Positions 1 to 33,498 of a stretch of 33,498 nucleotides of DNA are shown piece by piece. The stretch spans positions 1 through 33,498 of the IMG/VR virus record IMGVR_UViG_3300047481_002637; one strand, 5' to 3'. Source of the stretch: a virus. Positions within the stretch are counted from its first letter, which is position 1. The number at the start of each line of letters is the position of its first letter. Made by a program: the position numbers and the translations under genes. The notes under the pieces are model-generated. The model did not search any database and was not told the DNA's origin. It was given only the letters and a program-made list of their open reading frames with translations.

Positions 1-10
1 CGGTGTTCAT
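1..10 (-). CDS. Start of a gene running off the left edge (partial)
   Basis: An ATG at 10-8 overlaps the TGA stop of the upstream gene (9-7) in the same ATGA arrangement used along this operon, so another gene very probably begins here. Only Met-Asn-Thr and one more base are visible. It does not continue as Met-Asn-Glu-Arg, so it need not belong to the neighbouring paralog family. Confidence 0.35.
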
Positions 11-225
11 TCCGCAACTCCGAAATGTTCAAAGATATTTAATGCTTCATAGCAGTTAACCTGACGGGCACATTCCCTGACAATCAACTCGGCGAACTTT
101 TCTGTGAAGAGTTCTTGTTCCTCATCAAGAGATAGTGTTCTGTTATGAACACGACTAAGATGCGTGGCTTCATCAGTGGACAGATGTCGAGCAATAGCAG
201 AGAGTTCTAGAATTCGTTCGTTCAT
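7..225 (-). CDS. Small paralogous phage protein, MNER/FAELIVREC family (copy 4)
   Basis: This 72-residue protein of unknown function belongs to a family represented four times in the first kilobase. It shares an N-terminal MNERI, a central KFAELIVREC block and a C-terminal HFGV ending. It differs from its siblings mainly in the middle spacer. Its start overlaps the stop of the upstream gene by 4 bases (225-222), so it is probably translationally coupled. The coding DNA is AT-richer than the rest of the window. Families of this type occur in multiple copies in marine T4-like phages, but I know of no assigned function. The conserved Cys and the acidic/basic pattern do not identify an enzyme. 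Confidence 0.85.
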   Translation of the reverse strand: MNERILELSAIARHLSTDEATHLSRVHNRTLSLDEEQELFTEKFAELIVRECARQVNCYEALNIFEHFGVAE

Positions 226-425
226 TGTTTAACTCCGAAATGATCAATAATAGAATCCATTACATTGTATGCACCATGCTTATCGGCAATTGATAAGCAC
301 TCTCTCACAATCAACTCGGCGAACTTTTGTTCAAACTGTTTGGGGCTTAACCGAATCTGACCATAGTTAACATACTCGCCGATCTGTCTAGCCTGTTTGG
401 CAAGTTTTTGAATTCGTTCGTTCAT
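222..425 (-). CDS. Small paralogous phage protein, MNER/FAELIVREC family (copy 3)
   Basis: This is a 67-residue member of the repeated small-protein family. It begins MNERIQKLA, carries QKFAELIVRECLS in the middle and ends DHFGVKQ. It has 4-base ATGA overlaps with genes on both sides (425-422 and 225-222). The DNA encoding the central block, at about 302-328, is nearly identical to that of copy 4 at about 71-101, which points to recent duplication or to gene conversion. Function unknown. Confidence 0.85.
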   Translation of the reverse strand: MNERIQKLAKQARQIGEYVNYGQIRLSPKQFEQKFAELIVRECLSIADKHGAYNVMDSIIDHFGVKQ

Positions 426-595
426 TCTTCAACTCCAAAATGTTCAAGAATACCACCAGGACCATCATACGCAAGTGTGGCACATTCCCTCACGATCAGC
501 TCAGCAAACTTCTCAATTTCTTTTGCTCGTGGAGCATATCTAATATCTTCACTCCACCCGGCTTTGATGGCAAGCTCCTTGATTCGTTCGTTCAT
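422..595 (-). CDS. Small paralogous phage protein, MNER/FAELIVREC family (copy 2)
   Basis: This 57-residue family member starts MNERIKELAIKAG, has EKFAELIVRECATLA and ends EHFGVEE. I chose the ATG at 595 because it aligns with the MNER start of the other copies and sits one base after the TAA of the upstream gene (599-597). An in-frame start at 610 would add five residues not found in the paralogs. It is the shortest of the four copies; the spacer between the N-terminal and central blocks is reduced. Function unknown. Confidence 0.83.
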   Translation of the reverse strand: MNERIKELAIKAGWSEDIRYAPRAKEIEKFAELIVRECATLAYDGPGGILEHFGVEE

Positions 596-596
596 T

Positions 597-803
597 TTAC
601 CGATCTCCAATTACATCCAGTGCTTTTACTAACCTGTCACCGTAATCAAAATCTTCTGCCCATTCCTTTTGGATGGAATGAATGATTGATCCACTATCAA
701 CTTCTTTCTTAATGTACTTCACAACATCGGTCCATTTGACAAAGACTTTTTGTTGACGATTTGGTGCATTACCAAACCATACTGAGTATACAAACTTTTT
801 CAT
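597..803 (-). CDS. Small hypothetical protein interrupting the paralog array
   Basis: This 68-residue basic protein (MKKFVYSVWFGNAP start, KVFVKWTDVVKYIKKEV in the middle) shows no resemblance to the MNER family on either side. It is coupled to its upstream neighbour by ATGA at 803-800. Its aromatic and lysine-rich N-terminal half resembles small phage proteins of unknown role. I do not recognise it. It shares the AT-rich composition of the array, so it seems to belong to the same module. Confidence 0.75.
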   Translation of the reverse strand: MKKFVYSVWFGNAPNRQQKVFVKWTDVVKYIKKEVDSGSIIHSIQKEWAEDFDYGDRLVKALDVIGDR

Positions 804-1021
804 TCTTCAACTCCAAAATGTTTTTTAATTTTCAAGCCATAGGAACTATGGGGTTCACTTGTAGGTTCGTCAGCAACCTTGGCACATTCCCGAACAATCA
901 ACTCGGCGAACTTTTCCATCAACTGTGGATGCATGCCAACTTGTTCTGGTTTATATCCTGTTGGTAGTTTTAGAAATTCCTGCCTAGACTGTTCAGCAAG
1001 TAGTTTAATTCGTTCGTTCAT
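800..1021 (-). CDS. Small paralogous phage protein, MNER/FAELIVREC family (copy 1)
   Basis: This 73-residue, promoter-proximal copy starts [14 protein letters not shown], has MEKFAELIVRECAKVADEP and ends KKHFGVEE. A strong Shine-Dalgarno GGAGG lies 7 bases before its ATG, the best ribosome binding site of the array; downstream copies rely on 4-base overlaps or very short spacing. This suggests ribosomes load here and pass along the chain. Function unknown. Its C-terminal ending is repeated at DNA level next to the start of copy 2. Confidence 0.85.
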   Translation of the reverse strand: MNERIKLLAEQSRQEFLKLPTGYKPEQVGMHPQLMEKFAELIVRECAKVADEPTSEPHSSYGLKIKKHFGVEE

Positions 1022-1086
1022 TTCAACGCCTCCAGGCCTGCGGCAAGGATCTCATCATATTCATGCTGTTTTCCTTTCGCGCACAT
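1018..1086 (-). CDS. Possible 22-residue small protein between GIY-YIG and the array
   Basis: A short frame starts with ATG at 1086 inside the end of the GIY-YIG gene and stops at 1020-1018, overlapping the next ATG in the ATGA fashion typical here. The predicted peptide is [22 protein letters not shown] (first residues [12 protein letters not shown], then [10 protein letters not shown]), which looks protein-like. No Shine-Dalgarno is evident. A competing 13-codon frame starts at 1064 with its own ATGA overlap. It could instead be the remnant of a longer GIY-YIG C-terminus shifted out of frame. Confidence 0.3.
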
Positions 1087-1405
1087 CGGTGTTGAGCGTG
1101 GGTCGCAGTTCGCGGATCAGGGCCCGCTCCAGCTGATGTGCCGCGGTCTTGCCACGCACCACTGCCACGATCTCGTAGACAAAACTCTCGGCGCCACGCT
1201 CACGCAAGGCTTCGTAGAGCGCCCAGGATTTGTCTTCACTGCGACTGCGATAGAGATGCTTGTTCATGCGAACACGCACCGACTTCAGCACAGTTGACTC
1301 AGTCTTGGCAGTGACACCCAGGTAAAAGTCGCGCCCCGAACTGATGCGGTACACGATGTGGGTGCGATCTGCTCGTTTCTTGCGTGGTGTTTTCTCAGCG
1401 TCCAT
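1061..1405 (-). CDS. GIY-YIG-like nuclease domain protein
   Basis: This 114-residue protein is almost entirely a GIY-YIG-type domain. The IVYRI strand and the downstream YLGV element stand for the GIY and YIG signatures. They are followed by an Arg-containing helix, then [14 protein letters not shown] with the candidate catalytic Glu, and an LNTD ending that supplies the usual Asn. No DNA-recognition domain is attached, so it may be a small phage nuclease rather than a homing enzyme. I chose the ATG at 1405 because it sits exactly where transcription from the upstream promoter should begin, implying a leaderless message; a longer in-frame start would run through the promoter. It heads the operon leading into the paralog array. 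Confidence 0.65.
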
Positions 1406-1411
1406 ACAAGT

Positions 1412-1440
1412 ATTATATGGAAAATGGAATTTCTGGTCAA
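1412..1440 (-). promoter_or_regulatory. Sigma70-type promoter P1 (GIY-YIG gene)
   Basis: TTGACC at 1440-1435 and TATAAT at 1417-1412 are separated by exactly 17 bases, a near-consensus bacterial sigma70 promoter reading leftward. The first base 7 positions after the -10 is the A of the ATG at 1405. It shares most of its spacer with P2, 245 bases upstream. Confidence 0.8.
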
Positions 1441-1456
1441 CCTGGGCAAAACCATT

Positions 1457-1498
1457 AGGTAAGTGCGCACTAACCAAGCGGCCAGCGGGCACTTACCT
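1457..1498. repeat. Inverted repeat upstream of promoter P1
   Basis: A perfect 10-base inverted repeat (AGGTAAGTGC at 1457-1466, its complement at 1489-1498) encloses 22 bases. The left arm is also followed at once by GCACTAACC, a one-mismatch second partner, so three related arms exist. It lies about 17 bases beyond the P1 -35 box. It could be a dimeric protein site or an RNA hairpin in a transcript from P2. No clear U-run follows, so a simple terminator is unlikely. Confidence 0.5.
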
Positions 1499-1564
1499 GT
1501 CCGGATCAAGTGATTCGTCGTCGCATCCGGTGGCGCCGTTTAAGGTGGGCGAGCAGTGAAAGTC

Positions 1565-1644
1565 TTGAGATATCGGGCTGCTCGGGACTATCAGTCTTGA
1601 CCCATCAACATCACTCACGCTGGAAAAATGCTCCCGATATCCAA
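1565..1644 (-). ncRNA. Possible structured leader or small RNA from promoter P2
   Basis: Just inside the start expected for P2 transcripts (about 1650), the arms at 1644-1633 and 1577-1565 can form a 12-base-pair stem with one bulged A (core GATATCGGG/CCCGATATC). It encloses a small GACT/AGTC hairpin. No convincing reading frame occupies 1493-1712. This may be a structured 5' leader of the GIY-YIG message or a separate small RNA. Confidence 0.35.
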
Positions 1645-1656
1645 CTGTTGCTTACA

Positions 1657-1685
1657 AGTATACGGGAAAGGGAATTTCCGGTCAA
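1657..1685 (-). promoter_or_regulatory. Sigma70-type promoter P2, near copy of P1
   Basis: TTGACC at 1685-1680 and TATACT at 1662-1657 have a 17-base spacer. The spacer matches that of P1 at 13 of 17 positions, including a GAAATTCC block, and the sequence after the -10 (TTGTA) is also shared. The pair looks like a duplicated promoter. Start site expected near 1650, reading leftward through about 245 bases without a gene. Confidence 0.75.
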
Positions 1686-1712
1686 CCGAGCCGTGTCACG
1701 GTAAGTATCACT

Positions 1713-2771
1713 ATGAATTTTGATCCCTACACCCAAGAACCCATACATGCTCACGGAATCTGGCGGGCCACACAATGCTTGGCCAAAGAGCACTCGGTGA
1801 TGGAGCATTTTCGTGTGCAGCTCTCTGGTCTAGGCTGGCAGTCCGAAGACGATCATGGCAAATTCTGGCGTCGTGGCGATCGACGGGTGATAGTGGTCTT
1901 GGTCGATGACGTGCGCAGCACGCACCCGGACAAGACCATCGATCTGCCTTATCTACACGATGCTGATACCACCATCATCACTGACACTCGCATCAACTGT
2001 CCCACCATGTATCGAGTTTGGCGGTTGCCAGACAGCTTTTTTGGTATCTATCACACAGATGCTGCAGCGCCGGCCTGGCATCCTGAACGTGACTATGTGT
2101 TCAGCATCAACCGCTTGGACACCATGCGGATGAAACTGTTCTTGGAATTGGCCAAACGTGTGCACCTCCGTCACGGTTGGGTCAACTTCAATGGTCTGTC
2201 CAGGTTCCACGGCAATCAGTTTGATCCCACAGATCTGCCGCAGGCAAACTTTGAAGCACAATGGCAAAGCCTAGGCGATGAGGATCGCGAACAATGGCGT
2301 GCCAGCCACAGGCTTTTGAGCATGATGATGCCAGTGAAAAACTACGACATCGCGCATCATGACATCTATCATCGAGGTCACAATGTGATCGAGTGCGAAA
2401 CCTATGCCGGCGACAACAGCATCGCTTTCAGCGAAAAGATATTCCGTCTGCTCACACAACCCGTGCCTTGGAATTGCTATGCCGGTCGTTACGGCATGGC
2501 CTGGTTGAGAAGCATGGGCTTCGACATCGTGGATGATGTCATGGACCATGCACACTTTGACGGACTCAAAGAAACCGAAAACAAATGCCGCATTTTTATA
2601 TGGAAGAGCCTCAGCAACATCCATTGGATCAAATCCCAGGATCAGGAACGGATCACTCAGAGATTCCAAAAGGCCTGTGATCATAACCGGAACCTCTTGT
2701 CCGGCATGGCTCAGCGATGGCCCCAGGAATTCCAATCCTGGTGTGATCACTATCTGGATCAACTGTCGTAG
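1713..2771 (+). CDS. Putative glycosyltransferase-like protein (EK-motif family)
   Basis: This 352-residue protein is one of only two convincing plus-strand genes in the window. Residues about 128-146 (FSINR, then an Arg-rich helix) and about 238-285 (AFSEKIFRLL, a GRYGMAWLRSMGF segment, then an Asp/His-rich stretch) follow a pattern seen in many uncharacterised phage and bacterial glycosyltransferase-like proteins. In these an SEK or TEK motif precedes a turn and a GFD/GID segment. The gene at 3417 has the same layout, so the two are distant paralogs. No signal peptide or membrane segment is seen. No good plus-strand promoter or Shine-Dalgarno is visible before the ATG. It starts close to P2, which reads the other way. 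The donor and acceptor cannot be told. Confidence 0.6.
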   Translation: MNFDPYTQEPIHAHGIWRATQCLAKEHSVMEHFRVQLSGLGWQSEDDHGKFWRRGDRRVIVVLVDDVRSTHPDKTIDLPYLHDADTTIITDTRINCPTMYRVWRLPDSFFGIYHTDAAAPAWHPERDYVFSINRLDTMRMKLFLELAKRVHLRHGWVNFNGLSRFHGNQFDPTDLPQANFEAQWQSLGDEDREQWRASHRLLSMMMPVKNYDIAHHDIYHRGHNVIECETYAGDNSIAFSEKIFRLLTQPVPWNCYAGRYGMAWLRSMGFDIVDDVMDHAHFDGLKETENKCRIFIWKSLSNIHWIKSQDQERITQRFQKACDHNRNLLSGMAQRWPQEFQSWCDHYLDQLS

Positions 2772-3418
2772 TCATACCAAGCGATGGGCTGTCGTGCTGT
2801 GTTTGTATCCCACTGGAATCCGCTGGGCTGAGCGAGTAAGTATGCCTGCAGCATGCGTGCGCGTTGATCAAGATCGGCCATGTGATGCTGCGTTACGGGG
2901 CTGCTGATTTCCATCCATCCAAATGCACGATGTTGATCCAGCCCTAGGTCCTGCAGATGTACGCGACTATGCACCGGATCCCAAAGACCCAGAGTCTCCA
3001 ACAACTGCCGCTCTGAATATATTTCCATCCAGCCCGGCCATGACCAGTGCGTGTTTTGAGCACGAGTGACTACCACCGGTACTGACCATGATCCACCATG
3101 GAGGTCCAAGGCCATGATACGGCTGTCGCCGCAGTCCACATGCAATTGTTGATCAGGTCCTAGATGGCACAGCAAAGGTTTACGGATGGGCTCTTGATCG
3201 AGATGCTGATAAATCCACGACACTCTCACCAGCTTGGCTCCTTCTCTTTTGGCTTCCCAGGGCCACGTCGTGACTTTGGGCCCGTGATCACGTATGGCTC
3301 GATTTACGAGGTCTAGACAAGTGACTAGATTCAACAATGGTGAGACATGACGGTGTGGATAGGCAGTATGTAACCACATGCGATATCTATCAGCCAAGGC
3401 ATTTTGAACTACATCCAT
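2759..3418 (-). CDS. Hypothetical protein, possible ParB/Srx-like fold
   Basis: This 219-residue, Trp- and His-rich protein lies on the minus strand between two plus-strand genes. The segment around residues 84-113 (LHVDCGDSRIMALDLHG, then VPVVVT) resembles the ParB/sulfiredoxin-like pattern of a turn with G-x-x-R, a helix, and a VPV strand. That is a weak, motif-level similarity only. Its ATG (3418-3416) overlaps the divergent ATG of the next gene within one CCATGG, and its end overlaps the neighbouring gene by 13 bases. A later ATG near residue 14 is an alternative start. Function unknown. Confidence 0.55.
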   Translation of the reverse strand: MDVVQNALADRYRMWLHTAYPHRHVSPLLNLVTCLDLVNRAIRDHGPKVTTWPWEAKREGAKLVRVSWIYQHLDQEPIRKPLLCHLGPDQQLHVDCGDSRIMALDLHGGSWSVPVVVTRAQNTHWSWPGWMEIYSERQLLETLGLWDPVHSRVHLQDLGLDQHRAFGWMEISSPVTQHHMADLDQRARMLQAYLLAQPSGFQWDTNTARQPIAWYDYDS

Positions 3419-4439
3419 GGCTTATTTACTAAGTAAGGTCATGCTACCTCACACAAGATTTGACGAGTTTTTGGTACGGACGCTGACGGCCCAGGGATTT
3501 GATGTAGTGCCTGGATTCCGGGTACTGGGACGCCCCTGGCACAATCAGACTGGCTGGGTGATGAACTATGTAGACGTGGACTGGCATCCCGAGACTCTAT
3601 TGTTGGTACATGCATCGGACTTTGTCACCGTTACACGTGACGGACAAGTGGTAGAATTGCAGAATCTCGAACAGCATTATGGATCACGATCTAGTCAAAT
3701 ACTGTTCACACACTGGGAGCGTGATCTAGCTAAGTTCTATCAAGGACCCATCAATCTTTGCTGGTGGAGCAATCACAACTACGACACAGTGCTGCAGGCC
3801 TGCCAGCGATCCGATGAATGGCTGCCACAACTGAAATGGCCGCGCAGCCAGCACTGGCAATGTCTGAATGGTCGTATCATGCGCTCGCGACAGCTGGCCG
3901 CAGAGGTCTTGCATGATTGGCCAGGAGGTTGGCTCAGTCTTGGCGACGAAATACCTTTGCCAAGCTTCAGCTATCAGACCTACAAGGGCACAGACAATGA
4001 CGAAAACTTGGTGCGTCTCATGTACATCTATGGCGACACCTATGTCAACATCGTGACCGAAACCAAGTTCGACGAGCCCACAGGTATCATCACCGAAAAG
4101 ACTCTGCAGGCCTGCATGACTGAACAAGTGCCCATACTGATCGGACATCGCAGCATACATGCACATGCTCGAGACATGGGCATAGATCTACTTGAAGATC
4201 TAGTGGATCTCAGCTATGCCAATGCACCAGGCTACGATCGGGTGCGAGCTGCCATTGAGTGCAACCGAGATCTCATACTGGGTCACATAGATCTCGAGCC
4301 TTACCGAGATCGTCTACGGCGGCAGCGCGAGTATGTGATGTATGAACTGCCTGAAGTGATGCGCCAGCGTTTCCGTGATGATGCACAGGTATTGGCCCGG
4401 CGGCTACTGCCGGCCCAGCATGGCCACGAATCGATCTAG
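3417..4439 (+). CDS. Putative glycosyltransferase-like protein (TEK-motif family)
   Basis: This 340-residue protein is a distant paralog of the one at 1713. The middle has the LNGRIMRSRQLAAEVL helix (about 150-165). It is followed by VNIVTETKF (about 210-218), IITEKTLQACMTEQVPILIG (about 224-243) and a MGIDLLEDLVD segment. This is the arrangement seen in a broad family of glycosyltransferase-like proteins where the TEK motif probably lies near the nucleotide-sugar site. The ATG at 3417 overlaps the opposite gene's ATG. The ATG at 3441, with AAGG just upstream, is a reasonable alternative start. Its 3' end overlaps the convergent gene by 36 bases. Confidence 0.6.
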   Translation: MAYLLSKVMLPHTRFDEFLVRTLTAQGFDVVPGFRVLGRPWHNQTGWVMNYVDVDWHPETLLLVHASDFVTVTRDGQVVELQNLEQHYGSRSSQILFTHWERDLAKFYQGPINLCWWSNHNYDTVLQACQRSDEWLPQLKWPRSQHWQCLNGRIMRSRQLAAEVLHDWPGGWLSLGDEIPLPSFSYQTYKGTDNDENLVRLMYIYGDTYVNIVTETKFDEPTGIITEKTLQACMTEQVPILIGHRSIHAHARDMGIDLLEDLVDLSYANAPGYDRVRAAIECNRDLILGHIDLEPYRDRLRRQREYVMYELPEVMRQRFRDDAQVLARRLLPAQHGHESI

Positions 4440-4787
4440 GTTTCCAACCAACCCAAACATCACTGCTTCGCGGCTACCGTAGATCCAGAATTCTGGCGAC
4501 GAAGAGTCCAACACACGCCGGAAATTCAGATAGTAAGGACAGGTCATTGAGTTGCTGAGAGCCAAGAGATGTCCGGCTGTGACCGATTCCGTGAGCGTGT
4601 AACGCCAGTGTTCGATATCCAAGGCCTGGAACACTTCATGCCCGGCAACGGTCAATCTCAGATGCGTGGTCTCGTAGCCGTCGTATCGGAGATCTTTCCA
4701 CCAGTGTTTGAGTGCATCGGCCAGTGTGGGTCGATGCGGTTCGGGCAGCATGGTCAGCAATTGCTGCGTGAGCCGCAGCTTGTCCAT
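4404..4787 (-). CDS. Conserved T4-like phage hypothetical protein
   Basis: This 127-residue soluble protein has a pattern I associate with conserved proteins of T4-like aquatic phages. An LRLT stretch is followed by DIEHWRYTL, a LLALSNSMTCPYYL strand and, near the end, FWIYGSREAVMFGLVGNLDRF. The closing region reads like a small alpha/beta domain. No catalytic motif is visible. The start lies one base after the stop of the upstream gene (TAG, C, ATG), so it is probably the next gene of the same transcript. Function unknown. Confidence 0.75.
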   Translation of the reverse strand: MDKLRLTQQLLTMLPEPHRPTLADALKHWWKDLRYDGYETTHLRLTVAGHEVFQALDIEHWRYTLTESVTAGHLLALSNSMTCPYYLNFRRVLDSSSPEFWIYGSREAVMFGLVGNLDRFVAMLGRQ

Positions 4788-4788
4788 G

Positions 4789-5079
4789 CTAGGGAAAAAT
4801 CGTGTCGCCCTGTTTCAACAACACCACTGTGAATTTGTCGGTACGGAATTGTGTGTTGAGTTTGCGGGCCAGATTGATGGCATGTCCAGGATTGCTGAAG
4901 CTAACCTTCTTGTATTTGGGCCCTGGATATTGCGTGAGTAGATTGCTGGTCTTGAGATTGATGGGCTTGGCATCATAGAAAACTGCCCACACTCCTTCGC
5001 TGGCCAGCACCTGCTCGGTCTTGTAGGTCTGCTTGTTGGTTTGCTCAATCAGCACACTGGGTTTGGGTCTGCTCATCAT
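4789..5079 (-). CDS. Conserved phage hypothetical protein (GHAINLARKLN)
   Basis: This protein of about 96 residues begins MMSRPKPS. The conserved-looking core is EGVWAVFYDAKPINLK, then KYKKVSFSNPGHAINLARKLN and a strand-rich end. I chose the ATG pair at 5079/5076 over longer in-frame starts because AGGAGT sits directly upstream; the second ATG has the better spacing. A late-promoter-like GATAAATA lies just beyond. Similar proteins occur in T4-like marine phages. Function unknown. Confidence 0.75.
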   Translation of the reverse strand: MMSRPKPSVLIEQTNKQTYKTEQVLASEGVWAVFYDAKPINLKTSNLLTQYPGPKYKKVSFSNPGHAINLARKLNTQFRTDKFTVVLLKQGDTIFP

Positions 5080-5093
5080 TTTACTCCTAGATT

Positions 5094-5101
5094 TATTTAT
5101 C
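5094..5101 (-). promoter_or_regulatory. Late-promoter-like octamer GATAAATA
   Basis: On the minus strand GATAAATA precedes the ribosome binding site of the gene at 4789-5079. It differs from the T4 late promoter TATAAATA only at the first base. It lies in the short gap between two genes, the expected position, but the octamer is the only evidence. Confidence 0.35.
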
Positions 5102-5107
5102 CATAAT

Positions 5108-5323
5108 CTAAGCAGATTTAAAGCTCCCGCCACCAATTTCCACCTGTATTACCTCGTCAATTTTGCCTTTTTCCTGGTCGCTGCGCAGCACTTCTAGCGT
5201 CAACAACAATTTGGTGATGTCAGCATGTAGATCTTTGGCGTCACGCAGGCTCATCACGAGGTCTCTGGCTCCTCGTGATTCCTGTGCTTTGATAGTGTCT
5301 ATGAATCGATTGATGTACATCAT
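5108..5323 (-). CDS. Small conserved phage hypothetical protein
   Basis: This 71-residue, mostly helical protein (IDTIKAQESRGARDLVMSLR early, ITKLLLTLEVLRSDQEKG later) ends in a Gly-Ser-rich tail. It could form an amphipathic coiled coil. Two adjacent ATGs (5323 and 5320) are possible starts; the first overlaps the upstream stop as ATGA. Similar small helical proteins are common in T4-like aquatic phages. No function can be assigned. Confidence 0.7.
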   Translation of the reverse strand: MMYINRFIDTIKAQESRGARDLVMSLRDAKDLHADITKLLLTLEVLRSDQEKGKIDEVIQVEIGGGSFKSA

Positions 5324-5667
5324 GTGCGGTTTCTTTCAGCCACTTCGGCATGATATCTAGCCCAGAAATCGTGGTACACACGATTGTCCTCGGCTGGAAT
5401 GGTGTCCATCCATTGAGCATGGATTTCGGGTGAGCGCCACTTGATGGTGGCTGTGTGCGGATCAGGTGTGAGAACTTCAGCGTCGCCGGCGACCACGGCT
5501 GCATGTACCGCAGCTTCGTGAATGTCATGCTGGCGTTGCCACTCTTGTTGCTCGTGATCAGGCAAGGTCATGATCCATTGTTCCATGGTAAAGCCCTGTC
5601 GGCGTACCTGGATCACTTTGCCAAACTCCGGATCCTGATCGTGATGTGTTTCTATGCTGGTTGGCAT
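5320..5667 (-). CDS. Hypothetical phage protein
   Basis: This 115-residue polar protein is rich in His, Glu, Gln and Trp (MEQWIMTLPDHEQQEWQRQHD in the first half). The second half has a repeated WRSPEIHAQWMDTI and FWARYHAEVAE character and is probably helical. It overlaps the upstream glycosylase gene by 16 bases and the downstream gene by 4. I do not recognise it. A nucleic-acid or virion role cannot be judged. Confidence 0.65.
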   Translation of the reverse strand: MPTSIETHHDQDPEFGKVIQVRRQGFTMEQWIMTLPDHEQQEWQRQHDIHEAAVHAAVVAGDAEVLTPDPHTATIKWRSPEIHAQWMDTIPAEDNRVYHDFWARYHAEVAERNRT

Positions 5668-6089
5668 GCGAATACCTCTTCGTTGAGATAGCGACAGAGT
5701 TCTTTGTCTGTGGGTTGAACGATGTAGTTCTGTTTGAAGAATATTTCGTAGCTGTCTGATCCGTACTTGCCAATGCCGTAGAGTTCTCGAGCATCTTGAT
5801 GATCCCAGGTCAAGAAATCTGCGGTCATGCGTTTGAGGCGATGACTGCGTACATTGACCATGCCCAAGGGCCAGATCACGGCCCTGACCTCATCAATGTC
5901 GGCACGCAGGAACTGATTTGGAGTGCGCCACCTAGACATGAATATGGGAAAAACAGTTTTCACGGGCCGGCGACCAGTTTGATTCAACATGATCACAGCC
6001 ACCATGTGCTGCCATGCACCGTGCATGGAGTTTACTCCGTCCGGCAACTGCTGTTGCACCATGAGGTCATCGCGCAAGGGTTCAATCAT
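5652..6089 (-). CDS. HhH-GPD DNA glycosylase, MBD4-like
   Basis: This 145-residue protein matches the glycosylase domain of MBD4-type HhH-GPD enzymes. Those remove uracil or thymine from mismatches with guanine in double-stranded DNA. The substrate-side helix reads MVAVIMLNQTGRRP (29-42). The helix-hairpin-helix is ELYGIGKYGSDSYEIF (102-117). QPTD (125-128) places Asp128 where MBD4 has its catalytic Asp. There is no iron-sulfur cluster, as in MBD4 and unlike EndoIII or MutY, and no methyl-CpG-binding domain. It sits downstream of MazG-like and RNase H genes in a nucleotide-metabolism stretch. It could act in repair of deaminated phage DNA or on a modified base; substrate is not readable from sequence. 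Confidence 0.75.
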   Translation of the reverse strand: MIEPLRDDLMVQQQLPDGVNSMHGAWQHMVAVIMLNQTGRRPVKTVFPIFMSRWRTPNQFLRADIDEVRAVIWPLGMVNVRSHRLKRMTADFLTWDHQDARELYGIGKYGSDSYEIFFKQNYIVQPTDKELCRYLNEEVFACQPA

Positions 6090-6216
6090 TGTGTGTTCTT
6101 CGGTCTAGATAGATGCCCAACAAGGCCACGGCCAAGGCCACCCCCAGCCCCCAGAGCTCAGCATAGACCAGACTATGCACGCTCATTATAACCACAAACA
6201 ACCAAAGCACAGGCAT
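6082..6216 (-). CDS. 44-residue single-pass membrane protein
   Basis: A short frame with ATG at 6216 begins two bases after the stop of the MazG-like gene and overlaps the glycosylase start by 8 bases, so it fits the operon exactly. The peptide is very hydrophobic: MPVLWLFVVIMSVHSLVYAE, then LWGLGVALAVALLGIYL, ending in DRRTHND. This could be one signal-like segment plus one membrane helix, or a hairpin of two, with a positively charged C-terminus. GAG lies 7 bases before the ATG. Function unknown; small phage membrane proteins can affect lysis or superinfection, but nothing here shows that. Confidence 0.6.
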   Translation of the reverse strand: MPVLWLFVVIMSVHSLVYAELWGLGVALAVALLGIYLDRRTHND

Positions 6217-6218
6217 GA

Positions 6219-6581
6219 TCAATCTCGGCAAAGGAAAGGTTGGAGTTCAGGCGCGGTCCACCCCTGCGGTTTGAGTACCTTGCCATCTTCGCGCTTGCGC
6301 ACCCGGCCGGTGTCTCGATCGATCTTGGCAAAATTGGTACGCATCACTTCCTTCCATGCTCTCTCACCATCGGCACCCATGCTGTGAATGGCACCAATGG
6401 TGACCACCAGGATATCGATCAAGGCGTCCAGTTCGTCCAGTTGACTGCGAGCTGCAAACAATTCGCCCACCTCTTCTTGGATGAGTTTTTTGTAGAGGGC
6501 AAACTGAGCAGCATTGATCTCGCCCACGGTCTGATCACAGGCTCGCATGAATTTTTCTTGATCTCTAAACGGATTGCTCAT
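6219..6581 (-). CDS. MazG-like nucleotide pyrophosphohydrolase
   Basis: This 120-residue all-helical protein carries the MazG/PRA-PH pattern. EEVGELFAA (about 36-44) and LDALIDILVVTIGA (about 51-64) together form the EExxE...ExxD-type metal site. The C-terminal NFAKIDRDTGRVRKREDGKVLKPQGW segment is typical of phage members. Such enzymes hydrolyse non-canonical or excess NTPs to NMP and pyrophosphate. In phages they have been proposed to clean the dNTP pool or lower (p)ppGpp; which applies here is open. It overlaps the upstream gene by 17 bases and precedes a tiny membrane protein gene. Confidence 0.8.
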   Translation of the reverse strand: MSNPFRDQEKFMRACDQTVGEINAAQFALYKKLIQEEVGELFAARSQLDELDALIDILVVTIGAIHSMGADGERAWKEVMRTNFAKIDRDTGRVRKREDGKVLKPQGWTAPELQPFLCRD

Positions 6582-7014
6582 GTGCTTGTTCCTTGGTATG
6601 GAAAGGTCCTTGATAGGGATAGCGCTCCAGCAAGATCAGTTTGGGATTGTGCATGATCTGCCAGCTGCGATGTTGTTTGATTCGATACCACCCTGCCGCA
6701 AACCAGCTTTTGCTGCGCGGTTCTTTGGTAAACAAGGGCAAGCGATGCTTAACATCCCAGATTGCGTTGTGTACACGACAGCCGGTGGCATAGCCGTGTA
6801 CTTGATTCCGGTCGGGTGTGCGAGGCGGTGCTGGTTTGACGAATGTTATGTTGGCTTCGCGCTCCAACATACGGATGGTCTTGTATTGTCGTGTGCTGTC
6901 ATTGATGGTCAAGGCATAGCCGTCGCCGTTGGCCATGACATTGCCCACTTTTTCATCGTCCTGTTTGAGTATCCAGTACTGTCCTTTGACCACTGGTTTA
7001 GCTAGGATCACCAT
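6565..7014 (-). CDS. Conserved phage hypothetical protein (two-part)
   Basis: This 149-residue protein has an N-terminal strand-rich part (VVKGQYWILKQDDEKVGNV, then a short linker). A second conserved part reads VHGYATGCRVHNAIWDVKHRLP, SKSWFAAGWYRIKQH and a PYQGPFHTKEQAHE ending. This combination matches a hypothetical protein I associate with T4-like cyanophages. The start has GGAG 6 bases upstream. It overlaps RNase H by 17 bases at its start and the MazG-like gene at its end. Function unknown. Confidence 0.75.
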   Translation of the reverse strand: MVILAKPVVKGQYWILKQDDEKVGNVMANGDGYALTINDSTRQYKTIRMLEREANITFVKPAPPRTPDRNQVHGYATGCRVHNAIWDVKHRLPLFTKEPRSKSWFAAGWYRIKQHRSWQIMHNPKLILLERYPYQGPFHTKEQAHEQSV

Positions 7015-8008
7015 TTAACGCTCCTTGATAAGTGACGTTGAGCCAGCGTCCAAAACTTTCTGCTGACTCGCTGCATTTCACGAGATCAAACCGACCACAG
7101 AATCGCAGGAAGTGGCTGCCCACTTGCCCCACATCTCGGTGGCTGATCTGCTCACGTATGGCTGTGTCTACTGCTTGTTTGATATGATCGGGCTGTGCTG
7201 TGAGATCCACCAAGGTACGATTACGCTCGTAGTCGTCCAGCACACGATGTTCTTGGCCTTCGTGATCGGTCCAGCGTTGGAGCATGAGATTGTTCCAGTC
7301 AAACCCACGGCGATCTCTGTCAGCAAAGGCTTCTTGTAGTCCTACACGATTCTTGGTACCTTTGGTACGCACCCCTGGATAGGCCGAAAACACATTGTCA
7401 GTGGGATCGCCGCGCATGCATTTTTCAAACAGCAGCCATTGGGGATCGGGAGGCAGCTTGGCCTGTTTGGTCTTCTTGTCGATCACAGGGCGATCCTTGG
7501 CATCAAAGATACCGCCCAGCGTGATCAGCTCGTCGGTGATGCCGTTGTATTGTTGTACGTTGTCTGAAATCAATTGCACAAAATCCGTGTCGCTGCTGAT
7601 TATGATGTGTTGGTCCTGGGGATGCAAAGCGATCCAACGTGCGATGACATCATCGGCTTCAGCTTCGGGATGCCGGATCACAGAGCAGTTGGTGCGTGAG
7701 GACAAGTATTTAGTAAGCTCATCATAGGTTTCCCAGAACAGCCGATCTTCTTCGGCTTCGCTTTCTGTGAGCGCAGCACGGGCCACAGCACGATTGCGCT
7801 TGTAGGGTTCATAGAAGTCCTTGCGCCATGACCTGCCTTCCAGCGCGAAGACCACATGATCGCCTTGGAACCTGCGTATGACCTTGTTCACAGCCATGAG
7901 AGTCACATGCAAGGCAAAACCCACCTTGGTCCATGAGTCAGACGCACGGTGGGCCGAATGCCGGGCACGGAAAAAAGTGTTGGCAGTGTCAATCAAGATG
8001 TATTTCAC
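6998..8008 (-). CDS. rnh: T4 RNase H-type 5'-3' exonuclease (FEN/PIN superfamily)
   Basis: This 336-residue protein resembles T4 RNase H, which removes RNA primers and flaps during lagging-strand synthesis. Metal-binding acids are visible at Asp7 (YILIDTANTFF), in the HPEAEADDVIARW cluster and in SSDTDFVQL. A later GDPTDNVFSAYPGVRTKGTKNR corresponds to the helix-hairpin-helix region with its Asp. GTG at 8008 was chosen because it overlaps the upstream stop as GTGA and starts right before the first core strand; an upstream in-frame ATG would add 28 residues coded inside the neighbouring gene. It fits with gp43 and gp45 elsewhere in the window. Confidence 0.85.
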   Translation of the reverse strand: MKYILIDTANTFFRARHSAHRASDSWTKVGFALHVTLMAVNKVIRRFQGDHVVFALEGRSWRKDFYEPYKRNRAVARAALTESEAEEDRLFWETYDELTKYLSSRTNCSVIRHPEAEADDVIARWIALHPQDQHIIISSDTDFVQLISDNVQQYNGITDELITLGGIFDAKDRPVIDKKTKQAKLPPDPQWLLFEKCMRGDPTDNVFSAYPGVRTKGTKNRVGLQEAFADRDRRGFDWNNLMLQRWTDHEGQEHRVLDDYERNRTLVDLTAQPDHIKQAVDTAIREQISHRDVGQVGSHFLRFCGRFDLVKCSESAESFGRWLNVTYQGALNGDPS

Positions 8009-8718
8009 GGTGGCCCCAATAGTTGGTTGTTGTTGATATATGTTAGCAGATAATGAGCCCAAAAGCAATGGGCTTCGGCACCAAAATGCCAACTTTGGTC
8101 CGCGACGGGCCGAAACCTCTGAAATCGAAGAACCCGATCAAAGGTACCGGCGGGGTCATAGGGCGTGATATAGGTGTGGTTCCAATCGCGGCGATTTTGG
8201 ATAGAACCAAAATGGCTGTTGCCGTTGAACATCACGTGCCGGATGCCCAGATCTTGCAGTTCTTGATGGAACTGCCAGATTTCTTGGTGTGCGTTTTCGG
8301 TGCATGCACGCCAGTCAATGTCCGCGATGTATTGTCGATATCTCTGTGCAAGGGCCTCTGGTACATGATCAATGCCGGATGCATTGACCTGATAGTCTTG
8401 TCCACCCAGCCACCATTCCTGTCGTTCCCAGGTGCTCCACTGCAGTACCATGAACACCGATTGGTGCTCGCTGGGATTGAGCCGGATCCATTCGCGAGCA
8501 GTGCGCATGATACGGGCGTTACTGCCACCGGCCTGCGCATCAAGGCACAGCATGCTGCCCAGCTCGTCGGCCAGCACACGGCTGTAACTCACTCGTTCGT
8601 TGTCGGGATGGGCTCTGCGTCCCATGTAGCCATACTCGCCATCATCGCAGGCCCAGGCGCAGGGATTCGCAGCCTCAGCCGCTGCTGCGTGACTGTCGCC
8701 GTTCGAATATAATAGCAT
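8005..8718 (-). CDS. SGNH-hydrolase-like protein 1
   Basis: This 237-residue protein starts almost directly at the SGNH block I signature, NGDSHAAAA (6-14). GGSNARIMRTAREW supplies the Gly/Asn elements, a FNGNSHF segment sits near residue 165, and HFGAEAHCFWAHYLL near the C-terminus is the likely catalytic His region. SGNH enzymes are esterases or acyl- or deacetylases on lipids and glycans, and phage relatives are uncharacterised. The next gene upstream is a paralog whose 3' end overlaps this start by 44 bases, an unusually long overlap. The start cannot be much later because block I lies at the very N-terminus. Confidence 0.65.
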   Translation of the reverse strand: MLLYSNGDSHAAAAEAANPCAWACDDGEYGYMGRRAHPDNERVSYSRVLADELGSMLCLDAQAGGSNARIMRTAREWIRLNPSEHQSVFMVLQWSTWERQEWWLGGQDYQVNASGIDHVPEALAQRYRQYIADIDWRACTENAHQEIWQFHQELQDLGIRHVMFNGNSHFGSIQNRRDWNHTYITPYDPAGTFDRVLRFQRFRPVADQSWHFGAEAHCFWAHYLLTYINNNQLLGPP

Positions 8719-9376
8719 GTGCAGGACTGGTTTCTATTTCGTTGATGAGAATCTGTGCCCAGGCCGCATGAGCAGCAGGTTCAAAATGCTGCCAGCCTGG
8801 TGTGATTTCTTCGAACTTGTTTTCTATGCTCTGTGTGACATAGGTCACTCGCTCATTGTAGGGGCAGTAAAAACAACAGTGCCAGTCCAGCCACTCTTTG
8901 GGGCTTTCGATCTGGAAATGATGGAAAGCATTGAAAAACAGGTGCGGAATCTTGCGTTCGTACAACCAGAGATGCAGATTGTAGATCTTGTTGTGCCAAT
9001 AGTAGCTCATGATGCGATGCCAGTTCACATCTTTCTGGATATGGTTCTTCCAGAACTGATAGCGCCGTCGGAACTCTTCGGGTATCCTTTGGCCCACATC
9101 CAGCTGGTTGATTTCATGGAACTCGCCTTCGAAATACCACTGCTCGCGGCCATGCTCGCTCCAGCCAATGACCACGAGATCGGGCGCAGGATTGTTTTGT
9201 AGATATTGCCAGGTGCTCGTGTAGATAAGATCGTTGCTGGCACCACTAACAGCAAGATTGGTGGCCGTGGCGCCGAAGTGCCGAGTGATCACTCCAGCCA
9301 TGCCAAGATCGCGATCTGGCAGCTCTTCGCCGCTCATGTTGCTGTCGCCGTTGAACAAGATGTGCATGTCTGTCAT
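8675..9376 (-). CDS. SGNH-hydrolase-like protein 2
   Basis: This 233-residue paralog of the preceding protein has FNGDSNMSGEEL (8-19) as block I, an SGASNDLIYTS block, a FFNAFHHF strand and HFEPAAHAAWAQIL with the probable catalytic His. Between these lies a Trp/Tyr/His-rich region suited to binding a carbohydrate. It is coupled to the nucleotidyltransferase by ATGA at 9376-9373, so the two may act on the same substrate. The C-terminal tail after about residue 215 is encoded in DNA shared with the start of the next gene. No signal peptide, so it probably works in the cytoplasm or in the virion. Confidence 0.65.
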   Translation of the reverse strand: MTDMHILFNGDSNMSGEELPDRDLGMAGVITRHFGATATNLAVSGASNDLIYTSTWQYLQNNPAPDLVVIGWSEHGREQWYFEGEFHEINQLDVGQRIPEEFRRRYQFWKNHIQKDVNWHRIMSYYWHNKIYNLHLWLYERKIPHLFFNAFHHFQIESPKEWLDWHCCFYCPYNERVTYVTQSIENKFEEITPGWQHFEPAAHAAWAQILINEIETSPAHAIIFERRQSRSSG

Positions 9377-9849
9377 GATTGCTGCAATACCTTCATGCTT
9401 TCTGCGGCCACCACACGCTTGCGCAGGCTGCTAGAGCTGAATGAGTGGTCTCGTCCGTTGAACACAAGCTCGATTTCTCGTCGTTCGCATTCGAGTTTGC
9501 CAGTGAAATATTGACCTTCGTACTCTACGCCCAACACTCGCACGTCCAGAGGCAAGATCAAGAGCAGATCCACGAGATCCTGTTCGGTCTGATAAACAAC
9601 CACTTCGTCCACGTACCTGCAGGCCGCCAACTGGATCTGTCGTTCTACGATGCTTTGCACAGGCTTGTTTTTTGTGTCGGGACGGTCGATGGTAGGGTCA
9701 GTCTGCAAGCCGGCAATGAGGTAATCACAGTGATTCTTGGCTTCCGAAAGCATGGCGATGTGTCCGGCATGCAGCATGTCAAAGGTTGAGAACGTGATGC
9801 CGATTTTTTTGCCCTCGGCCTTGAGCTGCTTGATATGATTGAAGATCAC
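9373..9849 (-). CDS. Cytidylyltransferase-like nucleotidyltransferase
   Basis: This 158-residue protein has the HxGH signature (LHAGH, 26-30) in a Rossmann-like N-terminus. The closing FSSSSLRKRV motif (about 137-146) corresponds to the ISTT-type element of TagD/RfaE-type cytidylyl- and adenylyltransferases. These activate glycerol-3-phosphate, sugar phosphates or similar small phosphates with CTP or ATP. The start is GTG, overlapping the upstream stop as GTGA. Position next to SGNH proteins suggests a role in glycan or phospho-alcohol decoration. The substrate cannot be fixed. Confidence 0.75.
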   Translation of the reverse strand: MIFNHIKQLKAEGKKIGITFSTFDMLHAGHIAMLSEAKNHCDYLIAGLQTDPTIDRPDTKNKPVQSIVERQIQLAACRYVDEVVVYQTEQDLVDLLLILPLDVRVLGVEYEGQYFTGKLECERREIELVFNGRDHSFSSSSLRKRVVAAESMKVLQQS

Positions 9850-10232
9850 GACACTTCGCTCCTTCCGTCACCGATGTCACGAGTCTGCACATAGATTCCA
9901 GATTTCTTGATGGCCTGTTCCTGTTCCCAGGTCTCCATCACAACGTGCCGACACACGTTTTGGAACCAACGATCCACGATGTCGGCTTCAGTATCATCCT
10001 TGTTCATCATATAGCCGGCCTTGATTAATCGGGCTACGAAGATTTCGTTCCAGTCCAGTTCAAACGCACCTTCGTGCAGGTTGTTGGGATCAATGTCCAT
10101 GCTCACGATGGTCACATAAGGTTCGCCCTGTGCATTGGCCAGCTCTTTGTCGGTTTTTTTCACTGGTCGTTCCACCCTAGGCTTGGCCTCGGCGGGTACA
10201 GGTTTCTTACGGAATCTATCAAATATGCCCAT
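9846..10232 (-). CDS. Conserved T4-like phage hypothetical protein (MGIFDRFRK)
   Basis: This 128-residue protein has a basic, proline-rich N-terminal stretch (MGIFDRFRKKPVPAEAKP). The conserved domain has GEPYVTIVSMDIDPNN, GAFELDWNEIFVARLIKAGYM, a DTEADIVDRWFQNVCRHV helix and a short variable tail. I associate this pattern with a hypothetical protein of T4-like cyanophages. AAAGG lies 8 bases before the ATG. The upstream stop directly abuts the start. Function unknown. Confidence 0.8.
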   Translation of the reverse strand: MGIFDRFRKKPVPAEAKPRVERPVKKTDKELANAQGEPYVTIVSMDIDPNNLHEGAFELDWNEIFVARLIKAGYMMNKDDTEADIVDRWFQNVCRHVVMETWEQEQAIKKSGIYVQTRDIGDGRSEVS

Positions 10233-10475
10233 TTATTTGCCTTTCAACAAAAGCATCATCACCGTTTGTGTGTCGTACCAACGATTTTCTATCACAGGAT
10301 CGCCGGGCCCGGTCCACATGCAGGTGGTTTTCACAGCCGGCCGCAGCCAAAGCCAACGGCCGGTTGACCAACAACGTCGGGGCCACAAGCTCCAGCGTGA
10401 TTCTATGTGAGCGCGGCGTAGCCAAGTCACATCGTTGATTTCGTTGGAAGATCGGTAGTTGGCCCCAAACATCAT
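10233..10475 (-). CDS. Small conserved phage protein
   Basis: This 80-residue basic, Trp/Arg-rich protein (WLRRAHIESRWSLWPRR, then a GDPVIENRWYDTQTVMM end) begins with two ATGs. The first overlaps the QueE stop as TAATG. The segment with TGPGDPVIENRW resembles short conserved proteins of T4-like phages. A longer frame in another phase covers the same DNA but conflicts with the neat TAATG and TAAATG junctions on both sides, so this frame is preferred. Function unknown. Confidence 0.6.
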   Translation of the reverse strand: MMFGANYRSSNEINDVTWLRRAHIESRWSLWPRRCWSTGRWLWLRPAVKTTCMWTGPGDPVIENRWYDTQTVMMLLLKGK

Positions 10476-11320
10476 TACTTGCCCCAGCCATTGCCCCAGA
10501 GGTCCACATGCAAGCGTGGACTGTACCAGTAACCGCGACGCAGGGCTTCGTCGGCCACCGGCACACGATTGGCATCATACACTGAACTCACTCCTCCCAC
10601 GGGCATGACGAAAACCGGACCGGCAAAATTGGCATTGCGATAGTCATCTACAGCCAGATCCAGCTCGGCAAAATCTTCGACCTTTTCTACCACGAACTTG
10701 AGATAGGTCACGCCGTGGATCTCATAGTCAGCGACCACGGCAGGACGGATGGCTTCTTCGCGGCTTTCGCCACTGACACTGAGTTTGGGACTCACAGAGA
10801 AAGTGATCTCGCCAAACCAGTTGTCAAGATAGAGTCGGAACTCGGGTGTGAGCTCTTGGGTTCCATTGGTCTCAAAAGTCACGTGTCGCAGGCCTCGCTT
10901 GTGCAAAATATCCAAGAGTTCAGGATACACACGCTGCCATCCCAGCAAAGGTTCTCCGCCGGTGATCACAAGATGTACAGGATTGCCATTGGGCATGAGC
11001 CAGTTGCCATGGGGCAGCAGGTCTCGCATGCGATCTGCGATCTCTTCGGCTGACAAGGCCGGGCTGAGGTGTTTGAAACCGGGATGCCAGCTGGCATAAC
11101 TGTCGCAGCCAGTATTGACCAGGGGCAGTTCTTCGAAACTGCGATAAAGCGTGACCTGTTCGGCCACTGCATCGGCTTCGGTACTGCGTTCACCGGGGCG
11201 ACAGCCAAAGCCTGCACAGGTAAAGTTACAACCAAAAGTTCTTAGGAATATGGAAGGCACGCCCACATAGCGGCCTTCACCTTGCGCGGAGTAAAAGATT
11301 TCACTGACTTTGAGTTTCAT
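10475..11320 (-). CDS. queE: 7-carboxy-7-deazaguanine synthase (radical SAM)
   Basis: This 281-residue protein converts 6-carboxy-tetrahydropterin to 7-carboxy-7-deazaguanine, the step after QueD. The N-terminus has EIFYSAQGEGRYVGVPSIFLR, the QueE substrate-binding signature. LRTFGCNFTC gives cysteines 31 and 35 of the iron-sulfur cluster, and ITGGEPLLGW is the SAM-binding GGEP. FETNGTQEL, FSVSPKLS and a LKFVV strand follow. The third cluster cysteine is either Cys40 (spacing unlike classic CX3CX2C) or Cys72 in NTGCDSYASW; other phage-type QueE proteins I recall have the latter. It is coupled by TAATG to genes on both sides. Confidence 0.88.
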   Translation of the reverse strand: MKLKVSEIFYSAQGEGRYVGVPSIFLRTFGCNFTCAGFGCRPGERSTEADAVAEQVTLYRSFEELPLVNTGCDSYASWHPGFKHLSPALSAEEIADRMRDLLPHGNWLMPNGNPVHLVITGGEPLLGWQRVYPELLDILHKRGLRHVTFETNGTQELTPEFRLYLDNWFGEITFSVSPKLSVSGESREEAIRPAVVADYEIHGVTYLKFVVEKVEDFAELDLAVDDYRNANFAGPVFVMPVGGVSSVYDANRVPVADEALRRGYWYSPRLHVDLWGNGWGK

Positions 11321-12027
11321 TATAGTCTCGCTTGTTCACACATACCGGTGCGGTATTTAGATTTAGTTGCGGGTTCTTGTGCTATTTTAGCACGCCATTC
11401 GGAATCTGTCACCCAGCCCGGTAACACTGCATCCAGATAGGCCAGATGTTCTTGTGGTGTGGGATGATCGTCATCGCCGGGTCGGTGATTGGACCCCCAT
11501 CCCGCGGGTCGCAGCACTTCCTGGAAACTGGGCAGCAGACTGGACAAAGTCGATTGATAAAGATCAATACAGTCCTGTAATTTCACATCAACTTGGTCCC
11601 AGATGTCATGTGCTGACATCTGACACATGCTGAACATGCGCCAGGTCACTCCGGGACGAGCGTCCAACAAGGTCTTGGCTGCTTTGATAAAGGCCAGATC
11701 TCTGATGAGATAACCGCGAGGATCAACATGATCCGTGATGAACTCTCGGGTGTAGATGGGCGTGTCCCAGATCCCGCCTACGGTGCGCCATCGTCGCTGT
11801 GTGTACCAGTCATCGCGCATGATATTGGTCCAACAGATCATCACGGTGTCTCCATCTCGGAAAGTGCGCCGTTGATCGGCTTCCATGACTGAGTTGAAAA
11901 TATAATGATTGCCAGCTCCACTTTGCCCCCAGTTGTAGTATTCCTGGTAGCCATGGGCCAAGATGTCAGCCCAGGTCATCCAACGGTAGTTGGTAAAACT
12001 ACAACCAAAGGCAAAAAGCCGTGTCAC
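11320..12027 (-). CDS. SGNH-hydrolase-like protein 3
   Basis: This 235-residue protein opens with FAFGCSFTNYRWMTWADIL, a block I in which Cys replaces the Asp of GDS. It continues with NWGQSGAGNHYIF (Gly and Asn blocks) and ends with DDDHPTPQEHLAYLD, the Asp-x-x-His catalytic pair region. It is more distant from the other two SGNH-like proteins than they are from each other. The start is GTG in a GTGA overlap. CTAAATA at 11354-11360 near its 3' end could serve as a late-type promoter for queE. Substrate unknown; placement between PRTase and QueE is probably operon packing. Confidence 0.65.
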   Translation of the reverse strand: MTRLFAFGCSFTNYRWMTWADILAHGYQEYYNWGQSGAGNHYIFNSVMEADQRRTFRDGDTVMICWTNIMRDDWYTQRRWRTVGGIWDTPIYTREFITDHVDPRGYLIRDLAFIKAAKTLLDARPGVTWRMFSMCQMSAHDIWDQVDVKLQDCIDLYQSTLSSLLPSFQEVLRPAGWGSNHRPGDDDHPTPQEHLAYLDAVLPGWVTDSEWRAKIAQEPATKSKYRTGMCEQARL

Positions 12028-12590
12028 CTACGAGTCCACCATTCTTCCCAGGGAAAAACGATCCACTCGGGACGTTCCCGCTTGTCTATGATTTGGGCTG
12101 CATAGTCAATGTCCGTAAACTCACTGGCAGCATTGTTGACCAACACCGCATGACGCACGGAAAAATTCCAGATCTCCTCCCAGCGCGGATCCGCAGGCAA
12201 GCAGCCGCTTTGCCAGTCCGAATGTATCCATTGCATGGTGGCACCTGAATCATTGATGTCGTCCACGATCAGCAGTTGCTTGCGCGAATTGGGATCTACA
12301 CGGCCTGCCACACTGTCTGATCCTGGAGTATGCACAGCCGGCACGTATCCAAATGCGTCTTCGGCCATCCATAAATTGCTTTCGCAGTCATTGTTGTTTC
12401 CGTCGCGCAGGCTCACGCCCAGAGCATGCATGGGCACATCAAGCCAATGACTGATCATGGCGGCCGGCAAAAGACCGCCGCGCGTGAGACCAATCACATA
12501 GTCGGGTCGCCAATTGTCCTGGGTGATTTGCCGGCAGAGCTCGGCCACCTGCGATTCTACATCGGTCCAACTGAGATAGCGTTTGTTCAC
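12024..12590 (-). CDS. Type I phosphoribosyltransferase-like protein
   Basis: This 188-residue protein has the type I PRTase fold signature. VIGLTRGGLLPAAMISHWLDVP (32-53) is the PPi-loop region. LLIVDDINDSGATM (106-119) is the PRPP-binding motif with its two acidic residues. A Trp-rich C-terminus follows (RPEWIVFPWEEWW), as in xanthine/hypoxanthine PRTases, where it helps close over the purine. It may salvage a purine-like base with PRPP. Sitting in the deazaguanine gene block, it could act on a guanine-like base, but that is inference. GTG start, GTGA overlaps at both ends. Confidence 0.7.
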   Translation of the reverse strand: MNKRYLSWTDVESQVAELCRQITQDNWRPDYVIGLTRGGLLPAAMISHWLDVPMHALGVSLRDGNNNDCESNLWMAEDAFGYVPAVHTPGSDSVAGRVDPNSRKQLLIVDDINDSGATMQWIHSDWQSGCLPADPRWEEIWNFSVRHAVLVNNAASEFTDIDYAAQIIDKRERPEWIVFPWEEWWTRR

Positions 12591-13366
12591 TGTCGTCTAG
12601 CCTTTACCAAAAGGTGCCAGCCCAGATATTCACGCACAGCCTGTCGATAGTCATCGGGCATGGCAGCGAACCAGGGTTCCAGCACGTAGTTGCCTTGTTT
12701 GTACTCATCTACATTGTACATGAAACAGTGGTCTTGACGCAATCTTTCGATTTGCCAACCCTGGCTCATTAGAGCAATGATCTCGTCTTTGGTAAAAGCC
12801 TGTGCATAAGGACATCCGGCCTGTGCCTCAAACTGGTCCAGTCCTTTTTGGATCATGGCATATTTCCAGCTGTTTTTGGCATAGACCATGTATCGGAACT
12901 CACCGCCAGGTCGCACCACCTGCTGGATGTTGTCAATGATGGCTTGTATGCCAGGAAAATGATGGATCACACCATAGCTGTAGACCAGATCAAATTGGCC
13001 CAGAGTCTGCAAGGCCTCACGGTCAGTGACGTCGATGTTGTGGAATTCGCCTTCTAGCCCCAAAACTTCAAATCTCTGCCGGCAAAGGCCGATGCTTTGG
13101 TCTGAAAGATCAATGCCCACATAATCAGCACCGTGTTTGGCAAACTCTTCGGCATCACTGCCGATGCCGCAACCGATTTCCAGCACACGCTGTCCAGCCC
13201 AGAGATGGAACCCCGCAAATTCTCGGATGTGCGGTTCTACACGATATCTACGCTCACTGACTTCACGGAAAAATTCCGGCGTACCAATGTCGCTGCGTCC
13301 GTGCTTGATGTTACAGGGCTGGGTGTTCCAGTAGCGCCGTATGCGTTCTTCAAGCGTTTGACTCAT
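12587..13366 (-). CDS. Class I SAM-dependent methyltransferase
   Basis: This 259-residue protein has motif I VLEIGCGIGSD (61-71), an acidic motif II in GADYVGIDLS, and FDLVYSYGVIHHFP as post-I/IV. The N-terminus RYWNTQPCNIKHG...GTPEFFREVSERRY is a signature of small-molecule or glycan methyltransferases found in bacterial polysaccharide clusters. It is not the pattern of a DNA methyltransferase: no NPPY or PC motif is seen. The ATG at 13366 (MSQTLEER) was chosen over a longer in-frame start. It overlaps the GT2 gene by 17 bases, so both probably work on one glycan. Confidence 0.75.
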   Translation of the reverse strand: MSQTLEERIRRYWNTQPCNIKHGRSDIGTPEFFREVSERRYRVEPHIREFAGFHLWAGQRVLEIGCGIGSDAEEFAKHGADYVGIDLSDQSIGLCRQRFEVLGLEGEFHNIDVTDREALQTLGQFDLVYSYGVIHHFPGIQAIIDNIQQVVRPGGEFRYMVYAKNSWKYAMIQKGLDQFEAQAGCPYAQAFTKDEIIALMSQGWQIERLRQDHCFMYNVDEYKQGNYVLEPWFAAMPDDYRQAVREYLGWHLLVKARRQ

Positions 13367-14243
13367 GGTCGGCCTTTCTGCCTTGAGCCTGTAGCTGAGC
13401 CTGGGCGGCAAAATGCGTGTGCGGATTCTTGAACTGCACCATCTGCCGGTTCACATCGTTGGCGGCCAAGCGTTCCCAGGGATCCTGTTCGCCGGTAAAG
13501 ATACGATCAAAGAACGTCATGTCATAGCCCAGCTCAGATTCCAAGTAATCACGGATCACATAGGCATCTCTGTGTCGCTTGTCCATCTGTGCCAAGCTGT
13601 GGAAATCCCGGGGATCTCGAGGATTGCCCTCCAACATGGGGCGGTTGCGGAATGTCTCATCGTCGTTGTTGCCGGTGAGATCATGACGATCGTGCAAGAC
13701 ATCAACGGGTATACGCTGCCAAATATCCAGCATGTAGGCCTGTTGGCTGAGCCAAGCATCTGAGATCTGATGCGGACTGAGATAGCCCAAGAGATCCAAC
13801 CAAGCTCGGGGCACGATGGGAAAGATCGAGTAAGGATGATCGCGATGGGTGTGGAAGGCCAAGAGCCGGAACTTGCCGTCCCACTTCATGATCTCTGTGT
13901 CCCAGCCCTGTGTTTCCATCACAGCATCATCGTTCCAGAACACCAGCCACCGAGCATCACTCTTGCGAGCCAACTCATTCACATACTCGTTGAGCCGGAT
14001 GTAGCCCAAGGGTTGGAATGTGAGTGCGCGATACTGCACCTGTTTTTCATCCAGCCACGGTCGGAGCTCGGTCATGAAGGCCTTTGTGCCAACATCGTCG
14101 TCGTTGTCGAATCCAAACATCAGCTGCACTTTGCCGGGATCGTCGGCCAGTTCGATGAGGCTGCGGATGCTGCGTTCCAGCATTTCACTGCGCCCACGGG
14201 TGGGCAACAGTATAGCGATATCATAGCGTGGTTGTTGGTCCAT
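13350..14243 (-). CDS. Family 2-type glycosyltransferase
   Basis: This 297-residue GT-A protein begins PRYDIAILLPTRGRSEMLERSI, the standard nucleotide-binding start of family 2. A DDDDVGT segment follows, and WLVFWNDDAVME is the DxD-type metal site. GW(D) and a His-rich second half complete the fold. It is cytoplasmic, with no membrane helix. The ATG at 14243 follows the queD stop by two bases and has AAGAG upstream; an earlier in-frame start would overlap queD. Acceptor unknown. Neighbouring methyltransferase and SGNH genes suggest a glycan pathway. Confidence 0.75.
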   Translation of the reverse strand: MDQQPRYDIAILLPTRGRSEMLERSIRSLIELADDPGKVQLMFGFDNDDDVGTKAFMTELRPWLDEKQVQYRALTFQPLGYIRLNEYVNELARKSDARWLVFWNDDAVMETQGWDTEIMKWDGKFRLLAFHTHRDHPYSIFPIVPRAWLDLLGYLSPHQISDAWLSQQAYMLDIWQRIPVDVLHDRHDLTGNNDDETFRNRPMLEGNPRDPRDFHSLAQMDKRHRDAYVIRDYLESELGYDMTFFDRIFTGEQDPWERLAANDVNRQMVQFKNPHTHFAAQAQLQAQGRKADHESNA

Positions 14244-14245
14244 GT

Positions 14246-14752
14246 TTACTCTTGAAAAAGATCTTCGTTCCATTCACGATGGCCTTCACGGAAGGCCATG
14301 TTTGCCTGGGTTTCTCTCACTTCTACACGATAGCACCATAGCCGCTCAGCTTCACCCGGTCCCCACATGTCGGGGATGTAAACTCCATTCACATATTTGT
14401 AGAGCATGTCAGCCAAACCTTCGCAGCCCAATCGGGGCAGGATGGTCAGTTTGGCTAGATTCTTTTCCTGCAAGAGCTGGAATGTCTCCAGTTCGGGATC
14501 ATCCTGTGCCACCAGCAAGGTGTGGTCAAACTGGTCTTCCAGTGTTTTCTTGAGTTCTTTGAGGCCGCCATAGTCAGCGGCCCAGTTCCTTACATCAAGA
14601 TCATCAGTGCCGAATGTGAACTTCATAGAGAAACTGTAGCCATGTATGAGGTTGCAATGGCTGTCCGCACGCCACTGGCGATAGGCACAGGGGAAGGCGT
14701 CGTGATACTCTTTGGTTGATGTGTACCGATAGATACGTGGTTGATTTGCCAT
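14246..14752 (-). CDS. queD: 6-carboxy-tetrahydropterin synthase (QueD family)
   Basis: This 168-residue QueD/PTPS-family protein would convert dihydroneopterin triphosphate, the FolE product, to 6-carboxy-tetrahydropterin. SHCNLIHGYSFSMKFTF (31-47) holds the catalytic Cys33 and zinc His37. NWAADYGGLKELK and FDHTLLV match the family, as does a GCEGLADMLYKYV helix. Two usual zinc-ligand positions look altered: Tyr24 in FPCAYRQW where I expect His, and HGY instead of HGH. The latter seems common in a marine/alphaproteobacterial subfamily; Tyr24 may be peculiar. The start has AGGAG and a nearby CTATAAATT late-type motif, so it may begin its own transcript. Confidence 0.82.
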   Translation of the reverse strand: MANQPRIYRYTSTKEYHDAFPCAYRQWRADSHCNLIHGYSFSMKFTFGTDDLDVRNWAADYGGLKELKKTLEDQFDHTLLVAQDDPELETFQLLQEKNLAKLTILPRLGCEGLADMLYKYVNGVYIPDMWGPGEAERLWCYRVEVRETQANMAFREGHREWNEDLFQE

Positions 14753-14791
14753 CTCTAGTCTCCTGTTGTGAGCAAGTTTGATGACACGCAG

Positions 14792-14799
14792 AATTTATA
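14792..14799 (-). promoter_or_regulatory. Late-promoter-like octamer before queD
   Basis: TATAAATT on the minus strand is one base off the T4 late promoter TATAAATA. It lies in the 83-base gap between the HIT gene and queD, about 40 bases before the queD ATG and upstream of AGGAGAC. Late control of a modification gene would be unexpected, so this could also be chance. Confidence 0.35.
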
Positions 14800-14835
14800 G
14801 AGCGGGATGAGCGTCATTGGAAGGCCGCTGGAACA

Positions 14836-15243
14836 TTACTTAGTGTCTGGCGGTTTGTAGCTGCTTTTCTTGTAGTTGGCCTGACCGGGGATCACCGCAC
14901 GTACACCGCCCACTGCATCTGCACAATCACCGGTGCGTCTTGGGATGAGATGCACATGTGGATACAACACCGTCTGGCCAGCAGCAGTGCCGCAGTTCAT
15001 GCCCACATTGTAGGCCTCCCATTCACCTTGCACTGCTTTGGCGTGACCAATATCAAAGGCTGCTTTGAAAGCATCATGGATGGTGACATTGTTGTTCCAA
15101 CGAGGAACACACAAGAGATGGCCTGCAGTCACTGGATAACCATCAGCAAACACTGCCACGTTGTCGGTGCTAAGCCTTGGATCTTCATCCTGCCAGGGCG
15201 CTGCTCCGGCAGCCTGTGCGGCTTGTAGATTTTCATATTTCAT
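14836..15243 (-). CDS. HIT-family hydrolase or transferase
   Basis: This 135-residue HIT-fold protein has VAGHLLCVPR-like strands (TAGHLLCVPRWNN), NCGTAAGQTVLYPHVHLIPRR (84-103) with the triad region, and GGVRAVIPGQANY near the end. The canonical H-x-H-x-H appears as Tyr94-x-His96-x-His98; the nucleophile-type middle and last His remain, the first is replaced. HIT proteins cleave or transfer nucleotides from NMP-linked substrates such as Ap4A or AMP-amides. It lies between folE and queD with a 4-base overlap to folE, which suggests a link to the deazaguanine precursor pathway, though the reaction is unknown. Confidence 0.85.
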   Translation of the reverse strand: MKYENLQAAQAAGAAPWQDEDPRLSTDNVAVFADGYPVTAGHLLCVPRWNNNVTIHDAFKAAFDIGHAKAVQGEWEAYNVGMNCGTAAGQTVLYPHVHLIPRRTGDCADAVGGVRAVIPGQANYKKSSYKPPDTK

Positions 15244-15938
15244 CTTGGTGCAAAGTCCTGTTGTAGTTTGATGTTGTCAATGAACTCTTTCTTCACTGCT
15301 GGATCAGTTTTGAAAGCGCCGTGCAACACTGTGGTCTGGGTGAGGCTGGAATGTGCCATAATGCCACGATTCTCACAGCAGCCATGTGTGGCTTGGATGT
15401 ACACGCCTACATCGGCACTGTCGGTGACCTTCATGATCTCCCGCGCGATATCATTACAGAGTTCTTCTTGTAGCGTTCCGCGCCGACTGCACCACTGGGC
15501 GATCCGGGTATATTTGGAAAGGCCAATGAGCTTTTCAGCAGCAAGGATGCCGATATAAGCCACACCCACAACAGGTTGATGATGATGGCTACACATGCTG
15601 CGTATCTCACTGCGCACAACCAACATACCTTCATATCTGTCTTTGGAGTCATTGGGAAAAGCCGTGCAATCGGGTGCAGGATCATAGCGCCCAGCCATGA
15701 TTTCGTTGAAGTACATCTTGGCCAGCCTGCGAGCTGTGCCTCGGCTGTTGGGATCGGTGTGGCGGTCAATGAGGAGACGGTCTAGCACCAGTTCAAAGGC
15801 TTCAGTGGCTTCGTTGATGAGATGTTCTCTATCCGAGGGAGCGATGTATTCCGAAATATTGTCTCCAGCCCAGAATCTTTTATTGCCCTCTCGCATGCGT
15901 TTGCGAAGGACGTCACTTAGGTATTTCCCATTTTCCAT
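15240..15938 (-). CDS. folE: GTP cyclohydrolase I
   Basis: This 232-residue protein catalyses GTP to 7,8-dihydroneopterin triphosphate, the first step toward 7-deazaguanines. RGTARRLAKMYFNEIM precedes the active-site block MCSHHHQPVVGVAYIGIL. Then come KLIGLSKYTRIAQWCSRRGTLQEEL and VYIQATHGCCENRG. Zinc ligands are the Cys and His of CSHHH and the Cys after the H in HGCC, as in bacterial FolE. Length is near the family norm. It is first in its transcript: a near-perfect sigma70 promoter lies just upstream, a 5' hairpin sits in the leader, and GGAG is 8 bases before the ATG. The next gene (HIT) overlaps by 4 bases. Confidence 0.93.
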   Translation of the reverse strand: MENGKYLSDVLRKRMREGNKRFWAGDNISEYIAPSDREHLINEATEAFELVLDRLLIDRHTDPNSRGTARRLAKMYFNEIMAGRYDPAPDCTAFPNDSKDRYEGMLVVRSEIRSMCSHHHQPVVGVAYIGILAAEKLIGLSKYTRIAQWCSRRGTLQEELCNDIAREIMKVTDSADVGVYIQATHGCCENRGIMAHSSLTQTTVLHGAFKTDPAVKKEFIDNIKLQQDFAPR

Positions 15939-15978
15939 TAAATTTTCTCCGAGTTAAAGACGTGGATGTCTTTGTGTT

Positions 15979-16007
15979 AGTATAGATGATATTTAGGTCG
16001 CGGTCAA
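15979..16007 (-). promoter_or_regulatory. Sigma70-type promoter of folE
   Basis: TTGACC at 16007-16002, a 17-base spacer and TATACT at 15984-15979 form a strong sigma70-type promoter reading into folE. The start is expected near 15972, giving a leader of about 34 bases. That leader begins with a 6-base-pair hairpin (AAAGAC/GTCTTT, 15973-15956). The spacer also contains CTAAATA (15996-15990). Confidence 0.8.
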
Positions 16008-16012
16008 CGATT

Positions 16013-17143
16013 TCACACATTTTCCCACACGTATGGCCCCGATTTAGGTACCGCAAAGTCTAGATAGGTCTGTATCTTTTGCAGATCACTGCGATCCTTG
16101 AGACTACAAGCTTCGTTGGCAAAATGCAACTCCACACCTTGGTCCAAGGCCAATTCCAAGAGTTCGTTGCGACGAACAACATCGTCGGTGAGACTGTACA
16201 TGCTGCTCAGTACAATGCCATCCAATTTGAGCCGGATGTAGTGCTCCAGTCCGGGCTGCCAATCCATGTGCTCGTTTTCAAACTCATAGCTGGAATAAGA
16301 AATACGATGTCGACTGCAATACTGATCAATCACGCTGCGCTGCATGGGCAAAGGTATGTGTTTGGAGAATCTGGAGTTCCATCCTGAATAGGATATTAAA
16401 TGCCGCCCTGTGTAGTCCATGACATCGGCCACTTCGTGGTCGCCGGGCAGGCGCATGAACCCACCTGGCAGTCTTCGACCGTACTCTTCGCCTTCGAGCA
16501 GCAGGCGCATGTCAAGGCTGACTCTGGTATACCCTTCTTGATTTTCCACGTTGCCGTGCAGGTGTTCTTGGAAAAACAAATGGCTCTGCCCCGGCTTGAG
16601 ATTTACCGGCCAGGCATGGCGCAGACATTCTTCTTCGAATCTTTCGAGACTCCATCGTTCGGCCAGTACTCGTTGCGTCAATTCTCGACTGCGATCCAGG
16701 TCCAAGATCCACATGGTGTTGGTGTCTCGAGCTTCGGTGAATGGAGTCCAGATGGTCCTGCAGCCACGCCCATTGCCCACAAAGATGCCCTGATGGAAAG
16801 CCAGCCTACGACCCATGCGTGATTGATTGGGTACCACCACGCGCAGAGTGCCTTGACGTTGTACCATGTAACGGCGTCCGGCCACACGATCTCGTGCGAT
16901 ATAGTCAGCGAACTGGTCGAATCGCTGCATGAAATCTCGTCTGGTACATGCGTTTTGCACATGATTGGCCACAGCGACGAGTTCTTCGGCACTGAGCACT
17001 TGGTGCATGGTTTCTAGTTCTCGCACCCGTGGAGCCACTTCTTGTATCACACTCAAGGCCCAACTGGGCCAATCGTAGAGGTCAAGATCGTAGTTGGCCG
17101 TTTTATTATCCCAATGCAGTTGCGTGTCAGAAAGTTGAGTCAT
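16013..17143 (-). CDS. Fusion: 2OG-Fe(II)-oxygenase-like domain plus sporadic carbohydrate cluster (LIC12192-like) domain
   Basis: This 376-residue protein appears to join two normally separate partners. Residues about 85-215 resemble the sporadic-carbohydrate-cluster 2OG-Fe(II) oxygenases: AFHQGIFVGNGRGCRTIW (115-132), SHLFFQEHLHGN (187-198) and GYTRVSLD (204-211). His196 and Arg207 look like the distal iron ligand and 2-oxoglutarate anchor. The proximal HxD appears as His117-Gln-Gly119. Residues about 247-345 match the LIC12192-type protein: a KHIPLPMQRSVIDQYC start, LDGIVLSSMYSL, and GVELHFANE. The N-terminal 80 residues are helical. The start at 17143 overlaps the previous stop as ATGA with AGGA upstream. 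It lies at the end of the sugar cassette. Confidence 0.6.
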   Translation of the reverse strand: MTQLSDTQLHWDNKTANYDLDLYDWPSWALSVIQEVAPRVRELETMHQVLSAEELVAVANHVQNACTRRDFMQRFDQFADYIARDRVAGRRYMVQRQGTLRVVVPNQSRMGRRLAFHQGIFVGNGRGCRTIWTPFTEARDTNTMWILDLDRSRELTQRVLAERWSLERFEEECLRHAWPVNLKPGQSHLFFQEHLHGNVENQEGYTRVSLDMRLLLEGEEYGRRLPGGFMRLPGDHEVADVMDYTGRHLISYSGWNSRFSKHIPLPMQRSVIDQYCSRHRISYSSYEFENEHMDWQPGLEHYIRLKLDGIVLSSMYSLTDDVVRRNELLELALDQGVELHFANEACSLKDRSDLQKIQTYLDFAVPKSGPYVWENV

Positions 17144-17637
17144 CGTAGGATTCCTGTGATTTGTAAAGTATATCGATCTGTGTGCCCGAGGTTGGCCGCA
17201 AGATGTGGAGTGTGTCCAGTCCATGCGGCCCAATCTCCCTGATGCCAATGCGCCAACAAGGTGTGATCTATTTGCAGGAGATGACCGGGCTGCCAGTCCT
17301 GTAAAAAAACAATGACCCGGGTCAATGATTCAATGGGAGCCGGATGACGAGTGCGATAACTGCCGTAGCGATCGCAATGGGACGGCAGTATATCGCCGGC
17401 TCGGAGCCGGTTTACTGCAAATTCCATTTCAGTCAGCCAGGAAAATTCTTGCACCAACCACGGCTCAAAGTCGGCGCCAAGCCCTATGTGGATGCCAGCG
17501 TTGACATTGTTGTGATATCGTTCTGCATCTTGCGCATCTACTAGATCAAAACCGCTGTATTGATTTTTGTGTTCGGGGTAGCTCAGGTCCAAGAACCAAT
17601 CGCCACACCGGGAGAGATCAATGTGTCCTTGCCGCAT
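17140..17637 (-). CDS. 2OG-Fe(II) oxygenase-like protein
   Basis: This 165-residue cupin-type protein has a strand AVNRLRAGDILPSHCDRYG with His87-x-Asp89 as the proximal iron pair. TRVIVFLQDWQPGHLLQID follows as the sheet. WTGHTPHLAANLGHTDRYTLQITG offers His145 (or His142) as distal ligand and Arg155 to bind 2-oxoglutarate. That is the order expected of Fe(II)/2OG hydroxylases. Marine phages and SAR11-type bacteria carry similar small oxygenases. It overlaps the SDR gene by 20 bases and the fusion gene by 4, so it probably acts in the same sugar pathway. Substrate unknown. Confidence 0.75.
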   Translation of the reverse strand: MRQGHIDLSRCGDWFLDLSYPEHKNQYSGFDLVDAQDAERYHNNVNAGIHIGLGADFEPWLVQEFSWLTEMEFAVNRLRAGDILPSHCDRYGSYRTRHPAPIESLTRVIVFLQDWQPGHLLQIDHTLLAHWHQGDWAAWTGHTPHLAANLGHTDRYTLQITGILR

Positions 17638-18550
17638 CTATCTTGCCTTGCCAATGCTCGATGGTAAGATCCAGTCCCCGACTTCTAGTGGTACTGGGGC
17701 TCCAGCCCAGGCTTTGAGTGATAAGTCGATGGTTGGAATTGAGCCAGTAAATTTCACCGTGGCGTTTGGGTTTGCTGTCCCAGATCACTTGACCCCGCCA
17801 TCCGATCTTGTCTGCGATCATGGCCACATGATCGTTGATGCTGACAGGATCATCGGGACCCATGGTAAACACCTGGCCTTGACAGCAACGGTCAGGATTG
17901 GTGATCACAGCAGTCCAGGCATCCAGCATGTCCTCGATGTAGATGAAATTGCGATAAGGTCTTTGATAGCCCATGTAACAGTGTTCAGGATCGCGCAGCA
18001 TTTGTGTGATGGCCTGTTCAGTGACAAAAAAATCATTGTCTAAGCGTCCGTAGCCATTGGTTTGCCGCAGCGCAGTCCAGGGAAAATCTCTGGCCCGATG
18101 CATGTACTCAAGGTAGTGTTCTACAGCAAGTTTGGCCACTGCATAGGGTGCATTGGGATTGGGCTTGGTGGTTTCATCAAAGGCCACAGGGGTGTCAGTG
18201 CGTCCGTGCAGCCTTATCTCGTCGCTGATGGGTTGCCAACCGTATACTTCCATGGTGGATGCAAATACAAAGTTGCGTAGCCGTGGGAGTTTACTGGCAG
18301 CTTCGATCAAGTTCACACTGCCCACATAGTTCACTTGGCTGAATGAAACCTGTTCGTAGAAACTCTTTTCCACCTCAGTGCGAGCAGCAAGATGCACGAT
18401 CACATCGGGGTCAGCAGCAAGAACTTCTTGCTCTACGGCTGCGAAATCCAAGAGATCGCTCTGCATGCAATGTATGTGATAATGCGGCTGTAATCTGCGC
18501 TGCAGATGCGATCCAATAAAGCCTGAACTACCAGTCAAAAATATTTTCAT
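17618..18550 (-). CDS. NAD(P)-dependent sugar epimerase/dehydratase (extended SDR)
   Basis: This 310-residue extended SDR starts MKIFLTGSSGFIGSHL with the GxxGxxG nucleotide site. VIVHLAARTEVEKS follows, then FASTMEVYG with the catalytic Ser/Thr and PYAVAKLAVEHYLEY with the YxxxK pair. RNFIYIEDMLDAW and GQVFTMGPDDPVSINDHV are typical of the NDP-sugar-binding half. Best described as an NDP-sugar epimerase/dehydratase of the RfbB/WcaG-like group; the exact reaction is not readable. It follows the aminotransferase after a 7-base gap. Confidence 0.85.
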   Translation of the reverse strand: MKIFLTGSSGFIGSHLQRRLQPHYHIHCMQSDLLDFAAVEQEVLAADPDVIVHLAARTEVEKSFYEQVSFSQVNYVGSVNLIEAASKLPRLRNFVFASTMEVYGWQPISDEIRLHGRTDTPVAFDETTKPNPNAPYAVAKLAVEHYLEYMHRARDFPWTALRQTNGYGRLDNDFFVTEQAITQMLRDPEHCYMGYQRPYRNFIYIEDMLDAWTAVITNPDRCCQGQVFTMGPDDPVSINDHVAMIADKIGWRGQVIWDSKPKRHGEIYWLNSNHRLITQSLGWSPSTTRSRGLDLTIEHWQGKIDAARTH

Positions 18551-18557
18551 CTGGTAT

Positions 18558-19157
18558 TTAACTTGGACTATTTTGGATCAGGATTTTCCGGCAATCTGGA
18601 TAGGCAACGAATACCGGTTCATGCTGCACCTGAGGCAATAGTTCTAGGCCCAGTGCCACGGATTCTAGGGTGGGAAAGTAATGGAACCCCATAGACATGG
18701 TGGTTTGATTGACCCAGGGATGTATGCGCAGATCTCTACCGTCACTGCGCATGCAGCTCAGGGCTCGATAAGCATCGGCATCATCCAACAGTATGGCTCC
18801 TACTTTGCCCAGAGTCAGAGGTTTTCCGTTGCCAAAGCTGAGACACTGCATCTGCCCAGCTCGATACATGCCTCGTTCTAGCCTGCGTGCCGAGTCCCAG
18901 ATACGGGTGCCGATGAACTGGTACTCACCGATCCAGCGTTGCCACTCGTGATCCAGGTATTGATAGTCTATGCCCAAGATGTGCATGACCTGTGGGATAC
19001 TGACGTAGGTAAACGGTGTGAATTTACACCGTTTGACGCCATCGTAGCGCATGCATAGTTCTACGGCATGGCTGCATCCGTCAGTGACCACTGCATAAGG
19101 AGCCCCGGTGTAATTGGCCAAAGCAGCTTCAAACTCAAACAGTACATCATAGTTCAT
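18558..19157 (-). CDS. Compact DegT/DnrJ/EryC1-type aminotransferase
   Basis: This 199-residue protein has the large-domain landmarks of DegT-type sugar aminotransferases. YTGAPYAVVTDGCSHAVEL is the cofactor phosphate region. RIWDSARRLERG supplies the Asp that contacts the PLP ring. CLSFGNGKPLTLGKVGAIL contains the PLP lysine. A MGFHYFPTLESVALGLEL helix then closes the domain, and the roughly 150-residue C-terminal small domain of full-length members is absent. It may be a minimal phage form, or need a partner. ATG at 19157 overlaps the galE-like stop as ATGA. The product would be an amino sugar nucleotide. Confidence 0.75.
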   Translation of the reverse strand: MNYDVLFEFEAALANYTGAPYAVVTDGCSHAVELCMRYDGVKRCKFTPFTYVSIPQVMHILGIDYQYLDHEWQRWIGEYQFIGTRIWDSARRLERGMYRAGQMQCLSFGNGKPLTLGKVGAILLDDADAYRALSCMRSDGRDLRIHPWVNQTTMSMGFHYFPTLESVALGLELLPQVQHEPVFVAYPDCRKILIQNSPS

Positions 19158-20107
19158 CGTGTATACCATTGCCAAGCATGGCGGATCATGTCATCCAGCT
19201 CGTAGTTGGCTTGCCATTCAGTGATGGCAGCGAACTTGGCGGGACTGGCAGTGAGGCGTGCAGGATCACCGGGCCTTGGATCTGCGATCGTGGTCTTGAG
19301 AACTTTTCCTGTGATGCGTTCGGCAGCAGCCATGATCTGCCGATTGCTGTGACCTTGATTGGTGCCGAGATTGTACACACCCGACGGCAATGCTTCGTCT
19401 CCGATGCTGAGTATGTGAGCTCGAGCTATGTCCATCACATGCACATAATCTCTCACGCAGGTGCCATCTTCGGTGTCAAAGCTCACACCGTTGAGCTGGA
19501 ATTCTTGATCGTCTCTGATACTTTCCAGAATCCTAGCCATGATGTGTGTGGCACCGGGTTCTTGTCCATGCCGTCCGCGAGCATCGGCACCGCAGGCATT
19601 GAAGTAGCGCAGGGCCACGTAGCGCATGCCATAGGCCTTATGATAGCAGTGCATGATGCGCTCGATCATGAGTTTGCTTTCGCCATAGGGCGAAATCGGA
19701 GCACATGCATCAGTTTCTTTGCAGGGCTGGCTCACAGGTTCACCATAGCAGGCCGCGCTGCTGCTGAAGATCCAGTCCATGTGGGGGAATGGTTTCCGCA
19801 GCGTGTCCATGAGTTTGAGAGTTTTGGCAGTGTTGTTGTTGAAGTAGGCCGCTGGATCTCTGAGACTGGGACCTACCAAACTTGTGCCTGCACAATGCAC
19901 AATGGCATCGGGAGTGAATTCAATCATGGCCCTGAGTGCAGGTGATTCGGCAAAATCTCCACGCACGAATCTCGTACTGTCATGAATCAGTCCAGGATGC
20001 AAGGCTCGAGTGTCTATGGCCAGAGTGGGCCAGCCCAGATCCTGCAGCATCAACAAGGTCTGGCCACCGATGTAGCCAGCTGCTCCAGTGACTATGACTC
20101 GCTTCAT
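19154..20107 (-). CDS. galE: UDP-glucose 4-epimerase-like protein
   Basis: This 317-residue protein follows the GalE pattern throughout. KRVIVTGAAGYIGGQ is the NAD site. Then come DAIVHCAGTSLVGPSLRDP, IFSSSAACYGEP and PYGESKLMIERI with the YxxxK pair. RYFNACGAD and HIMARILE bind UDP-sugar, and DTEDGTCVRDYVHVMDIARAH and GVYNLGTNQGHS close it. It interconverts UDP-sugars at C4. ATG at 20107 overlaps the upstream glycosyltransferase stop as ATGA; a longer start lies inside that gene and is rejected. Slightly shorter than cellular GalE. It would supply galactose-type donors to the cassette. Confidence 0.85.
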   Translation of the reverse strand: MKRVIVTGAAGYIGGQTLLMLQDLGWPTLAIDTRALHPGLIHDSTRFVRGDFAESPALRAMIEFTPDAIVHCAGTSLVGPSLRDPAAYFNNNTAKTLKLMDTLRKPFPHMDWIFSSSAACYGEPVSQPCKETDACAPISPYGESKLMIERIMHCYHKAYGMRYVALRYFNACGADARGRHGQEPGATHIMARILESIRDDQEFQLNGVSFDTEDGTCVRDYVHVMDIARAHILSIGDEALPSGVYNLGTNQGHSNRQIMAAAERITGKVLKTTIADPRPGDPARLTASPAKFAAITEWQANYELDDMIRHAWQWYTR

Positions 20108-21309
20108 TCTTCGATCTTGACTACCTGGTATTTTTCGTGTGGCACATGATCGCGATAGCGATTGCCTGATCGATTCCATTGTTCACCTGTGCCGGTGATG
20201 ATGTCAATGATGCGATCCACAGTACCGTTGTTCCAGTCCGAGATCAAGCCCATGTTGTGATGTGGAGCATGCAAGGCGTTCTGCACTTTGTGATAGGCAT
20301 CGTCAATGCTCCAGGGCACATAGAGTCGCTGAGGATCATTGGCAAAGGTCTCAGGGAATGATCTGTAGGCTGGGTACACCACATTGGCGCCCAAAGTATC
20401 AGCCTCACTCACTGTATTGCTTACCCAATCCTGCAAGGCACAGTTGAACAGTACCCGTGTGTTGTTCAGCAACTCGTAGTAGTCGTTCTTGGTGAGATTC
20501 TCATAGATGCGCAGCAGGCCCTGGCGTTCTAGATCTCGGGCGCGATCCACGTATTCGGGGCGGTTGGACCGCAAAGGTCCGCCCGAGTAGATGCACCATT
20601 CTGTGGCTGGTGCACCTAGATCGCGTGTCATTTCAATGAGATCCATGAAAAAGCCGGGCTGCTTTTCTTGATCAAATCGAGCAGCAAAGGCCACGCGACG
20701 TGGACGCTCAGCAAAAGGCCGTATCCGGTCTGCACCGCCTATGCGTTCCAACACTTCTTCTCGACCAAATGCCAAGCCGGAGATGTTGTAGATAGGCGCG
20801 GTCCAGCCAGCGATCCTCATGTGAGCCACCATCTCTTCGTTGGTGGCCAGCACTGTAAGCCCTGGGATCTGGTTCACCATCCGTTCATACGTCGACATCC
20901 AGCCCGCCATGCCCCAGACATGCACGAAATCATCAGGATCAATGGCTTGAGCAAGACAGCGAACAAAGATGCGAGGACGAAGATCGCCGGGTACTTGATC
21001 GAGGATGTAAGGTAAGCTCTCGATACCGGGCTGGAACATGTCTTCAAAATAGACCACATCATCTGCAGTTACCTCCCCTTGTTGCATGAGGCGCACTAGG
21101 TTCATCATCTGGCTCATGGCAAAATAGCTGCGACCATGCGCATCTAAGACCTGGCCCACTGAAATCTTTTGTGCATTGTCGAGAGTAAGTCCAGGCACAT
21201 AGACCACATCAAGCCCGCGACGCTCAAACACCCGGCGGTTCCACTCAGTGAGTTGCAGCGTGTAGCGTTCTTGATAGGCTTCAAGGCCCATGTAAAATAG
21301 TCGGCGCAT
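20104..21309 (-). CDS. GT-B type glycosyltransferase
   Basis: This 401-residue protein has a GT-B layout. The N-terminal half carries DVVYFEDMFQPGIESLPYI and a linker TVLATNEEMVAHMRIAGW. The second half carries RRVAFAARFDQEKQPGFFMDLIE, WCIYSGGPLRS, and ILFNCALQDWVSNTVSEADTLGANVVYPAYRSFPE, where the donor-sugar Glu would lie in VSEADTLG (split here for length). It resembles glycosyltransferases carried by T4-like cyanophages. Its start overlaps the upstream stop as TAATG and it heads the sugar cassette. Donor could be the UDP-sugar from the neighbouring epimerase. Confidence 0.75.
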   Translation of the reverse strand: MRRLFYMGLEAYQERYTLQLTEWNRRVFERRGLDVVYVPGLTLDNAQKISVGQVLDAHGRSYFAMSQMMNLVRLMQQGEVTADDVVYFEDMFQPGIESLPYILDQVPGDLRPRIFVRCLAQAIDPDDFVHVWGMAGWMSTYERMVNQIPGLTVLATNEEMVAHMRIAGWTAPIYNISGLAFGREEVLERIGGADRIRPFAERPRRVAFAARFDQEKQPGFFMDLIEMTRDLGAPATEWCIYSGGPLRSNRPEYVDRARDLERQGLLRIYENLTKNDYYELLNNTRVLFNCALQDWVSNTVSEADTLGANVVYPAYRSFPETFANDPQRLYVPWSIDDAYHKVQNALHAPHHNMGLISDWNNGTVDRIIDIITGTGEQWNRSGNRYRDHVPHEKYQVVKIEE

Positions 21310-21521
21310 TATCTCATCCTCGCTGCGTCAATGGCCCACATGTCTTTGGCATTCTTGCCTTGGGTGAACTTGCTGTATTGTTGATAGGCGTAACTCTTGA
21401 AGTTGTAGAGGTCTCCCTCGTTGAACCTGTAACCATAGTCCTGGCAAAAATGCAAGAACTGTTCGAGATCGTCGAACACCTGGGTCACGCGATGATTGGG
21501 TCGGATTGTGGGTCGAGCCAC
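21309..21521 (-). CDS. Small conserved T4-like phage protein (MARPTIRPNHRV)
   Basis: This 70-residue protein begins MARPTIRPNHRVTQVFDDLE and continues with FCQDYGYRFNEGDLYNFKSY and a Lys-rich end. I associate a very similar small protein with T4-like cyanophages, which supports the overall identification. The start is GTG with AAGGAG 6 bases upstream, a strong ribosome binding site. Function unknown. Confidence 0.82.
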   Translation of the reverse strand: MARPTIRPNHRVTQVFDDLEQFLHFCQDYGYRFNEGDLYNFKSYAYQQYSKFTQGKNAKDMWAIDAARMR

Positions 21522-21531
21522 TATAGTCTCC

Positions 21532-21987
21532 TTAGATGACTAGATTTTGTGAAGGACGGGTTGTGTTGTACTCAATTTCACAGCCGTTTTCTCCGTCTTC
21601 GGACACTGCGATAGTGACGTCACGACCTGGATAACGATCTGCTATCTGTATATATAGGTCATCGGAGATCATCTCACAACTTTTGAAGTCGAGTCGCAAT
21701 ACACTTTGGTGGCCACTATACAACCGTTCAAGCCACCGCTTGAACTGAATGAACTCCACGTCTCGGTCATTGTGGAATACCTGGATGGCCACACGGAAAT
21801 GGAAGATATGACGATGAGGATGAGCCAGGAACGAAACGTCGTATTCGTCACCGGTGCAGAGCTTGGGGTCGGTTTCGGCTGCGGGGTATCTATGGATGCC
21901 TTCTTTCTGGAAAGTGACCCAGATCATCCTCCGGGCCTGGTGTTGGATGCGTTCGGCTGCGTTTCTCTGTTGTTCAATCATGGTCAT
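21532..21987 (-). CDS. Conserved T4-like phage hypothetical protein
   Basis: This 151-residue protein has a helical N-terminus. The conserved core reads IWVTFQKEGIHRYPAAE, DVSFLAHPHRHIFHFRVAIQV, DVEFIQFKRWLERLY, LRLDFKSCEMISDDLY and RDVTIAVSEDGENGCEI. The pattern matches a conserved hypothetical protein of T4-like aquatic phages. The HPHRH stretch and a Cys look conserved, so an enzymatic or metal-binding role is possible but unproven. It overlaps its upstream neighbour by 14 bases; a second ATG two codons in (21981) is possible. Confidence 0.78.
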   Translation of the reverse strand: MTMIEQQRNAAERIQHQARRMIWVTFQKEGIHRYPAAETDPKLCTGDEYDVSFLAHPHRHIFHFRVAIQVFHNDRDVEFIQFKRWLERLYSGHQSVLRLDFKSCEMISDDLYIQIADRYPGRDVTIAVSEDGENGCEIEYNTTRPSQNLVI

Positions 21988-22630
21988 CTCTCACTTTGAA
22001 TACACGGTAATCGGATCCTTTGCCAGTGGTGGAATAGCCACCAGTGTCATCTAATATTACACTCTCATAGCTGACGCCGTCAACCAGTTCCCAGCCTTCG
22101 ATGTCGATGGTGCTGAAACTCAGCCGATTTGGGTCAAAGTCGCCAAAGGTTTCGATCTCTCCGGTCCAGAAGGTGCCTTTTTCGGTGTTTTGGGCCAGGA
22201 ACGCATGTGTGACTGTGGGGCAGTCATCGGCCACATAGAACTCGCCGCGGTGCATGCCTGTGACATCCACGCCGTTGGCTGACAAACCATCCTCGTCGAG
22301 TGGACTGCTCCAGACTTCTTGATCGTCTTCGTCATAGACCGTGACCCAGCAAGAGTCAGAAAATTCCACGGCATTTTCATGTGCAAGATCATCGCACATG
22401 TAGTATTCACCGGCTGGAAACATAGCCATGGATTCAGGCACAGTTATGTCTGCGTCTGAATCCCAGGCCCATTCGTCGAGATCTTCACGATTGTGCCAGA
22501 ATTCATATTGCGCAGCAGTGATGGATCCCACAACAATCTCCCCGCCATAGCCGGTGAGATGTATGTGATAGCGTCTCGGTCCTGATCTCAAGACCTCGAT
22601 CAGTTGTTCGTGTTCGGGATTGGAGTTCAT
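21974..22630 (-). CDS. Acidic conserved phage hypothetical protein
   Basis: This 218-residue, strongly acidic protein starts MNSNPEHEQLIEVLRSG. It has YGGEIVVGSITAAQYEFW, then several strand/loop segments (VTVYDEDDQEVWSSPL, GEFYVADDCPTV, TGEIETFGDFDPNRL). The ATG at 22630 was chosen over longer in-frame starts because it follows the upstream stop by a few bases. The high charge and repeated DD/DE clusters resemble phage DNA-mimic or structural proteins, but no specific match is recognised. Confidence 0.7.
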   Translation of the reverse strand: MNSNPEHEQLIEVLRSGPRRYHIHLTGYGGEIVVGSITAAQYEFWHNREDLDEWAWDSDADITVPESMAMFPAGEYYMCDDLAHENAVEFSDSCWVTVYDEDDQEVWSSPLDEDGLSANGVDVTGMHRGEFYVADDCPTVTHAFLAQNTEKGTFWTGEIETFGDFDPNRLSFSTIDIEGWELVDGVSYESVILDDTGGYSTTGKGSDYRVFKVRDDHD

Positions 22631-22637
22631 GATGGTT

Positions 22638-23147
22638 TTACTCGCTGGGGTGATCTTTGCTATACTCGCTCCAAGCAGTGAACTTGGCTCGATCCTGTAG
22701 TTCATGTAGGCTGTGCGTCCATACACCGGGATTGGTATCAGCAAAGTCCCGATCGTCGATTTTTACACAGGTGTTGTAGTTCCACAACCTCACGTAAGGA
22801 ATAGGCACCTTGATGATAGGTATGAACTGATCTCGTTCACACAGACCGGAATCATTGAATTCTGCGACTTGATCAAAGGGAATGTCTAAGCTGCACCAAA
22901 AGCCGCGATCAAGATAGCTGGAGATCACGTTTTCCCAGGCTGTGTGTTCTTGCCAGCTCTGGGGATGATAACTGTCGTTGGCACCAAAAAAGATGTGCCT
23001 GACTTCGGGTCGCTTGGCCAACTCGCGGTCTATGGCTTCTTGGCCGCGATAGCCTACTACAAACAACGTGCGTTGACCCAGGGCCGGAGTGTGCTCTACT
23101 TCATGGCCCCAGAAAAATTGAGTGTCTTCGAAACCGGTTCTGTTCAT
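22638..23147 (-). CDS. Conserved phage protein beside dpdA
   Basis: This 169-residue protein has FVVGYRGQEAID, HIFFGANDSYHP, a CSLDIPFDQVAEF strand, and a conserved-looking end: VRLWNYNTCVKIDDRDFADTNPGVW with HELQDRAKFTAWSEY. I associate that end with hypothetical proteins of T4-like cyanophages. A Shine-Dalgarno AAGGA is 7 bases before the ATG. It directly follows the dpdA-like gene, with 17 bases between. Function unknown; a helper in DNA modification is conceivable. Confidence 0.75.
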   Translation of the reverse strand: MNRTGFEDTQFFWGHEVEHTPALGQRTLFVVGYRGQEAIDRELAKRPEVRHIFFGANDSYHPQSWQEHTAWENVISSYLDRGFWCSLDIPFDQVAEFNDSGLCERDQFIPIIKVPIPYVRLWNYNTCVKIDDRDFADTNPGVWTHSLHELQDRAKFTAWSEYSKDHPSE

Positions 23148-23164
23148 GACAAGTCCTTGTTTTG

Positions 23165-24700
23165 CTAGTCAAAAAGATTGTTGAACTGCGTGCGTGCGTT
23201 GCGCGTTTTCTTGCCTTTGAATCCGCGTGTGCCCACGATCTCCATCCAGTAGGAATCGTAGTGCTCGATGATGGCTTCAGCTGAGGCACGGTCCGGAGCA
23301 GCAAAGATGGCTTCCACGATGTGTTCGAAATAGGCATAGTCGCCGCCCTGCCACTGCATCATGGCCGGATGCTCACCACGATCGAATCTCTGATTGGCCT
23401 CTTGTACTGCTGTGATATGCATCCAAACATTGTGACCCATGAGCAAGGCATACGAGAAACTGTCCCATGAAGTCCGACCCCACTTGCCATTTTTGTTGAC
23501 ATCGGGTAGCACCGAATACAAATTGGGATCCTGGAAGTTCTCGTCATCGAGTACCACACCGGGCTTGGCCACACCGGGCTTGTAGATGCAGATGTCGCGC
23601 ATGGTCAGCATGTCACTGATTGGCGACTCTTGCCAGCGCGGATAGATTCCATCTGCTACGACTCCGTGGCTCCATTTTCTTGTATCGGTAGCGTAGCGTT
23701 TGTCATCGGCCGAAGGAGCCATGCGGTAGCTCCACTTGTCGTCGTGGGGGAACACGTTTTCGAAATAGACCTGTCCGTTGGCAGTGGCCAAGAACGGACT
23801 GGCGCAGTCAAAGCTGATAGTAAAACTGGGATTGACATATTTCCTCACGGCTCGTTGTATAACGGTCAACAGCACTGCCCATTCCAGCTTGGAAGTGCCC
23901 AGAAAGTGCATCCAGTCGTGCAGACCCGGCTCTAAGAGATTGTCATAGCGCAAGGCTACCAGGCGCCGCAGCACCAGATGCACATCGCACATGTTCTGTC
24001 CACCCATGGCCCAGCCATCAAAGTGTCGGTCAGGATAGACACGAGGATCGCAGTAGTGCTTCATGGTGTCATACCATTGGTCCGCCGAAGCGTGATTGTC
24101 GCCTTGCAGCACGTTCAAGAATCTGGCACCACCATTGTCTCGGCCACGACGATGGGCGATGAAATATTCATTGTTGTACTTGGTTGCCGCCACAGCCTCG
24201 GCCAGGGTGGTGATCTGGCAGGCATTCCGAGCCTTTTCGTCGTGTATGACCCAGGTGGGTATGTCTAGGATCATGCCATAATCTGACACATTGTCCAGCC
24301 AGTTCAACACCAGCTCGCGTTTTTTCTGTGCTTTGGCACACCCCGAACCAGCACGCCAGTCGCCTTCCCAGAGGCCTTTGGCGATCTGGAAGCCGCCTGA
24401 ATCACCCAGTATGAATGTGCCAGGCTCACGATTCCTGACCATGTCCTCGCTCCAGTCCTGCTTGGCAAGATCAAGATTGGCATGCCCGCCGGAATACAAG
24501 CTCCAGCGATAGGGAAACAGGGCTCGTTGGCTGTTGAGCCAGTTCATCTGTTCCATGTCTGTGAGCCCCGCAGGGAAACGTGCGGGATCCACATAGGCCT
24601 CATTTCTCTGCTTGCCTATGAACGTGGCGTAGAAGCCCGAAATGGCCGGCAGGAAGATGGCATAGTCTTGCTGTTGGCTGGTAAGGTCGTGTTGTGTCAC
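23165..24700 (-). CDS. dpdA: DpdA-like DNA 7-deazaguanine transglycosylase (TGT superfamily)
   Basis: This 511-residue protein belongs to the tRNA-guanine transglycosylase superfamily, in the group used by phages and islands to swap guanine in DNA for a 7-deazaguanine. FILGDSGGFQIAKG (97-109) holds the acid/base Asp100. MILDIPTW follows. LNVLQGD (195-201) and WAMGGQ (230-235) are the base pocket. ISFDCASPF (295-303) has Asp298 in the position of the TGT nucleophile. The usual Cys/His zinc site of tRNA TGTs is not obvious. Its GTG overlaps the clamp stop (24700-24697). FolE, QueD and QueE in the same window support a DNA-modification role. Confidence 0.82.
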   Translation of the reverse strand: MTQHDLTSQQQDYAIFLPAISGFYATFIGKQRNEAYVDPARFPAGLTDMEQMNWLNSQRALFPYRWSLYSGGHANLDLAKQDWSEDMVRNREPGTFILGDSGGFQIAKGLWEGDWRAGSGCAKAQKKRELVLNWLDNVSDYGMILDIPTWVIHDEKARNACQITTLAEAVAATKYNNEYFIAHRRGRDNGGARFLNVLQGDNHASADQWYDTMKHYCDPRVYPDRHFDGWAMGGQNMCDVHLVLRRLVALRYDNLLEPGLHDWMHFLGTSKLEWAVLLTVIQRAVRKYVNPSFTISFDCASPFLATANGQVYFENVFPHDDKWSYRMAPSADDKRYATDTRKWSHGVVADGIYPRWQESPISDMLTMRDICIYKPGVAKPGVVLDDENFQDPNLYSVLPDVNKNGKWGRTSWDSFSYALLMGHNVWMHITAVQEANQRFDRGEHPAMMQWQGGDYAYFEHIVEAIFAAPDRASAEAIIEHYDSYWMEIVGTRGFKGKKTRNARTQFNNLFD

Positions 24701-25419
24701 TTGGTCTGCGCAGGAAGTATGTAGTCGTACACGGCCAGCCCCGAATCCACAGTGATGCGGGCAGCACCGTCGTCGCTGATGCGGAACATCTTGTCTCCGG
24801 TAAGGCTGAGGATGCTGCTGACCTGTGCAGCCGGATAGCTCCAGGCTCGTTTGAGCACGCCACTCACATCATGCTGGAACACAAAGTTGCCGGCGTGGGT
24901 GCTGTGATCTCCAAAAGAAAACTTGAGATCTCCGTTGTCGGTTTTGACCTGGAACGTGGGCTCCTCGCTGTTGGCAGAAATCTGCCACTTGAGACGCTGG
25001 ATGCTGGCAGCAGTGGGTTCAAATTCCACATGCCAAGTGGCTCCACGGAACTTGGGAGTCTTGACCTTGGCGTCTACCACCGACGATGTCATGAAGCGAT
25101 AGTCGTTGTGGAAGTCTCCAGTGCTGTTGCGGAATTTGATACCGTCTAGTTCACCCTGGGCGTTCCGGCTCATGGTCAACGTGGCATTCTCGCGGTAGGC
25201 TTCGAGATTGAGGATGGTCTTGAGCTTGCCGAGATTGGGCATGCCAAAGGTGCCTATGAAGTCAGGGATGGGATTGTGGAATCGGCCATCAATGACCACG
25301 CTTTGATCACTGCCGATGCCGGTGATTTGGGTCTCAGTTTCGGTGCCTACGATTTTCAGCAAGTCGATGCAGCCGAGATCGATGCTGTGTTGTACAAGGT
25401 CAAGCAAGTAGTCTTTCAT
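24697..25419 (-). CDS. 45: DNA polymerase sliding clamp (gp45-like)
   Basis: This 240-residue protein has clamp-like features. GTFGMPNLGKLKTILNLEAY (about 57-76) resembles the core helix and strand of T4-like gp45. It is followed by GIKFRNSTGDF, WHVEFEPTAASIQRLKWQI, KFSFGDHSTHAGNFVFQ, a repeat-like second half, and a VYDYILPAQ ending. T4 gp45 trimers hold gp43 on DNA and also activate late transcription. The gene has its own AGGAG site and a sigma70-like promoter about 20 bases upstream, and is coupled to the dpdA-like gene by a GTGA overlap. Assignment rests on pattern and position beside gp43. Confidence 0.7.
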   Translation of the reverse strand: MKDYLLDLVQHSIDLGCIDLLKIVGTETETQITGIGSDQSVVIDGRFHNPIPDFIGTFGMPNLGKLKTILNLEAYRENATLTMSRNAQGELDGIKFRNSTGDFHNDYRFMTSSVVDAKVKTPKFRGATWHVEFEPTAASIQRLKWQISANSEEPTFQVKTDNGDLKFSFGDHSTHAGNFVFQHDVSGVLKRAWSYPAAQVSSILSLTGDKMFRISDDGAARITVDSGLAVYDYILPAQTK

Positions 25420-25440
25420 TGGGGGTCTCCTAGATAAAGT

Positions 25441-25469
25441 ATGTTAACAGGTTTATTTAGATCGTTCAA
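25441..25469 (-). promoter_or_regulatory. Possible sigma70-type promoter of the clamp gene
   Basis: TTGAAC at 25469-25464, a 17-base spacer and TAACAT at 25446-25441 lie just before the clamp gene, with a start expected near 25434. The -10 matches only four of six consensus positions. CTAAATA (25460-25454) sits in the spacer, the same arrangement as at the folE promoter. Confidence 0.4.
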
Positions 25470-26397
25470 CGATTTTGGCAAGAGTTTGTGCCCCACGGAT
25501 GCTGGTTAATTCGCCGGGCCGCTGTAATTCCAACCAAACTAGATCAATATCGCTGTGATATTCAGCCGTGATAGAGAACCCTGCTTGTACCGCTAACTGA
25601 CGAACTATGCGCCCGGGAGTGTAACAGGCCGACGCCGAATCTACCAGGCCTACACCGTGTGCTAGATCGCAGTCATTGTAGGTCATCATCATGGTTCCTC
25701 CCGGCCGTAGCAAGGCAATGCATTCTTTGAGATAACGATCTATTAGATTGATAGGTTTATAATTGAAAAAATTGTGGGCCAAAATGAATGCAAATGCCGA
25801 CTTTGGCAAGTCTCTCGTGATGTCACTGTTGGTATCTAAGACAGTGTAGGGTCTGGCACGAGCACGATATTGTTCGTTGAACAAGCTGAGAGCAGGTTCA
25901 ATGAGATGCCATGCATGATCCACCACATACAATGGGTCTAATGCCACTAGATCCAAGATGTGAGATTCTAGTCCTGGCCGAAAAATCAGTCCTGGACTGC
26001 GCCAATCTGTGTAGAGCTTGATACGCTCTCTAAACAAACTTTCTGATCTGGGATCTGCCTGCAACTTCCTTTCGAGTATCTGTGCCGGTAGGGTCCTTTG
26101 GAATCCGCTATAAAGATTTTCACTGAATCGAAGTAGAGCACCTTCTTCGCGTTTGATCCATGTATCAAGATCTTTCTTGATGACATCAATGTGACTTACC
26201 ACTGCATGCACAGATTGTTTGGCGCGTTGTATCTGTACAGGCATTCGTCGGCTATGACCGTACAAAGGTATCTCACTGCTTGTGATAGTCTGACCGAGAT
26301 CTTCCAGCCAGCGTTCGGTGATTGCAAGATCATCTGTCACTGTCAAGCTATCTAGATGATTGCGAAAACGCACCACGTCGATGAATTCTAGTCCCAT
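25453..26397 (-). CDS. Methyltransferase-like phage protein
   Basis: This 314-residue protein has a helical, probably coiled-coil N-terminal third. The Rossmann-like C-terminal part runs from LESHILDLVALDPLYVVDHAWHLI through FILAHNFFNYKPINLIDRYLKECIALLRPGGTMMMTYNDCD and GRIVRQLAVQAGFSITAEYHS (quoted in pieces). The LRPGG turn followed by MMMTYN is the post-core strand of class I methyltransferases. Similar proteins occur in T4-like marine phages. The SAM-binding glycine motif is weak, so activity is uncertain. It lies between polymerase and clamp genes, overlapping gp43 by 10 bases. Confidence 0.55.
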   Translation of the reverse strand: MGLEFIDVVRFRNHLDSLTVTDDLAITERWLEDLGQTITSSEIPLYGHSRRMPVQIQRAKQSVHAVVSHIDVIKKDLDTWIKREEGALLRFSENLYSGFQRTLPAQILERKLQADPRSESLFRERIKLYTDWRSPGLIFRPGLESHILDLVALDPLYVVDHAWHLIEPALSLFNEQYRARARPYTVLDTNSDITRDLPKSAFAFILAHNFFNYKPINLIDRYLKECIALLRPGGTMMMTYNDCDLAHGVGLVDSASACYTPGRIVRQLAVQAGFSITAEYHSDIDLVWLELQRPGELTSIRGAQTLAKIVERSK

Positions 26398-29048
26398 GAA
26401 AACAGGCTTGTGAATGTGTTGGTTGTGTTGGTTTCAGCGGCCAAATCCCAATCCAGTACGCCCAAGAGGTTGTCTACCTTGCCGTCTATGACAGTGGCCT
26501 CCATCTCAGCATCGTCAAAGGGCAGATCACGGAACCATTGTGGCAGGTGCATCTCATCGGTGGGATATCCAATCGAAGTCCAGCCCAGGGGATTGGGTTT
26601 GAGCTTGCAAACGATGGTCTTCATGCCGTCTACGATCTGCATGCTGTAGTTGTCCGAATTCATACGTCGCAGTGTGTTCCAGTTGATGGCTGCCCTGACA
26701 TGTCCTGGCATGTTGGCTCGGCCTTCGCGTTCTTCTTTCTTGGCGTACTGGGTGAGATTGTTCACCCGTTTGGGCGAGCCTTTTTCCCAGCCAGGCCGCT
26801 CTGAAAACTGATACTTGAATTGGCGTATGCGTTCGATCACGGCATCTTTTTTGGCACCCGACAGCACCATGTTCAGGATCTCTAGGAGGAAATCCTGGAT
26901 CACCCGAGGCGTGTCTGATCTCTTGAGATCTAGCCCTGTGGCCTTGGTTTTGCCTGTGCGACCGTCGACGTCAAGACGCTTGCCTTCGATGTCAATAGCA
27001 TTCACAGCATAGCGTTTTTTGGTGATGAATAGACCGCGATCGGCCACAGTCTCTCGACCTGCTTGTATCAAACTGCCCATGTCTCTGGGGCAGTGGAAAG
27101 CGCGTTCCATGAAGGCCGGAAACGAGTCATTGACTTGGTCTGCTATGCTGTCATAGAGTTGGATACAGATTTCTTTTGACCATTGCATCCTGCCTTCCTC
27201 TACTTCTTTACGCAAAACAGGCCAAGCCGAAAAATAGCACGAGTCTGTGTCGCCGTAGATCACGGCCTCACCTACGTGGTCATAGCTGCCGGTAATGCAC
27301 TCATTTATGTGTGCGTCCATGTGCCGGGCAATGCTGCGTCCGGTGAGTGTAGTCGATTGTCCGATTCGCTTGTCGAAAAAACGGCAACCTGGATTAAGAA
27401 TAGCACCATAAAGGCTATTAAGATTAATCTTTTTAACCAGCTGGCGCTTGTCCCAGAAAGCGATCTGTTTGGGGTCGGTGGCTTCTTTTTTGCGTGCTTG
27501 CAGTTCTTTTCGTTCGGCATACCATCGTTCAAGTAGACCCGGGATCACACCCTGGGTTTCAAATGTGAAAATAGTACCATTGGCACTGAGCATCCAGGGA
27601 TGGTTTGAATCAAAGATCAGCTGCCAGACTTCAGCAGCACTGTGAACACTTTCTTCGCCTGTGGCCCAATCTATAGTTATCTCGGTGCCACGCTGCTGTT
27701 CCATCACAGCGGTGTATTCCAAGGTGGCAAACAAGCCCTCCCAGGCCGCGGCAAAACTCTGCCCCGACGCCATCTTTTGTTTGAGCATGCGGTCAGTCAT
27801 GGTCAGTCGCAGCTGGCCCACGATGGTCTCAGGGCCCATGTTGAGGGCTCGGATGGTGGAAGGATACAGGCTGTTGATGTCTACACTGCCCACCCACTCA
27901 TGTATGCCTTTTTTGGGATAGGCCACGTAGGCTCCTGCGGCCTGGGTGTCTTCGTCGGTGAGGCGCTCTCTGCGATTGGGTACCACCATGCCGCGCTCGT
28001 GTGCTTCATTGATGATGGCCTGTTCTGTGACAGCCACAGCGCCCATGGTGGTCTGTAGCAGCACTGTGTTGGCGTGTGCCAGTTCGTTGGCCAGATCCAG
28101 GAAACGCAGTTTGCGGTCCAGCTTGGCCAACAGCGCAGTGTCTTGGCGGTTGTATTCAATGAACTTGGTAAAATGCTGATTGTAGAGCTGATCCAAAGTA
28201 CCTTCGAACTGTGTTTTGCGTTCGTTGAGCTCGTGTTCGCCGATGGCATCCAGGCTGTAACTGTGGCGCTCCTCATAGGTGTACTTGCGATACAGTTGCA
28301 TGTAGTCCATGTGTACACGACCCACGAGATCATAGGTCTGCGACTCAGCGCCGAATCGTTCAAAGGTGCGCTGCTTGGGCAGTTGCCCCCAGAGGCAGAA
28401 TCTCCGTGTGTCATCTTTGCTGAGGATGCGAGTGCAGCGATTCACGGTGTAAGGGATATCATAACCTTCGCTGTTCCAGCCACTGAGCACGTCAGCATCG
28501 TCAATGAGATCCAAGAAAGCTGCAATGAGATCTTCTTCGCGGGTGAACAGGATGGTGTTGTCAAATCCCTGTATCATTTCCTGCGCTGTTTCCCAGCTGA
28601 TGTGACGCGGAGGCACAGCCAAGGTCACCAGTTGATCCAACCAGTCCAGATATACTGATATAGCAGTGATAGGGTTGAAAGGATCTTCTACCGGAGAAAA
28701 TCCACGCTCGGCATCAAAGGCCACTTCGATGTCAAAGAACGCGGTATGCAGTTCGGGAGCATCCTGGCCCTTGTAGTTGTCTTCAAGACAACGGAAGATG
28801 GGGTTGATGTCTGACTCGTAGAGCTGTTTGCCGCTCTGCATCCTCAGCTCTTTGCGGAACTCTTTGTTGTTCCTGGTGCTGAAACGGCTGACTGGCGTGC
28901 CAAAGATGCTGCGGAATTTGCCCCGAGCATCGTCGTAGTAAAAGATGTAGTTGGCTGGAAATTCTTCGTAGTAACGCTCGCCGTTCTTACGACCAACGAT
29001 GTGTATGCGATCGTGTTCGCGATCAAAAAGTGCGTCAATGTATGACAT
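26388..29048 (-). CDS. 43: Family B DNA polymerase (gp43-like)
   Basis: This 886-residue replicative polymerase is close to the 898 residues of T4 gp43. The 3'-5' exonuclease domain shows FFDIEV (Asp106, Glu108), GWNSEGYDIP (Asp197) and EYNRQDTALL (Asp303). The polymerase domain has VDINSLYPS (motif A, Asp390), KKINLNSLYGA (motif B, 539-549) and IYGDTDSCY (motif C, Asp600 and Asp602). The region FMDYMQLYRKYTYEERHSYSLDAIGE is specifically T4-like in style. All catalytic acids are intact. AGGAGG lies 3 bases before the ATG, preceded by a small hairpin and, further up, a TATAAATA late-type promoter. Confidence 0.95.
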   Translation of the reverse strand: MSYIDALFDREHDRIHIVGRKNGERYYEEFPANYIFYYDDARGKFRSIFGTPVSRFSTRNNKEFRKELRMQSGKQLYESDINPIFRCLEDNYKGQDAPELHTAFFDIEVAFDAERGFSPVEDPFNPITAISVYLDWLDQLVTLAVPPRHISWETAQEMIQGFDNTILFTREEDLIAAFLDLIDDADVLSGWNSEGYDIPYTVNRCTRILSKDDTRRFCLWGQLPKQRTFERFGAESQTYDLVGRVHMDYMQLYRKYTYEERHSYSLDAIGEHELNERKTQFEGTLDQLYNQHFTKFIEYNRQDTALLAKLDRKLRFLDLANELAHANTVLLQTTMGAVAVTEQAIINEAHERGMVVPNRRERLTDEDTQAAGAYVAYPKKGIHEWVGSVDINSLYPSTIRALNMGPETIVGQLRLTMTDRMLKQKMASGQSFAAAWEGLFATLEYTAVMEQQRGTEITIDWATGEESVHSAAEVWQLIFDSNHPWMLSANGTIFTFETQGVIPGLLERWYAERKELQARKKEATDPKQIAFWDKRQLVKKINLNSLYGAILNPGCRFFDKRIGQSTTLTGRSIARHMDAHINECITGSYDHVGEAVIYGDTDSCYFSAWPVLRKEVEEGRMQWSKEICIQLYDSIADQVNDSFPAFMERAFHCPRDMGSLIQAGRETVADRGLFITKKRYAVNAIDIEGKRLDVDGRTGKTKATGLDLKRSDTPRVIQDFLLEILNMVLSGAKKDAVIERIRQFKYQFSERPGWEKGSPKRVNNLTQYAKKEEREGRANMPGHVRAAINWNTLRRMNSDNYSMQIVDGMKTIVCKLKPNPLGWTSIGYPTDEMHLPQWFRDLPFDDAEMEATVIDGKVDNLLGVLDWDLAAETNTTNTFTSLFSWD

Positions 29049-29057
29049 AATCCTCCT

Positions 29058-29073
29058 GTGGCTTGTGGCCCAC
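29058..29073 (-). promoter_or_regulatory. Candidate translational operator hairpin of gene 43
   Basis: In the gene 43 leader a 4-base-pair stem (GTGG/CCAC) with an 8-base loop ends directly against AGGAGG. T4 gp43 represses its own translation by binding a hairpin with an 8-base loop next to the ribosome binding site, so the geometry matches although the stem is one pair shorter and the loop sequence differs. Confidence 0.35.
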
Positions 29074-29120
29074 TGGCCGTTCTACATGCCCGTGACGTGG
29101 GCGAATCGTTGCAGCAGAGA

Positions 29121-29128
29121 TATTTATA
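29121..29128 (-). promoter_or_regulatory. T4-type late promoter octamer TATAAATA
   Basis: An exact TATAAATA on the minus strand lies at the end of the DsbA-like gene, 73 bases before the gene 43 ATG. It is the only exact copy I noticed in the window. In T4-like phages this element alone directs late transcription with gp55, gp33 and gp45. Late expression of gene 43 would be atypical. Confidence 0.5.
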
Positions 29129-29384
29129 AGGTCTTGCCCACGGTCTCCAAGATCGTTTCAAGCAGCTCGTGATCCTGCTTGGCCTTGCCAAATTCGGCCT
29201 TGTGAGCGATCTTGATGGCTTTCTTGAGCACTGCGGGTTTGATTTCCAGCTCTTCGGCCACGGCCTTGATGGTGTCGGTGAGCCCACCGTTGAGAGTTTC
29301 AACTTCGTGCATGACCTGCATGCCTTCGTTGATCAGTTGTGTGAGCTTGAGTTTCTGTTCTGCGCTGAAAGTTTTGGTTTCCAT
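29124..29384 (-). CDS. dsbA: DsbA-like double-stranded-DNA-binding protein
   Basis: This 86-residue, Lys- and Glu-rich helical protein has a pattern like the small T4-family DsbA. LINEGMQVMHEVETLNGGLTDTIKAVAEELEIKPAVLKKAIKIAHK (quoted in full order across two helices: first LINEGMQVMHEVETLNGG, then AVAEELEIKPAVLKKAI) forms a helix-turn-helix-like core. An acidic ELLETILETVG tail follows. T4 DsbA binds double-stranded DNA and assists late transcription. Assignment is by size, composition and family-style motif. A strong sigma70 promoter and AGGAGG lie upstream; its last codons overlap the TATAAATA octamer. Confidence 0.6.
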   Translation of the reverse strand: METKTFSAEQKLKLTQLINEGMQVMHEVETLNGGLTDTIKAVAEELEIKPAVLKKAIKIAHKAEFGKAKQDHELLETILETVGKTL

Positions 29385-29404
29385 AACTACCTCCTTGTGG
29401 ATTT

Positions 29405-29433
29405 ATTTTAGATGACAAAGTGGCGCTTGTCAA
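29405..29433 (-). promoter_or_regulatory. Sigma70-type promoter of the dsbA-gene 43 segment
   Basis: TTGACA at 29433-29428 (perfect), a 17-base spacer and TAAAAT at 29410-29405 (one mismatch) form a strong sigma70-type promoter reading into the DsbA-like gene and probably on to gene 43. The start is expected near 29398. The -35 overlaps the stop of the radical SAM gene. Confidence 0.8.
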
Positions 29434-30533
29434 CGACTTTGAGTCTTTTGATAAAATTGCCCCCAGTGCAGTGTGCGTCTCCAGTCGGTGCCACGTTTGG
29501 TGTCCAATTGATCAAGGTACTGCAGGAAGGTGTGTTCATGCATGAAAAGCTGCCCCGCGGTGGGGCGTTGATCCAGGGCCGGTAGTAGCTGTGCCAGATC
29601 CTGATAGGCCGCCAGTCTTTGCTGTACGGAATCCACATACTGATCTGGGATCACTGCAGGCGCAAAATAGGGCCGGTGATTGACCTGGAAATGTACCTGC
29701 AGGCCGCCATCGCGTTCACGCACGAACTCAATGACATCGGCCAGCTCCCAGAGATTGTAGTTGCTGGCCACACTGATGAAACCGATCTTGAGGTGTGGCA
29801 AGGCATTGCGTAGTTCAAAAAATCTATCAATGTTGTTGACTACTTGTGACCAATCGCAGGGCCATCTGATCAGTTCGGCCGCAGCGCTGGTAGCGTCAAG
29901 GCTGATCACAAGATCAATGGCTCTGACCTGCTGCCAGCGTTCTAGCACACGTTGATCAGGAAAAAAAGTGGCATTGGTATTGTAGCTGATGTGTAACTGA
30001 CTCAGCGGTGCAGATTCAGCATAGATATCCAGCATGCGCAGGTGTTCGGTGGTCATCAAGGGTTCGCCGCCAGTGAAATGCATCTGGTAAATGTTGCTGT
30101 GATCCAGTCTACGGAACAGGGCCAGCTTGTCTTCGAAGCTGTAGTCTTGATCTCTGAGCCCTTCTTGTTTGGCCCAGGTACTGGAGCTGTAGCTGCTACA
30201 CATGATGCAGGCTAGATTGCATATGTTCTGTGTGGTTATGTCCACACGGTTGAGCTCCACACGCAGGTCTGGCTCGTGACCGAGATTGCTGAAATATCTG
30301 CGGCTGGGTGGATTCTGTTGTTCCTGCCGCCAACAGTTCACGCAGGCCGGCGCTGGTTGATCTGCGATGGCGGCTTGACGCTGCTGATCTAGAAATGAGT
30401 CGGCGGCAAAGTTGAAATCATTGGCTCGCACTGGCTCGGTGAGGCTGGCACAGCAAGGACTTACCAGAACCTGTCCCGAGTTGGTGCTGCGTATGTGCAG
30501 AGTGCGGAATTGATCTCTACAGTAGTAGTTCAA
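29430..30533 (-). CDS. Radical SAM protein with twitch-type auxiliary region
   Basis: This 367-residue protein has CNLACIMC (105-112), the CX3CX2C cluster motif, and MHFTGGEPLM, the SAM-binding GGEP. Later strands LVISLDAT and LKIGFISVASN and a VHFQVNH segment match the partial TIM barrel. The N-terminal SPCCAS and PACVNCWRQE cysteine pairs resemble those of phage twitch-domain radical SAM proteins and may hold structural metal. The frame begins with TTG overlapping the upstream stop (TTGA at 30533-30530); no nearby ATG is available. Coupling to the next gene upstream implies that protein is its partner or substrate. Confidence 0.8.
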   Translation of the reverse strand: MNYYCRDQFRTLHIRSTNSGQVLVSPCCASLTEPVRANDFNFAADSFLDQQRQAAIADQPAPACVNCWRQEQQNPPSRRYFSNLGHEPDLRVELNRVDITTQNICNLACIMCSSYSSSTWAKQEGLRDQDYSFEDKLALFRRLDHSNIYQMHFTGGEPLMTTEHLRMLDIYAESAPLSQLHISYNTNATFFPDQRVLERWQQVRAIDLVISLDATSAAAELIRWPCDWSQVVNNIDRFFELRNALPHLKIGFISVASNYNLWELADVIEFVRERDGGLQVHFQVNHRPYFAPAVIPDQYVDSVQQRLAAYQDLAQLLPALDQRPTAGQLFMHEHTFLQYLDQLDTKRGTDWRRTLHWGQFYQKTQSR

Positions 30534-31459
30534 CGATGATACCTGGCTGTGATCACATCGCCGGGCAGATCGCTGACCATGGCTGTGATTCTGTCAAAGT
30601 CGGCTCGATCACTGGCCACGATGTCACCAATGGGATAGTCATACCAGGCCGTGTCCACAGTCATGTCGTGACGTTCCAGCCATGCCCGCCAGCTGTCACT
30701 GGCATAGAGTTGTTGTCGCGCATCTGTGACACAGAGCTGAAGTCCGCCCGCACTGCCCCAATGCCCAGTGGTGTCCCAGTCGTTGGGGTTGTCGAGATCC
30801 AGATAGCTTTGCAGAGTGGTTTTTCCTAGAATCTCCGGCCCCAAGATCACATCATGATGCTCTCGGCTGTGATATTGATCCCACTCCTTTATATCCAGCC
30901 AGCGCACTACGTCGCCGGACCAGTCATAGAGCTTGATTTCTTCTAGCTTGATCTCGGGCATGTCTCTGGGACCACGCGGGATGTAGAGCTCAAGTTCATG
31001 TATCACTTGGTTGATCTGGTCCAACTTGCCCTGATATATCCTACGCATGTCTCGGTCGAGATCAGGACTTTCGTTGATACTGTGTTGAGTATGGGTAAAA
31101 AACCTATGCAGATCATTGAGCCACGCATGTGCTGTTTCGGGACTGGTGGCATACTCACCAAAAATCTTCACGCCTTGATAGTGGTAGCCCAACCGAGCCA
31201 AGTCGTCCAACACATTGTTCACCGTGAGGCGACTTTCCAAAAAGAGATCTTTGGGTTCATCCATTATGGATCGACACCAACGGTTGTAGGCACGATTGGG
31301 ATCATAGCCATGCACATGGAGATGATCGCTCCAGCACACGCCCTTGCGGAAAGTGCCGTCGCAGAAAAACTCGGCCCAGGCCTGAGCGCCAGGGTTGTCT
31401 AGAACTTGCACGCCTAGAGATACCTGTTCGCCGTCGGGCAACGTGAATTCGATTCGCAT
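30530..31459 (-). CDS. Conserved partner of the radical SAM protein
   Basis: This 309-residue acidic protein begins MRIEFTLPDGEQVSLGVQVL. It then has YNRWCRSI, a helical section (RRIYQGKLDQINQVIHELEL), and a C-terminal sheet with DVVRWLDIKEWDQYHSREHHD, LQSYLDLDNPNDW, and GGLQLCVTDARQQLYASDS. I do not recognise a known fold. The tight TTGA junction with the radical SAM gene suggests joint function. The ATG at 31459 was preferred to an upstream TTG. No Shine-Dalgarno is obvious. Confidence 0.65.
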   Translation of the reverse strand: MRIEFTLPDGEQVSLGVQVLDNPGAQAWAEFFCDGTFRKGVCWSDHLHVHGYDPNRAYNRWCRSIMDEPKDLFLESRLTVNNVLDDLARLGYHYQGVKIFGEYATSPETAHAWLNDLHRFFTHTQHSINESPDLDRDMRRIYQGKLDQINQVIHELELYIPRGPRDMPEIKLEEIKLYDWSGDVVRWLDIKEWDQYHSREHHDVILGPEILGKTTLQSYLDLDNPNDWDTTGHWGSAGGLQLCVTDARQQLYASDSWRAWLERHDMTVDTAWYDYPIGDIVASDRADFDRITAMVSDLPGDVITARYHR

Positions 31460-31549
31460 ATGGAATTTATCTGAGATTGTCAAGGGCTCACTTAGATCTT
31501 GGCAGGTAGCGAATCTGCGGGGATCGGGCAGCAGCCGCCCACACCGGTC

Positions 31550-31888
31550 CTAAGGTGATTTGGTGGCCTGTGCCTGCGCTCGATCTAGTATGCGAGCAGT
31601 GTTGGTATCGGCGGGACGACCCCGGCTGTCTTCCCAGCCTTTTGGGCCGCGGCGATAGGTTTCACCGCCGAACGTGAGGGGCTGTGACTGTGCAGGTGTT
31701 TGAACTGGGGTGTTCAATGTAGGCCGACCACCTACCATTCGATAGTGCGGTTTTGGTGCTGCAGGTGTCACGGGCATGTCAATGTCATAGGGTTGACCAG
31801 TTCTTGGATCTGTGAAAGTTTGGTCGCCTCGGCGCAGGCCCACTTCGGCCAACACTCGATCTTGCGGAAACAGCTCGTCTACCAGCAT
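31550..31888 (-). CDS. Hypothetical protein, proline-rich
   Basis: This 112-residue protein begins MLVDELFPQDRVLAEVG. It has an FTDPRTGQPYDIDMP segment, a Pro/Gln-rich linker, and a FGGETYRRGPKGWEDSRGR motif before a helical tail. The GxxYRRGPKGWxDxxG motif recurs in phage accessory proteins. Start ATG at 31888 overlaps the upstream stop by one base (TGATG). No function can be assigned. The 65 bases downstream of its stop hold a weak GGGC/GCCC stem and no gene. Confidence 0.6.
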   Translation of the reverse strand: MLVDELFPQDRVLAEVGLRRGDQTFTDPRTGQPYDIDMPVTPAAPKPHYRMVGGRPTLNTPVQTPAQSQPLTFGGETYRRGPKGWEDSRGRPADTNTARILDRAQAQATKSP

Positions 31889-32583
31889 CAACGTTCCTCG
31901 ACATAGTCCGCAGATCGGTCGCGATTGCCGCGCCGCTGGAACAGTCGTACTGCCATGTCAGCATCGTCGATGCTGCGGAATCGCGAAGGCAAAGCACGCC
32001 CGCCGCGACGGATCTCAAAGCCACGATCACGATCGCCCCAGCACTCCAGTTCGATGCCGTCTTCCATGGCATAGATCTTGACAGGTGCACCTTCGGGCAG
32101 CACTGGATCAGTGAGTGGTTCGGGCGGAGTATGCACACTGAGTTCTTGCTGTGTGGGATCCTCGTCTACCTGATCTTCTTCGGTGGGATCATCCCGGTGT
32201 ATCTCTTGCTTGGCCTTGGCCTGCAGCTCACGGTCTGGTGCTCGATCACTGAGCTCGCGACTGGCCTTGCGCTCAAGGCTGTCAAGATAGTCCACAAAGT
32301 CGCGTTTGACCTTGCTGAGCATGTCTTCTTCGATGTCGGTCATGGCTTCTTCCAGGGCCAGACGATCGTCTTCTACGCTATCGCCCACCATCTTGCCTGC
32401 CATGGGATGCGTGGGGTCGGTCTTGGATCGCAAGACCTGGATCCCACGTGGTCGGAACAGAGCCGGTAATTGATCTGCTGCTCGCTGCTGTGGGTTGAGT
32501 CCATGCTTAACAGACACCGGGGTCACAGCACCTTCTTCGATGGCTGACAAGCGTCCTAGGATGTCATAGAGATCGTTGCTCAT
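31888..32583 (-). CDS. Conserved phage protein, charged
   Basis: This 231-residue protein has an N-terminal segment (DLYDILGRLSAIEEG). A coiled-coil-prone stretch follows (LALEEAMTDIEEDMLSKVKR, then DFVDYLDSLERKASREL), then a Pro/Glu-rich linker. A C-terminal strand pair carries VKIYAMEDGIELECWGDRDRG and FRSIDDADMAVRLFQRR. The helical part plus acidic linker resembles scaffold or assembly proteins in style, but no family is recognised. ATGA overlap with the Dps-like gene. Confidence 0.65.
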   Translation of the reverse strand: MSNDLYDILGRLSAIEEGAVTPVSVKHGLNPQQRAADQLPALFRPRGIQVLRSKTDPTHPMAGKMVGDSVEDDRLALEEAMTDIEEDMLSKVKRDFVDYLDSLERKASRELSDRAPDRELQAKAKQEIHRDDPTEEDQVDEDPTQQELSVHTPPEPLTDPVLPEGAPVKIYAMEDGIELECWGDRDRGFEIRRGGRALPSRFRSIDDADMAVRLFQRRGNRDRSADYVEER

Positions 32584-33023
32584 GCTCGTTCATCCCTGAG
32601 GAAACTCCGCAGCATCCACTGATGCTTGCCCATGGCATCGATCCTAGAGGCCAAGAAATCCATGATGCCTTGTTGATCTTCGGCTTCGGCCTGATCAAAC
32701 ACGCGGTTCAGTAGACCAATCATGGTTTCTGTGTCTTTGAGCAATTCTTCGATCATGAGCCGAGCGCGTGGGATTTTGGTCTGCCCTGAGATTTCACTGA
32801 GCTCCATAAAACGTTCAAAACTGCCTGGAGTGTAGTCGTCGAGTATGCGTATGAATTCTGCGGTTTGATCTATGCTGTTTTCGTAGACTTCTTCGTAGAT
32901 CTTGCCAAAGAATCGATGTAATTGTGCAAAGTCAGGCCCCTCCACGTTCCAGTGGAACAGCTGGGCTTTGATCACGAAGGCATATTCAGTTGCCAGGAGA
33001 GTTTTTAAATCGTCGGTCAGCAC
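32580..33023 (-). CDS. Dps/ferritin-like protein
   Basis: This 147-residue four-helix-bundle protein has the Dps ferroxidase pattern. KAQLFHWNVEGPDFAQLHRFF (the His, then Asp/Glu and a second His about 12 residues on) leads into EEVYENSIDQTAEFIR. C-terminal GIMDFLASRIDAMGKHQWMLRSF gives the last helix. Dps proteins bind iron and DNA and detoxify peroxide by forming dodecamers. Homologs have been seen in some aquatic phages. The start is GTG with AAGGA 7 bases upstream. It overlaps genes on both sides. Confidence 0.8.
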   Translation of the reverse strand: MLTDDLKTLLATEYAFVIKAQLFHWNVEGPDFAQLHRFFGKIYEEVYENSIDQTAEFIRILDDYTPGSFERFMELSEISGQTKIPRARLMIEELLKDTETMIGLLNRVFDQAEAEDQQGIMDFLASRIDAMGKHQWMLRSFLRDERA

Positions 33024-33192
33024 GTGATTTCCTTTTGTAGTGATCCGGCGTGTTAGGCGTGGGATCGGTGGTGTATTTACCTGCCAGCAAACTACCGCGG
33101 GAAGCAGTGATCAAGGGCTGCGACACTGACGCTACACTGCCTGCACCGGTGGCGCCCACGGATGCAGATTCCAATATTTCTCGTGCTCTCAT
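32986..33192 (-). CDS. Small phage protein (MRAREILESASVGATGAGSVA)
   Basis: This 68-residue protein starts MRAREILESASVGATGAG, continues SVASVSQPL and ends with a basic tail (KRKSRADRRFKNSPGN). Similar starts, where a short helix is followed by a Gly/Ala/Ser-rich stretch with a basic end, occur in small proteins of T4-like cyanophages. It overlaps the Dps-like start by 38 bases and is coupled upstream by ATGA. Function unknown. Confidence 0.65.
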   Translation of the reverse strand: MRAREILESASVGATGAGSVASVSQPLITASRGSLLAGKYTTDPTPNTPDHYKRKSRADRRFKNSPGN

Positions 33193-33464
33193 GGCAGTAT
33201 CCTAATCAAAAAATGATCCACGATGGTGGCTGATCCATGCAGCACTCGTGGATTGGCTGCTCTGAGTTCGCCGTCACCGATCAGCTCGTAGCGCACCCGA
33301 TAGTCACCGGGCGGCGCAGAGATCACGATGGTTTCTTCCAGCTGACGATCCGGCCATGCATAGGTTCTTTCTGTGAACAGCTCGTCGTTGACCCAGAGTC
33401 GATACGTGGGCGGACGACGATGCCAATCACACACCACATCATATTGAACAGTGACTTCGTGCAT
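33189..33464 (-). CDS. Small beta-sandwich-like phage protein
   Basis: This 91-residue protein has strands VTVQYDVVCDW, TYRLWVNDELFTERTYAW, LEETIVISAPPGDYRVRYEL and a hydrophobic end. It probably folds as a small beta-sandwich. The VNDELFTERTYxWP pattern resembles a conserved small protein of T4-like phages, perhaps virion-associated. It starts one base after the stop of the gene entering from the right. Function unknown. Confidence 0.7.
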   Translation of the reverse strand: MHEVTVQYDVVCDWHRRPPTYRLWVNDELFTERTYAWPDRQLEETIVISAPPGDYRVRYELIGDGELRAANPRVLHGSATIVDHFLIRILP

Positions 33465-33465
33465 G

Positions 33466-33498
33466 TTAGGTTATTTTCTGTACGTTGGTGACGATGCT
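33466..33498 (-). CDS. C-terminal end of a gene entering from the right (partial)
   Basis: An open frame ending SIVTNVQKIT and a TAA at 33468-33466 runs in from the window edge. The stop is one base before the next ATG, in the spacing normal for this operon. Only ten residues are visible, so product and even frame are tentative. Confidence 0.4.
   Translation of the reverse strand, partial: SIVTNVQKIT

Follow-up and report, generated by a model that had tools for sequence, protein, structure and literature searches.

In Fe(II)/2-oxoglutarate (Fe/2OG) halogenases, glycine or alanine stands in place of the aspartate of the metal site, and a plant halogenase arose from a hydroxylase with an accompanying aspartate-to-glycine change (PMC12346261). 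Human AspH presents an HXG...H motif with two histidines and yet hydroxylates without halogenating (PMC10947486, PMC13168262). The cyanophage halogenase genes counted in one review are flavin-dependent (PMC10452541). The protein described here is related to two NCBIfam families, namely, TIGR04324 (SpoChoClust_2, the sporadic carbohydrate cluster 2OG-Fe(II) oxygenase), marked by an HxD...H...R motif and a curated cut-off of 150 bits, and TIGR04323 (SpoChoClust_1, LIC12192), with a curated cut-off of 55 bits. A literature search on the LIC12192 family returned no paper, and the NCBIfam name gives no role.

TIGR04323 is rare, being detected in 7 of 398 genomes of the phylum sampled, one of the seven being a fusion in a Pelagibacter bin; in all six genomes with a standalone copy, a TIGR04324 gene lies directly upstream. 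Across the bacterial loci sampled, 19 of which had been picked by TIGR04324 score, TIGR04324 is followed by TIGR04323 as separate, adjacent genes on the same strand in every case (25/25), as is also true of the unfused pairs found on three IMG/VR contigs (3/3). Because the bacterial gene order of this operon link is the same as the domain order of the phage fusion considered below, the partnership between the two domains proposed in an earlier, sequence-only reading holds. In one small bacterial genome, a LIC12192 domain appears by eye to be fused to a probable SAM methyltransferase (L167, 416-1495, minus strand).

The window, i.e., the whole stretch of DNA analysed here, is a 33.5 kb virus record that includes a gene for a family-B DNA polymerase. 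In it, a single unbroken ORF with an ATG start at 17143 joins relatives of the two families in one protein, the relevant features of which are the following:

16013..17143, minus strand: fusion gene encoding 376 residues, with an N-terminal domain of predicted 2OG-Fe(II)-oxygenase fold and a C-terminal LIC12192-type domain (profile search, homologue alignment)
16502..17035, minus strand: residues 37-214, matching TIGR04324 (NCBIfam, 68.7 bits, E 5.4e-19; fold)
16787..16795, minus strand: metal motif H117-Q118-G119 (HxG), where bacterial homologues have HxD (alignment)
16556..16558, minus strand: H196, putative distal metal ligand (alignment)
16523..16525, minus strand: R207, presumed 2OG-binding arginine (alignment)
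16061..16360, minus strand: residues 262-361, matching TIGR04323 (NCBIfam, 47.7 bits, E 1.3e-12), with a predicted serine-recombinase-like fold (model, Foldseek, profile comparison)

Translation from an in-frame TTG at 17248 would lengthen the protein by 35 residues, but homologues align from the ATG instead. Although colinear with the two families over these stretches, both domains score below the respective curated cut-offs and are, therefore, distant relatives of TIGR04324 and TIGR04323 rather than formal members. The profile matches and the predicted folds agree with the assignment of the two halves in the sequence-only reading to a 2OG-Fe(II) oxygenase-like and a LIC12192-type protein. 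Of the family identifiers it had given, TIGR04323 was indeed matched, while TIGR04322 looks like a slip, the matched family being TIGR04324. Its oxygenase label is sound as to fold but unsafe as a plain description of activity, given the HxG metal motif. Searches with the fusion protein yielded nothing in Pfam, nothing credible in PHROGs and no sequence match to a solved structure, and a PADLOC scan returned nothing.

The survey for the same fusion in other phages revealed the full-length architecture in 126 of the 135 tblastn matches extracted (75 distinct sequences, some loci having been fetched twice), nearly all on uncultivated phage contigs. The same protein was found at 45 IMG/VR loci, with 54-100% identity, and a wider IMG/VR search showed at least 144 viral stretches to encode relatives, while no record in the cultured-phage and plasmid collections matched the fusion. 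Recurrence at many viral loci confirms that the fusion is real, reflecting neither chance nor an assembly artefact. One copy (L047; CAJQJC010000067.1) lies on a short contig that was placed in a Candidatus Pelagibacter MAG but that, at 13 kb, may be a phage contig. Two fusion paralogues per phage locus were seen in L069, L071, L072, L075 and L076, the second copy being on the opposite strand in L069, L071, L072 and L076. Such tandem paralogues are more distant (approximately 44-49% identity to the query), with HQG in both copies where inspected.

When the full predicted model was compared with solved structures using Foldseek, 20 matches were obtained at E <= 0.001. Every one of them carries a description as an Fe/2OG or non-heme iron enzyme; ThoJ, EvdO1, ColD and the CurA halogenase domain are among them. 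TM-scores for the full model were low (0.25-0.32), and the N-domain model is weak (pLDDT < 50) precisely at residues 116-127, corresponding to the metal loop. Alignment of 68 phage and 25 bacterial sequences revealed the distal histidine, together with the arginine eleven residues on, to be kept in all 93. By contrast, the proximal motif reads HAD, HSD, HTD or HCD in all 25 bacterial sequences and HSD or HGD in the unfused viral copies but HQG in 67 of the 68 distinct phage fusions, with unchanged spacing to a W-x-P stretch. As such, the phage domain preserves the histidine and arginine of the TIGR04324 motif while bearing HxG in place of HxD, as do Fe/2OG halogenases and AspH, enzymes not close to it in sequence. 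The position four residues after the arginine likewise differs, being aspartate in the phage fusions (68/68) and asparagine in the bacterial TIGR04324 members (25/25). H194 (of an HLH motif) was considered as a third metal ligand and dropped, as Met or Gln is found there in some members.

The sole HxD-bearing phage fusion, with HCD, is a second fusion gene (L062, 8164-9291, minus strand) belonging to the phage of L038, such that one phage encodes both HQG and HCD fusions. In a tree of the N-domain, phage sequences stand apart from bacterial ones and the HCD copy (row L063) lies outside the group formed by the remaining phage rows, on a long branch and with weak support (82/65). The simplest reading would be one aspartate-to-glycine change in the phage lineage, a direction that we infer.

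The C-domain was modelled with greater confidence (residues 236-376, mean pLDDT 82). Among Foldseek matches to this domain, the best 25 PDB entries were serine recombinases (probability 0.99-1.00, TM about 0.5-0.6), and a serine recombinase also appeared at rank 29 in the search with the full model. Profile alignment of the C-domain with PF00239 members, the resolvases being taken from six genomes, was colinear over 119 columns, with E 8e-4 but an hhalign probability of only 9.9%; response regulators, used as negative control, gave E 0.37, and comparison with the three bacterial rows alone failed. As the profile comparison is only modest, the assignment of a serine-recombinase-like fold is drawn mainly from the structure search. 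While this predicted fold is shared with the domains of gamma-delta resolvase and TP901-1 integrase, the recombinase catalytic positions R8, S10, D67, R68 and R71, including the nucleophilic serine, are occupied mostly by G, N, Y, S/C and D in phages and by G, R, F, M and mixed residues in bacteria. Given these replacements, the LIC12192 domain is probably not a recombinase. It presents instead its own set of fifteen positions common to phage and bacterial sequences (Y252, P264, Q268, Y275, E289, L299, G309, S314, R324, R325, L339, H340, A342, E344 and D353), a likeness to TIGR04323 despite the low score and its incorporation into a longer protein, of which it forms the C-terminal half. In Rossmann-like folds, ligands are usually placed just after strands; in the model, S314, A342 and E344 sit just after strands, which, by topology, would make this region a candidate ligand site.

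The genes surrounding the fusion in the window are as follows:

15240..15938, minus strand: GTP cyclohydrolase I (profile)
17140..17637, minus strand: AspH/cupin-like small oxygenase of 165 residues, the commonest companion (37/69 loci; locus clustering)
17618..18550, minus strand: NAD-dependent sugar epimerase/dehydratase, the second commonest companion (34/69 loci; profile, clustering)
18558..19175, minus strand: short DegT/StrS-like protein of 205 residues (profile, E 5.6e-14)
19154..20179, minus strand: GalE-type UDP-sugar 4-epimerase (above the TIGR01179 cut-off)
20104..21309, minus strand: probable GT-B glycosyltransferase (weak match, E 0.016 only)

The stop codon of the small oxygenase gene overlaps the start codon of the fusion (ATGA). 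Other companions at the 69 loci include a StrB1-like amidinotransferase (30 loci; e.g., L042, 5821-6876), a 380-residue protein of unknown family (27), radical SAM proteins (22) and aminotransferase-like proteins (19 and 16). The closest solved structure to the StrB1-like protein is 1bwd (E 9e-92), and this StrB1-like inosamine-phosphate amidinotransferase shares 29-34% identity with relatives from cultured phages, among them Synechococcus phage S-SCSM2R and Campylobacter phage CP220. The neighbour set varies from phage to phage; near the fusion in the window, no amidinotransferase was seen, with epimerases, the DegT-like protein and GTP cyclohydrolase being present. Taken together, the neighbours point to sugar or aminosugar chemistry. 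The DegT/StrS-like protein is about half the usual length, and a size of about 200 residues is kept in other phages. Elsewhere in the window, a heptose nucleotidyltransferase-like (RfaE-type) gene (9373-9849, minus strand) adds a further sugar-nucleotide function, and QueE-like radical SAM (10475-11320) and QueD-like (14246-14752) sequences, together with the GTP cyclohydrolase I gene, are parts of a 7-deazaguanine route, possibly serving DNA modification.

The reading favoured here, with a rough probability of 0.55, is that the fusion is a two-domain phage tailoring enzyme in which an Fe/2OG N-domain and a recombinase-fold C-domain serve the same (amino)sugar substrate. In the N-domain, a double-stranded beta-helix of the 2OG/Fe(II) type, iron would be held by H117 and H196 and 2OG by R207, with Gly119, in place of the aspartate of the triad, freeing a coordination position that water or a halide could take. 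The C-domain, a resolvase fold lacking the recombinase active site, would use residues of its own (Y252, Q268, Y275, E289, S314, R324, R325, H340, A342, E344 and D353) to bind or further convert the substrate of the N-domain. That both domains act on one substrate, as argued earlier from the fusion itself, would fit this scheme. Judged from the neighbouring genes, the substrate may be a nucleotide-linked or glycan-linked (amino)sugar, most likely subject to oxidative tailoring. The reaction would most likely be a two-histidine, AspH-like C-H hydroxylation or oxidation, with halogenation as the leading alternative.

According to that alternative, the N-domain works as a halogenase of the Fe(II)/2OG type, in which Gly119 admits chloride to the iron, with the sugar or amino sugar being halogenated while the C-domain presents it. 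As HxG is found in both halogenases and AspH, the motif is compatible with hydroxylation and halogenation alike. Nearly all phage fusions bear this sequence mark of the halogenase class, one such phage additionally having an HxD paralogue, a change of the same kind accompanied the plant transition from hydroxylase to halogenase (PMC12346261), and the leading structural matches include the CurA halogenase domain. Yet Fe/2OG hydroxylases rank equally high in the fold search, and AspH, with the same motif, does not halogenate (PMC13168262). Halogenation is considered unlikely. We know of no chlorinated phage product for such clusters. A broader scenario, in which widespread uncultivated aquatic phages derived an Fe/2OG halogenase from a carbohydrate-cluster hydroxylase through the aspartate-to-glycine change and joined it to a serine-recombinase fold co-opted to act on small molecules, beside aminoglycoside-like genes such as that for the StrB1-like amidinotransferase, is regarded as improbable.

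Loss of the metal carboxylate could also mean loss of activity, leaving the N-domain as a pseudoenzyme, a former oxygenase fold that binds or holds a C-domain carrying the activity. The conserved residues of the C-domain would suit such an arrangement, and the 165-residue neighbour, which resembles an oxygenase with an HxD-type motif, could supply oxidation. A dead site would, however, have no need of H117, H196 and R207, which, with their surroundings (HQGIFVGNGRG and QExxHGN), belong to the best-conserved stretches of the sequence, making this explanation rather doubtful. That the C-domain still acts on DNA as a serine recombinase, placing the gene in mobile-element biology, is very improbable. 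Foldseek matches to recombinase catalytic domains speak for it, but most or all sequences have other residues at the five mapped catalytic positions, the domain is not followed by a DNA-binding region, and standalone relatives adjoin an oxygenase gene at every sampled locus.

The HxG site and the degenerate, recombinase-like predicted fold of the LIC12192 domain, both absent from the sequence-only reading, are new, as is the connection with a set of genes of aminoglycoside type. The LIC12192 family thereby gains a predicted fold and a candidate site, as well as a partnership with an oxygenase strong enough to have led to fusion and kept across many uncultivated phages from water. The fusion loci point to phages engaging in aminoglycoside-like or aminosugar chemistry, and loss of the aspartate at the iron site may have altered the chemistry of the enzyme. 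The HxD/HxG pair in one phage offers a natural test of the effect of replacing aspartate with glycine in Fe/2OG enzymes.
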